The notes under the pieces are model-generated. The model worked only from the letters and a program-made list of their open reading frames with translations. It did not search any database and was not told the DNA's origin. From a virus, in the IMG/VR virus record IMGVR_UViG_3300028393_000135, positions 1-41,003 of that record: a stretch of DNA of 41,003 bases; one strand, 5' to 3'. The translations under genes and the position numbers were made by a program. Numbering within the stretch: position 1 is the first letter of the stretch; each line of letters starts with the position of its first letter. This document shows positions 1-41,003 of this stretch, one piece after another.

Positions 1-280
1 CGTACTGAGTAATAGAGAATTGAGCCGCAGAAATAGGGCTATCAGGGGTGATGTTCAATACTTCGTAACCGCTATATGAATTTGCGTTATTGGTATTTGG
101 ATCGTTGTACATGATTTCTTGCAAAATCACATTACCGCCTGAGAACGGTTGAACATTTCCTTTAGCGTTCAAACGCTGTAGGATCGCATTGTTTTGTGTT
201 AAGTTATCAGCCAAAATTCCGCTACGGCTTTGTATGGTAGTAGCGATAATATCGGTGATTGCTGAGTTAGCAAATGCCAT
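1..280 (-). CDS. Major capsid protein, N-terminal part (left copy, intronless, runs off window)
   Basis: The first 93 codons of a major capsid (coat) protein, starting at the ATG at 280 and running off the left edge. The translation begins MAFANSAITDIIATT and continues without interruption through NVILQEIMYNDPNTNN. The same protein is encoded at 35013-36464, where an intron interrupts the gene inside the leucine codon of VILQEI. Here the equivalent codons read ATT TTG CAA with no insertion, so this is an intron-minus allele. The scaffold gene lies just upstream (304-1398), the usual head-gene order. The assignment rests on synteny and on the C-terminal sequence of the right-hand copy. Confidence 0.8.
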   Translation of the reverse strand, partial: MAFANSAITDIIATTIQSRSGILADNLTQNNAILQRLNAKGNVQPFSGGNVILQEIMYNDPNTNNANSYSGYEVLNITPDSPISAAQFSITQY

Positions 281-303
281 GATATTTCCTTTATTAGATT
301 AAG

Positions 304-1398
304 TTAAACCCGACCACCCTCAACATCGGCTAAAGAAGCCAACAGTAAAGATCGTCTATCCTTTGCATCTGTGTTTTTCACCTGACCGCTAGGAGTAACG
401 GATTTTGGACTAACAGCAGTTGCTTTAGCTTTAGCTACTTGTTGTGCCTTAGACGCTTGTGAACTTGTTGATCTCAGGAGTTTATCCTGTTCTAACTTGA
501 ACGCTTCGTCATTCATACGCACCGCTTTGGCATAAGCCGATTCTAGGTCTTGGGCTAAACCTCGCTCAAGTAATTGAGCCATATCTTCCCTTACCATATC
601 AAAGTGCGGAAACCGCTCTTTGTTACTACTTACCCGACTGATTTCATTACTCAATCGAGCATTTTCTTCTTGCTCCCGTATTGCCGACAGTTGCTGAACT
701 TGTTGCTGGGTAGCTTGAAGTTGTTGCATTAACTGTTGCTGATACGGGTCAACATACGCCTGTTCAGGCATCTGAAGTGCATCTTGATTTAATTGTATTC
801 CATAATCTTGTGCAAGTCTATTAAAGGCAGTTAACTTTTGCTCGTAAGATCCGTTAGCTAAAGTGTAGTGTGCTCGACCTAAATTGTTAATCCAAGCAGA
901 CGGTGAAATACCGTGCCTTTGCAATTCAGGAATGAACGGGCCAATAGCGTTAGTTATTTCCCTAGCGTTGTCGGCTTCAGCTTTGTAGGTAGATACGCCT
1001 TTTTTGTACTCAGCTTCGCGTTGGTTAGCATATTCAGCAAACTTAACGAATTCAGCTTTATCTAGCGGCTTACCTTCCTGCATCTTGTCCCAAACATCCC
1101 TATATTCCTTTTTCCATGTGGTAGGGCGTTTTACTTCGGTTTCTTCATTAGCATCACTAGCTTCATTAACCAGTTCAGGTTCTTCAGCGGAATCGTCTTG
1201 GCTACTGGTTTCTTCGGCATTGCTTTTGAAACGACCTTTTTCGTCACGGTCTGTTTGGCTACTGTTTTCTTCGTTTTCGGCTTGGATTGGATCGTCATTT
1301 ACTTCAATCTCCTTTTCAATGGGGGCTTCTAAAGTGCCTTCTTCGGCTTGTTCAAGTGCGGCTTCTAGCATCTCTCTGCGGTCTAATTCTTCTGCCAT
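304..1398 (-). CDS. Scaffolding protein (left copy)
   Basis: A 364-aa acidic, Q/E-rich protein directly upstream of the capsid gene, the standard place for a scaffold that guides prohead assembly. The N-terminal ~90 residues are low-complexity E/N/S/D. Around residues 95-130 there is a segment containing TTWKKEYRDVWDKMQEGKPL, recurrent in phage scaffold proteins. A predicted coiled coil with runs of glutamine lies near residues 215-250, and the C-terminus is basic (DRRSLLLASLADVEGGRV), as expected for coat binding. It is nearly identical to the protein at 36488-37594 except in the acidic linker, which has small insertions and deletions. It starts at an ATG preceded by AGGAATTAATC. Function is inferred from position and composition. 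Confidence 0.75.
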   Translation of the reverse strand: MAEELDRREMLEAALEQAEEGTLEAPIEKEIEVNDDPIQAENEENSSQTDRDEKGRFKSNAEETSSQDDSAEEPELVNEASDANEETEVKRPTTWKKEYRDVWDKMQEGKPLDKAEFVKFAEYANQREAEYKKGVSTYKAEADNAREITNAIGPFIPELQRHGISPSAWINNLGRAHYTLANGSYEQKLTAFNRLAQDYGIQLNQDALQMPEQAYVDPYQQQLMQQLQATQQQVQQLSAIREQEENARLSNEISRVSSNKERFPHFDMVREDMAQLLERGLAQDLESAYAKAVRMNDEAFKLEQDKLLRSTSSQASKAQQVAKAKATAVSPKSVTPSGQVKNTDAKDRRSLLLASLADVEGGRV

Positions 1399-1407
1399 GA
1401 TTAATTC

Positions 1408-1785
1408 CTATCTGTAGTTGAGTTTGGAGTAAGCTATTTCCGCAATTTGTTGCTTGCGTTCTTGCTGTTCTTTTCTTGAAAATTCATGCACTTTTTGACC
1501 TGTTGGCACATCGTTACCTAGCTCAACACAACCATTTCGCTTAAGGTTTTCCCTATGTTTAGAACGGCTATCAATCCATGAGCCATCAGCCATAGATATA
1601 TGACCAGCTATATCTGAAATAACTGTAGGGGCTACCCTAGACCTCATTGCCACCTTATCTTGCCAAGATGCTTTGGCGGCTTCCTCGCCAATAGTCGGTG
1701 TCCACCATTCAAGGAAGAATTCTTCGTCAGTTTTTTGGACTTCTATGTGATTTCCTTCGGAATATCCGCATTTTGGGCAGAGCAT
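1408..1785 (-). CDS. Conserved head-module protein with CxxC N-terminus (left copy)
   Basis: A 125-aa protein between the glycosyltransferase and the scaffold. The N-terminus contains CPKCGYSEGNH, half of a zinc ribbon, with no clear second CxxC pair. The C-terminal ~70 residues (HISMADGSWIDSRSKHRENLKRNGC and after) are almost identical to the copy at 37604-38002, whereas the first ~55 residues differ strongly between the copies. It overlaps the upstream gene by one base (TAATG), so translation is probably coupled. I do not recognise a function. The basic C-terminal half (RKEQQERKQQ) could bind nucleic acid or scaffold. Confidence 0.7.
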   Translation of the reverse strand: MLCPKCGYSEGNHIEVQKTDEEFFLEWWTPTIGEEAAKASWQDKVAMRSRVAPTVISDIAGHISMADGSWIDSRSKHRENLKRNGCVELGNDVPTGQKVHEFSRKEQQERKQQIAEIAYSKLNYR

Positions 1786-2690
1786 TACATTCTCCTTATA
1801 AGTTCAGGTAGTTGGTCGTATTCTTCGGGTCTAAGTAGGCAAACGCTGTCATACCAACGGGCATTTTTCCACCGCCAGCAGACAAATTCCTCTTTTGGCA
1901 ACAAAACGATACATTTAACGCCCAAAGCACCAGCAAGGTGAGCCGTTCCTGTGTCAACAGTCACAATTCCCTTCATGGCCTTCATGTGAGAAGCAGTCTG
2001 AACCCAATTTTTCTTCCATCCATCGTTAGGAAGTGGGTGAAATAAGCCATCAGAGTTAGGATTTAGCGAATATGCGTCATCCCCGACCATTTCAGCCATG
2101 TGTTGATGGGCAACGGACTTGATGTAATACAAGGTTTGCTTAGATGCTTCCCAATTCACACCGATTTTGGGTGGAATATTGCTAGGCAGAGCGTGTAAAT
2201 AGCCTTCTGAACCTACAATCTTGTTCCGTGTAACGGGAAATAGCGATTTTACAATGGGATGGGCTAACGAAATATAGTACGGGAGCGACATTGACCCGAT
2301 CCAGTAATCAGATTCGTTAGAAATACCCTCTAAACCGTTGCTAAACACATCTACAGCGTGTATTTGACCTAACAGGTGGTGCAATGTACCTTCTTGCAGA
2401 ACAACGACCCTAGACGCTCCTAATGCCTTTAATGCTGGCAAGAATCGGGCAAACATAATAATGTCCCCAAAACCTTGTTCCATTTGTACAGTAATGGATT
2501 TCCCTATTAGGGCTTCCCCTCTCCATACAGGCATCTTTAATGCAGGTGCGTAAGGCTGGGCTTGTTTGGCAATAATGTCAGGATGCCAGCGGTATTCAAA
2601 TCCTCTAAAGCCAGCTTCATATCTGCCAGCGTGTAGGTGCTCGTAAGCTAATTTGTATTGGCTATCAGCGTCTAGTGCAGTAGTAGTAAT
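1785..2690 (-). CDS. Glycosyltransferase-like protein, probable AUU start (left copy)
   Basis: A probable glycosyltransferase resembling the GT9/heptosyltransferase-like domains found next to TPR repeats. Seen: a nucleotide-binding type segment GKSITVQMEQGFGDIIMFARF, and a C-terminal VTVDTGTAHLAGALGVKCIVLLP typical of GT9 enzymes (sugar-donor site). The first ATG is at 2534, but 52 further conserved codons precede it (YKLAYEHLHAGRYEAGF, a TPR-like helix pair) with no ATG, GTG or TTG. The only good start is an ATT at 2690-2688, seven bases after GAGG. The copy at 38002-38907 has the same arrangement. Substrate unknown; it might modify host LPS or a virion protein. The family call is from motifs, and the start is inference. 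Confidence 0.72.
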   Translation of the reverse strand: MTTTALDADSQYKLAYEHLHAGRYEAGFRGFEYRWHPDIIAKQAQPYAPALKMPVWRGEALIGKSITVQMEQGFGDIIMFARFLPALKALGASRVVVLQEGTLHHLLGQIHAVDVFSNGLEGISNESDYWIGSMSLPYYISLAHPIVKSLFPVTRNKIVGSEGYLHALPSNIPPKIGVNWEASKQTLYYIKSVAHQHMAEMVGDDAYSLNPNSDGLFHPLPNDGWKKNWVQTASHMKAMKGIVTVDTGTAHLAGALGVKCIVLLPKEEFVCWRWKNARWYDSVCLLRPEEYDQLPELIRRM

Positions 2691-3148
2691 AGTGCAACCT
2701 CATCGTCTAGTTCCTCTAGGCGTTTGGCTTCCATATACCGCAGATTCTCTTGAATGAGATTTTGCTGTTTTCTAAAAGCTACTGCCGCAAGGATGTTATC
2801 CCGTTGTTTTTCAAGGTAGCTTATAGACCGCTGTAATTCTTCTGTTTCAGCTAACGGTATATCAGCTTTAACCTCTTGTTTTGATTGTACTTTAGATTGC
2901 TTAACTTTTGCAATAGGCGTTGGATCTATCTGATCCTTAAATGCTTGCTTGCGTGAAGCGTTAGCGTCTTTGGTAGCTTGCTCTAGTTTGCGTTGACGCT
3001 CCGCAATCTTTTTATTTAACTTTTGTGCTCGATCCCATTCTTCTTTTGTCCAGCCATCGCCACCAGCTACTACAGTAGGAGTAGGCGGTAATCCGCTTAT
3101 CTGAAACGCATTGTTTTGAAACGCATTGGCTTGAAAAGCTGTTTGCAA
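2672..3148 (-). CDS. Coiled-coil protein of the fibre/head module (left copy)
   Basis: A 158-aa hypothetical protein. The N-terminus has a repeated FQxNAFQ motif (FQANAFQNNAFQISG), followed by a glycine/proline linker and then a long charged helix with coiled-coil character (KLNKKIAERQRKLEQATKDA; a second around LQRSISYLEKQRDNILA). It ends in leucines (ALLLLLH). It overlaps the next gene's proposed ATT start by 19 bases. The homologue at 38889-39359 keeps the helices but has diverged between residues 15 and 35. The F-x-x-N-A-F repeat next to fibres suggests a virion or adaptor peptide, but no known function is recognised. Confidence 0.65.
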   Translation of the reverse strand: MQTAFQANAFQNNAFQISGLPPTPTVVAGGDGWTKEEWDRAQKLNKKIAERQRKLEQATKDANASRKQAFKDQIDPTPIAKVKQSKVQSKQEVKADIPLAETEELQRSISYLEKQRDNILAAVAFRKQQNLIQENLRYMEAKRLEELDDEVALLLLLH

Positions 3149-3150
3149 AA

Positions 3151-3399
3151 TTAACCTACCAATGCAGTTACTTCAGCTTGGGTTAAACCAAGTGCAGTTA
3201 GTTTAGATAAGGCTGATTCTTTGGCGGCTACTTCTGCTTCTCGTTTAGCAACTTCTTCGGCTTGTAATTCAATCAATTTAGCTTCTGCGGCAGATTTGTC
3301 GTATGCAACTTCATTGCCTTCTTGGTCATAAGCTATTTCACCACAAATACTTTTTACAGTAGGGTTTAGTGCGTAAATTCCATCGTGAATACTTATCAT
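3151..3399 (-). CDS. Small fibre-partner protein, paralogue of 23209-23436
   Basis: An 82-aa protein whose start codon overlaps the end of the tail fibre (ATGATAAG type overlap). The N-terminal half has a small beta-rich motif (ISIHDGIYALNP...GEIAYDQEGNEVAYD). The C-terminal half is an alanine/glutamate helix ending KLTALGLTQAEVTALVG. The protein at 23209-23436 has the same plan and the same ending (KLAALGLTQDEVKSLIG), and it also follows a fibre with the same C-terminal domain. This co-occurrence suggests that it binds, folds or caps that fibre tip. It is absent after the right-hand fibre (39359-41003), which has a different tip. Confidence 0.65.
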   Translation of the reverse strand: MISIHDGIYALNPTVKSICGEIAYDQEGNEVAYDKSAAEAKLIELQAEEVAKREAEVAAKESALSKLTALGLTQAEVTALVG

Positions 3400-5576
3400 C
3401 CTGCAATCTCCATAAGAATAAGCGTTGAAGTATCTTGTGTACCGCTTAATTGAACTGTATTACCTAAACGGCTATACCATTGCAATTTATAAGTAGTTGC
3501 AGAAGTGGTTGCAGGGCTATCTAAATAATTAAGACAAGTTGAAGAAGATTGCCAATCAATAGATGTATTACTGTAGCTGACATTTAAAGTTACGGCAATT
3601 TGCGAAGCACCCCTTAACATCCTAAAAGATGCCGCTTGGTTTGCAACGGCAGTATGATAAATACCATTTAATGTAGTTATTACTAATATTTTGCTAGTTG
3701 AAAATTTAGGGGTAATAGTGGCTGTAAAATTAGTTACATCCGTAAAAGATGATGAAGTTGTAGATACTGTTGTTTCAGTTGAGTATTGAACCACTTGCAA
3801 TACACTACCTGCTGGCATTGCTCCATACCCTAAGCCTGTAGCATTAGTCAAAACAATGGCAGATGGAGTGCCTAAAGCAGGGGTTACTAAAGTAGGGGAT
3901 GTAGAAAGTACATTATTGCCCGAACCAGTAGATGTAGTAACTCCTGTACCGCCATTAGTTACTGGCAAAGTTCCTGTTACACCAGTTGTTAGTGGTAATC
4001 CTGTAGCATTTGTCAATGTGGCAGAAGATGGTGTGCCTAATGCACCACCAACAGAATACTTACCATTAAAAGTAGTCCAATCTGTACTGGTCAAGTAGCC
4101 ATTTACGCTAGTTGTAGCCGCCGCCATGCTAATAGCTGGGGTTGCACCGCCTGAAGATACTACTGGGGCAGTACCCGTCACAGAAGTAACTGTTCCGCTA
4201 CCTTTGTTATTAAATGTAGTCCAATCTGCGGCACTTAAAGCACCACGATTAGTAGCTGAAGCTGTTGGCACTTGCAGAGTGATTACAGGGGTTGTAGTGC
4301 CTGTAGCTACGGTAGATGATAGGTCAGTACCAGTTGTGCCTAAAGTTATTGCCGCTACGGATGTAACAGTTCCCGATCCCTTATTATTAAAGGTAGTCCA
4401 ATCCGTGCTAGTCAGGTATCCATTAACGCTAGTTGTAGCCGCTGGCATAGCAATGACAGGCGTTGTTCCACCAGTTGAAGTAACAGGGCTTGTAGCTGTT
4501 ACTGAAGTAACTGTACCCGAACCTTTATTGTTAAATGTTGTCCAATCGGTTGATGTTAAATAACCATTTACAGAAGTCGTGGCGGCTGGCATGGATATAG
4601 CAGGGGTAGCACCACCACTAGAAACTACAGGACTTGTGCCAGTTACGCTAGTTACCGTTCCTACGCTGATTGAACCACCAAGGCTTGTGCTTGTACCGTT
4701 AATGGTAATGGCAGAGTTTGTAAGGCTTGCATTTCCAATATTGCTTAAAGTATTGGTAGATCCTGAAATAGACTTATTGGTAAAAGTATCTGTTGTTGAT
4801 TTGCCGACCAAGGTATCTGTAGCATCAGGTAATGTCAAAGTCCTGTCTACGGTTTGACTTGTTGAAAGCATGGTTCTAGTGTTAGTAGTGCCGCCATCAG
4901 GGTTAAACATAAACCGTTTAGTGCTGTCTACACCACCTTGAACATTGATATAACCACTAGCACCTTTAGGGGCTAAATGAATACCAATGTTTGTATCTGT
5001 ACCTGTTGCTGATATATGAACAGGATTGCCAGTTGAAGCGTTTTCTATGGTTACTTGATTAACTGCACTTGCAATAGCTGAAAACTTTAATTCAGCGTTT
5101 CCATTGGAATCGTTAATTTGAGCTATTACTGGGGTAACAATAGTAGGACTGCCACTTAATACCACATTTGTAGTGCCTGTAGAAGTTGTTACTCCTGTGC
5201 CACCATTGGCAACAGGCAAGGCTGTGCCTGAATAAGTTAAGGCTAAAGTTCCTGAAGTTGTGATTGGACTGCCTGCAACACTTAAAAATGCTGGAACAGT
5301 TGCGGCAACAGAAGTAACCGTACCTGAACCACCTGAAACCGTAGCCCATGAAGCATCAGTTCCGTTAGTTGTTAGGTATTTACCACTATTGGCAGTTTGT
5401 GATGGCAATAAAGCATTTAATCCATCACTAGCCGTAGACGCACCAGTTCCCCCGTTGGCTACAGGGACAGTACCCGTAAGCGTATGGTCAGCGTTCCAAT
5501 CTGACGGCTGAACTAGGGTTGTATCCCCAGCATCAGGTATTGCTGAAATCTTACTGTGCTTGACTGTTATAGCCAT
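3396..5576 (-). CDS. Tail fibre, repeat-containing (left copy)
   Basis: A 726-aa tail fibre. The N-terminus (MAITVKHSKISAIPDAGDTT, then NADHTLTGTVPVANGGTGAST) is typical of phage fibre and tail-collar type proteins. The middle contains about four ~48-residue repeats of the form GTVTSVTGTSPVVSSGGATP, followed by NGYLTSTDWTTFNNKGS. The C-terminal ~140 residues (from VLQVVQYSTETTVSTTSS to LMEIAG) form a separate receptor-binding-like domain, homologous to the end of the 151-aa protein at 23433-23888. It lies between portal and the coiled-coil gene, an unusual place for a fibre but conserved in both copies. Compared with 39359-41003, the shaft is similar but the tip is different, which points to module exchange. 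Confidence 0.85.
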   Translation of the reverse strand: MAITVKHSKISAIPDAGDTTLVQPSDWNADHTLTGTVPVANGGTGASTASDGLNALLPSQTANSGKYLTTNGTDASWATVSGGSGTVTSVAATVPAFLSVAGSPITTSGTLALTYSGTALPVANGGTGVTTSTGTTNVVLSGSPTIVTPVIAQINDSNGNAELKFSAIASAVNQVTIENASTGNPVHISATGTDTNIGIHLAPKGASGYINVQGGVDSTKRFMFNPDGGTTNTRTMLSTSQTVDRTLTLPDATDTLVGKSTTDTFTNKSISGSTNTLSNIGNASLTNSAITINGTSTSLGGSISVGTVTSVTGTSPVVSSGGATPAISMPAATTSVNGYLTSTDWTTFNNKGSGTVTSVTATSPVTSTGGTTPVIAMPAATTSVNGYLTSTDWTTFNNKGSGTVTSVAAITLGTTGTDLSSTVATGTTTPVITLQVPTASATNRGALSAADWTTFNNKGSGTVTSVTGTAPVVSSGGATPAISMAAATTSVNGYLTSTDWTTFNGKYSVGGALGTPSSATLTNATGLPLTTGVTGTLPVTNGGTGVTTSTGSGNNVLSTSPTLVTPALGTPSAIVLTNATGLGYGAMPAGSVLQVVQYSTETTVSTTSSSFTDVTNFTATITPKFSTSKILVITTLNGIYHTAVANQAASFRMLRGASQIAVTLNVSYSNTSIDWQSSSTCLNYLDSPATTSATTYKLQWYSRLGNTVQLSGTQDTSTLILMEIAG
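4065..4660 (-). repeat. In-frame ~144-bp tandem repeats in the tail-fibre shaft
   Basis: About four tandem units of ~48 codons inside the fibre gene, each ending in a conserved NGYLTSTDWTTFN(N/G)K segment. One unit has a divergent middle (GTTGTDLSSTVATG) and ADWTTFNNK instead of TDWTTFNNK. Repeats of this kind allow shaft-length change by recombination. The boundaries are approximate. Confidence 0.7.
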
Positions 5577-7852
5577 TATTGAACCCCAGCAATTTTACCG
5601 TCAGGGCCACGAATTACAGTTTTAGGTTGATTTAATTTGTTTAGCAATGAAGCCAACATCTGTTGCAGTTGTTGATTGCTTAAGTGCATATTCTCAATTG
5701 CAGGTTGTAATGGGTGGTTTTTCATGTCGGAATATCCTAATTGGTCTTGCAAAATATTAGCCATGTGTACATTGTCAGCATAAGCCGCTTCACCAGTATC
5801 TAAACCTGACGATATACGGGTTGTTTCAATTTTAGCCGCATTGTTTAGGTAAGCCAGCAACAATTCCTTGTTATTGGTGGTATCCAGTTTAGTCTGCTCA
5901 AGATCCATTTCCATTTGCATCTGCTCACGGTTACGCTGATCTTCAAGTTGGAACTTAAGTTGGTTTTCTTGGGCTTGGTATTCTTGTTTAGCTTTCTCAA
6001 GTTGTATCTGACCTTCAATTTTGGCTTGCTCAATCTGCTGTTGCATTTGCATTTTTTGCTGTTCCATTTGCTGTTGCATCTGTAACTTCTGCATTTCAGG
6101 GCTAGGTGGTTTAGGTTGGCCTTCCATTTGTGCTTGTTGCTGACGGAACTTATCGGCTGTTTCGTCAATCAATCCTTCTAATCCTTTACCAGCCTTGAAC
6201 GCTGTTACACCAAACTTGAGCATTTCAATCAGCATTGGGGTAAGTTCAGGGCTTGCACTTGCCGCTGGTAAGGCTTGATTTAAGAATCCACCCATAGCGG
6301 ATAAGAACTCCATGCGGTCTTGCTTTTCCTGTTGCTCATCCTGATAAATCATGGAATCGCTAGTTACTTCAATACGGAAGTTCTTAGCTGGTTCGTTCTT
6401 TAGGAGTGCAAGGGCTTGCGGTATAAGTTGCTGATCTTGCGGTGATAACTGCATTGCACCGCTAATCTTAACGATAGTGTCATCGGTAAAGTGCTGGCAA
6501 ATAATCTGTGCCTTGATGCACAACAGGGATGTGGCAAAGTTCACTACATCGTGTTGCATCGTCTTTAGACGGCCACTAGCATTGTTGCTCTTAATAATCT
6601 GAGCACCAAGAGTTTCGTTAGGGTCTGTCTGTCCACGCTGAATATCAGCAATACCCATGATTTCGTAGATTTGACCCTTGACCTGCTCCATAGCTTGATA
6701 AGCCATGTTCAAACCTTCGGCAATCGGCTTGATGTCTACAAGGTTAATAGCCCCCTGTAATCCACCTTTTTCGCTAAATGCACCATAGTTCTTAACTGGT
6801 AGCAAGGCGTTGTTCTCACCTTCAGAGAACAGACGGGCAAGGCTAGGTTCTGAAGCGTCATACACTCCGCGAACTTTAAGGGCTTGAATAAATCCATCAA
6901 TACGGTCAGCCAGCGTGTCTAACTGTCTTGCTTGGTCTTGGTACAAAACAAAGTCAGGAACAGGAACTAGGCTGTCTGTCGTAAGGGTAGAAAACATTGG
7001 CTTAGGGCATGGCCAAAAGTTTTCAAGTTGTAACGGGTCGGCACGGGTATCAAGGATCTTGCCCATTGATTTAGATAACCAAAGAACTTCACCGCTAGTC
7101 TTATCCCAAATCTCATAGATAACGGCTTCGTTTGAGCCTTCGCCCATCTTCTCGGCAAAACTCTTAGAACTTTCAGGTTTGGTATCTAGCGGAATCTTAC
7201 CGCCTAGTTCCTCGCCAAAGCGTTCAACTAGAGCAGGTCTACCCATATAAACTTTACGCCATACTGCGGTTACTTCTTCCCATGTACGGGCAACGGTTAG
7301 GCCAAAGTCACGCCAATGCACATAATCTACTGGAGCACATTCGTATTCAATACGCTCTTGGTTCTCACGATGGATGCCACCTTCGGTTTCAGCTTCGTCA
7401 ATATCTTCAGTAACTTGAAAGCCGTCATCGGGAGCACCTTCGCCCTCACCGCCAGTTTCACCAGTAATATGTGGTTCATAGCGTACCCAAGCTGTGCCAC
7501 GACCACCGAGTAAGCGGTCTTGAACAGTCTGCTTCATAGCACTAGCATAATCACCGTAATGCTCAATCTCGTATTCCAATGCCCGTTCTAGCATCATAGA
7601 AGCTACACGACCAATAGGGTCGTTATCGCGGAATCTACGGCTTACATCAGGTCTTGGAAGTCTTGCGAATACAGCAGGTGTTATGGTCTGTACATTAGAC
7701 CAAAGAATATTGAACTTTGAATTAGGATTGTTGCGACTGCGTTGGTCATCACGATACCGTTTAACAATCTTGTCGGCTCTACCTTCCCATTCCTTGAATG
7801 TACGCTCGTACTGGGCAATGCAGTTATACCAATCTTGGTATGTGTGATCCAT
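5576..7852 (-). CDS. Portal protein (P22-like)
   Basis: A 758-aa portal, the dodecameric ring at the packaging vertex through which DNA enters and leaves the head. The N-terminal region (YRDDQRSRNNPNSKFNILWSN, then PAVFARLPRPDVSRRF) and the long hairpin/crown-sized length match the P22-type portal family. Residues ~560-690 are a glutamine- and methionine-rich coiled coil (repeated QMQQQMEQQKMQ, EQAKIEGQIQLEKA), which would form the barrel extending into the capsid. It follows terL and a 100-aa gene, as expected in a packaging operon. The family assignment is by pattern and context. Confidence 0.85.
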   Translation of the reverse strand: MDHTYQDWYNCIAQYERTFKEWEGRADKIVKRYRDDQRSRNNPNSKFNILWSNVQTITPAVFARLPRPDVSRRFRDNDPIGRVASMMLERALEYEIEHYGDYASAMKQTVQDRLLGGRGTAWVRYEPHITGETGGEGEGAPDDGFQVTEDIDEAETEGGIHRENQERIEYECAPVDYVHWRDFGLTVARTWEEVTAVWRKVYMGRPALVERFGEELGGKIPLDTKPESSKSFAEKMGEGSNEAVIYEIWDKTSGEVLWLSKSMGKILDTRADPLQLENFWPCPKPMFSTLTTDSLVPVPDFVLYQDQARQLDTLADRIDGFIQALKVRGVYDASEPSLARLFSEGENNALLPVKNYGAFSEKGGLQGAINLVDIKPIAEGLNMAYQAMEQVKGQIYEIMGIADIQRGQTDPNETLGAQIIKSNNASGRLKTMQHDVVNFATSLLCIKAQIICQHFTDDTIVKISGAMQLSPQDQQLIPQALALLKNEPAKNFRIEVTSDSMIYQDEQQEKQDRMEFLSAMGGFLNQALPAASASPELTPMLIEMLKFGVTAFKAGKGLEGLIDETADKFRQQQAQMEGQPKPPSPEMQKLQMQQQMEQQKMQMQQQIEQAKIEGQIQLEKAKQEYQAQENQLKFQLEDQRNREQMQMEMDLEQTKLDTTNNKELLLAYLNNAAKIETTRISSGLDTGEAAYADNVHMANILQDQLGYSDMKNHPLQPAIENMHLSNQQLQQMLASLLNKLNQPKTVIRGPDGKIAGVQ

Positions 7853-7861
7853 TTTGAATCC

Positions 7862-8164
7862 TTAAGAGAAGTTGCCTACAGCCAATACAGTTGCACCAGC
7901 ACCAGTAGTGATCTTCCAAGCACCGCTTACGGATACAGCATTAATTTCAATGGTATATACGCCAATTGGAGTGCTTGCGGCACAGATAGTGTAAGAAGTT
8001 GCACCGTCTAACAGGGCTACAGTTCCAGTTAAGGCTGTGCCTACAGTAACGATTAAACGCATTAAAGTGTCACCAGCCGCCCCTGTAACGCCTAATACTT
8101 GAGCAGTCTGTGATGCGGCTACGGTTTCGTAGAATGTACCAAATGGTTGATTAACACCTGACAT
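7862..8164 (-). CDS. Small structural protein between terL and portal
   Basis: A 100-aa protein rich in Ala, Thr, Val and Gly with alternating hydrophobics (RLIVTVGTALTGTVALLDGA, then TIEINAVSVSGAWKITTGAG). This looks like a small beta-sandwich. It contains one internal cysteine and no charged clusters. Its place between terL and portal, and its composition, suggest a virion component such as a decoration or head-fibre protein. I do not recognise the family. It may share a fold with the 97-aa protein at 34692-34985, but no clear sequence match is visible. Confidence 0.6.
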   Translation of the reverse strand: MSGVNQPFGTFYETVAASQTAQVLGVTGAAGDTLMRLIVTVGTALTGTVALLDGATSYTICAASTPIGVYTIEINAVSVSGAWKITTGAGATVLAVGNFS

Positions 8165-8166
8165 GA

Positions 8167-9534
8167 TTAAATCCTTTTAACAGTTGATTTGGGGGTTTGC
8201 TTCCATAATTCATCAAGACTTACATCAGTTTGCCCGACATGAAGTCCTTTAATACGGTTATCTTTGAGGATAGGGCTGTCCTCATCTTTCCATACAATGC
8301 TGAGATAGCGGAACGCATCGGCAGAGTGGCTTGTCCAATCATGTTTTGGGCGATCCCTAAATACTTTCTTATCATCATCCCACTCTCGTTGATATTGTCG
8401 TAAACACTCAATGCCTTCTTCACATCTATTATCAAACCAAGTGCGAGTTAATGCAAGTCGTGTTGCTTGTATTCCGTCTTGAATTGACAGGTTTGGAACA
8501 ATTTTTAAATGTTTTATGTCAATTTTTGCAGATATTTGTTCGATTATGCTCTTACCACCGCTTGCCATAGTTTTAGCTCTAGCGTCATGGGGTAGCCAAT
8601 GAGTGCCATATTTGTACCCAAATTCATCTTCTTTTTGTTGCAGTAATCCTGTGTAATACGGCACGGCTTGACCATTGCTAGAGTGGTGATCTAGCACCCG
8701 TATCTCACCGTAAACCACCTGAAACCACCAAATGCTAGTGGAATCATTGAAACCCAAGTCCCAAGCAGTATGGCAAGGAAACATAGGGTCATAGTCAACA
8801 GTAGTGATCCGTTCCATATCTGTGATCCTACGCATTTCTTGACCGTAGTAAGCACCAAGAATAGCGGCTTCAAATGAGCAAAGGAACTCTTGTTCGTACT
8901 GGTTGGCTGACATAGATTGTTGTGCATCAAGCAATTCAGCTTCAGGAATCAAGCCTGATTGGTCTGCTCTTAGCGTCTTGACATACCAGCTAGGGTTCTT
9001 TTGGGCTTCTGTATAGATGTCATAGAACGCATTGTGACCCTTTGGCGTACCAATGAATGTAGCCCATGTTTGATAGCCGTTTAAGCCATTTCTATCTGTA
9101 AGCAATGGCCGTACAATCTCGCCCCACAATCTAGGCTTCATGTCTGCATACTCATCTAGCACTACCCCATCAAGGTATAGACCACGCAAGGCATCAGGGT
9201 TGTCAGCACCAAATAGCCTGATCTTAGCCCCATTAACCAGTTCTACCCATAATTCTGACTGGTTGGCCTTGACAATGGCTGGTTCTGCATATTTTAAAAG
9301 GTAATCCCAAGCAATGTTTTTAGCTTGTGCATAAAAGGGGGCAATATAAGCGTATCGGCTGTCAGGCTTGTTTTCCATGATAGCCCTACGAATCATGTCG
9401 CAGATAGTAGCCACCGTTTTCCCTGCCCTACGATGACAGGTTAGTACAGCCCAGCGTTCAGTCCTATAATGAAAGTCTAAGAACGCATCCCTAGCTTTGT
9501 AGGGATATTCGTACTTCTTGACTAACTCTTTCAA
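8167..9534 (-). CDS. terL: Terminase large subunit
   Basis: A 455-aa TerL, the ATP-driven motor and nuclease that packages DNA into proheads. Seen: Walker A CHRRAGKT at residues 33-40, Walker B VVLDEYAD at about 124-131, and a coupling motif IGTPKG at 161-166. The C-terminal RNase H-like nuclease begins near AWDLGFNDSTSIWWF, with later acidic residues including DAFRYLS near the end. The length is normal to slightly short for the family. Its start overlaps the end of terS by four bases (ATGA), so the two are translationally coupled. Confidence 0.95.
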   Translation of the reverse strand: MKELVKKYEYPYKARDAFLDFHYRTERWAVLTCHRRAGKTVATICDMIRRAIMENKPDSRYAYIAPFYAQAKNIAWDYLLKYAEPAIVKANQSELWVELVNGAKIRLFGADNPDALRGLYLDGVVLDEYADMKPRLWGEIVRPLLTDRNGLNGYQTWATFIGTPKGHNAFYDIYTEAQKNPSWYVKTLRADQSGLIPEAELLDAQQSMSANQYEQEFLCSFEAAILGAYYGQEMRRITDMERITTVDYDPMFPCHTAWDLGFNDSTSIWWFQVVYGEIRVLDHHSSNGQAVPYYTGLLQQKEDEFGYKYGTHWLPHDARAKTMASGGKSIIEQISAKIDIKHLKIVPNLSIQDGIQATRLALTRTWFDNRCEEGIECLRQYQREWDDDKKVFRDRPKHDWTSHSADAFRYLSIVWKDEDSPILKDNRIKGLHVGQTDVSLDELWKQTPKSTVKRI

Positions 9535-9848
9535 TCTAGGAACTTGTGTTCGTGAATGATCTTAACTGGCTGATCTTCGTCACCTAAGTGTTCAGTACGG
9601 GCTAATTTAGGCAAATGGTATTCCATGACGCTCTGCAACATACCAAAAGCCTTTTCAGGATTAGGTAATACTATGAATTTATCGTCATCGTTTTTAACGC
9701 CATCAGCGACCTGTTCTAGCCACTTCTGCATACTTGGTGCATTACCCTCTACGAACTGTGCTATCGCTTCCCTAGCCATTGCTGTGGACTTATTGGGGCT
9801 ACCTTTTGGTCTGCCCTTTGGATTATTTGTTTGTTGTTTAATGCTCAT
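9531..9848 (-). CDS. terS: Terminase small subunit (probable)
   Basis: A 105-aa protein immediately upstream of terL, overlapping it by four bases. The N-terminus has NPKGRPKGSPNKSTAMAREA, a basic hook-like segment common in small phage terminase/DNA-binding proteins. This is followed by a helical region and an acidic/hydrophobic tail (HEHKFLD) that could contact TerL. TerS recognises the packaging start and stimulates the motor. The call depends largely on position and size. Confidence 0.75.
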   Translation of the reverse strand: MSIKQQTNNPKGRPKGSPNKSTAMAREAIAQFVEGNAPSMQKWLEQVADGVKNDDDKFIVLPNPEKAFGMLQSVMEYHLPKLARTEHLGDEDQPVKIIHEHKFLD

Positions 9849-9889
9849 ACCTTACCCAAGTGGTTGATTAAGATAAGTTAATTGTAGCG

Positions 9890-11632
9890 TTATTTGACGG
9901 GTTTCACAACTTGGTTTTCAAAACTAATAATGCCTTGAGGAGTTAATATGCCCTCATATCCTGCTTGATTACTCATACGCTCATAAGCATTAGCAGTAGC
10001 GTTTTTATCAACAATGCCTTGATATTGGTTATAGTTTTGGGCGGTTTGCTTTAATCTGTCAGGATCAGCGGCTAAATCGTATAGCTTGTTCATATCCGCA
10101 CTATATTGGTTTGGGCCTAGTCCAGCTTCTTTATCGGCTGGATTGGTATAAAAGTAAGTTCTGTTGCGTAAAGCATCAGCCATTTTTAATCTATTGGTTT
10201 CCGCACCTTTAATGCCGCTACCGTATTTAGTGATATCGGTTTGGACTAAATCAGGCAAATTGCTGAAGTGATAACCTGTGGCCGCTGTTGGATTATTTGG
10301 GTTTATGTATGGCTTTAGGTAGTCAGGCATACCGCCCGTGTAACCAACATCAATCATTTCGGGTGGTAATAAAAACGCTTTTTGCTGGGCATATTGAGTT
10401 TGTGCTCCCAATTCTGCTAATTTTGCATCTACTGCCGATGTATCTTGGCCTGCTCTAGCTAAACGCTCTTGCTGTAGCTTTAGTGGAATCATCTGTTTTT
10501 GAAGATCTGCATTGATACCTGAATAGTTTACAAAACTGTTTTGACCCCGTGTTTCAGTAGCGGCCGCCATTTTTGCCAATGGGCTGTAAAGCTGGCTGTG
10601 AGAACCAAACGCTAATTCTTCACCTTTAGGGCCAAAACTTGCTCCAGTAGGCCCATGTCCGTAGTAATCATGTACGGCACGAAATACTTGGTTTTCATTT
10701 AACCCTGTGTACGGATCAATTCTGTTAAGTAATTCGTGTGGCTCTCCACCAGCAAAGGTATACATGTGCTTGTTTATTAAAGCATCTTCCAACATCTGTG
10801 GTGATCCAGCGTAATTTAAATCACCTTTATGGTAAGAAAGATTCATGCCTTGATTTAGCATACGGTCTAATTGCTGGGCATTTTCTTTGCCCAATTGTTC
10901 ATAGCTAGCAGGTACAAGTTCAGAATAATTTGTAGCCCCTGATTTGCGTACAGCTTCAGGATGTAAGCGTAAATATTGAGCAAACATTTTTGCTTGCAAT
11001 GTTGGTTCTATTCCCTTCACCATTTCTTCATAGGTTTTAGCAATAGGAAACTGCTTTTCAAGTGAAGATGGCGGCATGGCTCGTACTGCTTCTAAATTAA
11101 AACTAGGATTTAATTGTTTAGCAGAGCGTACCGCTGGGTTTATTTCAGGGTTTGCAAGGATTTGATCTAACGATGCGGTAATATCTCGTCTGAGATTGGG
11201 TATTTCAAGGTTTCCTTGTACTGCTCTAAGGTCATCGGAACTAAACCGTGCAGGATTAAGGTCTGATTTATGTAATCCAACCCTTCTAATATCTCCTGTG
11301 TCGAAAAATCCTGTTCCATTTGCTTCCTTAAACGCTTTTGGCGTTTTTTTAAATCCTGCTATGGGTAATAGCGATGCGGCAATACCAATAGGTTCGCCCG
11401 ATTCATAACCTTCATTATACTGATAGTTAGGCGGATTTAACACTCCCCCACCAACTATATTTTTTGGCGGTACTCCAACTGCTCCAGCGGCAAATCCTGT
11501 TTCTTTTGGAAGTTGATTTGCACCAAATAATTCCGTAAAGGCTTGCGGATTGGTAATAAAACGCTGTGCTTCTGCTGGCAGATTAATTATCTTATCTGCA
11601 TTTTTACGCAATAAGTCAGCCAGCGTAGCCAT
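9890..11632 (-). CDS. Large polyvalent-type protein with ADP-ribosyltransferase-like C-terminus
   Basis: A 580-aa protein. Two recognisable parts follow a glycine/proline-rich N-terminus. Residues ~305-370 contain FRAVHDYYGHGP, EELAFGSHSQLYSPLAKMA and ATETRGQNSFVNYS, a conserved block found in phage and mobile-element polyvalent proteins. Residues ~445-580 run from TGYHFSNLPDLVQTDITKYG through KGAETNRLKMAD, RTYFYTNPADKEAGLG and a final NQAGYEGILTPQGIISFE, which resembles the ART-PolyVal type of ADP-ribosyltransferase. Such proteins are often injected with phage DNA to modify host targets. It sits just upstream of terS, and its ATG overlaps the stop of the 49-aa gene (TAATG). Activity and target are inference; the catalytic residues cannot be assigned with certainty. 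Confidence 0.65.
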   Translation of the reverse strand: MATLADLLRKNADKIINLPAEAQRFITNPQAFTELFGANQLPKETGFAAGAVGVPPKNIVGGGVLNPPNYQYNEGYESGEPIGIAASLLPIAGFKKTPKAFKEANGTGFFDTGDIRRVGLHKSDLNPARFSSDDLRAVQGNLEIPNLRRDITASLDQILANPEINPAVRSAKQLNPSFNLEAVRAMPPSSLEKQFPIAKTYEEMVKGIEPTLQAKMFAQYLRLHPEAVRKSGATNYSELVPASYEQLGKENAQQLDRMLNQGMNLSYHKGDLNYAGSPQMLEDALINKHMYTFAGGEPHELLNRIDPYTGLNENQVFRAVHDYYGHGPTGASFGPKGEELAFGSHSQLYSPLAKMAAATETRGQNSFVNYSGINADLQKQMIPLKLQQERLARAGQDTSAVDAKLAELGAQTQYAQQKAFLLPPEMIDVGYTGGMPDYLKPYINPNNPTAATGYHFSNLPDLVQTDITKYGSGIKGAETNRLKMADALRNRTYFYTNPADKEAGLGPNQYSADMNKLYDLAADPDRLKQTAQNYNQYQGIVDKNATANAYERMSNQAGYEGILTPQGIISFENQVVKPVK

Positions 11633-11781
11633 TACTTGACTTCTTTATCCAAGTCTTTAACTTTATTGGCAATAGCGGCTCTACGCTCTAAACGCAATCT
11701 GAGGTTCTTTTCGTATGTAGATTCTTTATGCGGTCTAAGTAAAGCGTTTTCTTTAGGGTATTTGTGGTTCATGTGTTCCAT
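11632..11781 (-). CDS. Small basic protein, 49 aa
   Basis: A short gene read directly from the sequence: MEHMNHKYPKENALLRPHKE, then a basic helix (YEKNLRLRLERRAAIANKVK) and an end DLDKEVK. It starts at the ATG at 11781, overlapping the upstream gene's end, and its stop overlaps the next start (TAATG at 11632), so it is embedded in a coupled operon. The charge suggests nucleic-acid binding or a virion-associated peptide. The function is unknown. Confidence 0.6.
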   Translation of the reverse strand: MEHMNHKYPKENALLRPHKESTYEKNLRLRLERRAAIANKVKDLDKEVK

Positions 11782-11966
11782 TACATATCTTTCATCTTTT
11801 GACGAATCATGTCTTTTCTGCTTTGTGGCTTGGCAGTCTTGGCAGATTCTTTAAAATCTTTGGCAGTTGGGGCGTTTTTGCTACCAACCTTGTTCATGTG
11901 TTCACCCGAACCGTGCTTGATCCGTTCCTGTTTACGGTGAATATTGGCATAAAGTCCGTTTTTCAT
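11781..11966 (-). CDS. Small basic phage protein, 61 aa
   Basis: A lysine-rich protein (MKNGLYANIHRKQERIKHGS, then KVGSKNAPTAKDFKESAKT) of a type common in tailed phages. The start is placed at the ATG at 11966 because its first bases overlap the stop of the upstream gene (TAATG) and GGTGG lies eight to nine bases upstream. Longer in-frame starts would overlap the neighbour by up to 48 bases. Unknown role; probably nucleic-acid associated. Confidence 0.65.
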   Translation of the reverse strand: MKNGLYANIHRKQERIKHGSGEHMNKVGSKNAPTAKDFKESAKTAKPQSRKDMIRQKMKDM

Positions 11967-12232
11967 TAGCATTTCCACCTTGCTCTTGCCGCTTTGCCCC
12001 GTTCCCCATTCCATCCTGCCGATCTAGCACAAAAACTATCGTGCCTTGAACCTGATGATTGGGGTGCTTTTAAATCACTACCATTCTTTGCGTTGTACGC
12101 CTTACGACCAGCTTCAGTCATTCCTGCACCTTCTTCTACTGACTGATAATGCCGACCCTTACCCTTAGTGGTCTTAGCTATCGGCTTATCGTGCTTTTCT
12201 ACTGCGGCACGGATGGCATCTTTACGATTCAA
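11966..12232 (-). CDS. Small basic phage protein with MTxAGRKAYNxKNGS motif
   Basis: An 88-aa basic protein. It contains GAGMTEAGRKAYNAKNGSDL, followed by KAPQSSGSRHDSFCARSAGW and a final KAARARWKC. This pattern (AGRKAYN, NGSxLKAP, SFCARxxG) recurs in small uncharacterised proteins of tailed phages and is often adjacent to terminase genes. It belongs to the coupled minus-strand operon. No function is known to me. Confidence 0.7.
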   Translation of the reverse strand: MNRKDAIRAAVEKHDKPIAKTTKGKGRHYQSVEEGAGMTEAGRKAYNAKNGSDLKAPQSSGSRHDSFCARSAGWNGERGKAARARWKC

Positions 12233-12414
12233 TCTTTTTCGCCAATATATTTGTCGTACTGGGCTTCTAAATTAGCTTTGCGTGTGCCTTTAGCGTATTC
12301 ACGCTCAGTATTAAGGGCAATGGCAAGTGCTTGTTTTTTAGGTTTACCAGCTTTAACTTCAGCTTTAATGTTCTTGCCGACAGATTCGGCTGATCCTGAT
12401 TTATCCAACGGCAT
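12229..12414 (-). CDS. Small phage protein, MPLDKSGS family
   Basis: A 61-aa protein beginning MPLDKSGSAESVGKNIKAEV, then AGKPKKQALAIALNTEREYA. This signature (SVGKNIKAE, GKPKKQALAIAL) marks a widespread small phage protein family of unknown function. It overlaps the downstream gene by four bases (ATGA type). Confidence 0.75.
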   Translation of the reverse strand: MPLDKSGSAESVGKNIKAEVKAGKPKKQALAIALNTEREYAKGTRKANLEAQYDKYIGEKD

Positions 12415-12423
12415 TATTATTCC

Positions 12424-12813
12424 TCAATCAAATGTTTTTCTGTAAGTCAAACTAACACCACCCCTACCTACAGGGTTGCCCATAAATTCACTTTTATTTG
12501 GATAATAACCAGCGGTAATGCTTTGTGCAGGGCTACCATAACTAACATCAATGCCGTTGATTAAAGTCGGAATGTTATATTTATTGTTTAAGACGCCTTG
12601 ACCTGAAACGCCAATACCTAAATTGTTGCCTGATTCATTAGGGTCAAATTGATAGCCAGCACGACCTTGAACCATTGTTCCAGCTTGACCCATAGGGTTT
12701 ACATTACCGCCAACACTAATTTTGCGTAAAAATTGGGCTAATTTAGCCCCTTCATCTTGTTGACTTGCATCACCTTCGGGCAAATTGTAGGATTGGGGTC
12801 TTAAAAAGTCCAC
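12424..12813 (-). CDS. Hypothetical protein, beta-rich
   Basis: A 129-aa protein with alternating Gly/aromatic segments (VQGRAGYQFDPNESGNNLGI, then GIDVSYGSPAQSITAGYYP) ending SLTYRKTFD. The terminal aromatic residue and periodic strands resemble a small beta-barrel-like or outer-membrane-like protein. No signal peptide is seen, and I do not recognise a family. It sits between the MPLDKSGS gene and the Dps-like gene in the same operon. Confidence 0.5.
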   Translation of the reverse strand: MDFLRPQSYNLPEGDASQQDEGAKLAQFLRKISVGGNVNPMGQAGTMVQGRAGYQFDPNESGNNLGIGVSGQGVLNNKYNIPTLINGIDVSYGSPAQSITAGYYPNKSEFMGNPVGRGGVSLTYRKTFD

Positions 12814-12815
12814 AG

Positions 12816-13175
12816 TTATGCCTTAAATTTAAGCAAGTAAATGGTTGTATCGATTTCTTGGGCGATATTGTCAATAAGCTGACAAATCTCTGTATCTGTT
12901 GGCAAGTCGGCTCTAGCATCTTTAACAAACGCTTTTAAGGACTGCAAGTAAGCCAATGGCTCTTTTGGCATATGGTAAGTGCTAGGGAATTCAGTAATTT
13001 GACCGTAACATCCAAAGTAGGCTTCAGCTAGGGCATCTGTATGCTCGATGATGTTCTCGTAGAACTTGCCTAATGCTTTGTGTTTGGCGTAAGACTTGGT
13101 AGCCCAATGGAAAAAATGGGTATTAGTCCCCGAATGTAGCAATGTTGCTAGGAATAATGCCATTGATTTATCCAT
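12816..13175 (-). CDS. Ferritin/Dps-like helical protein (DUF5856-like)
   Basis: A 119-aa all-helical protein with LATLLHSGTNTHFFHWATKS, then HKALGKFYENIIEHTDALAE and a C-terminal IDNIAQEIDTTIYLLKF. Its histidine/acidic placements on two helices (H-x-F-H-W and E-x-x-x-H/D) resemble a ferritin-like four-helix bundle such as the DUF5856 proteins of phages. Its role in phages is unknown; iron or DNA protection is only a suggestion. Confidence 0.6.
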   Translation of the reverse strand: MDKSMALFLATLLHSGTNTHFFHWATKSYAKHKALGKFYENIIEHTDALAEAYFGCYGQITEFPSTYHMPKEPLAYLQSLKAFVKDARADLPTDTEICQLIDNIAQEIDTTIYLLKFKA

Positions 13176-13197
13176 AATACGCTCCTTTTTGTGTATT

Positions 13198-13482
13198 TTA
13201 TAACACTTTTCTAGTAATACCTAGTGCTCTAATTGCGGCATCAACACTATCTACACGACTAATTGCACCGCCTTTCCACTTACCTAAAAACTCTAATTGG
13301 TCAGGCGTGAACTTGGCTTTAGCATCTCGCTTGATTTCCATTAATACTGTTTCTCCAGCATAACCAACAAGCAGGTCAGGGCAACCGTGCTTCATTGCGG
13401 CAAGTGACACCACAGTAGCACCAGCATCTCGTAATGCCTTAACTATTTCTTTATGATTAGTATCTATTCGTGCGTATGTCAT
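13198..13482 (-). CDS. VRR-NUC-like PD-(D/E)XK nuclease
   Basis: A 94-aa protein with a compact PD-(D/E)XK core: GCPDLLVGYAGETVLMEIKR supplies the D in CPDLL and the E-x-K in MEIKR, followed by TPDQLEFLGKWKGG. This matches small VRR-NUC or resolvase-like nucleases that cut branched DNA. It is the first gene of the minus-strand operon, divergent from the phosphoesterase at 13540. It may resolve replication or recombination intermediates before packaging. Confidence 0.8.
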   Translation of the reverse strand: MTYARIDTNHKEIVKALRDAGATVVSLAAMKHGCPDLLVGYAGETVLMEIKRDAKAKFTPDQLEFLGKWKGGAISRVDSVDAAIRALGITRKVL

Positions 13483-13539
13483 TATTTTTAAATTAAAATA
13501 GATTAGTATTGGCTAACTTTACCATTATAAAGGCTTGGA
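13483..13539. promoter_or_regulatory. Divergent intergenic region
   Basis: An AT-rich 57-bp gap between two divergently transcribed genes, so promoters for both directions must lie here or within the coding ends. I see A/T tracts and a TATAAA-like element before the plus-strand gene, but no convincing -35/-10 pair. The TTAAG-N4-CTTAA operator found at the other early promoters is absent. Confidence 0.35.
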
Positions 13540-14505
13540 ATGAGCAAACCAGCGTGTAGTGAGCAAGAGTTTATCGCATTATTTAAAGAGCACCGATCCC
13601 CTACGGCTGTGGCTAGAATACTAAATGTCGATACTAGAAGTGTAATTGCCCGTAGAAAAAACTTAGAAAAAAAGCACGATATTGTGCTTGAATCTAATAA
13701 TAATCGTGGCGTTCCTAGATTTGCTATTCCTGAAAATAAGATACGCTGTGAATATGAGTTAAAGAATGGAATCATTATGGTAGGGTCTGATTGCCATTAC
13801 AACCCTAATTACATCTCTACTGCCCACCGTGCTTTTGTACATTTTACGAAACACTTAAAGCCTAATATGGTGATTCTGAATGGCGACTTGTTCGATTTTG
13901 CACAGATCAGCCAGCACAACCGAATTGGTTACCAACAGCACCCAACAGTCCAACAAGAATTAGAAGAAGTACAAGCACGATTAGGCGATATTGAAGCTGT
14001 ACGACCTGCTGGATGTATATTGCACCGCAGTATTGGTAATCATGACCTTCGTTTTGATGGCAAGTTGTCTAATGTCCTTCCCCAGTACGAAGGTGTCAAG
14101 GGTATGTGCCTTGCCGATCACCTGTACGGTTGGTCATATAGCTGGTCAGTTGTGGTCAATGACAATACGATGATTAAACACCGTTGGCATAATGGTATTC
14201 ATGCTTCTTATAACAATGTCCTGAAGGGGGGGATGAGTTTCGTCCATGGCCATCTACATTCTTTAAAAGTAACGCCTTGGAGTAACTACACAGGCGACTT
14301 ATACGGTGTAGATACTGGAATGATGGCGGCAGTCAGAGATGAACAGTTTATGTACCATGAAGATTCAAGCGTTAACTGGAGATCAGGATTTGCAGTTCTA
14401 ACTTATGTAAACGGTCATTTGATGCCACCTGAATTATGTCAGGTTATTAATGAGGATGAGGGGCTAGTATTTTTTAGGGGTAAACTACATGAGATTAAGT
14501 CCTGA
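13540..14505 (+). CDS. Calcineurin-like metallophosphoesterase with N-terminal HTH
   Basis: A 321-aa protein. The metallophosphoesterase motifs are in order: SDCHYN (D84, H86), NGDLFD (D116), GNHD (166-169), a later histidine-rich KHRWHNGIHAS, and GHLHS. These ligate the two metal ions. The first ~50 residues contain a helix-turn-helix-like segment (SPTAVARILNVDTRSVIARR). The family includes phage exonucleases and phosphodiesterases, so a DNA-processing role is likely but not proven. The ATG at 540 has AAGG seven bases upstream. Its end overlaps the next gene. Confidence 0.85.
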   Translation: MSKPACSEQEFIALFKEHRSPTAVARILNVDTRSVIARRKNLEKKHDIVLESNNNRGVPRFAIPENKIRCEYELKNGIIMVGSDCHYNPNYISTAHRAFVHFTKHLKPNMVILNGDLFDFAQISQHNRIGYQQHPTVQQELEEVQARLGDIEAVRPAGCILHRSIGNHDLRFDGKLSNVLPQYEGVKGMCLADHLYGWSYSWSVVVNDNTMIKHRWHNGIHASYNNVLKGGMSFVHGHLHSLKVTPWSNYTGDLYGVDTGMMAAVRDEQFMYHEDSSVNWRSGFAVLTYVNGHLMPPELCQVINEDEGLVFFRGKLHEIKS

Positions 14506-14842
14506 AGCATTAAAGCATCTGTATTCCAGTCTTTACTGTACTTACCCATTCACTAAATGGCCTATGCCATTGCCTGAAGAAATAGAATTTGTAGTAACGC
14601 CTGACCCTGAAGTAATGGGTACATATCTGCTAGATACAGGCGGTGACTACGCTCACACCATTACCATCTCATCAGGGCGTTGTAGTCACTTCTATACCGT
14701 TTTGACCACTCTTGCCCATGAGTGCGTACACATGAGTTTTTACAAACAAAAGGGAGATAAGTGGTTACAGCACGGCAAACCATTTAGAACCCGTTGCAAG
14801 ATGGTAGCCAGCGAACTAGGGTTTGACCCGTTGGAATTGTAA
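14489..14842 (+). CDS. SprT-like zinc metalloprotease
   Basis: A 117-aa protein with the zincin motif HECVH (77-81) and a downstream histidine (WLQHGKPFR, about residue 95) as likely third ligand, the arrangement seen in SprT-like/WLM domains. It overlaps the phosphoesterase gene by 17 bases and ends at 14842, one base before the convergent gene on the other strand. SprT-like proteins in cells cleave DNA-protein crosslinks; the phage role is inference. Confidence 0.8.
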   Translation: MRLSPEALKHLYSSLYCTYPFTKWPMPLPEEIEFVVTPDPEVMGTYLLDTGGDYAHTITISSGRCSHFYTVLTTLAHECVHMSFYKQKGDKWLQHGKPFRTRCKMVASELGFDPLEL

Positions 14843-14986
14843 TTATTTAGCCATAATGTATAGGCCAACATTAGAAAAAGCATAACCTGTATATACAACT
14901 GCCATAGGCAGGTTACCTTTTACACCTTGCTCTATGCCAATGTAAAAGTAAATTAAACCAGTAACAATAATTAGCCAGCTACTCAA
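14843..14986 (-). CDS. Small two-helix membrane protein, TTG start
   Basis: A 47-aa protein: an N-terminal hydrophobic segment SSWLIIVTGLIYFYIGIEQG and a second one around MAVVYTGYAFSNVGLYIMA. It would span the membrane twice. It starts at a TTG (14986) inside the end of the upstream gene, with CGGAG seven bases before. It is read from the raw sequence. Its stop is directly adjacent to the stop of the plus-strand protease gene, so the two operons converge with no spacer. The function is unknown. Confidence 0.6.
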   Translation of the reverse strand: MSSWLIIVTGLIYFYIGIEQGVKGNLPMAVVYTGYAFSNVGLYIMAK

Positions 14987-15248
14987 TTAATTTCTCCGTT
15001 TGTTCGAGAAGTTCTTCTTCCGTGATGCCGTAGTGTTTTTCGAACCACTTGCGGCCGCTGTGAATACTGGTATTTGCTCCTCGATGGTGAAAGGGACAAA
15101 GCGGAATAACAGGCGACTTGCTTCTAACGCCAGCTCGTCTAATGTGATGTAATTCTGCTGGCGTTCCCTCATTGCCTTGATGCCTACATAATGAACATCC
15201 CAATTCACTAATTTTGCGATACTTTTCTTTCTCAAGTTTAGTTGCCAT
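14979..15248 (-). CDS. Ref-like (RecA-dependent) HNH-type nuclease
   Basis: An 89-aa protein with a zinc/HNH-like core: CSLCRHQGNEG, then ELHHIRRAGVRSKSP, PLCPFHHRGA and SIHSGRKWFEKHYG. The CxxC...LHH...LCxxHH...IH(S)G order is typical of the phage P1 Ref family of RecA-dependent nucleases and related small HNH proteins. It probably acts in recombination. The ATG at 15248 lies within the upstream 53-aa gene (overlap 11 bases). Confidence 0.8.
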   Translation of the reverse strand: MATKLEKEKYRKISELGCSLCRHQGNEGTPAELHHIRRAGVRSKSPVIPLCPFHHRGANTSIHSGRKWFEKHYGITEEELLEQTEKLIE

Positions 15249-15399
15249 TCATCATCTCAATTGCACCTTGCCACACATCCCAAGCGTCTTGCATAGGATA
15301 GTACCAATAATCGCCATTAGGTCTTTTAGAAAAATTGTGATAATCCTCTTTCCAATTTTCTAAAATCCATTGTTGAAATAATTTTTCTTTAATTTCCAT
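15238..15399 (-). CDS. Small acidic/aromatic protein, 53 aa
   Basis: A short gene read from the raw sequence: MEIKEKLFQQWILENWKEDY, then SKRPNGDYWYYPMQDAWDVW and an end MMNGN. It is unusually rich in Trp and Tyr. It overlaps genes on both sides (11 bases each) within the coupled operon, which is the main support for its being translated. Similar small W-rich proteins occur in early operons of phages. No function is recognised. Confidence 0.6.
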   Translation of the reverse strand: MEIKEKLFQQWILENWKEDYHNFSKRPNGDYWYYPMQDAWDVWQGAIEMMNGN

Positions 15400-15556
15400 T
15401 AATGTGATCCACAGTCATCTGCTCTAGCTTTTCTGCTGAATCAGAAATATCAACGCTTAATTCAAGCATTTGGGTGTAATCCTTGCGGTTTAAGGCATCG
15501 TCATACATCTTGCAAAATAGTTTGAGGATTAAAAATTCTTCTGTAAGTTTTAACAT
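15389..15556 (-). CDS. Small helical protein, 55 aa
   Basis: Encodes MLKLTEEFLILKLFCKMYDD, then a helical acidic C-terminus (QMLELSVDISDSAEKLEQM). The ATG overlaps the upstream stop (TAATG at 15556), and its end overlaps the next start by 11 bases, consistent with coupled translation. The function is unknown. Confidence 0.6.
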   Translation of the reverse strand: MLKLTEEFLILKLFCKMYDDALNRKDYTQMLELSVDISDSAEKLEQMTVDHINGN

Positions 15557-15885
15557 TATTTTAATATCCGATCTTGTGTGCGGTTAGATACTTCTAGGGT
15601 TTGCCAAGTTGAATGGCGTAGTACAGCGGCTTGCAATTCCCACTTTAGCTTTTCAGCGTTTTCTGTAGCCGTGCCGATAGAGTTGCATAAATCTTGATAC
15701 TCTTGGCTGGCATAGGCTTCACGCTCTTGTGCTCCGATAGTTTGCTCACCTGATTTCTTCATCATAATGGATTTAAGTGAACTCTTGAAGGTTTCAAGCT
15801 GGGCTAATTCACCTTTAGCTTGTGCGTACTTACCTGCGTTCTCAAGGATGAAGTCTATACACTTATTGGGATCTATCTCTCTCAT
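15556..15885 (-). CDS. Coiled-coil early protein, 109 aa
   Basis: A 109-aa protein predicted to be mostly helical (IDFILENAGKYAQAKGELAQ, then LKSIMMKKSGEQTIGAQERE) with a C-terminal LRHSTWQTLEVSNRTQDRIL. It resembles small early-region phage proteins found next to recombination genes, but I cannot give a function. It starts with ATGA overlap to the upstream 49-aa gene and ends with TAATG overlap to the next. Confidence 0.65.
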   Translation of the reverse strand: MREIDPNKCIDFILENAGKYAQAKGELAQLETFKSSLKSIMMKKSGEQTIGAQEREAYASQEYQDLCNSIGTATENAEKLKWELQAAVLRHSTWQTLEVSNRTQDRILK

Positions 15886-16031
15886 CTTCCTAGCTTCTTT
15901 TTTATCAATTGTTTTATGCGTTCTTCTTTTTCGGGGTACTGGGCTAACAATCTAACTACTTCAGGCCAACCCCGTTTCTTTGCTACACCGATATACCACC
16001 AAGCAAGGTAATCGTCAGAGTTGTTCTTCAA
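15882..16031 (-). CDS. Small protein, 49 aa, TTG start
   Basis: Encodes KNNSDDYLAWWYIGVAKKRG after the start, then WPEVVRLLAQYPEKEERIKQ and a basic end. Its TTG start at 16031 overlaps the end of the replication-protein-like gene; no ATG is available. The stop overlaps the next ATG (ATGA). The frame is tightly coupled, which supports it. Function unknown. Confidence 0.5.
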   Translation of the reverse strand: MKNNSDDYLAWWYIGVAKKRGWPEVVRLLAQYPEKEERIKQLIKKKLGR

Positions 16032-16398
16032 GCTGCTTTATCTTTTGACTAATTCTTGCTCGCCATTGTTGCCAACCTTCACCAGCGTAAGCTGGGCATT
16101 GAACTTCTTGGGCTTTGGCTTTAGTTAATTCTTCGCTAGAATACCAAGGCAATTCAGGTTTCTTGATTTTTTTGACTTTCATGTCTAATTCATCTTCCCA
16201 ACGACCTTGATTGAGCCAAGTAGCAGGATGGGGAATATAGTCCTTTTCCGTCTGCTTTAAATTCCAATATTCAAGATGATTAGAAAGGGCGTTAAACGCA
16301 TCTTCTTGTTCTTGATGGGTTAGCCTGTCCCATGACTTTTCAGCCGCCCTACGCCCCTGTTTACGGGGATATAAGCTATAAAATTCATTGAAGTTCAT
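16015..16398 (-). CDS. Replication-initiation-like protein (replisome organiser C-terminal domain)
   Basis: A 127-aa protein whose first ~70 residues (FYSLYPRKQGRRAAEKSWDR, then LEYWNLKQTEKDYIPHPATW and LNQGRWEDEL) match the domain at the C-terminus of lambda-O-like and other phage replication organisers. These load the host helicase at the phage origin. The usual N-terminal winged-helix origin-binding part is missing, so this may be a stand-alone helicase-recruiting domain. It is the only replication-specific protein seen in the window. Confidence 0.65.
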   Translation of the reverse strand: MNFNEFYSLYPRKQGRRAAEKSWDRLTHQEQEDAFNALSNHLEYWNLKQTEKDYIPHPATWLNQGRWEDELDMKVKKIKKPELPWYSSEELTKAKAQEVQCPAYAGEGWQQWRARISQKIKQLEEQL

Positions 16399-16543
16399 TG
16401 TTGTTTATTAGGTTGTGGACTTTTTGGGATATTTTTAAAATATATTCAATGTCACTTAAGGAAAGCTGACCCATCAATTGCAGTATCTTCATTACCGCGA
16501 TATCGTTGTCTAGCACTTGGGGTTTAACTAAAGTTTCGATCAT
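16385..16543 (-). CDS. Small helical protein, 52 aa
   Basis: Encodes MIETLVKPQVLDNDIAVMKI, then a leucine-rich amphipathic helix (LQLMGQLSLSDIEYILKISQ). It overlaps the 47-aa gene upstream by 20 bases and the replication-like gene downstream by 14 bases. Read from the raw sequence. Unknown function. Confidence 0.5.
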   Translation of the reverse strand: MIETLVKPQVLDNDIAVMKILQLMGQLSLSDIEYILKISQKVHNLINNNELQ

Positions 16544-16667
16544 GTTCTAGTTCTTCAAGTTGCTGTCGCAATGCTACACATTCAGCTTCAAGCATTGTGT
16601 TTCTTGTTTCTAGTTCGGTTATCCGTACTGTGATTTGGTGCAAGATTTCCTGTAAATAGGGGTTCAT
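16524..16667 (-). CDS. Small coiled-coil protein, 47 aa
   Basis: Encodes MNPYLQEILHQITVRITELE, then TRNTMLEAECVALRQQLEEL, a clear heptad pattern (leucine zipper-like). It overlaps the genes on both sides. It may dimerise; the role is unknown. Read from the raw sequence. Confidence 0.5.
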   Translation of the reverse strand: MNPYLQEILHQITVRITELETRNTMLEAECVALRQQLEELEHDRNFS

Positions 16668-16896
16668 AGTGATCCTTAATTAGTTTTTTGTCTTTTTCAA
16701 TAAACTCTTTGATGATGTTTTTTGCTCGTTCAATGACATCATCTTCAGGTTTAACTTTGTACACATCAATTGCTTGGGTAATAAGACTGATAAGTCCGTG
16801 CTGGACAAGACACTCAAGTCCTGCTTTGTCAAAATTAACTTGAGCATCGGCTGACCCATCTTTATTCTCTTTGACTATCTTTACTTGTATCTTCAT
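16588..16896 (-). CDS. Early hypothetical protein, 102 aa
   Basis: A lysine-rich protein (MKIQVKIVKENKDGSADAQV, then DKAGLECLVQHGLISLITQA). The middle is helical and the tail is polar and basic (NRTRNKKHNA). I place the start at the ATG at 16896; a TTG three codons upstream is possible. It overlaps the upstream gene by 35 bases. No family is recognised. Confidence 0.6.
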   Translation of the reverse strand: MKIQVKIVKENKDGSADAQVNFDKAGLECLVQHGLISLITQAIDVYKVKPEDDVIERAKNIIKEFIEKDKKLIKDHYEPLFTGNLAPNHSTDNRTRNKKHNA

Positions 16897-17098
16897 TATT
16901 TGCAAACTTTAAAATAGGTTTATCCAAAGCAAGTTTAGCTAGTTCTATGTAACGGTCTACTTCTAGCCTGTCCTCGCCACCAACAGCCGCACTACTGTGT
17001 CCAATCGGCTTTCCCATCGTGTCGTAATACACTTCACGAATCTCAAAGTAATCCTCGTATGGACTACTCAAATTTACTAAACGCAAGTTCCAAGTCAT
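16862..17098 (-). CDS. Early hypothetical protein, 78 aa
   Basis: Begins MTWNLRLVNLSSPYEDYFEI, then REVYYDTMGKPIGHSSAAVG. The alternation suggests a small beta-sheet domain with a helical C-terminus. Similar small proteins (W-N-L-R-L-V N-terminus, Y-D-x-x-G-K-P-x-G-H) occur in early regions of tailed phages. The start at 17098 is chosen because GGTGAAAAC precedes it and the ATGA overlap joins it to the 32-aa membrane protein. Unknown function. Confidence 0.65.
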   Translation of the reverse strand: MTWNLRLVNLSSPYEDYFEIREVYYDTMGKPIGHSSAAVGGEDRLEVDRYIELAKLALDKPILKFANNEDTSKDSQRE

Positions 17099-17193
17099 GT
17101 TTTCACCCAATAAAGAATTATGAATAAAAAGAACATTACCAAACCAAGTATGGCAAATATTCCTACAGAAAAAATTAACATTAAATTTTCCAT
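17095..17193 (-). CDS. Single-span membrane peptide, 32 aa, first gene of early operon
   Basis: Read from the raw sequence: MENLMLIFSVGIFAILGLVM, then FFLFIILYWVKT. Nearly the whole peptide is one hydrophobic helix. The ATG at 17193 is six bases after a TATACT -10 element, so the transcript would be leaderless or nearly so; no Shine-Dalgarno is visible. The stop overlaps the next ATG (ATGA). It is the first gene of the minus-strand early operon. Function unknown; small early membrane peptides can affect host division or exclusion. Confidence 0.55.
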   Translation of the reverse strand: MENLMLIFSVGIFAILGLVMFFLFIILYWVKT

Positions 17194-17199
17194 GTAGAA

Positions 17200-17230
17200 A
17201 GTATATGTTAAGTTGTCTTAATGATGTCTA
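17200..17230 (-). promoter_or_regulatory. Early leftward promoter with embedded operator
   Basis: The -10 is TATACT (205-200 on the minus strand). A TAGACA-like -35 lies 19 bases upstream, which is a weak match. The palindrome TTAAGACAACTTAA (208-221) occupies the spacer, so a bound repressor would block polymerase. It drives the operon beginning at 17193. Confidence 0.55.
17208..17221. promoter_or_regulatory. Operator TTAAG-N4-CTTAA, site 1
   Basis: A perfect palindrome TTAAG-TTGT-CTTAA (plus strand). The same 5+4+5 motif is at 18597-18610 and 20654-20669, and a near-perfect site is at 18542-18556. It is a probable binding site for the Cro-like protein at 18313-18543. Confidence 0.65.
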
Positions 17231-17251
17231 TTTATTTCTAGGTGTTTATAC

Positions 17252-17437
17252 CTATGTGTTGCGTAGTAGCAACATCTCAGTACGCCACCAAAATTCACTT
17301 GCAATAAAAGACTTTAAATCTTGGCGTTTTGTGTAGTTGTAGGTTTCAGCTAGATGGTAGTCATTCCACCGCTGTAGGCTTTTAGGTAATGGTGTTTCTT
17401 GCAAATCTAGGTTTTCAAGCATTTGTAGTTTTCCCAT
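17252..17437 (-). CDS. Hypothetical protein, 61 aa, start uncertain
   Basis: Translation from an ATG at 17437 gives MGKLQMLENLDLQETPLPKS, then LQRWNDYHLAETYNYTKRQD and a final WRTEMLLLRNT. The frame stays open upstream to a TTG at 17500 without ATG, and upstream of that lies the structured stretch. A GGTGG 11 bases before the ATG is the only ribosome-site candidate. Composition is protein-like, but no family is recognised. The gene could begin at the TTG (82 aa) or be a remnant. Confidence 0.45.
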   Translation of the reverse strand: MGKLQMLENLDLQETPLPKSLQRWNDYHLAETYNYTKRQDLKSFIASEFWWRTEMLLLRNT

Positions 17438-17501
17438 AGAACGACCAACCACCGATGTGGGTTTTATTCTAGTGATGTATGCCGTTGCAAGGCTGTCCAA
17501 G

Positions 17502-17760
17502 TCGGCTAGAACCGATTACTTGGGGGTATTGCAGGTGTCGACCCTCGCTCCAGTTCATTTTCTAACTGGCCTCTACCCCATCTAACCTATTTCGCTGGCT
17601 TTTTGCGACACGGTAACCCGCTTGTGACGCCAACCCAAAAGAAAAAGCTCCATTCAACTGGGCTGGGGTCTGGAAAGATGACAAAGTAGTAAAACTAGGT
17701 AGTCAATCCAGCCCATGTGAATAGAGCCTTACGCTACGGTGTCGAGTTTTCCAGACCTGA
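17502..17760 (-). ncRNA. Candidate structured non-coding RNA with pseudoknot
   Basis: About 250 bases, visibly richer in G+C than the flanks and with no convincing ORF. Helix A: 17748-17757 pairs perfectly with 17667-17676 (GGTCTGGAAA/TTTCCAGACC). Helix B: 17708-17727 pairs with 17647-17666 over 17 of 20 positions, with an extra G-U pair if read as minus-strand RNA. The order A-B-A'-B' is a pseudoknot, with A' and B' directly adjacent. Further hairpins: 17605-17611 with 17624-17630 (one mismatch), 17550-17555 with 17564-17569, and an enclosing GGGGTA/TACCCC (17523-17528 with 17574-17579). Alternative: 17606-17611 with 17739-17744. A TATAAT on the minus strand at 17768-17773 could start it. 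It matches no RNA family I recognise. Confidence 0.5.
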
Positions 17761-17768
17761 CCACCGTA

Positions 17769-18320
17769 TTATAACCCAAGTCTTTCAAAATTAAAATCTC
17801 CGTGAAAGCCAAATGTTTTAATGTTGGACAATTCACGTTCAAAGCTAAAGTAACGGGCTAATTCTTCAGGTGCAAACTTCATGCCCTGACTTTCTAAAAA
17901 TTCTTTATTTGCGTGGCAGATTTGGTCATCTTCATTTTCATTGGTATATGCAAATTTAGGGCTGGCAGTTAATTCACATAGCACCCTTGAGCGTAGGCTA
18001 AAGCCACCATTACCTACCCTTTTACCTTCTTCATGCCAATGCCATACTGCCCCAATGTAGTCATATTCTAAAAATTGGTCGTTCCAAGCATCAGGATTGA
18101 TAATATACCCATCCCATTGAACTATTAAAACAAAGTCCGTGTAGACCTGTTTATACAATTCTTGAAGGATAAATTTGCTGTACGCTTGACGGCTATTAAT
18201 TTTAGGGTCAGTTATAAAGATTTCACCGCCAAAATCAAAGTATTCTTTACACTTGTCCATTGCTTTTTTGGCTTTGTCAGGCTGTACTGAATCAACACAA
18301 CATAGGGTAATGTTATTCAA
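17769..18320 (-). CDS. DUF5672-like glycosyltransferase-related protein
   Basis: A 183-aa protein with DFVLIVQWDGYIINPDAWND, then YDYIGAVWHWHEEGKRVGNG and GFSLRSRVLCELTASP. The WDG, YDYIGA and VGNGGFSLRS signatures are those of DUF5672, a glycosyltransferase-like family common in phages and capsule loci. The acidic D-G/D-D positions would bind metal and nucleotide sugar. It overlaps the Cro-like gene by eight bases and so is co-transcribed with it, an odd partner for a repressor. It might act as a lysogeny- or early-expressed surface modifier (inference). Confidence 0.8.
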   Translation of the reverse strand: MNNITLCCVDSVQPDKAKKAMDKCKEYFDFGGEIFITDPKINSRQAYSKFILQELYKQVYTDFVLIVQWDGYIINPDAWNDQFLEYDYIGAVWHWHEEGKRVGNGGFSLRSRVLCELTASPKFAYTNENEDDQICHANKEFLESQGMKFAPEELARYFSFERELSNIKTFGFHGDFNFERLGL

Positions 18321-18543
18321 TTTCAGGCCAAATTAGCTTGTAATTGTTTGGAAACAAGTTTTTACGGGTAACTAGCCCATGTGATTCTTTTTCTAGGGTG
18401 GCGGCAAGGATCACCAGTTTATCGTAAGGAATGTCCCCGTTTTGCCACATAGATACGGCTGGAACGGACACATTGACCATCTTAGATACCCGTGTACAAC
18501 CGCCTAAAAGTCGAATCATTGCTGTTGATGATATTTTATCCAT
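18313..18543 (-). CDS. Cro/YdaS-like helix-turn-helix repressor
   Basis: A 76-aa protein. The HTH lies in TRVSKMVNVSVPAVSMWQNG (VSVPAVSMW is the recognition helix region), followed by DIPYDKLVILAATLEKES, the pattern of Cro- and YdaS-type phage repressors. It is divergent from the plus-strand early operon, with a palindromic operator in the shared region and another across its own start. No Shine-Dalgarno is visible; a -10 (TAAGAT) ends five bases before the ATG, so its mRNA is probably leaderless, as for lambda cI from PRM. No integrase is present, so whether it serves lysogeny or only early timing is open. Confidence 0.85.
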   Translation of the reverse strand: MDKISSTAMIRLLGGCTRVSKMVNVSVPAVSMWQNGDIPYDKLVILAATLEKESHGLVTRKNLFPNNYKLIWPEIE

Positions 18544-18556
18544 AAGCTATCTTAAC
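18542..18556. promoter_or_regulatory. Operator site 2 (autoregulatory) with leftward promoter
   Basis: ATAAGCTATCTTAAC, a near-perfect TTAAG-N4-CTTAA palindrome that overlaps the repressor's start codon and its -10 element (TAAGAT, 18549-18554 on the minus strand; -35 TTGCAA at 18571-18576, 16-base spacer). The position predicts autoregulation. Confidence 0.6.
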
Positions 18557-18584
18557 ATTTTTACAACAATTTGCAAATAAAGTG

Positions 18585-18613
18585 TTGCTTTATGTTTTAA
18601 GTTGGCTTAATAT
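18585..18613 (+). promoter_or_regulatory. Early rightward promoter
   Basis: The -35 TTGCTT (18585-18590), a 17-base spacer and the -10 TAATAT (18608-18613) make a good sigma70-type promoter. The operator at 18597-18610 fills the spacer and overlaps the -10. It drives the operon from 18653. Confidence 0.7.
18597..18610. promoter_or_regulatory. Operator TTAAG-N4-CTTAA, site 3
   Basis: A perfect palindrome TTAAG-TTGG-CTTAA inside the rightward promoter. A separate inverted repeat ACGG-N6-CCGT follows at about 18620-18633 in the leader and may be a second regulatory element. Confidence 0.7.
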
Positions 18614-18652
18614 CTAAGTACGGTATATGCCGTGTTAATTAGGAGAACTCGT

Positions 18653-18856
18653 ATGAGTGAGCAAGATCAAGACTTTCACAGCTTCCAAGAACATTTGGAA
18701 CGCATCTTTAAAGACCTCGAGGATGGGGTATTTATTACAGCAGACGAAATAGGTGACCTACGCTATGCGTGTGGATTGCCATCACCAGTACAAAAAAACC
18801 CCGTATTACAAGCAGTCTTTGATGACTTTTCAACTATTTTTAGGAGCAAACAATGA
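18653..18856 (+). CDS. Early acidic protein, 67 aa
   Basis: Begins MSEQDQDFHSFQEHLERIFK, then DLEDGVFITADEIGDLRYAC. The start at 18653 is set by AGGAG seven bases upstream; a longer frame lacks a site. It is mostly helical and acidic, and I do not recognise it. It is the first gene of the SSB-like operon and overlaps the next gene by four bases (ATGA). Confidence 0.7.
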   Translation: MSEQDQDFHSFQEHLERIFKDLEDGVFITADEIGDLRYACGLPSPVQKNPVLQAVFDDFSTIFRSKQ

Positions 18857-19467
18857 TTATTTCAGATAACAGTAAAGAATTTAAAATAGCCCCAGCAGGG
18901 CTTCATATGGCGAGATTGTTCTCCTGCATAGACCTCGGCCACCAAGCTACAGAATGGGCTGGCGAAACCAAGATCATGCACAAGGTTGTATTGACTTGGG
19001 AATTGCATGGTAATGACGACCAAGACCAGCCATTAAAGACAGATGACGGTAAACCTTTGATTGTGTCTAAGCGTTATACAGTCAGTCTTGGTGACCAAGC
19101 TAGATTGCGTCAAGACCTAGAAGCATGGTCTAACAAAAAAATGACCGCAGAAGATCGCAAGAACTTTGATTTGCGTAACCTTCTAGACAAGTTCTGTATG
19201 GTCAATATTACCCATTCAGAAGATGGCAAGTACGCCAATATTAGCGGCATCAGCCCTGTACCGTCTGCCTTGCGTAACGCCCAACCAGCAGGTATCAACC
19301 CTTGCTTGCATTTTTGGTTAGCCGAATTTGACCAAGCTAAATATGACAACTTGCCAAAGTATTACAAGGAAAAGATTACCGAATCGTCTGAATGGCGTGG
19401 CCAAAAACAGCGTGAAGCTAATGAGCCAAAAGTTGAAGATACTAACCTTGACGATATTCCATTTTAA
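18853..19467 (+). CDS. Single-stranded DNA-binding-like protein
   Basis: A 204-aa protein. The N-terminal region (FKIAPAGLHMARLFSCIDLG, then KIMHKVVLTWELHG, KPLIVSKRYTVSLG) looks like the OB-fold of a widespread phage ssDNA-binding-like family. The C-terminus ends in EVDTNLDDIPF-like acid plus aromatic (KVEDTNLDDIPF), the hallmark tail that SSB proteins use to recruit partners. It sits in front of a RecB-like nuclease, as in recombination and replication cassettes. Confidence 0.8.
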   Translation: MIISDNSKEFKIAPAGLHMARLFSCIDLGHQATEWAGETKIMHKVVLTWELHGNDDQDQPLKTDDGKPLIVSKRYTVSLGDQARLRQDLEAWSNKKMTAEDRKNFDLRNLLDKFCMVNITHSEDGKYANISGISPVPSALRNAQPAGINPCLHFWLAEFDQAKYDNLPKYYKEKITESSEWRGQKQREANEPKVEDTNLDDIPF

Positions 19468-19476
19468 GGATTAAAA

Positions 19477-19695
19477 ATGACTAACAAAGAAAATGTAATA
19501 AGTACATCAGAGATAGGTCAAAAATTGGGCGTTCATGTCAATGCAGACTTTATTGCTAGTGTAGTAAAACCAACATTTAGAACCGAAATGGGAATTTACT
19601 GGCATAGAAATAAATTGCCTTTAATTGCCATTGGTGTTGGCACTAAATTTGTTGCAATGGGTATGGCAATGCTGGATGAACAAAATGATAGTTAA
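19477..19695 (+). CDS. Small early protein, possible DNA-binding, 72 aa
   Basis: Begins MTNKENVISTSEIGQKLGVH, then VNADFIASVVKPTFRTEMGI and YWHRNKLPLIAIGVG. The start is like a helix-turn-helix (ISTSEIGQKLGVHVNADFI), so it may be a small regulator, though the remainder is short and hydrophobic. It overlaps the following nuclease gene. AAGGATTAAAA precedes the start. Confidence 0.6.
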   Translation: MTNKENVISTSEIGQKLGVHVNADFIASVVKPTFRTEMGIYWHRNKLPLIAIGVGTKFVAMGMAMLDEQNDS

Positions 19696-20449
19696 AGAAA
19701 AGGTAGAACAAAATGGTCATTGGTACACAAAAGATGGCACTCCAGCCTATACAACCATCGGCAAAACTGGCGAACGGCCAACAACGCTTCGGGATGCACG
19801 AAAAGAAGGACTTTTGCCAAGTGTTAGTACAATTAACGGAATGTTATCAAAAGCAGGCCTTAATTCATACTTCCAGCAAGAAGCCATAAAAGCCACAATT
19901 AATTTTCCAAGACTTGATACAGAATCCCAAGAAGAATACTTTAAAAGGATTTTGGAATTATCAAAACAACATTCTAGATCAGCGGCAGAGCGTGGCAGTT
20001 CTATTCATGCGGTTATTGAAGGCTATTTTGAACAGATGTATTTGCCTGAAAAACCAGCCTATCTTGATGAAATTGACAGGGTTCTCAAGGATGCGTTTGG
20101 AGAGCAACCGTGGCTGGCAGAGCGGTCATTCGCTCATACCGACCTACGCTTTGGTGGCAAGTGTGACCTAATGGCCAAACCAGTCAACGGTAAGGGTACT
20201 GGGTTCATAGTTGACTTCAAAACAAAAGACACCGACCTTGATAAAGTTGATGTATATTTTGAGCATGAAATGCAGTTAGCGGCTTACCGTGAAGGACTAT
20301 CTTTGCCTTCTGCACGGTGTGCCATCGTATTTGTCAATGGAACGACTAATCAAGTAAAATTGATAGAAGTAGAAGAACCCCAGCTTCAAAAGAGTTGGGA
20401 GTGCTTCCAGCATTTGTTAAGGGTCTATCAGATCAAGAACAATCTTTAA
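19685..20449 (+). CDS. PD-(D/E)XK exonuclease (RecB/Cas4-like)
   Basis: About 254 aa from the ATG at 19685 (GGAT seven bases upstream; 19676 is also possible). The nuclease core has an early helix with SAAERGSSIHAVIEGYF, then FGGKCDLMAKP (acidic D), FIVDFKTKDTD (D-x-K) and a Q-x-x-x-Y motif EMQLAAYREGL, the order of RecB-type nucleases. It is likely a phage exonuclease acting with the SSB-like protein in recombination or replication repair. Confidence 0.85.
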   Translation: MIVKEKVEQNGHWYTKDGTPAYTTIGKTGERPTTLRDARKEGLLPSVSTINGMLSKAGLNSYFQQEAIKATINFPRLDTESQEEYFKRILELSKQHSRSAAERGSSIHAVIEGYFEQMYLPEKPAYLDEIDRVLKDAFGEQPWLAERSFAHTDLRFGGKCDLMAKPVNGKGTGFIVDFKTKDTDLDKVDVYFEHEMQLAAYREGLSLPSARCAIVFVNGTTNQVKLIEVEEPQLQKSWECFQHLLRVYQIKNNL

Positions 20450-20652
20450 TCCTTCACGGGAACGGGGGAAAGCAAAAATGCTTCACATACAGGCTTGTGA
20501 GTACCCCAACTTTTTAGGGCGTTAAGCCGCCATAGTAGGATGCAGTAAGTTAGGGTTTTTGCGGCTTTCCACCTAACAGTTAGTAACTGCCAAATACTGC
20601 CCTGTATCTTTTTTGCAACTAAGGGTATATCCCCATTAAATAATACTTGCAT
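20446..20652 (-). CDS. Doubtful small ORF opposite the early operon
   Basis: An open frame of 68 codons on the minus strand, convergent with the nuclease gene. It starts a few bases from the operator at 20654-20669, as the repressor and the 32-aa gene do, which is its main support. The translation (MQVLFNGDIPLVAKKIQGSI and on, with several Trp) matches nothing I know. On the plus strand this ~200-base stretch contains an inverted repeat AAGCCGC/GCGGCTT (20524-20530 with 20561-20567) and a short palindrome CAGTTAGTAACTG, so it could instead be a leader or small RNA. Confidence 0.25.
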   Translation of the reverse strand: MQVLFNGDIPLVAKKIQGSIWQLLTVRWKAAKTLTYCILLWRLNALKSWGTHKPVCEAFLLSPVPVKD

Positions 20653-20675
20653 TGTTAAGATAGCTTAACTAAACT
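20647..20675 (+). promoter_or_regulatory. Second rightward early promoter
   Basis: The -35 TTGCAT (20647-20652), a 17-base spacer and the -10 TAAACT (20670-20675). The palindrome at 20654-20669 occupies almost the whole spacer. A leader with a small CTCA/TGAG hairpin follows, then AAAGGAG before the ATG at 20718. Confidence 0.65.
20654..20669. promoter_or_regulatory. Operator GTTAAG-N4-CTTAAC, site 4
   Basis: The longest version of the motif: GTTAAG-ATAG-CTTAAC, perfect over six bases per arm. Its core (TTAAGATAGCTTA) is the same as site 2 read on the minus strand. Confidence 0.7.
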
Positions 20676-20717
20676 GGTGTTACTCAATACCGAGTGAGAT
20701 AGAAAAAGGAGCAAAAA

Positions 20718-20987
20718 ATGGAATCAACAGCACAACGCAACAGCCGTATCGCTAATGAAGATGCTGGAGCACATTCAGCATACGCACATTCCAAAGATTT
20801 TTATAACGGTTTGGCCACATACGAAATTGAGCCTAAAACAAATGGCTTTTATGTATATGTACGCACTCCGCACGGTCAAACCTGTACAACCGCAAAAACA
20901 ATTGAAGAAGCAGAAGCCATTGTTGCCGATTGGAAATCTTCTGAAGTTTTTGCTGGTTACCCAAAACACTTTTTTATTAAGGATTAA
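20718..20987 (+). CDS. Early hypothetical protein, 89 aa
   Basis: Begins MESTAQRNSRIANEDAGAHS, then YVYVRTPHGQTCTTAKTIEE. The middle looks like a small alpha/beta domain with a C-terminal aromatic stretch (FAGYPKHFFIKD). A strong ribosome site, AAAGGAG, precedes the ATG. It is the first gene of the operator-controlled second early operon. No family is recognised. Confidence 0.7.
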   Translation: MESTAQRNSRIANEDAGAHSAYAHSKDFYNGLATYEIEPKTNGFYVYVRTPHGQTCTTAKTIEEAEAIVADWKSSEVFAGYPKHFFIKD

Positions 20988-20988
20988 T

Positions 20989-21240
20989 ATGAAATATCTA
21001 TTACTTTTAACCCCATTTGCCCTAGCCGCCTGTAGTTCTTTTGAACCACCAAATGTCAGCTTAGAAACTGATAAACAGGCTTATCACATGACCCGTGCTC
21101 AAGTCATTCTTGGCATTACAGAATGTGAAGATGCTGGTACACGCCCCGTAGTCATTACGGCCAAGCGTAAGATCAACGGCATTATGAGTGATGTACCTGT
21201 AGAAGTTACTTGCAACCCCCGTTACCGTATTTTTCAATAG
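20989..21240 (+). CDS. Small lipoprotein, 83 aa
   Basis: Encodes a lipoprotein signal MKYLLLLTPFALAACSSFEP with lipobox LAAC, so cleavage before Cys15 and lipidation are predicted. The mature part has two further cysteines (TECEDAG and EVTCNPR) that could form a disulfide. It is the second gene of the early operon; the start at 20989 is preceded by AAGGATTAAT. Phage lipoproteins of this size often block receptors or superinfecting DNA (T5 Llp-like idea), but the role here is inference; a spanin subunit is less likely because it is not beside the lysis genes. Confidence 0.75.
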   Translation: MKYLLLLTPFALAACSSFEPPNVSLETDKQAYHMTRAQVILGITECEDAGTRPVVITAKRKINGIMSDVPVEVTCNPRYRIFQ

Positions 21241-21249
21241 GAGATAGCC

Positions 21250-21342
21250 ATGAAAGAGTTTATTCAAGGTGGTTTGGTAGCTATTTTGATCTGTGTCATT
21301 GTCTTTGGTACTAACTACTTAATGCACGGGTATGTAATATGA
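21250..21342 (+). CDS. Single-span membrane peptide, 30 aa
   Basis: Read from the raw sequence: MKEFIQGGLVAILICVIVFG, then TNYLMHGYVI. One hydrophobic helix. GGAGATAGCC precedes the ATG, and the stop overlaps the next ATG (ATGA at 21339-21342), so it is part of the operon. The pairing with the lipoprotein suggests a membrane-acting early function; unknown. Confidence 0.6.
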   Translation: MKEFIQGGLVAILICVIVFGTNYLMHGYVI

Positions 21343-21539
21343 AACCAGTAGCGTGGACTGCGTGTTTAGATTGTGGCAAAAGGGTTACAAGGGATTCTAT
21401 TCATACTTGTTCACCACAGTTAAAGACACTAACAGATGAGGAAATATGGGAATTAGCACATCCTTATGGTGATTTAGCTTGGCAAGATTGCACATTAGAG
21501 TTTGCTAGAGCAATACTAAAAAAGGCAGAAGAGAAATGA
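21339..21539 (+). CDS. Small cysteine-rich protein, 66 aa
   Basis: Begins MKPVAWTACLDCGKRVTRDS, then IHTCSPQ, giving CxxC plus H-x-C, a probable zinc site. It is followed by KTLTDEEIWELAHPYGDLAW. The KTLTDE(D/E)I segment recurs in the next protein. The last bases overlap the next start (ATGA). Function unknown. Confidence 0.65.
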   Translation: MKPVAWTACLDCGKRVTRDSIHTCSPQLKTLTDEEIWELAHPYGDLAWQDCTLEFARAILKKAEEK

Positions 21540-21763
21540 GTAATTATCAATGCCCATCTTGCGGTGGAATATGTAAAAAATCAAGATGCGAAAGGGCTGA
21601 TGTATCAGCAAAGACACTAACAGATGAGGATATTGCTAAAGTTGTGCATGAGTTAAACCAAAAAGCTAGAACCCCTGAACGCTGGGTAACTGCTATGGAA
21701 ATAGGTGCAGAAACAATCATTCAGTTAAGGGATGAACTAAGAAAGGCACAGGGTGAGGATTGA
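21536..21763 (+). CDS. Small zinc-ribbon-like protein, 75 aa
   Basis: Begins MSNYQCPSCGGICKKSRCER (four cysteines: CxxC and C-x5-C, probable zinc ribbon), then KTLTDEDIAKVVHELNQKAR and a C-terminal helix. It resembles the preceding protein in layout. It overlaps the following nuclease by 11 bases. Unknown role; possibly nucleic-acid binding. Confidence 0.65.
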   Translation: MSNYQCPSCGGICKKSRCERADVSAKTLTDEDIAKVVHELNQKARTPERWVTAMEIGAETIIQLRDELRKAQGED

Positions 21764-22220
21764 CTTGTCAAAACATGAGTTATTCCTATGCGAGTATTTC
21801 GGTACTATGCGTAGAAAAAACGCCATGCAGTTTAACTTTGATAGGCAGGTCAGTAAGCAAGACCCTTACGAAATGGATATAGACGGGTTTAAGGGTGAGT
21901 ATTTGGTAGCCAAGTATTTGAACTTAATGCCCGACTTTTCTATTAATCAAAAGAAGAACCCTGCTGATCTTAAGACTTCAGGCGGCAGGACTATTGATGT
22001 TAAATCTACTCGCAATAAAGAAGGTGATGTGTATGTCACCGAATACCACCGCAAAAGTCCTTGTGATTTCTACATCCTAATCGTTTTAGACGATGCTGGG
22101 GGCGATATTGTGGGCTGGGTAGATAAGGATGAGTTATTTCAATTTGCAACGCTTATGGGCGGTTCTCACCCTTCCTATCGGTATGACCGTAAACGGCTAA
22201 ATCCGATTACCCAATTTTAA
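21753..22220 (+). CDS. PD-(D/E)XK-type nuclease, GTG start
   Basis: A 155-aa protein. Its core has GEYLVAKYLNLMPDFSINQK (helix with E), then RTIDVKSTRNKEGDVYVTEY, in which D-V-K-S-T is the D-x-K catalytic step of PD-(D/E)XK enzymes. The remainder is a strand/helix extension (FYILIVLDDAGGDIVGWVDK). It starts at the GTG at 21753, with GAAAGG upstream and an 11-base overlap. Probably a phage DNA endonuclease or resolvase. It ends convergent with the endolysin gene (four-base overlap). Confidence 0.75.
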   Translation: MRIDLSKHELFLCEYFGTMRRKNAMQFNFDRQVSKQDPYEMDIDGFKGEYLVAKYLNLMPDFSINQKKNPADLKTSGGRTIDVKSTRNKEGDVYVTEYHRKSPCDFYILIVLDDAGGDIVGWVDKDELFQFATLMGGSHPSYRYDRKRLNPITQF

Positions 22221-22636
22221 GCGATTTGTTTGCCGCTTTTAAGGTCTGATAGGGTAAGGCCACCCGTGTATTGAAAGTGGGCTAATTCTTTGAATGTACG
22301 CCATTCTCCAGCCCACTCTAAACCAGCTTGTTTACCTAGTTCTCCGACTTTAGCCCATACAGGATGAGAACCATCCCAATCAGGCTTACCATTGACCAAA
22401 GGTACGACATCAACAGCACAACGCCAGTTATGCCAAGAATCACCAGCTTTAGCATTGGTAACCACCTTTCCTGCCGTAGTCCTACCTTGTTCGTATAAAG
22501 CCTGTTGGGATTCATTATCACGGTAGGTAGAAGTCACTAACAAGTCTATGTTGTTATCCTTGCACAAACTAAGAAAGTGCTTTACACGCTCTTTTGCTGG
22601 TAAAATCAGGTCATCTAGGGATCGGCTGTTAATCAT
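22217..22636 (-). CDS. Endolysin, M15 (VanY/L-alanyl-D-glutamate) peptidase
   Basis: A 139-aa zinc peptidase. Motifs: STYRDNESQQALYEQGR, then SWHNWRCAVD (H69, D76; the family's usual G is R here) and ELAHFQY (H120), the three ligands of M15 endolysins such as that of T5. It cleaves the peptide stems of murein at lysis. It sits downstream of the holin gene with a four-base overlap. Confidence 0.92.
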   Translation of the reverse strand: MINSRSLDDLILPAKERVKHFLSLCKDNNIDLLVTSTYRDNESQQALYEQGRTTAGKVVTNAKAGDSWHNWRCAVDVVPLVNGKPDWDGSHPVWAKVGELGKQAGLEWAGEWRTFKELAHFQYTGGLTLSDLKSGKQIA

Positions 22637-23001
22637 TTTTTTAGGTTAGCCATGATGCGTGTACCGAATAAGAAACCAAAAGCAATGTTAGCCGCTTCAA
22701 TTCCAATTCTTTGAATTTCAGGGGTAACCGATAAAAACAATGTACCGATACCTACGACAATGACAAACAATGCCCCTAAATAGCGACTAGATGCCCTCAG
22801 ATCAATTACCCATTGGCTAGGTGTACCGTAGGGGTTGTCTAACTGTGCAATGGCTTGTAGCTTGTTTATTTCGTTTTGGTCTAACTTAATCTGCTCATCC
22901 ACAGAAATAGGTTTTACACCGCCCGTAACCATTCCAATTAAACTTTTAATCCCGTCTATTCCTACGGGGACTAAAGCACCAATGATGGTTTCTAGGATCA
23001 T
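22633..23001 (-). CDS. Holin-like membrane protein
   Basis: A 122-aa protein with a hydrophobic N-terminal segment (ETIIGALVPVGIDGIKSLIG) and two C-terminal membrane helices (YLGALFVIVVGIGTLFLSV, then AANIAFGFLFGTRIM). This three-helix plan resembles the GTA-type 3TM holins, which permeabilise the inner membrane to release the endolysin. It is directly coupled to the endolysin gene. Confidence 0.8.
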   Translation of the reverse strand: MILETIIGALVPVGIDGIKSLIGMVTGGVKPISVDEQIKLDQNEINKLQAIAQLDNPYGTPSQWVIDLRASSRYLGALFVIVVGIGTLFLSVTPEIQRIGIEAANIAFGFLFGTRIMANLKK

Positions 23002-23207
23002 TTACTTGAAAAGTAGTGTGCTATAAAGCCAATGATGGAACTAATGCCTGATACCACCATCATTCCAACCCAAAACCCACCCCTGCCTTTATTAGCTAAA
23101 GCAAGTAATTCTTCCATGCCTTCTTCTAGCTTATCTACTTTTTGAGTTAATTGGTCAACCTTTTCCCAAAGCTGGCCGTATTTAACGGGGTCGATTTCAA
23201 AAGACAT
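22998..23207 (-). CDS. Coiled-coil/TM lysis-associated protein (XhlA-like)
   Basis: A 69-aa protein: N-terminal coiled coil (YGQLWEKVDQLTQKVDKLEE) and a C-terminal membrane helix (GGFWVGMMVVSGISSIIGFI). This resembles XhlA-type proteins, which cooperate with holins. The start is set at the ATG at 23207, one base after the previous stop; a TTG at 23216 would overlap. It could also serve as a spanin-like component. Confidence 0.65.
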   Translation of the reverse strand: MSFEIDPVKYGQLWEKVDQLTQKVDKLEEGMEELLALANKGRGGFWVGMMVVSGISSIIGFIAHYFSSK

Positions 23208-23208
23208 A

Positions 23209-23436
23209 TTAGCCAATCAATGATTTAACTTCGTCTTGGGTTAAACCTAATGCGGCTAGTTTAGCTAGTGCAGAAGCCTTTGTATCAATGACTGCTTGTG
23301 CATCAGCTTGTGCTTGTGCAGTTACCGCTTGTAGGTCATAAGCTACTTCATTGCCGTTAGCATTGTAAGCAATATCGCCACGAATAGTAACTACTAAATG
23401 GTTTAATTTAAAAATTGCATTGTGTAAATTAATCAT
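23209..23436 (-). CDS. Small fibre-partner protein, paralogue of 3151-3399
   Basis: A 75-aa protein: INLHNAIFKLNHLVVTIRGD, IAYNANGNEVAYD, then an alanine-rich helix and KLAALGLTQDEVKSLIG at the end. It matches the 82-aa protein at 3151-3399 in both halves. Its start overlaps the end of the fibre-tip protein (ATGATTA overlap). Likely a fibre-tip assembly or capping protein. Confidence 0.65.
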   Translation of the reverse strand: MINLHNAIFKLNHLVVTIRGDIAYNANGNEVAYDLQAVTAQAQADAQAVIDTKASALAKLAALGLTQDEVKSLIG

Positions 23437-23888
23437 CCTGCAATTTCCATAAGAGTAATTGTTGAAGTGTATCCTGAATCATTAAAATATGCAGTACCGC
23501 TAGAACTTGCTGCGTAATAAACTGTGTAAGTTGTTGACGATGTTGTTGCTGGAGAATCTAAAAATGAAATGGTTAATGGTGTATCAGAATTGCTTGTTAT
23601 TGATGAAAAATTAGTTGAGGCTAAATTTGTACTATTTTTAAAAATTGTATATCTTGAAGTTGCAGCAACACTTGCTGAACCAACACCAGCAACCAATATC
23701 AATATTTTACTGGTAGAAAATTTAGGTGTAATTGATGCGGCTAGTGTGGTTGAAACATAGGTTGTAGATGTTGTAGATACCAAAGAATTTAAAGTAGCAT
23801 TAACTACTTGCAATACGTTACCAGCACTAGCTTGTGTAGTAGCGTTGTTAAATGTTAGACCATTAGTCCCATCAATAATCATTGACAT
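23433..23888 (-). CDS. Short tail-fibre tip protein
   Basis: A 151-aa protein: [20 protein letters not shown] (fibre-type N-terminus), then a beta-rich domain with TPKFSTSKILILVAGVGSAS, SFLDSPATTSSTTYTVYYAA and a final TITLMEIAG. The C-terminal domain is shared with the large fibre at 3396-5576 (TPKFSTSKILVITTLNG, LDSPATTSATTYKLQW, LILMEIAG). Probably a trimeric receptor-binding tip made as a separate protein. Confidence 0.75.
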   Translation of the reverse strand: MSMIIDGTNGLTFNNATTQASAGNVLQVVNATLNSLVSTTSTTYVSTTLAASITPKFSTSKILILVAGVGSASVAATSRYTIFKNSTNLASTNFSSITSNSDTPLTISFLDSPATTSSTTYTVYYAASSSGTAYFNDSGYTSTITLMEIAG

Positions 23889-24049
23889 TATTCATTCTCC
23901 GCTGGTAATGGTGTATTGCCTTCAGCTACCCATTTTAGGTAGGCTTGGTAGTCTGTGTTGGCTGGGTCAAAAGGGATGCAAGCACCATCGGATAAACGCT
24001 GTATAAATGCAACTTTGTTTGTTATTGAATCTTTAAATAATTTGTACAT
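23888..24049 (-). CDS. Tail-fibre assembly-like protein, 53 aa
   Basis: Read from the raw sequence: [20 protein letters not shown], then [20 protein letters not shown] and LPAENE. The N-T-D-Y-Q-x-Y-L-x-W-x-A-E-G-N-T-P-x-P-A pattern is that of small phage tail-fibre assembly proteins. Its stop overlaps the next gene's ATG (TAATG at 23888). Confidence 0.75.
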
Positions 24050-25135
24050 TTATAGCTCCGCACTAAAAGTAATATACCCTGAATTATTGGAGTAAATAAC
24101 GATTGCTCCACTAGCACTAGCTAATGCTTGAAATGCCCATGTTTTGTCATTTGCACTTAAAACAAATGGTTGACCGCAATTAGTTACAGCAAAAGTTCCT
24201 GCTATTGTTGCAGTAGGAGCAGCCCTAAGTTGAACAGGATACATATATTGATTTGCTAAATAACTTCCGCTAGTCATATATCCACGATAGGCAATAGCGT
24301 TTACATCTGCACTTGCAGTTGGTAAGCCTATTTGTTGATAATACCTTTGGCAGTTAGCTAGGCTAGTCTGATAATTAACATACTCAAATCCAGTAGCACT
24401 ACTTCCTACTTCTAGTTGAACACCAGTAATGTAGAAAGTTGCTCCGTTTGTACCTACTACGGATGTTGCTCCTGTGGCTGAATAATAAGTAGAACCCGAC
24501 CATGTGCCAGCAGTACCACTAACTGTAGAACCATTACCAAGACCAAAAGAAACAAACATTCCATTTCCGTTTGTAGTAAGCCAAGTTCCCGTAGTATCTC
24601 CAGCAATAGTTACGTTAATGGTAGTCCAAGTATTTGCTATAGGGATTGAATAAGTAAATGGATAGCTTCTATTTTGTGCAGAATTTCTAATTGAACCGCC
24701 AAAAGTTCCTGTAAGGCTTGAATAAACTTGAAAAGACAAAGTTACAGTTTTAGCGTTAGCTGTTCCCCAACCTAAATCGGCAACATTAAATCCTTCAATA
24801 AGTTGATTTAAAATAAATATTTCTGATGAACCTACTGAATAAGCAGAAGATGAAGTAATGCCAAGATAATTAGTAAAACCTACAGGCGGTGTTACAGAAC
24901 CAGCATTTTGTTGAATTGTAAATTTACTTGCTTGGCTTGCGTAATAGTTCCATCTATCTAATGTATAAGTGTATGTAGTTGCCACATTAGTAACACTGGC
25001 ACCAGCATTTCTTTGGTCAATAACCATCGCACCATTGATAATGCGATTTTTCATTAAAGACGCATCACCAGCACCTAGATTAGAGCCAGCTACGCTTGTT
25101 CCGATTACATCGGCATTTACTGTTCCGTAAGCCAT
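24050..25135 (-). CDS. Tail fibre / receptor-binding protein
   Basis: A 361-aa protein beginning MAYGTVNADVIGTSVAGSNL, then KNRIINGAMVIDQRNAGASV and TYTLDRWNYYAS. This N-INGAM-xIDQRNxG pattern with DRW is common in phage fibre and spike proteins with carbohydrate-binding-type beta-sandwich domains. The middle (ITGVQLEVGSSATGFEYVNY, then QTSLANCQRYYQQI) matches the conserved end of that domain. The remainder is a tip domain. It lies in the fibre operon between two 53-aa assembly-type genes. Confidence 0.8.
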   Translation of the reverse strand: MAYGTVNADVIGTSVAGSNLGAGDASLMKNRIINGAMVIDQRNAGASVTNVATTYTYTLDRWNYYASQASKFTIQQNAGSVTPPVGFTNYLGITSSSAYSVGSSEIFILNQLIEGFNVADLGWGTANAKTVTLSFQVYSSLTGTFGGSIRNSAQNRSYPFTYSIPIANTWTTINVTIAGDTTGTWLTTNGNGMFVSFGLGNGSTVSGTAGTWSGSTYYSATGATSVVGTNGATFYITGVQLEVGSSATGFEYVNYQTSLANCQRYYQQIGLPTASADVNAIAYRGYMTSGSYLANQYMYPVQLRAAPTATIAGTFAVTNCGQPFVLSANDKTWAFQALASASGAIVIYSNNSGYITFSAEL

Positions 25136-25296
25136 TATGCTAATTCCTCATCTGTTGGTTTAGCTAGTGTAGGATGATTCCAAGAAGCTATGTAATCGCC
25201 TTTGCCGTCTGAATCGTTTTGTAGTGTGATTACAGTTAGGAAATCCTGTTGTGTAAGGCTTGGATATAAAGCCATTATTTTGTCGTATAAAGTCAT
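25135..25296 (-). CDS. Small fibre-region protein, XkdW-like, 53 aa
   Basis: Read from the raw sequence: MTLYDKIMALYPSLTQQDFL, then TVITLQNDSDGKGDYIASWN and HPTLAKPTDEELA. The D-G-K-G-D-Y-I-x-x-W-x-x-P-x-L-x-x-P-T-x-E-E-L motif is typical of small XkdW-like/fibre-assembly proteins. Coupled on both sides by TAATG overlaps. Confidence 0.75.
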   Translation of the reverse strand: MTLYDKIMALYPSLTQQDFLTVITLQNDSDGKGDYIASWNHPTLAKPTDEELA

Positions 25297-25820
25297 TATG
25301 ATGTCCTCACCATTGCCGCTTGGAAAAAAGAACCACTTACTGTAGAACTTGTTAAACCACCAGCACCCATATACACATAACCTTCAACATAATCACTTGT
25401 TCCATTTAAAAAAATTAAAGCAGTTACCATTGTTGAATATGTTGAAACTGGTCCAACGCCATTTTTAAATGCAGAACCATTTTTATAAATTATTGTTTGA
25501 ATATCTGTAGCTATTGATGTCTTTTGTACGCACAAATTAACTTGATAATAACCAGCTACAGTTGGAGTAAAACGATAATTGGTAGCATTATCATAATTTG
25601 AATTGGTGTCAAATTCTTCAGTATTAAATTGTACTTTAGTAAAAGTTGCGGCAGAAATACTTTGATTTGTATTAATGTAAGCACTGAACGCTGGCATATT
25701 ACCTGACACCATTACTGTGCCAGTAGCGGCTGGTAATGTAGCAGTATTTGTTCCTGATACGGCTGGGGCAGATAGCGTAATACTTCCGCTGGTATCGCCT
25801 GAAATTACGACTGAGGACAT
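25296..25820 (-). CDS. Fibre protein with C1q-like head
   Basis: A 174-aa protein: an N-terminal fibre-type segment (ISGDTSGSITLSAPAVSGTN, then TATLPAATGTVM), then a beta-jelly-roll domain starting PAFSAYINTNQSISAATFTK, with NYRFTPTVAGYYQVNLCVQK and a final SSTVSGSFFQAAMVR. The A-F-S-A-Y plus T-F-T-K-V-x-F-N-T and F-T-P-x-V-A-G-Y-Y signatures fit C1q/TNF-like domains of bacterial and phage fibres, trimeric ligand-binding heads. Confidence 0.8.
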   Translation of the reverse strand: MSSVVISGDTSGSITLSAPAVSGTNTATLPAATGTVMVSGNMPAFSAYINTNQSISAATFTKVQFNTEEFDTNSNYDNATNYRFTPTVAGYYQVNLCVQKTSIATDIQTIIYKNGSAFKNGVGPVSTYSTMVTALIFLNGTSDYVEGYVYMGAGGLTSSTVSGSFFQAAMVRTS

Positions 25821-25847
25821 ATTATTTTTCCTTTAATTTCGTCTATT

Positions 25848-26348
25848 TTACAAGATAACCCAGCGTTGTCCAGTTGGAATCGTGACCGCAACACCGCTAT
25901 TTAAGGTAATAGGGCCAACACTTTCCGCATTTTTACCCGTAGTTAAAGTGTAGTTTGTAGTCACAATTACGCTATTTTCTACAAATACTTGATCTCCACC
26001 ACCACCAGTTGCACCACCACCTACTTGACCCCAGCCACTTGCTGTGTAACCTTCAAATGTGCCAAATGTATTGTTGTAACGAATCATGCCCGTTGCTGGG
26101 CTTGCAGAACGTTGTGCTTGAGTTCCACTAGGAATCTGAATTTGACCTGTTCCACCAAATACAACTACATCAGTAGAACTGATTAAAGCACCTGTAATGG
26201 GGGTTTGACCGTCAGAAGCAATAGAACCTGACATAGCTGTAGCTAAGTCTGTCAGCGTAGTATTAGCCCATGTGCTAGATATAGTTGTACCTGTAACTAC
26301 TGGATTACCAGCAGGTAGGGTATAAGTACCCGATCCGTTTCTACTCAT
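25848..26348 (-). CDS. Tail fibre (proximal/short)
   Basis: A 166-aa protein starting MSRNGSGTYTLPAGNPVVTG, then TTISSTWANTTLTDLATAMS, a very characteristic phage fibre N-terminus that attaches to the tail. The C-terminus runs TTNYTLTTGKNAESVGPITL and ends TIPTGQRWVIL, the same family of small tip as the end of the fibre at 39359-41003 (VTVSSGSRWVVL). It precedes the C1q-like fibre. Confidence 0.8.
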   Translation of the reverse strand: MSRNGSGTYTLPAGNPVVTGTTISSTWANTTLTDLATAMSGSIASDGQTPITGALISSTDVVVFGGTGQIQIPSGTQAQRSASPATGMIRYNNTFGTFEGYTASGWGQVGGGATGGGGDQVFVENSVIVTTNYTLTTGKNAESVGPITLNSGVAVTIPTGQRWVIL

Positions 26349-28257
26349 TTGATTGTCCTCTTATAGCGTTTACTGCGTTAACACCGCCTTGTGTAAATAA
26401 TAATTTAGCTAGGTTTGATTGTTCGGTTGGCAATTGTGCTTCTAATGGTTGTTTTCCAGCCAATTTCATTAAAGCGGCCGCTTTTCTAGGATCAAGCAAA
26501 GTTTCAGCCATTTCATTTGTTAACCGTTTATTCATGCTTCCGTAAGCCACATCTTTAACTCTAGCCGCAATATTTCCAGCGGTTTCAGCTAAACCACGCC
26601 TTCTAAGCAAATTAGGCAAATTAACTTCTTGCAACATATTGTTATAAGCAAGGTTTTGCATAGTGTTAGAACCTACGCCACGACCAGCTTCATTAGCAAA
26701 GTCGGTACGCATCATGTCAGCTTTAATGTTTTCTAATCTAGATATTTGTTGTTTAGACAACAAACCTTCTTTTTTAGCTTTTTCTAACTCATTAGAAAAC
26801 CTATTAAGCAAAATAGATGAATCTTTATCCCTAGTTGCTTTGTCAGCAATATTAGAAATAGTTTCAAGCTGTTCTACAGGCTTAGACAATCTAGCGTATG
26901 TTTCCCTTGCTTTTTTATATTCAGGGCTAACTTTTGGATTTTCAATAAAAGCAAGCAATCTGTTTTTTGCGGCTTTTAAACCATCTAATTCAGCATTTGT
27001 AGCACCAGCATTATCTCTTTGAAGTTTTGCTTTTACTGCGTTAATTTCTTGATCTAATGCCATTTTGGTTTCGTGCAAACCTTTTAATGAACCACTAGGA
27101 TCACCAATGTCATAACCTTTGTTTAAAGCATTTTCTTGGGCTTGGCTCATTGCTCTTTTAATAGCAGGAGTTTGAGCTAAAGAAGTAACTTGCGTTTTCA
27201 TTCCAGCCGATAATTTAGAAAAGTCCATTGCTTTATCTAAAGCAGGAGTATACAAATCATCGCCTAATTGGGACCTTAAATCTTGATATTTAGCAACTCT
27301 AGTAGGTGACGCAATGTTTTCTAAAGCACTAGTACGGGCTACAGTATTTTGTGCTTGGCGTTGTGCCAAAGCGTTTGTGGCTTCAGGCGATGCGTTTAAT
27401 GCGGCTCTTTGCATAGCGGCAAGACTAGGTACTCCAGCTACTTCTGCTACTGTAGGTTGAACACCTGCAACTAATTGTTGTGGATTTCTAAGGTTAGCAA
27501 TAGCTTTTTCAGCATCGTTACCTGAAAATTGGCGTAAAGCACGGCCAAGAATAAGATTTCTACCAGCCTGATTAAACGGTTCTAAAGCGGCTTTGCCAGC
27601 ACCATAAGCTGTGTTAACAACTTTTCCTAATAATGGTGTAGGAGCACCAATAGCCGCCCCTGTACCAGCATTAAACAATTGCTGTCTTAATAAAGCTAAG
27701 TCTTTTTTACCAGTTTCTTCAGGGGTCAATATACCTTGCGTTGCACCAATTCCAGCGGCTTGTGCGTAAGGGCTTAATTTAGTAAAACTTGGTATTACAC
27801 CAATACCTTTAGACATAGCCATTGCAGGAGCAACAACACCAGCTACACGCCCTGTACCATACCAAACAGGGTTTTCTTCAGAATAAACTTGTCCTTGTTC
27901 GCCTAATTTTTGAGCAAGTTCACTAGTTCCTAAACGACCACCAGTAAGAATTTGAGCACCAGCAACGGCAGGATCAATAACAGACTTAGTAACACCAGCC
28001 AATAATGATTCAGTAGGGCGTGGTTCAGGCAATACATTTGTACGATTAATTCCTTGTGGCCTACCAACAGCCGCACCACCGCCAGTTTCACCAAATTGCG
28101 TATTTAAAGGTGCTCCTTCAGGTGACATAACCTGAACAGATCCTTTTGGTTGATACAGTTTTTGTGCTTGTGAAATAACATCCGCTTGAGAAGCACCATC
28201 AGGGCCTTCTAGCGTAATTGTTTGTCCATCAGGGGCTTGTACGGTGTATTGAGCCAT
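26341..28257 (-). CDS. Large internal virion / DNA-ejection protein
   Basis: A 638-aa protein. The N-terminus (AQYTVQAPDGQTITLEGPDG, then ASQADVISQAQKLYQP) is a small domain repeatedly found at the start of phage internal virion or ejection proteins. The middle is largely helical and Ala/Lys-rich, with long predicted coiled coils (LKGLHETKMALDQEINAVKA, then EQLETISNIADKATRDKDSS). There is no visible lytic transglycosylase motif. It probably sits in the head and is ejected to form a channel, like gp16/gp20 of P22-type phages. Confidence 0.7.
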   Translation of the reverse strand: MAQYTVQAPDGQTITLEGPDGASQADVISQAQKLYQPKGSVQVMSPEGAPLNTQFGETGGGAAVGRPQGINRTNVLPEPRPTESLLAGVTKSVIDPAVAGAQILTGGRLGTSELAQKLGEQGQVYSEENPVWYGTGRVAGVVAPAMAMSKGIGVIPSFTKLSPYAQAAGIGATQGILTPEETGKKDLALLRQQLFNAGTGAAIGAPTPLLGKVVNTAYGAGKAALEPFNQAGRNLILGRALRQFSGNDAEKAIANLRNPQQLVAGVQPTVAEVAGVPSLAAMQRAALNASPEATNALAQRQAQNTVARTSALENIASPTRVAKYQDLRSQLGDDLYTPALDKAMDFSKLSAGMKTQVTSLAQTPAIKRAMSQAQENALNKGYDIGDPSGSLKGLHETKMALDQEINAVKAKLQRDNAGATNAELDGLKAAKNRLLAFIENPKVSPEYKKARETYARLSKPVEQLETISNIADKATRDKDSSILLNRFSNELEKAKKEGLLSKQQISRLENIKADMMRTDFANEAGRGVGSNTMQNLAYNNMLQEVNLPNLLRRRGLAETAGNIAARVKDVAYGSMNKRLTNEMAETLLDPRKAAALMKLAGKQPLEAQLPTEQSNLAKLLFTQGGVNAVNAIRGQSNE

Positions 28258-28261
28258 AGTT

Positions 28262-29488
28262 TTATTTTGTAGGAGTGACGCTAATAATGTTCCAACTACC
28301 AGTATTTACTTGTGGAACTTCAAATTGTTGTCCAACATTAACTTTTGTTTTAGGTTGTTTAGGTGGCGTTGTTTGTATTTTTAAATCAGCATAAGGATCA
28401 TAAATAATATTTTCAGGATCAATTTTGTATTTTGATGCAATATTAGAGTAGTAATCTTTTTGAGTATTAAATTGTTGTTGTTGGCTTTTAACCAAATCAC
28501 CAGCAGATTGAATAAACTCAGTTCTTTGTCTATTACCTAAACGCTGACCATTTATTGTTTTATTGTATTGTGCTTTGATAGTTTCAGGTACGCCACGGGC
28601 ATTTTCAGCAGTTGCATACTCGCCTTCTTTAACAGCAGAGCCAGGATCAAGAATTTTCATATAACCGTAAATTAATGACAAATCTCCAGCCGCAGTTTCG
28701 GGAGCAGATTCAATCTTACGATAGGCTTGACTGGTTGCAATATGTGGTTGTGCTTGAGCAAAAAATGAACTACGCAAACCTGATTCTTGTGGATTTACTT
28801 TTTCTTCACCAGTTAACGGTGCAGTAAATACAACTTTACCGCTAGAAGTAACCAAATTTTTTCCAACAGAATGTAATTTTTCACCACCTTTAGCAACAAT
28901 TTGAACCGTACCATCAGGCATTTCTTTATAGCGTATAGCACCTTCTGAAAGATCAAATTCTTTAGGTGGAGCAAATGCTTGTGTTATAGCTTGTTGTCTT
29001 GCCCAAGCAGGTAAACGGGTATCCGTTGCGGCATTTATATGAGCCATTTTTGCGTTTGGTGGTACAGCGGCAACAGGAGCAACTTGTTTGTATGCAGGGT
29101 TTAAAGTCATATCAGGGCCATACATATCAGCAGTTGTTTGCTTTGTAATTTGACCTTGAGGATTATAAATTCCACCTTCTACAGCAGGTTTTCCTTGAAG
29201 ATTTTGTAAATAATCAGCTAATCCAACATTTTCGCCTTCACGAATAGCTTTAGCTAAATCAATTTGTGCTTGATCACCTTTTTCAATAGCTCTTTGACCA
29301 AAATAAACATTGGCTAAATTAGCAAGATTTTGTGTAATAGATGGGGCAACATAATGTCCACTAATCATTTGACCTTGTGGCTGTTCCATGCCTTTTTGCA
29401 TAAGCATTTCAGCCATTTTTTGTTGGCGTAAAATCTGTTGCTGTTGCAACATCTGTTCGGGGGTAAGCGTTCCAATATCAGCTTGCAT
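28262..29488 (-). CDS. Internal virion / ejection protein
   Basis: A 408-aa protein with a glutamine-rich N-terminus (PEQMLQQQQILRQQKMAEML) and a helical C-terminal domain containing DLSLIYGYMKILDPGSAVKE, then GEYATAENARGVPETIKAQY and QSAGDLVKSQQQQF. The IYGYMKILDPGS-x-V-x-E-G-E pattern is a conserved block of phage ejection-type proteins. It is one of the cluster of ejection genes from 26341 to 30863. Confidence 0.7.
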   Translation of the reverse strand: MQADIGTLTPEQMLQQQQILRQQKMAEMLMQKGMEQPQGQMISGHYVAPSITQNLANLANVYFGQRAIEKGDQAQIDLAKAIREGENVGLADYLQNLQGKPAVEGGIYNPQGQITKQTTADMYGPDMTLNPAYKQVAPVAAVPPNAKMAHINAATDTRLPAWARQQAITQAFAPPKEFDLSEGAIRYKEMPDGTVQIVAKGGEKLHSVGKNLVTSSGKVVFTAPLTGEEKVNPQESGLRSSFFAQAQPHIATSQAYRKIESAPETAAGDLSLIYGYMKILDPGSAVKEGEYATAENARGVPETIKAQYNKTINGQRLGNRQRTEFIQSAGDLVKSQQQQFNTQKDYYSNIASKYKIDPENIIYDPYADLKIQTTPPKQPKTKVNVGQQFEVPQVNTGSWNIISVTPTK

Positions 29489-29490
29489 AA

Positions 29491-29841
29491 TTAAAACTCC
29501 TGTGCCGCTAACATTCTACTTTGTGGAGAATACATATCCGTGCCATATTTCTGTGAAATGTCATATTGGGTAAATGGGTTATATGTGCTTGCACCACCCA
29601 TTTGTGCATCTTTGGCGTTTTGATCCATTGGTTTTTTTGGATCTTTATCACGCAACATCATTGCCAAAGCAAGTTGATTTACGCCAGCACCGCTTTGCGT
29701 TTGACCTGCTTGATTAGCCAATTGATTTTGCTGTGCAAGAGCCGCTTGTTGGTTAGATTGTTGTTGACCAAAGTTTGCAAATACAGGGCTTAATCCGCCA
29801 AGATCCTGCATTGGTTGACCTTGAAGAATATATGGGTTCAT
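29491..29841 (-). CDS. Hypothetical virion protein, Q/N-rich
   Basis: A 116-aa protein: MNPYILQGQPMQDLGGLSPV, then a glutamine/asparagine-rich helical segment (QQQSNQQAALAQQNQLANQA) and a polar C-terminus (YDISQKYGTDMYSPQSRMLA). It lies between two ejection proteins, overlapping the upstream gene by four bases. Probably an internal virion protein. No family is recognised. Confidence 0.55.
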   Translation of the reverse strand: MNPYILQGQPMQDLGGLSPVFANFGQQQSNQQAALAQQNQLANQAGQTQSGAGVNQLALAMMLRDKDPKKPMDQNAKDAQMGGASTYNPFTQYDISQKYGTDMYSPQSRMLAAQEF

Positions 29842-30863
29842 AGTAATCCGTAATCTACGACTTTATAGCCGTCATTTAAGGTTTTAACTGCGTAAGGGTA
29901 AACCTGCTCTACTTCTTGAGCCATGTAACCGTAATGAACGCCTTTGCCAGCTAATTCATGGTCTTTAAACTCAGGCTTATATTCGTATTTGTAAACAGTC
30001 AAACCGTTTTCAGCTACACCAATGACTTCAATGTTTTCTTTAGTGCGAATATCGGATATTAAAGCCGCACCGCCAAGACTAAATAAACCTTGTGTCATTT
30101 GATTGTTAGCGGCATTTTGAGCATTAGATGCGGCTAAATTGGCGTTGTAACCCATTTGCGTTGCACCCAAAATATCAGGCCCAGCAGTATTAGCTTGTTG
30201 AGCAGAATTTACAAAACTAGGGCCTTGTACCTGTGCTCCTGATCTAACAGCGTTTAATGTATTTAATGGCTCGTTACGCAGGTATGCTTGTTCTTGCAGG
30301 GCAGATTGACGGGCTTGTTGACCGATGCCAAAACCTTGAGTAGTTGCGGCCGCCAGCAAGTCATTTTCTTTCATGCTTTGAGTTTGCATTGCTCGTTTGT
30401 ATGCTTCTGAACCTACGGGTATACCCGAATTAGCTAACTGAGTGTTTAATGCTTCACGACTTTGAAGTATTTGGGGCTGAAGTCTTTGCATATAAGCATC
30501 TTGATAGCTTTGGCTGGGATTAAAACCAGTTGTCGGCAGTTTGCTGGTATCAAACGGGGTGTCAAGCATATTGTTGACATAACCTAAGCCTTTGCCAGTT
30601 AATTTACCAAGACCTAAACTGGCTTGGTTTTGATAATCTAATAATTGTTGTTGTGCAGGAGCAAGAGATTGGGTAGCTGTCCATGTAGGATTGCCATAAG
30701 GGTCTTGACCGCTAATGGTGTAATCTAAATTACCGTAAGGTGTAACTTGGTTTACACGGTTTGCGGCTGTGGCGGCTCTTGCCGCATCTAAATTACCTGC
30801 CGCAGTTTCTTTTGCCGCACCCGAATAATCAGGTGGTGGTGGGGCACTAGCTGACTTTCCCAT
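29838..30863 (-). CDS. Virion protein with C-terminal S74-type intramolecular chaperone
   Basis: A 341-aa protein. The N-terminus is low complexity (GKSASAPPPPDYSGAAKETA); the middle is a long helical, Gln-rich region. The last ~75 residues contain SDIRTKENIEVIGVAENGLT, then VYKYEYKPEFKDHELAGKGV and HYGYMAQEVEQVYP, the peptidase S74 / endosialidase chaperone domain, which self-cleaves after assisting trimer assembly. Such domains usually close tail spikes; here it ends a protein in the ejection-gene cluster, suggesting it trimerises an internal or tail-tip protein. Confidence 0.8.
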   Translation of the reverse strand: MGKSASAPPPPDYSGAAKETAAGNLDAARAATAANRVNQVTPYGNLDYTISGQDPYGNPTWTATQSLAPAQQQLLDYQNQASLGLGKLTGKGLGYVNNMLDTPFDTSKLPTTGFNPSQSYQDAYMQRLQPQILQSREALNTQLANSGIPVGSEAYKRAMQTQSMKENDLLAAATTQGFGIGQQARQSALQEQAYLRNEPLNTLNAVRSGAQVQGPSFVNSAQQANTAGPDILGATQMGYNANLAASNAQNAANNQMTQGLFSLGGAALISDIRTKENIEVIGVAENGLTVYKYEYKPEFKDHELAGKGVHYGYMAQEVEQVYPYAVKTLNDGYKVVDYGLL

Positions 30864-31260
30864 ATCTTTCTCCTAAAAATCTACATTTGTCTTTTGACAT
30901 TACAAAAAACAACAAATCTCCAGTAGGAAAAACATCAAGTAATCGTGCTTGTTCCTCAAACCCCAATTTCTTAACAAATTCTACCGACTTGTCGTTACTA
31001 CTAACTACTGGGGCAATAATTTTATCTACCCCTAATTGTACAAAAGGATAATCAAAAATGGTATGTAAATATTGCTTATTTAGCCCTTTTTCAAGATAAA
31101 TATGGCAAGTTACCGATTTTTTATTAAAGTCCTCATACCAAACTACCGATTCTATTTCATCTGTTACCCAACCAATTGTGCTTGAATTTTCAGGTGTCCA
31201 TACCATGTTTAACTTTTGGGCAATAAATGGGCCTAATAAGTCTTTATCAAAACATAGCAC
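30847..31260 (-). CDS. GNAT-family acetyltransferase-like protein, GTG start
   Basis: About 137 aa from a GTG at 31260, which overlaps the TAG of the upstream gene by one base and has AGGTGGAG upstream; a longer frame from 31305 would overlap by 45 bases. C-terminal HTIFDYPFVQLGVDKIIAPV, then SSNDKSVEFVKKLGFEEQAR, is the acetyl-CoA/P-loop and beta-bulge region of GNAT enzymes. The N-terminal half is variable. GNAT-like genes are common between tail genes of podoviruses, and their target is unknown. Confidence 0.75.
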   Translation of the reverse strand: MLCFDKDLLGPFIAQKLNMVWTPENSSTIGWVTDEIESVVWYEDFNKKSVTCHIYLEKGLNKQYLHTIFDYPFVQLGVDKIIAPVVSSNDKSVEFVKKLGFEEQARLLDVFPTGDLLFFVMSKDKCRFLGERYGKVS

Positions 31261-33032
31261 TACAGAACTCCACCTTTTTCCATTACATAATCGGTTGATG
31301 CCCAATGAAACTCTATTCCTTGCGATGCCACATTCAAGTTAACCGAACCAGCAAAACCTGTTCCAGTCACGCCCTGCCAAAACTTAGTGGTAGTTAAACC
31401 ACCACCCCAGTTAGCTTGATCCCACTTGGAACTGTCCCAAATACCTGTGTTAGTAATGGAAGGATTAAAAGCTATCTGATTGGTTAATGGTTGTGTGTCA
31501 AAATCGGTGCTAATACCGCATAGAACGGTCGGTAAGCCGTTATCGGTCTGTAGGATAGGGCGTACTAGCGTAAAGCGTTTTAACTGCCCCCTGCTATCAA
31601 AATACGAATAGGCTTGCTGTGCAGTTGCAACAATATTAGCCCCTGCATCTGAAGTTTGAGCATAAAAATTCCCTACAAATCCGCTAGAACCAAAGTAAAT
31701 CTTGTTATCGGCTGATACTTCCCAGCAAATAGCGTTAATTCCTGTAAATTTAGCCCATGACTTAGTAATCGTGTGCATTACATATTGATCGTACCCTGTG
31801 CCAGTAGGTATGTTTAAAATCAACATATTTTCACTAGCAAAATAGTTAATCTGCCAACCAAACTGGTTGTAATAACTGGTTGCCGCTTGGCTTACAGCGT
31901 AATAAATCTTGTCGGTTAGGTTTACACGGGGGTCAAGGCGTGATGATTGCAGGGCGGCAGACATTGGCACTAAACCGTCTTGGGTTAATAACAATAAGTC
32001 ACCACCATATTTAAAGAAACAGCGTCTTGCAAAAGTTTGACCCATTTGCCATACACCAACTTCACTCCAAGCATTTGCATCACTAGGGTTTGTACCCTTG
32101 TAAACCATGACTTCGCCCATACTTGTAACAAAAGCGGATAAATCATCTACGCCATAACCAGCATCTAAAGTCCAAGTACCCATCGCTTGCAAGAATCCGC
32201 CTGAACGGGCAATAGCACCTAAATTAAAGTCTAAAGCTGTGCCACCAATGGATTGCACAGGCAAATACCAAAATGTCATGCTGTCTTTTTGAACAAAGAA
32301 CAGCCTGTTTTGGCACATATTGATGTTAATTAGGGTATTGCTGTTTACCCCTGCAATACCGATTACTGTGTAAATTCCGACTACAGTTGCATTTGCCGCA
32401 GGTGCGGTAAGCATTGTGTAGGTAAAGGTGGTCGTTCCAGTTACGGTAATGTAAAAAGTACCGCTGTAATTGGCTTCCGTAGTTCCTGAAACGCTAACCC
32501 GATTACCCGTTGCTAAACCATGTGCGGTTGCAGTAGTTACGGTAGCTGTTAGGTTGCCCGAGCCACCTCTTGTAATAGTGCTAATAGCGGCCGCTGTAGT
32601 GGTGGTAGCCATCTTGTACCAGCGTGTACCGTCATAAATAATGGCAGGATCAGCACCATTTACAGCTAATAGAAAATGTCCACCAGCAGTCGTAATCATG
32701 CAATGCTGAAACCTGCTATTAGTTAAACCAGTTAATACAGAAGAAGCTGTGGCAGATGATGCGTTATAGATAGTGCCGTTAGCAATAGCAAATAGCGTGT
32801 TTGTGCCATCTGCATTAGCGTAATTCATTAAGGTTTCTACATTACCTGTAATGCCAATAGAAGCCTTTGAATAGCCTTTTCTTAAGGTTACATCGGTAGG
32901 TGTAGGAAAGAAATTAACCAATTGCACCGCATCAAGCGGTTGCATTTCGGCTAACGAATCCCTAGCGTTCCAGCCCCCAATAGGAGCGGCTAGAGAAGCG
33001 GTTGTGGCGGTAAACTTCTTAGCGACCGCCAT
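31260..33032 (-). CDS. Tail protein, probable tail-nozzle/stabilisation type
   Basis: A 590-aa protein. The N-terminus (AAPIGGWNARDSLAEMQPLD, then AVQLVNFFPTPTDVTLRKGY) is a conserved start of phage tail proteins with beta-propeller-like repeats. A threonine-rich Ig-like stretch follows (TTATAHGLATGNRVSVSGTT). The remainder has alternating aromatic strands (YYNQFGWQINYFASENMLIL). Its position after the adaptor gene suggests the P22 gp10-like plug/stabilisation role. The assignment is by position and pattern. Confidence 0.65.
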   Translation of the reverse strand: MAVAKKFTATTASLAAPIGGWNARDSLAEMQPLDAVQLVNFFPTPTDVTLRKGYSKASIGITGNVETLMNYANADGTNTLFAIANGTIYNASSATASSVLTGLTNSRFQHCMITTAGGHFLLAVNGADPAIIYDGTRWYKMATTTTAAAISTITRGGSGNLTATVTTATAHGLATGNRVSVSGTTEANYSGTFYITVTGTTTFTYTMLTAPAANATVVGIYTVIGIAGVNSNTLININMCQNRLFFVQKDSMTFWYLPVQSIGGTALDFNLGAIARSGGFLQAMGTWTLDAGYGVDDLSAFVTSMGEVMVYKGTNPSDANAWSEVGVWQMGQTFARRCFFKYGGDLLLLTQDGLVPMSAALQSSRLDPRVNLTDKIYYAVSQAATSYYNQFGWQINYFASENMLILNIPTGTGYDQYVMHTITKSWAKFTGINAICWEVSADNKIYFGSSGFVGNFYAQTSDAGANIVATAQQAYSYFDSRGQLKRFTLVRPILQTDNGLPTVLCGISTDFDTQPLTNQIAFNPSITNTGIWDSSKWDQANWGGGLTTTKFWQGVTGTGFAGSVNLNVASQGIEFHWASTDYVMEKGGVL

Positions 33033-33034
33033 TA

Positions 33035-33940
33035 TTAAGACCCGTAGCCAGTATCAGGGATATTTGCCCAGCCAATCAGCACGGCACTTGGAGCAGGTGC
33101 AAATGATAGGGTAGCAGAGCCTTTATCGTTAGCTTTGGCTATTGATAGGTAACGCATATAGTCTTGTTGCAATGCAGTAGTATCAAAAGACTTAATTTGA
33201 AAGTATTTGAGTTTAGTCAGCAAAACAATGATTGCGTCATCTAATACGGATGTATCAGTATCAACCGTAAAGCTGTTTTTTACAGCATCAGCGGCACTTC
33301 TTACCCAGCCCTTTGAACGGTATTCAAAGCCTAAATATTCTTGGGTGTTATATGGTGGCCATATTTCAAACTTGTTACCCAAGATTCTCCAACGAACTCG
33401 TGGGCCTGTTGAAATATAACCTGATTTAAGCCATTGCCATTGTTGTGCGTCTACTGGGCCAAGCATCTGCCAATGGCGGGTTTTGTCCCAAGAAGTATTG
33501 TCTGTAATGGTTTCGTAGTCAGCAGGTAGGGGGTAAATAGTTCTACTGAATGTAACTGTACCGCCAACGGATGTTGCTGAAGATTTTTGAGTAGTATTTA
33601 GGCTAGTTGCACCAAGAACTGTATCAACATAAGTATCTTGTGGAACGCTTGTTCCCACAATAGAATAGTTGCTATCAAGACCTGCGGTACTAGGAATGTT
33701 GGTAAGTAAATAAGATCCACTCGTAGTATCACAGGTAGTAGTTACATAAGTTGTGTAGAAACGATATTCCAACTCCAATGCTTGCCAGTCGTGTTCCTTG
33801 ATTAAGTCATAACCAGCACGGTTCATTAACGCAAGAATTTGTTGCACATCTTGGTTCGTGTTCCCTGCTACATAAGTAGGCACGGCTAGGTTAAGTTCAG
33901 CGGTGACTTGCTGTACCAATTCAAGCATTGTTGCTGACAT
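33035..33940 (-). CDS. Head-tail adaptor protein
   Basis: About 301 aa from the ATG at 33940, one base after the preceding stop, with AGAGGA upstream; an earlier ATG at 34003 would overlap. The N-terminus, MSATMLELVQQVTAELNLAV then VQQILALMNRAGYDLIKEHD, is the helical start typical of phage adaptors (tail accessory factor). C-terminal IIVLLTKLKYFQIKSFDTTA is helical. It connects portal and tail in short-tailed phages. The assignment is by pattern and position. Confidence 0.75.
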   Translation of the reverse strand: MSATMLELVQQVTAELNLAVPTYVAGNTNQDVQQILALMNRAGYDLIKEHDWQALELEYRFYTTYVTTTCDTTSGSYLLTNIPSTAGLDSNYSIVGTSVPQDTYVDTVLGATSLNTTQKSSATSVGGTVTFSRTIYPLPADYETITDNTSWDKTRHWQMLGPVDAQQWQWLKSGYISTGPRVRWRILGNKFEIWPPYNTQEYLGFEYRSKGWVRSAADAVKNSFTVDTDTSVLDDAIIVLLTKLKYFQIKSFDTTALQQDYMRYLSIAKANDKGSATLSFAPAPSAVLIGWANIPDTGYGS

Positions 33941-33941
33941 A

Positions 33942-34592
33942 TTAGGCTTCCTCTGTGGCTTCCGCTTTGCGTTTACGGGGTTTCTTTTCACCAACAGCGG
34001 CAAGTATAGTTGCCATTTGTTCCTGCATAATGGCTAACTTCGCATCTGTTTCAGCCTTTATTTTAGCAGTTTCTTCATCTTTTTTGGCAAGTTCTTCTTT
34101 CAAAGCGTTAATTTCCGCTTCACGCTTGTCTGTTTCTGCCGCTGTTGTAGCTAGATTTAGAAATGCCTTTGCCTTGTCACGGAACGCATAAGGTGACATT
34201 CCTGCCGCCATACCCATACGCTGTAACTGCTGATCTGATGCACTTGCTACCGCTTCTACCGTGTAAAACTTCATAGCACGGAGTTCTTCTGCTTGTGATT
34301 TAGATACTAAAGGCCATTCTGTTAATGGTGTCCCCTCATATCCTTCGTCATTTGCACCTAATGAGTTTTGATATTTAGCCCAATGAAGCGGAAAACGCTG
34401 TTTATGGCTTTCTAAGGCAAAAGTATCAATTTCGGTTAAGGTATCGCCAGCAACGCAAATATGTACAAAATCAAATTCTTTGTATATTGGTCTGCCAGCT
34501 TCAGCGGAAGCATCATCCTGTTTAACTGGTCGCTTGTAAAAGCGTACTTGCAATCGGGAATCTGCATTTTGTTCATCTGATGGTAAAGCCAT
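33942..34592 (-). CDS. Hypothetical virion/head protein with coiled-coil tail
   Basis: A 216-aa protein: the first ~110 residues include YKEFDFVHICVAGDTLTEID, then FPLHWAKYQNSLGANDEGYE and EWPLVSKSQAEELRAMKF. This is a conserved phage family of unknown function, possibly DNA- or head-associated. Residues 150-195 form a coiled coil (REAEINALKEELAKKDEETA). It ends basic then acidic (KKPRKRKAEATEEA). It is transcribed downstream of a terminator. Confidence 0.65.
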   Translation of the reverse strand: MALPSDEQNADSRLQVRFYKRPVKQDDASAEAGRPIYKEFDFVHICVAGDTLTEIDTFALESHKQRFPLHWAKYQNSLGANDEGYEGTPLTEWPLVSKSQAEELRAMKFYTVEAVASASDQQLQRMGMAAGMSPYAFRDKAKAFLNLATTAAETDKREAEINALKEELAKKDEETAKIKAETDAKLAIMQEQMATILAAVGEKKPRKRKAEATEEA

Positions 34593-34627
34593 GTTTAAAT
34601 CTCCTAAGTAGTTAGGTAAAGTTAAAG

Positions 34628-34670
34628 AAAAAAGGGGCTATCCTTTTGAGATAACCCCTCGTTTTTACTA
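34628..34670. terminator. Bidirectional rho-independent terminator
   Basis: A nine-base stem GGGGCTATC (34634-34642) with GATAACCCC (34650-34658) and a seven-base loop. On the minus strand it is followed by six Ts, and on the plus strand by TCG then TTTTT. It lies after the 97-aa gene and would end the capsid transcript before the tail genes. Confidence 0.85.
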
Positions 34671-34691
34671 CATTTTAGCGTTTTAAGCTAA

Positions 34692-34985
34692 TCAAACAGA
34701 AGCCTTGCTAAACCAGCCATAATCGCCTGATGCCATTGAAGCACCTGACAAGTATGTACCTGCACCCAAAGTTGCTTGGAATGTAGATGCGTTGATTACA
34801 CAAGTAGCTGTTGATGTTCCAATTGCTACAGCGGCTTGGGCAAAAACATAACGGAAGCCGTCAGAACCGAACACTTCAGCACCAGTAGGGCCAAATGTAG
34901 GAATTGCTGTACCAGCAGAGTTAAGGTTGGTATTAGCCACATTGGACAAATCAATGCCAGCTAAAGGGGTAATGGTATATGCCAT
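34692..34985 (-). CDS. Small head protein (decoration-like)
   Basis: A 97-aa protein: MAYTITPLAGIDLSNVANTN, then LNSAGTAIPTFGPTGAEVFG and DGFRYVFAQAAVAIGTS, ending SMASGDYGWFSKASV. It is rich in Ala, Gly and Thr with beta-strand pattern, directly after the capsid gene and before a terminator. That position and size suggest a decoration or head-stabilising protein. Family not recognised beyond recurrence of this type in podovirus head modules. Confidence 0.65.
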   Translation of the reverse strand: MAYTITPLAGIDLSNVANTNLNSAGTAIPTFGPTGAEVFGSDGFRYVFAQAAVAIGTSTATCVINASTFQATLGAGTYLSGASMASGDYGWFSKASV

Positions 34986-35012
34986 GATAAATTTCCTTTT
35001 CTAATCAATGGA

Positions 35013-36464
35013 TTAAGTTGTCAAAACACCTTGCAAAAACGCATTTGAACAAGTCAAATTTCCAGCCCAACCATACAACTTCACAATCTTTCTGTTACTT
35101 CGGCTTTCGCCTACTGACCATTTTCATGGCGGAGCAACTTCTTCGAATCGCTCTCTAGGACTTCAAACTTCAAGTTATATCCTAGTTCAGACTATCGCTT
35201 ACTCTTTCGAGCCCATCTCACTTAGTCGTTCACGGTGGCTTTCGCCTTCCGCCCTGTCATCCCCTTCGGGATTTCCAAGTCAATCAGAGTTGGTTTATAG
35301 ACACCATTAATGCAATGTAGGTTTAGCGTCTTGGTTAATGGATTGGCGTTCTCCACCGATAGGAACGAAATTACGCTCTTTATGTGGACGCAAGAAAATG
35401 TAATTTGTGTTTAGCAAATACATATATGTTGCGTTTTCTTGAGCACCGTAACCGCCACCCAAGATCACATCAGCAGACATACCGCCACCGTAGAACTTGA
35501 GGGAAGCGAAACCAGCCGCACCTTCTTCTACACCTGCGATACGCTGAATAGCCTGTAAAGACTGAACATAGTATGAGTAGAAAGTGTTACCAGCTACGAT
35601 TGTGTCAACCTTATCAGTTCCGCGAACAGACTTGATAGCGGCATCAGTCATTTTAGCTTGAATGTTTGCGTAACCAGTTACACCAGTTGTCGCTTGATTC
35701 TGCCAAAATGTCCAGTTGGCACGATTTATGCCACCGTACACGCCCGACGTAGGGCTAGTACTAACGGCCGCGGCCAATCCGGTGATGTTTTTTCCCCCGT
35801 TACCTGTACCGTCACCATAGATGTCAGTAGAAATACGGTTCAACAAACGAGCTTCAGAAACTTGCATACGGCCGTCTAACAGGTCGATGATCTGTTCCTT
35901 AGAACTGTTTTGCAACATTTCTAGACCACTCATTGTCACAGAATCAGCGTACTGCGTAATGCTGAACTGAGCCGCAGAGATAGGGCTATCAGGGGTAATA
36001 TTCAATACTTCATAACCGCTATACGAGTTAGCATTATTTGTATTTGGATCGTTGTACATAATTTCTTGGCACTGTTGTTACGAACCGATCCAGTTCGGCA
36101 TAGTCATTTCTGCTATGCTCTTGGACTTAAATTACTTCAAGTTATATCCAAGGTCAGACTATCGCTCCATCCGTTTCGGATGCCCTCTCACTTAGTCGTT
36201 CAGGCTGTATTTAAACTTGCCCCTTGTTGTCCCCTTCGGGAGTTCCAAGCCAATCAGAGAAGGTTCTCACATCTACATTCGACTGTAGAGTGACCCCATT
36301 TAACTAAGGATTACATTTCCCCCACTAAAAGGCTGTACATTCCCTTTAGCTTGTAAGCGTTGAAGAATCGCATTGTTTTGTGTTAAGTTATCTGCCAATA
36401 CTCCGCTACGGCTTTGAATGGTAGTAGCGATAATATCGGTGATTGCTGAATTAGCAAATGCCAT
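35013..36464 (-). CDS. Major capsid protein, split by two group I introns
   Basis: Three exons join into 984 nt (327 aa): 36464-36307, 36069-35315 and 35083-35013. Exon 1 begins MAFANSAITDIIATT and ends inside the Leu codon of NVIL. Exon 2 continues QEIMYNDPNTNNANSYSGYE to DAKPT. Exon 3 encodes KLYGWAGNLTCSNAFLQGVLTT after the rebuilt Leu codon. GWAGNLTCSNAFLQGVLTT is a characteristic coat-protein C-terminus, and no stop occurs in the joined frame, whereas exon 2 alone stops within the intron. The left-end copy (1-280) reads through the first junction without an intron. The protein forms the capsid lattice. Downstream are the 97-aa head gene and a terminator. Splice points are chosen by frame, the U-G pair at the 5' site and a G at the intron end. 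Confidence 0.85.
35084..35314 (-). ncRNA. Group I intron 2 in the major capsid gene
   Basis: A 231-nt insertion near the 3' end of the capsid gene. The 5' splice site is ACAT|TG, where ACAU pairs with GUGU in the intron (U-G at the splice site). It ends in G before TGAAG. The core matches intron 1: GGAAATCCCGAAGGGGAT, then GAACGACTAAGTGAGATGG and AAGCGATAGTCTGA, forming P7 (TAGTC/GACTA on the plus strand at 35223-35227 and 35190-35194), with a GCTC-GAAA-GAGT P8 hairpin between. A CTAGGA/TCCTAG helix follows (35155-35160, 35180-35185). No ORF is present, so it has no homing endonuclease of its own. Confidence 0.85.
36070..36306 (-). ncRNA. Group I intron 1 in the major capsid gene
   Basis: A 237-nt insertion after codon 52 plus two bases of the capsid gene. 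The 5' exon ends AUCCU, which pairs with GGGGU in the intron, with the U-G wobble at the splice site. The intron ends in G before CCAAGAAATT. Core: GCTTGGAACTCCCGAAGGGG, then GAACGACTAAGTGAGAGGGC, a P8 hairpin CATCCG-AAA-CGGATG, and GAGCGATAGTCTGACC closing P7 (36157-36161 with 36193-36197). A CTTGGA/TCCAAG helix follows (36120-36125 with 36147-36152). The equivalent helix in intron 2 is CTAGGA/TCCTAG, a compensatory change. The intron is ORF-less, and absent from the left copy at about 126-130. Confidence 0.88.
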
Positions 36465-36487
36465 GATATTTCCTTTATTAGATTAAG

Positions 36488-37594
36488 TTAAACCCGACCA
36501 CCTTCAACATCGGCTAAAGAAGCCAACAATAAAGATCGTCTATCCTTTGCATCTGTGTTTTTCACCTGACCGCTAGGAGTAACGGACTTTGGACTAACAG
36601 CAGTCGCTTTAGCTTTAGCTACTTGTTGTGCCTTAGATGCTTGTGAACTCGTTGATCTCAGGAGTTTATCCTGCTCCAACTTGAACGCTTCATCATTCAT
36701 ACGCACAGCTTTGGCATAAGCCGATTCTAGGTCTTGGGCTAAACCTCGCTCAAGTAATTGAGCCATATCTTCCCTTACCATATCAAAGTGCGGAAACCGC
36801 TCTCTGTCACTACTTACCCGATTGATTTCATTACTCAATCGAGCATTTTCTTCTTGCTCCCGTATCGCTGATAGTTGCTGAACTTGTTGCTGGGTAGCTT
36901 GAAGTTGTTGCATTAACTGTTGCTGATACGGATCAACATACGCCTGTTCAGGCATCTGAAGTGCATCTTGGTTTAATTGTATTCCATAATCTTGTGCAAG
37001 TCTATTAAACGCAGTTAGCTTTTGCTCGTAAGAACCGTTGGCTAAAGTGTAATGTGCTCTACCTAAATTGTTAATCCAAGCAGAAGGTGAAATACCATGC
37101 TTTTGCAATTCAGGAATAAATGGGCCAATAGCGTTAGTTATCTCTCTAGCATTGTCGGCTTCAGCTTTGTAGGTAGATACGCCTTTTTTGTATTCAGCTT
37201 CACGCTGGTTGGCATATTCAGCAAACTTAATAAATTCAGCCTTGTCTAATGGCTTGCCTTCCTGCATCTTGTCCCAAACATCCCGATACTCTTTTTTCCA
37301 AGTAGTAGGGCGTTTTACTTCGGCTTCTTCATTATCATCACCAGCTTCATTAGCCAGTTCAGATTCTTGATTGGAATTGTCTTGGCTACTGGTTTCTTCG
37401 GCATTGCTTTTGAAACGACCTTTTTCGTCACGGTCGTTGCTTTTTTGGCTACTATCGTTGCTTTCTTGGTTTTCGGCTTGGATTGGGTCGTCATTTACTT
37501 CAATCTCCTTTTCAATGGGGGCTTCTAATGTACCTTCTTCGGCTTGTTCTAATGCGGCTTCTAGCATTTCTCTGCGGTCTAATTCTTCTGCCAT
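36488..37594 (-). CDS. Scaffolding protein (right copy)
   Basis: A 368-aa scaffold, nearly identical to 304-1398, just upstream of the capsid gene. Differences cluster in the acidic linker (residues ~40-90), where a SNDSSQKSNDRDEKG-type insertion replaces the left version, and in scattered conservative changes. It has the same coiled coil near residues 220-255 and the same basic C-terminus. Role inferred from gene order. Confidence 0.75.
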   Translation of the reverse strand: MAEELDRREMLEAALEQAEEGTLEAPIEKEIEVNDDPIQAENQESNDSSQKSNDRDEKGRFKSNAEETSSQDNSNQESELANEAGDDNEEAEVKRPTTWKKEYRDVWDKMQEGKPLDKAEFIKFAEYANQREAEYKKGVSTYKAEADNAREITNAIGPFIPELQKHGISPSAWINNLGRAHYTLANGSYEQKLTAFNRLAQDYGIQLNQDALQMPEQAYVDPYQQQLMQQLQATQQQVQQLSAIREQEENARLSNEINRVSSDRERFPHFDMVREDMAQLLERGLAQDLESAYAKAVRMNDEAFKLEQDKLLRSTSSQASKAQQVAKAKATAVSPKSVTPSGQVKNTDAKDRRSLLLASLADVEGGRV

Positions 37595-37603
37595 GATTAA
37601 TTC

Positions 37604-38002
37604 CTATCTGTAGTTGAGTTTGGAGTAAGCTATTTCCGCAATTTGTTGCTTGCGTTCTTGCTGTTCTTTTCTTGAAAATTCATGCACTTTTTGCTGTAAT
37701 GGAACATCATTACCCAACTCAACACAATTGTTGCGTTTTAAATTTTCACGGTGCTTTGAACGGCTGGATACCCAAGTACCATCAGCCATGCTTATATGAC
37801 CGTTGATGTCAGGAAGTACCATTGGGGCTTCTTTAGGTGTCATATCTAACTTGGCTTGCCATGCTTTATCGGCTTCTTCGCCTTCAAACGGCAAATTCCA
37901 ATACGCTAAGTACTTTTCACGGTCATTATATTGCGTTGCATCATATTCTTCGTGGTCAACCTTACAATGTATGCAAGTTACCGTCTTTTTTACTAAAGCC
38001 AT
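37604..38002 (-). CDS. Conserved head-module protein with CxxC N-terminus (right copy)
   Basis: A 132-aa homologue of 1408-1785. The N-terminus is different (ALVKKTVTCIHCKVDHEEYD, one CxxC), but the C-terminal ~70 residues (HISMADGTWVSSRSKHRENL and after) are conserved. The bipartite divergence suggests that the N-terminal half has been replaced by recombination or is under diversifying pressure. Function unknown. Confidence 0.7.
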   Translation of the reverse strand: MALVKKTVTCIHCKVDHEEYDATQYNDREKYLAYWNLPFEGEEADKAWQAKLDMTPKEAPMVLPDINGHISMADGTWVSSRSKHRENLKRNNCVELGNDVPLQQKVHEFSRKEQQERKQQIAEIAYSKLNYR

Positions 38003-38907
38003 TACATTCTCCTTATCAGTTCAGGCAGTTGGTCGTATTCTTCGGGTCTGAGTAGGCAAATGCTGTCATACCAACGGGCATTTTTCCATCGCCAGCAAAC
38101 AAATTCTTCTTTTGGTAGCAAAACAATACATTTCACGCCCAAAGCACCAGCAAGGTGAGCCGTTCCTGTGTCAACGGTCACGATTCCCTTCATGGCTTTC
38201 ATGTGGCTGGCTGTTTGTACCCAGTTTTTCTTCCATCCATCATTAGGAAGTGGGTGAAATAGGCCATCAGAGTTAGGATTGAGCGAATATGCGTCATCTC
38301 CAACCAGTTCAGCCATGTGTTGATGGGCAATAGACTTGATGTAATACAGAGTTTGTTTGGATGCTTCCCAATTTACCCCTATTTTGGGTGGAATATTGCT
38401 AGGCAGGGCGTGTAGATAGCCTTCTGAACCCACAATCTTGTTCCGTGTAACGGGAAATAGCGATTTAACAAGGGGGTGCATCAAAGAAATATAGTACGGG
38501 AGTGACATTGAGCCAATCCAATAGTCAGATTCGTTGGCAATACCCTCTAATCCATTGCTAAACACATCTACAGCGTGTATTTGACCTAATAGGTGGTGCA
38601 ATGTACCTTCTTGCAGGACAACGACCCTAGATGCCCCCAATGCTTTCAAAGCTGGCAAAAATCGGGCAAACATAATGATGTCACCAAATCCCTGTTCCAT
38701 TTGTACGGTGATGGATTTACCTATCAGCGGCTCACCTCTCCATACAGGCATTTTTAAAGCAGGTGCGTAAGGTTGGGCTTGTTTGGCAATAATGTCAGGA
38801 TGCCAGCGGTATTCAAATCCTCTAAATCCAGCTTCATACCTTCCAGCGTGTAAATGCTCGTAAGCTAACTTGTATTGTGCGTCAGCGTCTAATGTAGAAG
38901 TATTAAT
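38002..38907 (-). CDS. Glycosyltransferase-like protein, probable AUU start (right copy)
   Basis: The homologue of 1785-2690, with identical length if started at the ATT at 38907-38905, seven bases after GAGG. It carries the same GKSITVQMEQGFGDI and VTVDTGTAHLAGALGVKC motifs. The ATG at 38751 would remove a conserved TPR-like segment. The 5' part varies around the start (INTSTLDADAQ instead of ITTTALDADSQ), but the ATT and the GAGG are kept. Confidence 0.72.
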   Translation of the reverse strand: MNTSTLDADAQYKLAYEHLHAGRYEAGFRGFEYRWHPDIIAKQAQPYAPALKMPVWRGEPLIGKSITVQMEQGFGDIIMFARFLPALKALGASRVVVLQEGTLHHLLGQIHAVDVFSNGLEGIANESDYWIGSMSLPYYISLMHPLVKSLFPVTRNKIVGSEGYLHALPSNIPPKIGVNWEASKQTLYYIKSIAHQHMAELVGDDAYSLNPNSDGLFHPLPNDGWKKNWVQTASHMKAMKGIVTVDTGTAHLAGALGVKCIVLLPKEEFVCWRWKNARWYDSICLLRPEEYDQLPELIRRM

Positions 38908-39359
38908 ACGGATTCCTCATCGTCTAGTTCCTCTAGGCGTTTGGCTTCCATATACATCAATTGCTCTTGAATAAGAGTTTGTTGTTTTCTGTAAGCTACT
39001 GCCGCAAGGATGTTATCCCGTTGTCTTTCGAGGTAGCTTATAGACCGTTGTAAATCTTCTGTTTCAGCTAACGGTATATCAGCCTTAACCTCTTGTTTTG
39101 ATTGTACTTTAGATTGCTTAACTTTTGCAACAGGCGATACTAGATCACGAATGGATTGTTTACGACTAGCATTAGCATCTTTAATAGCTTGCTCTAGCTT
39201 GCGTTGACGCTCTGCAATCTTTTTGCCTAATCGTTGTGCTCGTAACCATTCTTCTTTGGTAAAGCCATCGCCACCAATTTGCCCTGTTGGGGTCGGTGCT
39301 ACATAGACCTGAAAGGCATTGTTTTGAAACGCATTAGCTTGAAAAGCCGTTGAAAACAT
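38889..39359 (-). CDS. Coiled-coil protein of the fibre/head module (right copy)
   Basis: A 156-aa homologue of 2672-3148: MFSTAFQANAFQNNAFQVYV, then a linker with GQIGGDGFTKEEWLRAQRLG and the same two helical blocks. The start overlaps the fibre stop (TAATG), whereas the left copy starts after the 82-aa partner gene. This position shift accompanies the fibre-tip exchange. Function unknown. Confidence 0.65.
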   Translation of the reverse strand: MFSTAFQANAFQNNAFQVYVAPTPTGQIGGDGFTKEEWLRAQRLGKKIAERQRKLEQAIKDANASRKQSIRDLVSPVAKVKQSKVQSKQEVKADIPLAETEDLQRSISYLERQRDNILAAVAYRKQQTLIQEQLMYMEAKRLEELDDEESVLILLH

Positions 39360-41003
39360 TACAAAACTACCCAGCGTGACCCACTAGAAACTGTCACAGC
39401 TTGACCTGAAGCTACGGTCATTGGCCCTGCACTCATGGCACTTGAGCCGCTAGGGATTGTATAGCTTGCCGATACAGTATTGCTATTTACGACTATGCCG
39501 TTAGTAGCTTGAATGACTGTACCCTTGACGCTATTTGGGGAAGTTCCACCGATAGCAGGGGGGCTAGATAAATCTAATGTGCCGCCAAGTGTCAGGTTGC
39601 CAGTAGAAGTAACCGTACCGCTAAGACTAATTCCTGAAACTGTACCTGTACCGCTTACGCTGGTAACCGTGCCTGAACCCTTGTTATTAAAGGTTGTCCA
39701 ATCGGTGCTAGTCAGATAGCCGTTTACTGAACCTGTAGCGGCTGCCATACTAATTGCTGGGGTTGCACCGCCTGAAGATACAACGGGAGCAGTACCCGTT
39801 ACAGAAGTAACTGTTCCGCTACCTTTGCTATTAAAGGTGTTCCAATCTGTAGAAGTTAGATAACCGCTTACAGAAGTGGTGGCCGCTGGCATTGCAATGG
39901 TAGGTGTTGTACCGCCTGAACTGGTAACAGGGCTGGTTGCCGCTACGGATGTTACATAAGTTCCAGCAGGTTGTTTGCCATTAAATGTAGTCCAATCAGC
40001 ACTTGTAAGGTAGCCATTTACGCTACTTGTGGCGGCTGGCATTGATATAGCAGGAGTATTGCCACCGCTGGAAACTACTGGACTTGTACCAGTTACACTA
40101 GTAACCGTACCACCGCTAGATGGACTTGTGTTGGTAATCGTAAAATTAGGGTATGTACCGCTAGTAGAAATACCTGTACCAGCAGTCAAGACTACAGTTT
40201 GGTCAGGAGCAGTATTGGTAATGTTTAAAGTACCGCTACTGGTAATAGGGCTTCCAGTTACGCTAATTCCTGTACCTGCTGTTGCCGCTACGCTTGTAAC
40301 CGTTCCTACGCTGATTGAGCCACCAAGACTTGTGCTAGTGCCGTTGATGGTAATAGCTGAATTGGCTAATTGTGCGTTAGTTACTGTGCCCGATAAGTCA
40401 GTTGTAGGGATTGTAGAAGCGGCAGTTAAAGCACTTGTTCCGCTACCTTTCACATATCCAGTTAAAGTTGTAGCCCCAGTACCGCCCCTGTTTACTGCAA
40501 CAGTATTGCCATTCCAAGTAGTTGAAGTAATTGAGCCAGCATAATCAAATGTATTGGTAGACCAACTTACATTAGCTGGAGCATAATCATGCCTATCCCA
40601 AGAACCAGCCGCAGTTGCATTAGATAACAAATTAACCCGAACAAGACCACCGCTAGGTACAGAAACAATTAGCGTGTTGGAATTGTTATTAACAGTAATT
40701 GCACCGCTACTTTGGTTGTTATCAAATTCAAATATTTCGCCATTTACTAAAGTGGTTGCATCGGGCAATTTAATTGTTTGACCGCCTGAACCAGTAATAG
40801 TGTATCTGCGTACAGAAGCCGCAGTTGATACTATTTGTGTTCCTGAAGCGGCAGTATTGGTATATCCATCATTAAAAGCATTAGCATTTATGTTTACATT
40901 AGCATCACGCAAAACAACGCTGTTTGCACCACTTGAAGCTGTAACTCCAGTACCACCGTTTGCTACAGGTAAAGCCGTGCCTGAATAAGTTAAAGCCAAT
41001 GTT
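39359..41003 (-). CDS. Tail fibre (right copy, 5' end beyond window)
   Basis: A fibre open to the window edge (547+ residues, N-terminus missing). Its first visible segment (TLALTYSGTALPVANGGTGV) matches residues near 110-130 of the left fibre. About three 48-residue repeats with NGYLTSTDWTTFN(N/G/S)K follow. The C-terminus ends VSASYTIPSGSSAMSAGPMT, then ASGQAVTVSSGSRWVVL, a different tip from the left copy's LMEIAG domain but the same type as the end of 25848-26348. Probably a host-range determinant. Confidence 0.85.
   Translation of the reverse strand, partial: TLALTYSGTALPVANGGTGVTASSGANSVVLRDANVNINANAFNDGYTNTAASGTQIVSTAASVRRYTITGSGGQTIKLPDATTLVNGEIFEFDNNQSSGAITVNNNSNTLIVSVPSGGLVRVNLLSNATAAGSWDRHDYAPANVSWSTNTFDYAGSITSTTWNGNTVAVNRGGTGATTLTGYVKGSGTSALTAASTIPTTDLSGTVTNAQLANSAITINGTSTSLGGSISVGTVTSVAATAGTGISVTGSPITSSGTLNITNTAPDQTVVLTAGTGISTSGTYPNFTITNTSPSSGGTVTSVTGTSPVVSSGGNTPAISMPAATSSVNGYLTSADWTTFNGKQPAGTYVTSVAATSPVTSSGGTTPTIAMPAATTSVSGYLTSTDWNTFNSKGSGTVTSVTGTAPVVSSGGATPAISMAAATGSVNGYLTSTDWTTFNNKGSGTVTSVSGTGTVSGISLSGTVTSTGNLTLGGTLDLSSPPAIGGTSPNSVKGTVIQATNGIVVNSNTVSASYTIPSGSSAMSAGPMTVASGQAVTVSSGSRWVVL
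39660..40110 (-). repeat. In-frame ~144-bp repeats in the right fibre shaft
   Basis: About three repeats of the GTVTSV...TDWTTFN type, related to those at 4065-4660 but with a different order and count of units; one joint reads ADWTTFNGKQPAGTYVTSV. Boundaries are approximate. Confidence 0.65.

Follow-up and report, generated by a model that had tools for sequence, protein, structure and literature searches.

GOLLD and ROOL are large structured RNAs of phages and prophages that contain several pseudoknots and whose function is unknown, a ROOL example measuring ~660 nt and GOLLD >800 nt, often near tRNA islands (PMC12286853). These two RNAs are nearest in kind to the RNA described here. The put RNA of phage HK022 consists of two short stem-loops, acts in cis and is present in two copies per phage. 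As a structured RNA, put acts on early phage genes (PMC9378689).

The stretch analysed here (the window) is a 41,003-base IMG/VR virus record which carries portal, terminase, major head, tail and lysis genes. The window ends, 1-3143 and 36310-39351, are ~87% identical over 3 kb, and the record probably covers a ~36.2-kb genome more than once, joining two strains. On the minus strand, a conserved element extends from a TATAAT hexamer (17773) to ~17438; the bounds 17502-17760, proposed for a structured RNA in an initial sequence-only reading, are thus too short. We consider it probable that the element is a dedicated, independent noncoding RNA gene of a tailed phage, ~330 nt in the window (17767 to ~17438, minus strand) and ~370-420 nt in relatives, for which there are no transcript data. 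Judged from the sequence, the RNA is composed of two domains, a 5' domain with a pseudoknot of helices b and c followed by an exchangeable 3' domain. The structured RNA presumably starts 6-7 nt after the TATAAT, a position that is inferred. The hexamer and the neighbouring genes are as follows.

18313-18543, minus strand: small helix-turn-helix gene, Cro/YdaS-like repressor, of the family that is the commonest upstream neighbour of the RNA
17769-18320, minus strand: DUF5672 gene (PF18922), just upstream of the RNA
17768-17773, minus strand: TATAAT, candidate -10 hexamer, overlapping the end of the DUF5672 gene
17252-17422, minus strand: small ORF, 56 aa from ATG, directly downstream and outside the RNA structure

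The TATAAT lies where it had been reported, just upstream of the structure, and the region is G+C-rich as described (49% G+C versus 37-46% across the 1-kb bins of the window). The description of the stretch as lacking ORFs is only partly upheld: most ORFs are short and mechanical, but an 82-aa ORF from TTG (17252-17500) touches the RNA. This ORF ends in the neighbouring gene and overlaps the RNA only in its 3' part; the conserved portion of the ORF probably begins with the ATG at 17422. There is no sign of coding in relatives, as stops occur in all three minus-strand frames of 17762-17438 and indels between relatives are not multiples of three; no conserved reading frame exists between the DUF5672 gene and the small ORF (ATG 17422, minus strand). 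Folding energy alone is unremarkable, with z-scores of -1.65 and -1.84 for the minus and plus strands of the window element and 7/100 and 4/100 shuffles, respectively, folding as well as the native sequence; the folding program cannot form a pseudoknot. Action of the RNA as an antisense to other parts of the phage was considered and rejected, since neither the RNA nor its complement matches any other place in the window over more than 11 nt while shuffles reach 14 nt.

The 5' domain is built from the following parts.

17748-17757, minus strand: 5' strand of helix b (pseudoknot), from complementarity and the swap test
17732-17743, minus strand: strand d/f', lying between b and c and able to pair either with the loop (d') or with the stretch 5' of b (f)
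17708-17727, minus strand: 5' strand of helix c, from complementarity and the swap test
17677-17707, minus strand: loop between c and b', which holds hairpin e and whose apex pairs with strand d in relatives
17667-17676, minus strand: 3' strand of helix b, abutting c', from complementarity, the swap test and T2 pair changes
17647-17666, minus strand: 3' strand of helix c, from complementarity, the swap test and T2 pair changes
17637-17647, minus strand: U-run (CTTTTTCTTTT) directly after helix c

Both long complementary pairs recognised in the sequence-only reading are confirmed: pair b (17748-17757 with 17667-17676) matches at 10/10 positions and pair c (17708-17727 with 17647-17666) has 17/20 Watson-Crick pairs, one U-G and two mismatches, the wobble being U-G on the minus strand as had been stated. 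Likewise, the strands cross in the order b-c-b'-c' and the 3' strands abut at 17666/17667. Among 400 dinucleotide shuffles of 17502-17760, a 10/10 pair was obtained in 10 and a 17/20 pair in none. Pairing of d is short in the window itself. By eye, the order common to 5' domains is b - d - c - e (loop with d') - b' - c' - U-run.

Homologues were drawn from IMG/VR. A search with the DUF5672 protein identified 42 viral loci, and in the 15 of these that were inspected a noncoding-looking stretch occupies the same place, opening with a TATA-like hexamer and mostly unlike that of the window. Pattern searches returned 51 stretches for the 5' domain, not all of them true, 103 for a 3' domain termed B, 23 for W3, the 3' domain of the window, and 118 for the core of the Rfam family Betaproteobacteria-1 (RF02932); loci from multiple scans of the same contig were merged only if identical in sequence. 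No exact match to the B pattern occurs in 84,980 bacterial and archaeal genomes, and the Betaproteobacteria-1 core has three (Variovorax, Ottowia and a Rubrivivax MAG); the Variovorax and Rubrivivax matches are surrounded by phage-type genes for primase, helicase, HNH or NinB, and the Ottowia match, whose phage setting is unclear, has a helicase gene near it. The window's element has no blastn match among 50,697 phage records. In Acidovorax phage AP1, an unannotated Betaproteobacteria-1 part lies between the primase gene and the next gene (L210:4883-5177).

Neither domain of the window matches Rfam 15. The window does not meet the gathering threshold of RF02932 (0 matches) or those of GOLLD, ROOL and the other large phage RNAs in Rfam, and matches up to E 10 are attributable to chance (plant and worm miRNA, human lncRNA). 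Across 20 related loci, RF02932 is the sole Rfam match, in one locus; its threshold is met by L019 (104.7 bits) and by both RNA copies in the contig G001. A tRNA and a group I core had already been discounted, and we agree: ARAGORN finds no tRNA or tmRNA in the window, the Rfam group I core is absent, and the DUF5672 gene ends at a stop of its own, with different sequence behind it in relatives. The RNA had also been called undescribed, which holds for the window in that no Rfam family matches it, but relatives carry RF02932 where the window has W3, so that the element is not wholly outside known families. A literature search, which did not cover the original description of RF02932, found nothing on this family or on such a modular phage RNA.

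Classification of 119 distinct elements yielded 5' domains of at least four kinds, T1 (that of the window), T2, T3 and a fourth, 3' domains of kinds W3, B, B2, C, C2, C3 and Betaproteobacteria-1, and 14 combinations of the two, with the following numbers of elements.

T1: W3 18, B 6, B2 10, C 1, C2 3
T2: B 37, B2 11, C 13, C2 1
T3: B 6, C 5, C3 1
Fourth 5' domain: B 6
L019: T2, assigned by eye, with Betaproteobacteria-1 (RF02932)

Individual elements display the joints directly, L013 having an L021-like 5' domain joined to an L008-like 3' domain and L010 a window-like 5' domain joined to an L002-like 3' domain. These comparisons show that the RNA is modular, its 5' and 3' domains recombining freely with each other. 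T1-, T2- and T3-like stretches are also found before Betaproteobacteria-1 cores. In arrangement, though not in sequence, Betaproteobacteria-1 takes the same place as W3, following a 5' domain of the same kind. Elsewhere it lacks a 5' domain of this sort, in 20 cases lying behind a primase-like gene. HNH endonuclease-like genes lie beside Betaproteobacteria-1, upstream in L224, L254 and L291 and downstream in L245 and L274, that in L224 being confirmed by PHROGs and the other four judged by eye. A T3 + C type RNA is present in MW202753 (L211:2972-3403) under the 'hypothetical protein' annotation UOF81610. The fourth 5' kind, which is unrelated to the others, occupies 150-200 nt before B in L126, L149, L151, L153, L178, L181 and L188 and is closed by GCTAGG...CCTAGC-like strands. 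By eye, a terminator-like hairpin and a TTGCA...TATACT-like promoter of strong appearance directly precede the RNA at these loci.

A TATA-like hexamer precedes the RNA at a nearly fixed distance, ending 6 nt before the 5' motif in 28/38 T1 and 54/58 T2 elements and 7-8 nt before it in 11/11 T3 elements. The exceptions are five T1 elements without a hexamer, two at 7 nt and three without a gap, and one T2 element without a hexamer and three at 8-9 nt. No complete promoter consensus was recognised in the window. The exact palindrome TTAAGNNNNCTTAA is present at three sites in the window (17208-17221, 18597-18610 and 20655-20668) versus 0.13 expected, and is likely, by inference, a repressor operator. 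These sites are early intergenic and none lies at the RNA promoter, from which we infer that the phage repressor does not control that promoter. Similar sites follow the RNA in relatives.

Neighbouring proteins, 165 upstream and 121 downstream from 193 distinct elements, were clustered. The upstream ORF is on the same strand as the RNA in 166/187 cases, whereas 47/171 downstream ORFs are on the opposite strand, antisense-like by eye. The DUF5672 gene is missing from this place in many relatives; in the window and its closest relatives it separates the repressor gene from the RNA, and it is perhaps mobile cargo. One reading of the locus is that the RNA serves the next gene as a riboswitch-like or thermosensor-like 5' leader. 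A GGAG-like ribosome site precedes the small downstream ORF in relatives, and in W3 and some B types the RNA is immediately followed by a ribosome site and ATG, as this reading would have it. The downstream proteins, however, fall into 59 clusters among 121, so that no single gene emerges as a cis target; many loci have a further promoter- and operator-like stretch between the RNA and the gene, and most of the structure is far from the start codon. We regard a leader as unlikely.

Absence of covariation among homologues would have refuted the proposed RNA. Instead, covariation is strong in the swap tests of T1 and T2, in the T2 pair counts and in the W3 domain. The swap test is alignment-free and compares the duplex energy of a phage's own strands with that of strands exchanged between phages, over 20,000 permutations. 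In T1, z-scores are -4.2 for b, -9.3 for d and -3.3 for c, and in T2 -10.1, -12.7 and -9.7, respectively, no permutation being as good in either type. In T3, b is supported (z -5.5, 1 permutation as good) and strand d is not (z 0.0). The test omitted 9 T2 rows, L212 and L208, and the T3 value for c/c' was not used because of an empty strand. Pair counts were made in T2 on 51 distinct sequences of the same architecture out of 63 T2 rows, excluding L172, L150, L212 and L019, the others being identical after trimming or failing the start or length filter. In these sequences 96.6% of 2140 cells are paired versus 83.3% after shuffling (0/500 as good), 20/42 pairs are changed on both sides, accounting for 251 cells versus 80.7 in shuffles, and the covariation score is 0.353 versus 0.040-0.058 for slid partners. 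Taken alone, the count of additional pair types is no higher than in the shuffles (158/500). In the pseudoknot helix b, 6/8 pairs are changed on both sides, one of them occurring as CG 20, GC 20, AU 8 and UA 1 times, and in helix c 7/22 are so changed; at columns 6-110, UA, GC and GU pairs all occur. A natural break in b/b' is found in L197. In T1, b' is shifted by one column between subgroups in the MAFFT alignment, and this type was therefore judged by the swap test and not by columns; by position, 72/81 b/b' cells are paired across 9 distinct strand pairs, with four of the nine failing at position 1 and four at position 3. The requirement for an H-type pseudoknot, two crossing helices with covariation support, is met. 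We regard it as virtually certain that structure at the RNA level is maintained by compensatory mutation.

Complementarity within one sequence cannot separate intramolecular from intermolecular pairs, and the fast-changing b and d strands could in principle pair between molecules of a homo-oligomeric RNA, in the manner of the intermolecular contacts of GOLLD and ROOL. Helix b, however, is short-range and fits a classical H-type pseudoknot, and there are no size or symmetry data; we consider this reading very unlikely. Further pairings near the 5' end are less clear. Strand a at the 5' end of T2 covaries weakly with a' beyond the U-run (z -3.4, 110/20000), and support for a/a' in T1 is also weak (z -1.9). 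A switch in T2, with strand a pairing alternatively with f' or a', was considered and rejected, a/a' being weak and f/f' unsupported (z 0.0). In T1, the 6 nt between the TATAAT and the presumed start covary with f' (z -7.3). In the window, 17759-17767 is complementary to 17735-17743, as is the same place in T1 relatives. That the T1 f/f' repeat reaches into 6 nt presumed to be untranscribed fits none of the proposed explanations well. It does lend something to the notion that the locus has no RNA function and that the inverted repeats are signals in the DNA (recombination hot spot, origin or operator), as does the frequent recombination of the modules. This notion we scarcely credit, since the changes pass via pairs valid as minus-strand RNA, G-U included, in a multi-helix pseudoknotted fold, and a changing sequence disfavours a palindrome recognised by protein.

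Helix c followed by the U-run looks like an intrinsic terminator with a long loop, release of RNA at this point being inferred only; a consensus scan for terminators with loops of 3-8 nt found none in the window. This arrangement is the core of the main rival explanation, in which the element acts in cis on transcription of the phage early operon: c and the U-run would form an intrinsic terminator, with b pinning its large loop, and the 3' domain would modify RNA polymerase as HK022 put does, or the choice between termination and read-through would depend on a factor or ligand. Taken as a whole, we judge this reading to be possible, though on the unlikely side. A sequence-blind detector recovers b-c-b'-c'-U in 36/91 regions before Betaproteobacteria-1 cores versus 3/182 shuffles, including phages of unrelated sequence (L267, L281, L286 and L317) in which the U-run after c is nevertheless kept, a point in favour of this reading. 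The RNA, moreover, lies in the early operon directly after a Cro-like gene in 72/165 cases, and no terminator is recognised at its 3' end. In phage lambda, nutR-tR1 lies at the place right after the Cro gene. Other observations do not fit. The U-run is missing in L103, L105 and L111 and, by eye, in the fourth 5' kind. No b-c-b'-c'-U is detected before Betaproteobacteria-1 in the remaining 55 of the 91 distinct cases, although the detector also misses known cases, recovering 27/34 T1, 55/58 T2 and 4/11 T3. The weak covariation of the T2 5' end with a strand past the U-run suggests that the RNA beyond this point matters, and a second copy per phage, as for put, is not seen in the window.

The 3' domain of the window, W3, is composed of the following elements, defined in an alignment of W3 relatives.

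17594-17634, minus strand: helix P1 (17634-17629 with 17599-17594)
17523-17579, minus strand: stem P2 (17579-17574 with 17528-17523), which encloses hairpins P2b and P2c
17498-17522, minus strand: hairpin P3, with pseudoknot loop UUCUAG (17511-17506)
17467-17472, minus strand: 3' strand of the second pseudoknot, CUAGAA, with 3/6 pairs changed on both sides in 18 relatives
17449-17460, minus strand: terminal hairpin P4, of which 3/4 pairs never vary

Pair counts were made on 18 distinct sequences out of 26 W3 elements, in which 99.5% of cells are paired and 6 pairs are changed on both sides, three in P2 and P2b and three in the second pseudoknot, P2c being invariant. The loop of the second pseudoknot occurs as UUCUAG, UACAAG, AACUAG and UGCAAG, each with a matching partner, and a single cell is unpaired (L095); the swap test on its five distinct strand pairs gives a z of -2.9 (355/20,000). 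On this comparative evidence, W3 contains a second, independently covarying pseudoknot. A kissing pair GUGUCG/CGACAC noticed by eye does not covary in the W3 alignment and is therefore not claimed.

Strands of the 5' domain, above all b and d, change fast. Between elements whose 3' domains are at least 93% identical, the mean differences for the 3' domain, c, b and d are, respectively, 3.9%, 11-18%, 24-31% and 29-43% in T2 (99 pairs) and 2.2%, 3%, 11-13% and 23-25% in T1 (25 pairs). Exchange of whole 5' domains contributes to this divergence. The contig G001 (IMGVR_UViG_3300047557_000594) carries two copies of the RNA, L236 and L241, at places 498 and 35712, 35.2 kb apart; most of the differences between them within the RNA fall in strands b and d and their partners b' and d', and these are in register. 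The upstream flanks of the copies are >90% alike while the downstream flanks diverge, and the contig is perhaps over-long and made of two strains. A more speculative extension, which we hold only tentatively and consider unlikely, is that these RNAs are a new class of combinatorial phage effectors, with b and d diversified in an arms race to serve as a code for self/non-self or for escape while complementarity is kept, and joined to various 3' effectors, comparable to modular toxins or tail-fibre tips but made of RNA.

Our best guess, at no better than even strength and with function not shown, is that the element is transcribed autonomously as a phage RNA that acts in trans and whose effector domain can be exchanged; action in trans, itself an inference, could equally prove wrong. 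The RNA would be transcribed from its own promoter outside the repressor operators, hence early or constitutively. The 5' domain may cap and shape the RNA and carry the fast-changing specificity strands, and the 3' domain may be an effector whose binding partner in trans is a protein or RNA of the host or the phage, conceivably in host takeover or counter-defence. The varied downstream genes, the lone 3' domains and the fourth 5' kind without a U-run argue for an autonomous RNA. Counted against a trans-acting RNA are the features that suit a cis leader, namely the co-directional neighbours, the small ORF directly after W3 and the attenuator-like c and U-run, as well as the lack of a recognised 3' terminator and full promoter, the weak energy z-scores and the f/f' covariation.

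Should the trans-acting reading hold or not, the element adds a widespread and experimentally reachable member to the short list of large phage noncoding RNAs without a function, and the isolate AP1, with its related 3' domain, makes a knockout test possible. Domain shuffling between RNAs is a rare observation, as are fast-changing helices that stay in register, and both may reflect recognition by a counteracting partner. In comparison with known systems, the RNA is a structured phage noncoding RNA, known in kind, whose two domains in the window are absent from Rfam 15. It differs from GOLLD and ROOL in having neither an Rfam match nor a tRNA in the window. Compared with HK022 put, it is longer (330-420 nt), pseudoknotted and preceded by its own promoter-like hexamer, and only one copy is seen. 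It resembles intrinsic terminators in having helix c followed by a U-run but differs in its ~40-nt loop, itself folded and pseudoknotted, and in the absence of the U-run in some relatives. Betaproteobacteria-1 (RF02932, 120 positions) shares with it the position of an exchangeable 3' domain that follows a 5' domain of this kind and the setting among phage early and replication genes, whereas W3 does not match the family and RF02932 does not extend over the 5' domain. The comparison shows that Betaproteobacteria-1 as defined in Rfam can form one half, itself interchangeable, of a larger phage RNA, and this changes the view of what the family is.

Follow-up and report, generated by a model that had tools for sequence, protein, structure and literature searches.

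In this study, we describe a viral major head protein gene interrupted by two inserts, which very probably represent mobile group I introns without an open reading frame (ORF) and whose splicing would give a coat protein of 325 amino acids. The gene (phrog_9953, E 7.9e-69) is located on the minus strand of the window, i.e. the complete stretch of 41,003 nt that was analysed. The ORF at 36059-35307 (minus strand) represents the middle part of the major head protein, the exon upstream of this ORF ends with GTAATCCT, and the exon downstream begins with ATTGTGAAG. The gene is composed as follows, with the two inserts named A and B and with R1 standing for a covariance model of the intron family:

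36307..36464, minus strand: exon 1 of the major head protein gene, 158 nt, codons 1-53; defined by reading frame and homology to intronless relatives
36070..36306, minus strand: intron A, putative group I, no ORF, 237 nt; R1 match, covariation, site occupied in relatives
35325..36069, minus strand: exon 2, 745 nt, to codon 301; carries the phrog_9953 match; border corrected
35088..35324, minus strand: intron B, putative group I, no ORF, 237 nt; R1 match, P1/P10 in 15 relatives, P9/P9.1 covariation
35013..35087, minus strand: exon 3, 75 nt, codons 302-325 and stop; matches intronless relatives, IVKLYGWAGNLT

Removal of both inserts, as proposed in the original prediction, indeed results in a single open frame for the major head protein. 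The corrected coding sequence (158+745+75 nt) shows no insertion with respect to intronless relatives, and its product is identical to the coat protein of the intronless relative L005 at 322 of 325 positions. The dN/dS ratio of the joined exons against five intronless relatives is 0.045-0.055, which indicates that they are under strong purifying selection as one protein. Since 63 of the 80 nearest relatives in IMG/VR have no insert in the covered part of the coat gene, the inserts are true insertions, and their sequences show the unoccupied sites directly.

The predicted borders of intron A were retained, with AUCCU as the end of the 5′ exon and G as the last intron base. Its P1 is short, two of the 5 bp being G.U pairs, and no P10 could be assigned to intron A of the window. 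For intron B, the predicted position of 35084-35314 was wrong by 10 and 4 nt. The joint 35325/35087 gives DA/IVKLYG, and in coat proteins with about 63% identity (L084, L150 and others) the site-B introns are flanked by a 5′ exon ending with GACGCT and a 3′ exon starting with ATTGT. The guide GGUGUC or GGCGUC pairs with GACGCU over 6 bp ending with U.G in 15 of 15 site-B introns, all of which end with G and 14 of which have a complete P10 (AUUG/UAAU). P1, P10 and the terminal G thus place intron B at 35088-35324 with a length of 237 nt. The rejected borders lead to the joint DAKPTLKLYG, with two residues more than the intronless DAIVKLYG, and to a weaker P1; an exact degenerate pattern for the DAKPTLKLYG motif gave no match in the viral collection.

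Structural elements were located as follows:

AUCCU/GGGGU, minus strand: P1 of intron A, 5 bp, read by eye
36257-36263 with 36183-36189, minus strand: P3 of intron A
36191-36197 and 36155-36161, minus strand: P7 of intron A
36168-36182, minus strand: P8 of intron A
36120-36152, minus strand: P9 of intron A
35300-35305 with exon GACGCU 35325-35330, minus strand: internal guide sequence of intron B
35287-35293 with 35213-35219, minus strand: P3 of intron B, with one A.A mismatch
35221-35227 and 35188-35194, minus strand: P7 of intron B
35202-35211, minus strand: P8 of intron B
35155-35185, minus strand: P9 of intron B

Viral contigs were searched with two conserved patterns, each of which was found in at least 120 stretches. 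Fifty diverse introns of the family were aligned and the structure, with P3 and P7 crossing, was drawn by hand. In the P3-P8 core including the P3/P7 pseudoknot, 96.6% of the cells are paired, and 21 of the 28 core pairs, among them all seven of P3, show double changes and thus covary in these 50 introns. Double-change cells number 259, compared to 75 in shuffled alignments, and none of 500 shuffles reaches any of the core measures. Control structures slid along the alignment are 39-47% paired; the core structure, being derived from the same sequences, is somewhat favoured over such slid versions, but not to the observed extent. P9 and P9.1 also covary among the site-B introns, and P7.1/P7.2 are absent as read from the family alignment. 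Furthermore, both introns of the window fold more stably than shuffled sequences (z -3.5 and -3.1). The covariance model R1, created from this alignment, scores intron A with 112.7 bits (36151-36273) and intron B with 125.5 bits (35184-35303), values that follow by construction from the presence of both introns in the training set. Independent of this training are the covariation, the empty sites, and the matches to relatives recognized by RF00028 and to introns known to splice. The predicted group I identity is borne out by the covarying P3-P8 and P9 helices, the intact P7 and the P3/P7 pseudoknot, a P1 with its guide and a U.G pair at the 5′ site, the terminal G, and weak co-located Rfam matches in related introns. 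On these features, both inserts are classified as group I introns of a single family, each ORF-less and 237 nt long.

The expected significant match to the Rfam group I model RF00028 on the minus strand did not appear: the window gave no match even at E 10, and both introns lie below the gathering score. The model misses the family in general, as none of the 31 R1 introns tested (20 loci) reached the cut-off. Weak full-length RF00028 matches at R1 places do exist in related introns, among them one in L199 (E 7.8e-7) and one in L015, in its intron at site A (E 4.7e-5). As a positive control, a classical intron at codon 72 of the same gene in L018 scored 43.6 bits with RF00028. In phage T4, the only R1 match (E 0.115) coincides with the best RF00028 place, and two of the three best RF00028 places are likewise below the gathering score. 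R1 also finds the tail gene intron of phage BAKA (E 3.4e-4) and the capsid intron of LittleE (E 4.2e-3), which score 28.6 and 30.7 bits with RF00028 and for both of which splicing was demonstrated by RT-PCR (PMC3706429). Gaps of RF00028 with respect to phage introns have been noted before (PMC11878797). Its gathering score serves for detection and does not define what a group I intron is. RF00028 was therefore rejected as an arbiter, being insensitive to this lineage. The missing match in the window, although it corresponds to one of the two outcomes named as refuting in the original prediction, is thus not decisive.

From these features, we infer the following course of events. After transcription, each intron would fold into the P3-P8 ribozyme core, to which the 5′ splice site would dock as P1 with its terminal U.G pair. 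The first cut would be made by guanosine (GTP) and the second via the terminal G of the intron, so that the exons would be joined in vivo to the message for an ordinary coat protein of 325 amino acids. As suggested in the original prediction, the amount of coat protein may then hinge on how the RNA folds late in infection. Related phages would gain and lose the introns at fixed positions. As they encode no endonuclease, their movement is proposed to occur probably by recombination or by a homing endonuclease acting in trans.

The mobility of the introns is indicated by their patchy distribution. Introns are present in 17 of the 80 nearest relatives of the coat gene at four sites: A at codon 53 (occupied in 8 of the 80), D at codon 62, C at codon 72, which holds the classical type, and B, which separates codons 301 and 302. 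Intron-plus and intron-minus alleles thus exist at fixed sites, scattered over the tree of the host gene. On the coat-gene tree, in which frequencies are biased because the introns themselves had served to retrieve some of the rows, 8 changes are needed for site A, 9 for B and 6 for D. The intron tree shows clustering by site, which fits a site-specific spread. Intron B and its counterpart in L004 are 99.2% identical, the last 75 nt of exon 2 85%, and exon 3 92%. No homing endonuclease is contained in the introns (237 nt, no ORF) and none was recognized among the scanned ORFs of the window, a scan in which not every small ORF was run against both libraries; some members of the family elsewhere have a homing endonuclease gene nearby.

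Three other explanations were considered, two of which concern the ends of the contig. Positions 1-5250 and 35948-41003 are homologous over about 5 kb without being identical (87% in the main block of 3 kb), and a second coat allele is present:

2..280, minus strand: second coat allele, intronless, codons 1-93; empty site A GATTTT followed by GCAAGAAATC; protein 97.8% identical

The start of an intronless allele could mean that the copy with the inserts is dead or dispensable and that an intact coat gene, partly seen at 2-280, supplies the protein. We regard this as very improbable, given the strong purifying selection on the interrupted exons (dN/dS about 0.05) and nine related records with a single coat gene each, two of which are interrupted. 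Moreover, the whole end of about 5 kb is repeated and not the gene alone, as expected if the assembly ran over into another strain. Probably, the genome is circular with a length of about 36 kb, and its assembly continued past the start into a second strain; strains with and without the introns would thus both have been present in the sample. As a separate observation, the large ORF that precedes the head genes contains diverged repeats (about 70-75% identity) in each of the two strain copies, at 4059-4667 and 39663-40117.

The same mixing of strains at the contig ends might suggest that the inserts result from faulty assembly or from chimeric joins. This is effectively refuted, and its probability negligible, by many independent contigs in which the same inserts occupy exactly the same positions, L015, L017 and L184 carrying both A and B like the window. 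A more serious, albeit still unlikely, alternative is that the inserts possess a group I core and depend on a host or phage protein for splicing, or have lost the ability to splice efficiently. In vivo, proteins assist the splicing of many group I introns that require such help, and the small size of the introns points in the same direction. Against this stand the intact P7, the U.G pair, the terminal G and the covarying helices; in addition, efficient removal is to be expected because the most abundant protein of the virion must be made. The reading as group I introns that are spliced from the coat message is thus preferred.

Group I introns in coat genes, even several at once, have already been published. 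The introns of LittleE (capsid) and BAKA (tail) likewise reside in virion genes, with a U before the 5′ site, a terminal G and intronless relatives, and that of BAKA also lacks an ORF and is similar in length (265 nt). In contrast to the window, these phages have one intron per gene, in different coat and tail proteins, the LittleE intron carries an endonuclease gene, and splicing has been shown there whereas it is predicted here. The coat gene of the Zeta group of crAss-like phages occurs in five fragments with several group I introns (PMC7886860); these were recognized through encoded protein domains, which are missing from the introns of the window. The original statement that two introns in one structural gene are unusual was thus too strong, as was the one that placed them near the small end of group I, since small introns of about 206 nt on average are found in many genes of Jug phages (PMC12363816). 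The T4 introns (type IA2) and the codon-72 intron of L018 share P7 (GACUA/UAGUC) and the P3-P9 order with the introns of the window. The latter differ by a J3/4 of 7 nt (UGAUUGA), only 3 nt between P7 and P3, and scores below the RF00028 cut-off, and J8/7 ends with GCGA instead of the GAUA of L018. No description of this family was found in the open-access library that was searched. What is new is a large, coherent intron lineage below the Rfam threshold with many pairs of empty and occupied sites. It is conceivable, though only tentatively proposed, that it constitutes a distinct, uncatalogued group I subgroup (GCGA in J8/7, 7-nt J3/4, short P4), common in environmental phages and spreading among virion genes without an endonuclease of its own.

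The family occurs in at least 120 viral stretches, with P22-type coat, portal, tape measure, scaffold and ribonucleotide reductase genes as hosts. A pattern scan of bacterial genomes gave 44 matches, mostly due to chance, six of which are strongly supported by R1 (>50 bits). Two carriers are in culture, Roseobacter phage CRP-118, where the gene concerned is that of ribonucleotide reductase (OR420741, between 35056 and 35455), and Desulfovibrio phage 7757, so that splicing is directly testable. Furthermore, the coat gene with its four sites and many intron-plus and intron-minus phages offers a ready system for studying the movement of ORF-less introns and for asking whether splicing limits the coat supply. 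Many contigs (L199, L123, L096, L181, L167, L087 and L122) carry three or four closely grouped family introns, apparently within a single portal or coat gene, and multiple introns per gene are therefore common in the family. What appears to be a phage coat gene (phrog_1357) on contigs of Parachlamydia and Acidobacteria metagenome-assembled genomes (L267:3500-6600, L304:2800-4900) is cut by about five to eight such introns, some of which hold small ORFs; one encodes a DUF551 protein (E 1.5e-7), and another has cysteines and histidines in an HNH-like arrangement without a match to any Pfam model. The classical intron of L018 is located at about 3046-3328. L019 (1-437) has a classical codon-72 intron together with a family intron located some ten codons further upstream, and this coat gene is thus a target for intron types that are unrelated to each other.

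As Rfam misses the family, many coat, portal, tape-measure and reductase genes of environmental phages have likely been annotated as disrupted or been divided into several genes. An example is MW202674.1, where a family intron at 16872-17088 (L081:3989-4205) interrupts a P22 coat gene annotated as two coding sequences with a “hypothetical protein” in between, the latter being probably spurious.

Follow-up and report, generated by a model that had tools for sequence, protein, structure and literature searches.

Most of what is known of exon co-conversion by group I introns comes from laboratory crosses of phage T4 and from organelle genes. In T4-like phages, the td intron with its endonuclease I-TevI is a group I intron that interrupts a phage protein gene, and transfer of the intron to intronless alleles is accompanied by co-conversion of the flanking exons (PMC2988022); in T4 the break is made by the intron-encoded endonuclease (PMC2988022, PMC3984707). 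Introns without an endonuclease gene can also be moved by endonucleases acting in trans (PMC2988022, PMC3984707), and trans or collaborative homing of this kind is described for T4 nrdB with MobE and for cyanophage psbA with F-CphI (PMC2988022, PMC3984707, PMC10448857). Group I introns in a major capsid gene are found in the Cluster J mycobacteriophages LittleE and BAKA, where one capsid intron has a reverse-strand endonuclease gene and the tail-gene introns have none (PMC3706429). Many group I introns, a good part of them with endonuclease genes, have been reported in a single phage group, the Bastillevirinae, in a paper whose text, by term search, does not mention capsid genes or conversion (PMC11878797).

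Here we analyse two introns in the major head protein gene of a tailed phage. The principal one resembles td in that it is a group I intron, interrupts a phage protein gene and appears to enter intronless alleles together with flanking exon, but differs from td/I-TevI in that its 237 nt contain no endonuclease, the host gene encodes the capsid, and the evidence is comparative rather than a cross. As in nrdB and psbA, an intron seems to spread without its own endonuclease; unlike in nrdB/MobE and psbA/F-CphI, the search found no free-standing endonuclease nearby that goes consistently with the intron. The capsid location is shared with Cluster J, although the phages are different and about ten insertion sites occur here in one capsid family, with up to three introns per gene. 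A phage group I intron with exon co-conversion is in itself known; the natural data set is unusually clean.

The window (the whole stretch of DNA analysed, 41,003 bases) is an IMG/VR virus record classed as linear. In self-comparison its first 3.1 kb match 36310-39351 at 86.7% identity, and positions 1-121 match 35948-36068 at 87.6%. The repeat offset is about 36 kb and the longest related contigs are 34-37 kb, consistent with a contig that covers a circularly permuted phage genome once in full and then runs into a second strain at its end, so that the two capsid copies would belong to two strains. The overlap of the contig ends (1-5250 and 35948-41003, about 13% divergence) is probably a wrap-around chimera of these strains. 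Both strain copies of a long repetitive protein gene have internal repeats (4059-4718 and 39663-40363, 70-87% identity). The capsid gene (35013-36464, reverse strand) encodes a major head protein (PHROG 9953, E 7e-91) and has two interruptions, with the following features.

36307-36464, reverse strand: major head protein exon 1, from codon 1 through the second base of codon 53 (end ...GTA ATC CT), from homology to 579 capsid loci and to PHROG 9953 (E 7e-91).
36307-36311, reverse strand: AUCCU, the strand of P1 contributed by the 5' exon, which does not vary among intron-bearing alleles (junction survey).
36070-36306, reverse strand: intron A, a 237-nt group I intron with guide GGGGU at 36297-36293 and last base G, absent from the left copy and most relatives; it has a P3-P8 core, and its splice sites were set from intronless relatives.
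35325-36069, reverse strand: major head protein exon 2, from homology and reading frame.
35088-35324, reverse strand: intron B, a second 237-nt group I intron with 5' exon ...GACGCT, guide GGUGUC and last base G; its core is 79% identical to that of intron A, and its boundaries come from intronless relatives (NQDA|IVKLYGW).
35013-35087, reverse strand: major head protein exon 3 (IVKLYGWAGNLTCSNAFLQGVLTT stop), with boundaries from intronless relatives, giving a spliced product of 325 aa.
1-280, reverse strand: another copy of the capsid gene's 5' part, lacking the intron (the other strain, at the wrap-around end), from alignment at 87.6% and 86.7% identity.

The first-pass annotation had recorded an insertion at 36070-36306 that the left copy lacks, and it is indeed, on the reverse strand, exactly 237 nt and missing from the homologous left copy, where the empty site lies between window bases 122 and 123. 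Intron A splits the Leu-53 codon (ATC CT|C). The spliced intron allele reads GTA ATC CT|C CAA GAA and the left copy GTG ATT TT|G CAA GAA, both encoding V-I-L-Q-E; the changed target read earlier as ATTTTG|CAAG is thus real, but its bar was one base off, the true position being ATTTT|G. Intron B lies in the same gene and was absent from that annotation. Placing its boundary after ACATTGCAT gave a spurious TLH and a seeming amino-acid change; this placement was ruled out by the junction GACGCT|ATTGTG in intronless relatives, and the change therefore does not exist.

In every analysed intron of sites A, A' and B, with boundaries set by intronless relatives, a U precedes the intron and a G ends it. 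P1 carries a U.G at the splice site in both introns (AUCCU/GGGGU in intron A, GACGCU/GGUGUC in intron B). The group I core elements P3, P4, P6, P7 and P8 are present, with P3 and P7 interleaved. Across 45 distinct introns P4, P6 and P7 are paired in all and P3 at all but one position, and compensatory changes occur in P3 and P6 (C-G/G-C swaps) and in P8; P7 (GACUA/UAGUC) is invariant and so says nothing on covariation. No Rfam model matches either intron at gathering or at relaxed thresholds up to E 10. Existing models under-represent phage intron groups (PMC11878797), and a match to an Rfam group I model was treated as a detection aid, not as a defining feature. On these sequence features, 36070-36306 is assigned as a group I intron, presumably self-splicing, that interrupts the major head protein gene of a tailed phage. 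A plain list of reading frames breaks the capsid gene; annotation of phages like these may overlook their capsid genes or cut them short.

The first-pass annotation had further held that the bases differing between the copies are exactly those that pair with the intron guide. Pairing of AUCCU with GGGGU is possible (computed -3.9 kcal/mol, against -0.9 kcal/mol for AUUUU), but "exactly" does not hold, since 34 of 92 comparable codons differ and the differences cluster upstream. Codons 33-53, just upstream of site A, contain 21 of the 41 nucleotide differences, nearly all synonymous (codon shuffle p = 2e-5), with just four codons changed in codons 1-32. The 60 nt leading up to the site hold 20 differences, and the 600 nt upstream about 3 per 60 nt. 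Another divergent patch between the copies, about 1.3-1.7 kb upstream, has no intron (about 1463-1763 against the right copy near 37604-38000); a single left/right pair is therefore not proof, and population data were needed.

The search detected 579 capsid relatives, of which the best 80 were kept, and pattern scans added further capsid loci as well as 39 loci with A-type and 64 with B-type intron patterns, of which a small number belong to unrelated genes. More than 200 related phages were compared. Capsid identity to the closest isolated phages is below 60%, and a host search in bacterial genomes gave two distant metagenome-assembled matches, uninformative as to the host.

Comparison of these capsid genes ties the target sequence to the intron, the correlation with flanking codons that the first-pass annotation had proposed to look for: the junction ATCCT|C is present at all 26 intron-bearing site-A loci and in 11 of 156 distinct intronless alleles. 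ATTTTG is the site in 66 of the intronless alleles and ATCTTG in 34; ATCCT is present in 32 and ATCCTC in 11. Of the pattern named there as contrary, one half was found, ATCCT being kept in 32 of the 156 intronless alleles, and the other was not, as TTTTG occurs in no intron-bearing allele. The association extends to codon 56, which lies outside the guide pairing and is ATT in 15 of 20 distinct intron-bearing alleles and 16 of 156 intronless ones (p 1e-9). For intron B, the six-base target GACGCT is present in 27/27 intron-bearing and 19/139 intronless alleles (p 5e-19), and the 12-nt 5' exon AACCAAGACGCT is invariant in the 27 distinct alleles and found in 17/139 intronless ones. The closest intronless relatives at site A lack ATCCT in 12 of 14 cases (reading ATTTTG, ATCTTG, ATCTTA or ATACTT) and ATCCT|C in 14 of 14; at site B, 14 of 14 lack GACGCT.

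Exchange of the flanks was assessed by comparing every intron-bearing allele with the intronless relative closest to it over codons 110-289, with intronless pairs at the same distance as control; the flanks were codons 40-52 and 55-67, and codons 2-27 and 110-139 served as control regions. Flank divergence exceeded the matched control mean in 18 of 18 lineages, which are not fully independent (0.168 against 0.089, combined p 4e-6), and the same matched test showed no effect in the control regions. Three distance strata gave p values of 0.033, 0.011 and 0.0016; the fourth, with one pair, has none. The exon exchange lies on both sides of intron A and almost entirely at synonymous sites.

The clearest single case is the intron-bearing L320 and the intronless L010, which diverge by about 1%. 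They show no difference in codons 1-48, differ at codons 49, 51, 52, 53, 56, 68, 69, 72 and 76, and then not again until codon 174. Codons 49-76 of L320 are those of the window's intron allele, codon 65 excepted, while elsewhere the two genes differ by about 13%; the donor tract thus covers about 14 nt upstream and about 70 nt downstream. The recipient-type sequence is common to the intronless L010 and L016 and to the window's left copy, so the direction is gain. In a second pair (L316 and L080) the tract runs from about codon 29 to 102 (about 75 codons) and spans introns at codons 53 and 71; the scan gave p <= 5e-5 for each pair. For intron B, a close pair (L149 and L179) has a backbone divergence of 0.9% and a flank divergence of 17.8%. 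The pooled flank test for intron B, over all pairs and divergences, gave no signal, which is clear for close pairs only. Co-conversion at intron arrival, one of the two readings offered in the first-pass annotation, is supported by the population comparison at two introns and is the best reading of these alignments, with a change wider than the guide-pairing bases.

The other reading offered there, a resistant site in the intronless strain, whose target would have changed so as to keep the intron out, agrees with the poor computed pairing of ATTTT with the guide and with the prevalence of ATTTTG or ATCTTG among intronless alleles. Yet ATTTTG, ATCTTG and ATCTTA backgrounds did receive the intron, and 32 of the 156 intronless alleles keep ATCCT. 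L320 itself was invaded in an ATTTTG background, as carried by its nearest intronless relatives, so that this allele is not resistant in nature; we consider a resistant site highly improbable. An ancestral intron that was repeatedly lost, the matching site being the old state from which intronless alleles drifted, is also quite unlikely. The 11 intronless alleles reading exactly ATCCTC are what precise loss would leave, and some intronless loci have intron-type flanks, for example L154, L155 and L172 (candidates for precise intron loss or for unfilled donor haplotypes), but most intronless alleles bear no trace of the intron haplotype, and the intron stretch of L320 departs from its own clade and agrees with another lineage, which makes it a gain.

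Those introns at sites A and B that were analysed measure about 230-245 nt, and none encodes an endonuclease, so they are not classed as homing introns with an endonuclease of their own. Four Pfam families (HNH_3, HNH, GIY-YIG and LAGLIDADG) have no match in the window. In 40 records, a survey of these families and of unshared reading frames near the capsid gene yielded no consistent partner endonuclease: HNH_3 genes occur in 7 of the 40 records without clear association to intron presence, by a search that has false negatives (a GIY-YIG reading frame in L330, accepted by hmmscan, was missed), and HNH genes lie near a few capsid genes (L337, L332 and L016), again with no consistent link to the intron. 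The driver of the movement can therefore only be inferred.

This leaves room for passive hitch-hiking, in which ordinary homologous recombination between co-infecting phages moves capsid segments and the introns ride along with no endonuclease. Such recombination fits the failure to find an endonuclease in the introns or the window, and the 75-codon tract of L316 is compatible with it. Intronless pairs also show a mild rise in divergence at codons 33-73, so this part of the gene recombines anyway; at matched backbone distance, however, intron-bearing lineages show a rise roughly twice as large. The L320 tract also seems short for unaided recombination across a 237-nt insertion, and without drive an intron would not be expected to recur at identical sites across this many lineages. 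For the drive, though not for the conversion as such, unaided recombination is a serious rival; as a full account, hitch-hiking appears possible but doubtful.

Introns in the capsid family, the intron hotspot (L330, L344, L366, L352, L322, L329 and others), lie near codons 27, 49, 53, 61, 68, 71, 83, 149, 273 and 301 (about ten sites), and a single gene can hold as many as three (L329). Endonuclease genes are present in two long introns, a GIY-YIG frame at codon 27 (L330) and a reverse-strand HNH frame at codon 68 (L344); what looked like introns at codon 68 of L324 and L339 proved to be the codon-53 intron duplicated in the alignment. The GGGG guide recurs in introns of the site-A lineage at about codon 149 (L317, L326, L330, L331 and L340) and at codon 273 (L322, L333 and L335); each splits a Leu codon as CT|C, and L335 has two in one gene. 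As CCU|C is split at these sites too, it is probably needed for splicing, and its last C perhaps pairs with the first G of the guide. One tentative and rather unlikely extension is that an endonuclease-less group I lineage has come to occupy the three Leu codons through one guide (CCU|C/GGGG), relying on co-conversion to put the bases needed for splicing into non-matching recipient sites, and with no dedicated endonuclease at all.

The recurrence of guide GGGG and junction CCU|C at three places of the gene family (codon 53, about 149 and 273) would be expected of an intron that reaches new sites by short base pairing, as in RNA-level spread by reverse splicing into capsid mRNA with a matching target, followed by reverse transcription and recombination. 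Reverse splicing requires the matching target beforehand (PMC3984707), so the invasion of non-matching sites argues against it within a site: the closest intronless relatives mostly lack ATCCT and uniformly lack ATCCT|C at site A and GACGCT at site B. Reverse splicing alone would also not bring foreign exon sequence, and this route is very unlikely.

The invaded non-matching sites fit repair of the DNA on an intron-bearing template, the splice-site partner arriving within the exon tract, and we hold it likely, with good confidence, that intron A spreads between related phages by DNA-level gene conversion that brings flanking exon with the P1 partner. The intron-bearing allele would serve as repair template for the intronless one, perhaps after a double-strand break, which an endonuclease acting in trans may make. 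The recipient would gain the intron and about 10-150 nt of donor exon per side, including the CCU|C that would face the guide GGGG and be needed for P1 pairing. Because the flank brings these pairing bases, the intron could enter alleles with a poorly pairing site such as ATTTTG. The left copy of the window is an empty allele of this kind and the right copy a donor-type allele.

In natural phage populations, near-isogenic pairs with and without the intron allow the tract edges to be read to a few bases, for two introns of one gene. They suggest a simple role for co-conversion, namely delivery of the intron's own splice-site partner to alleles that lack it. As the introns at sites A and B encode no endonuclease, the system can be used to test how small introns continue to spread within a gene that is essential and highly expressed.
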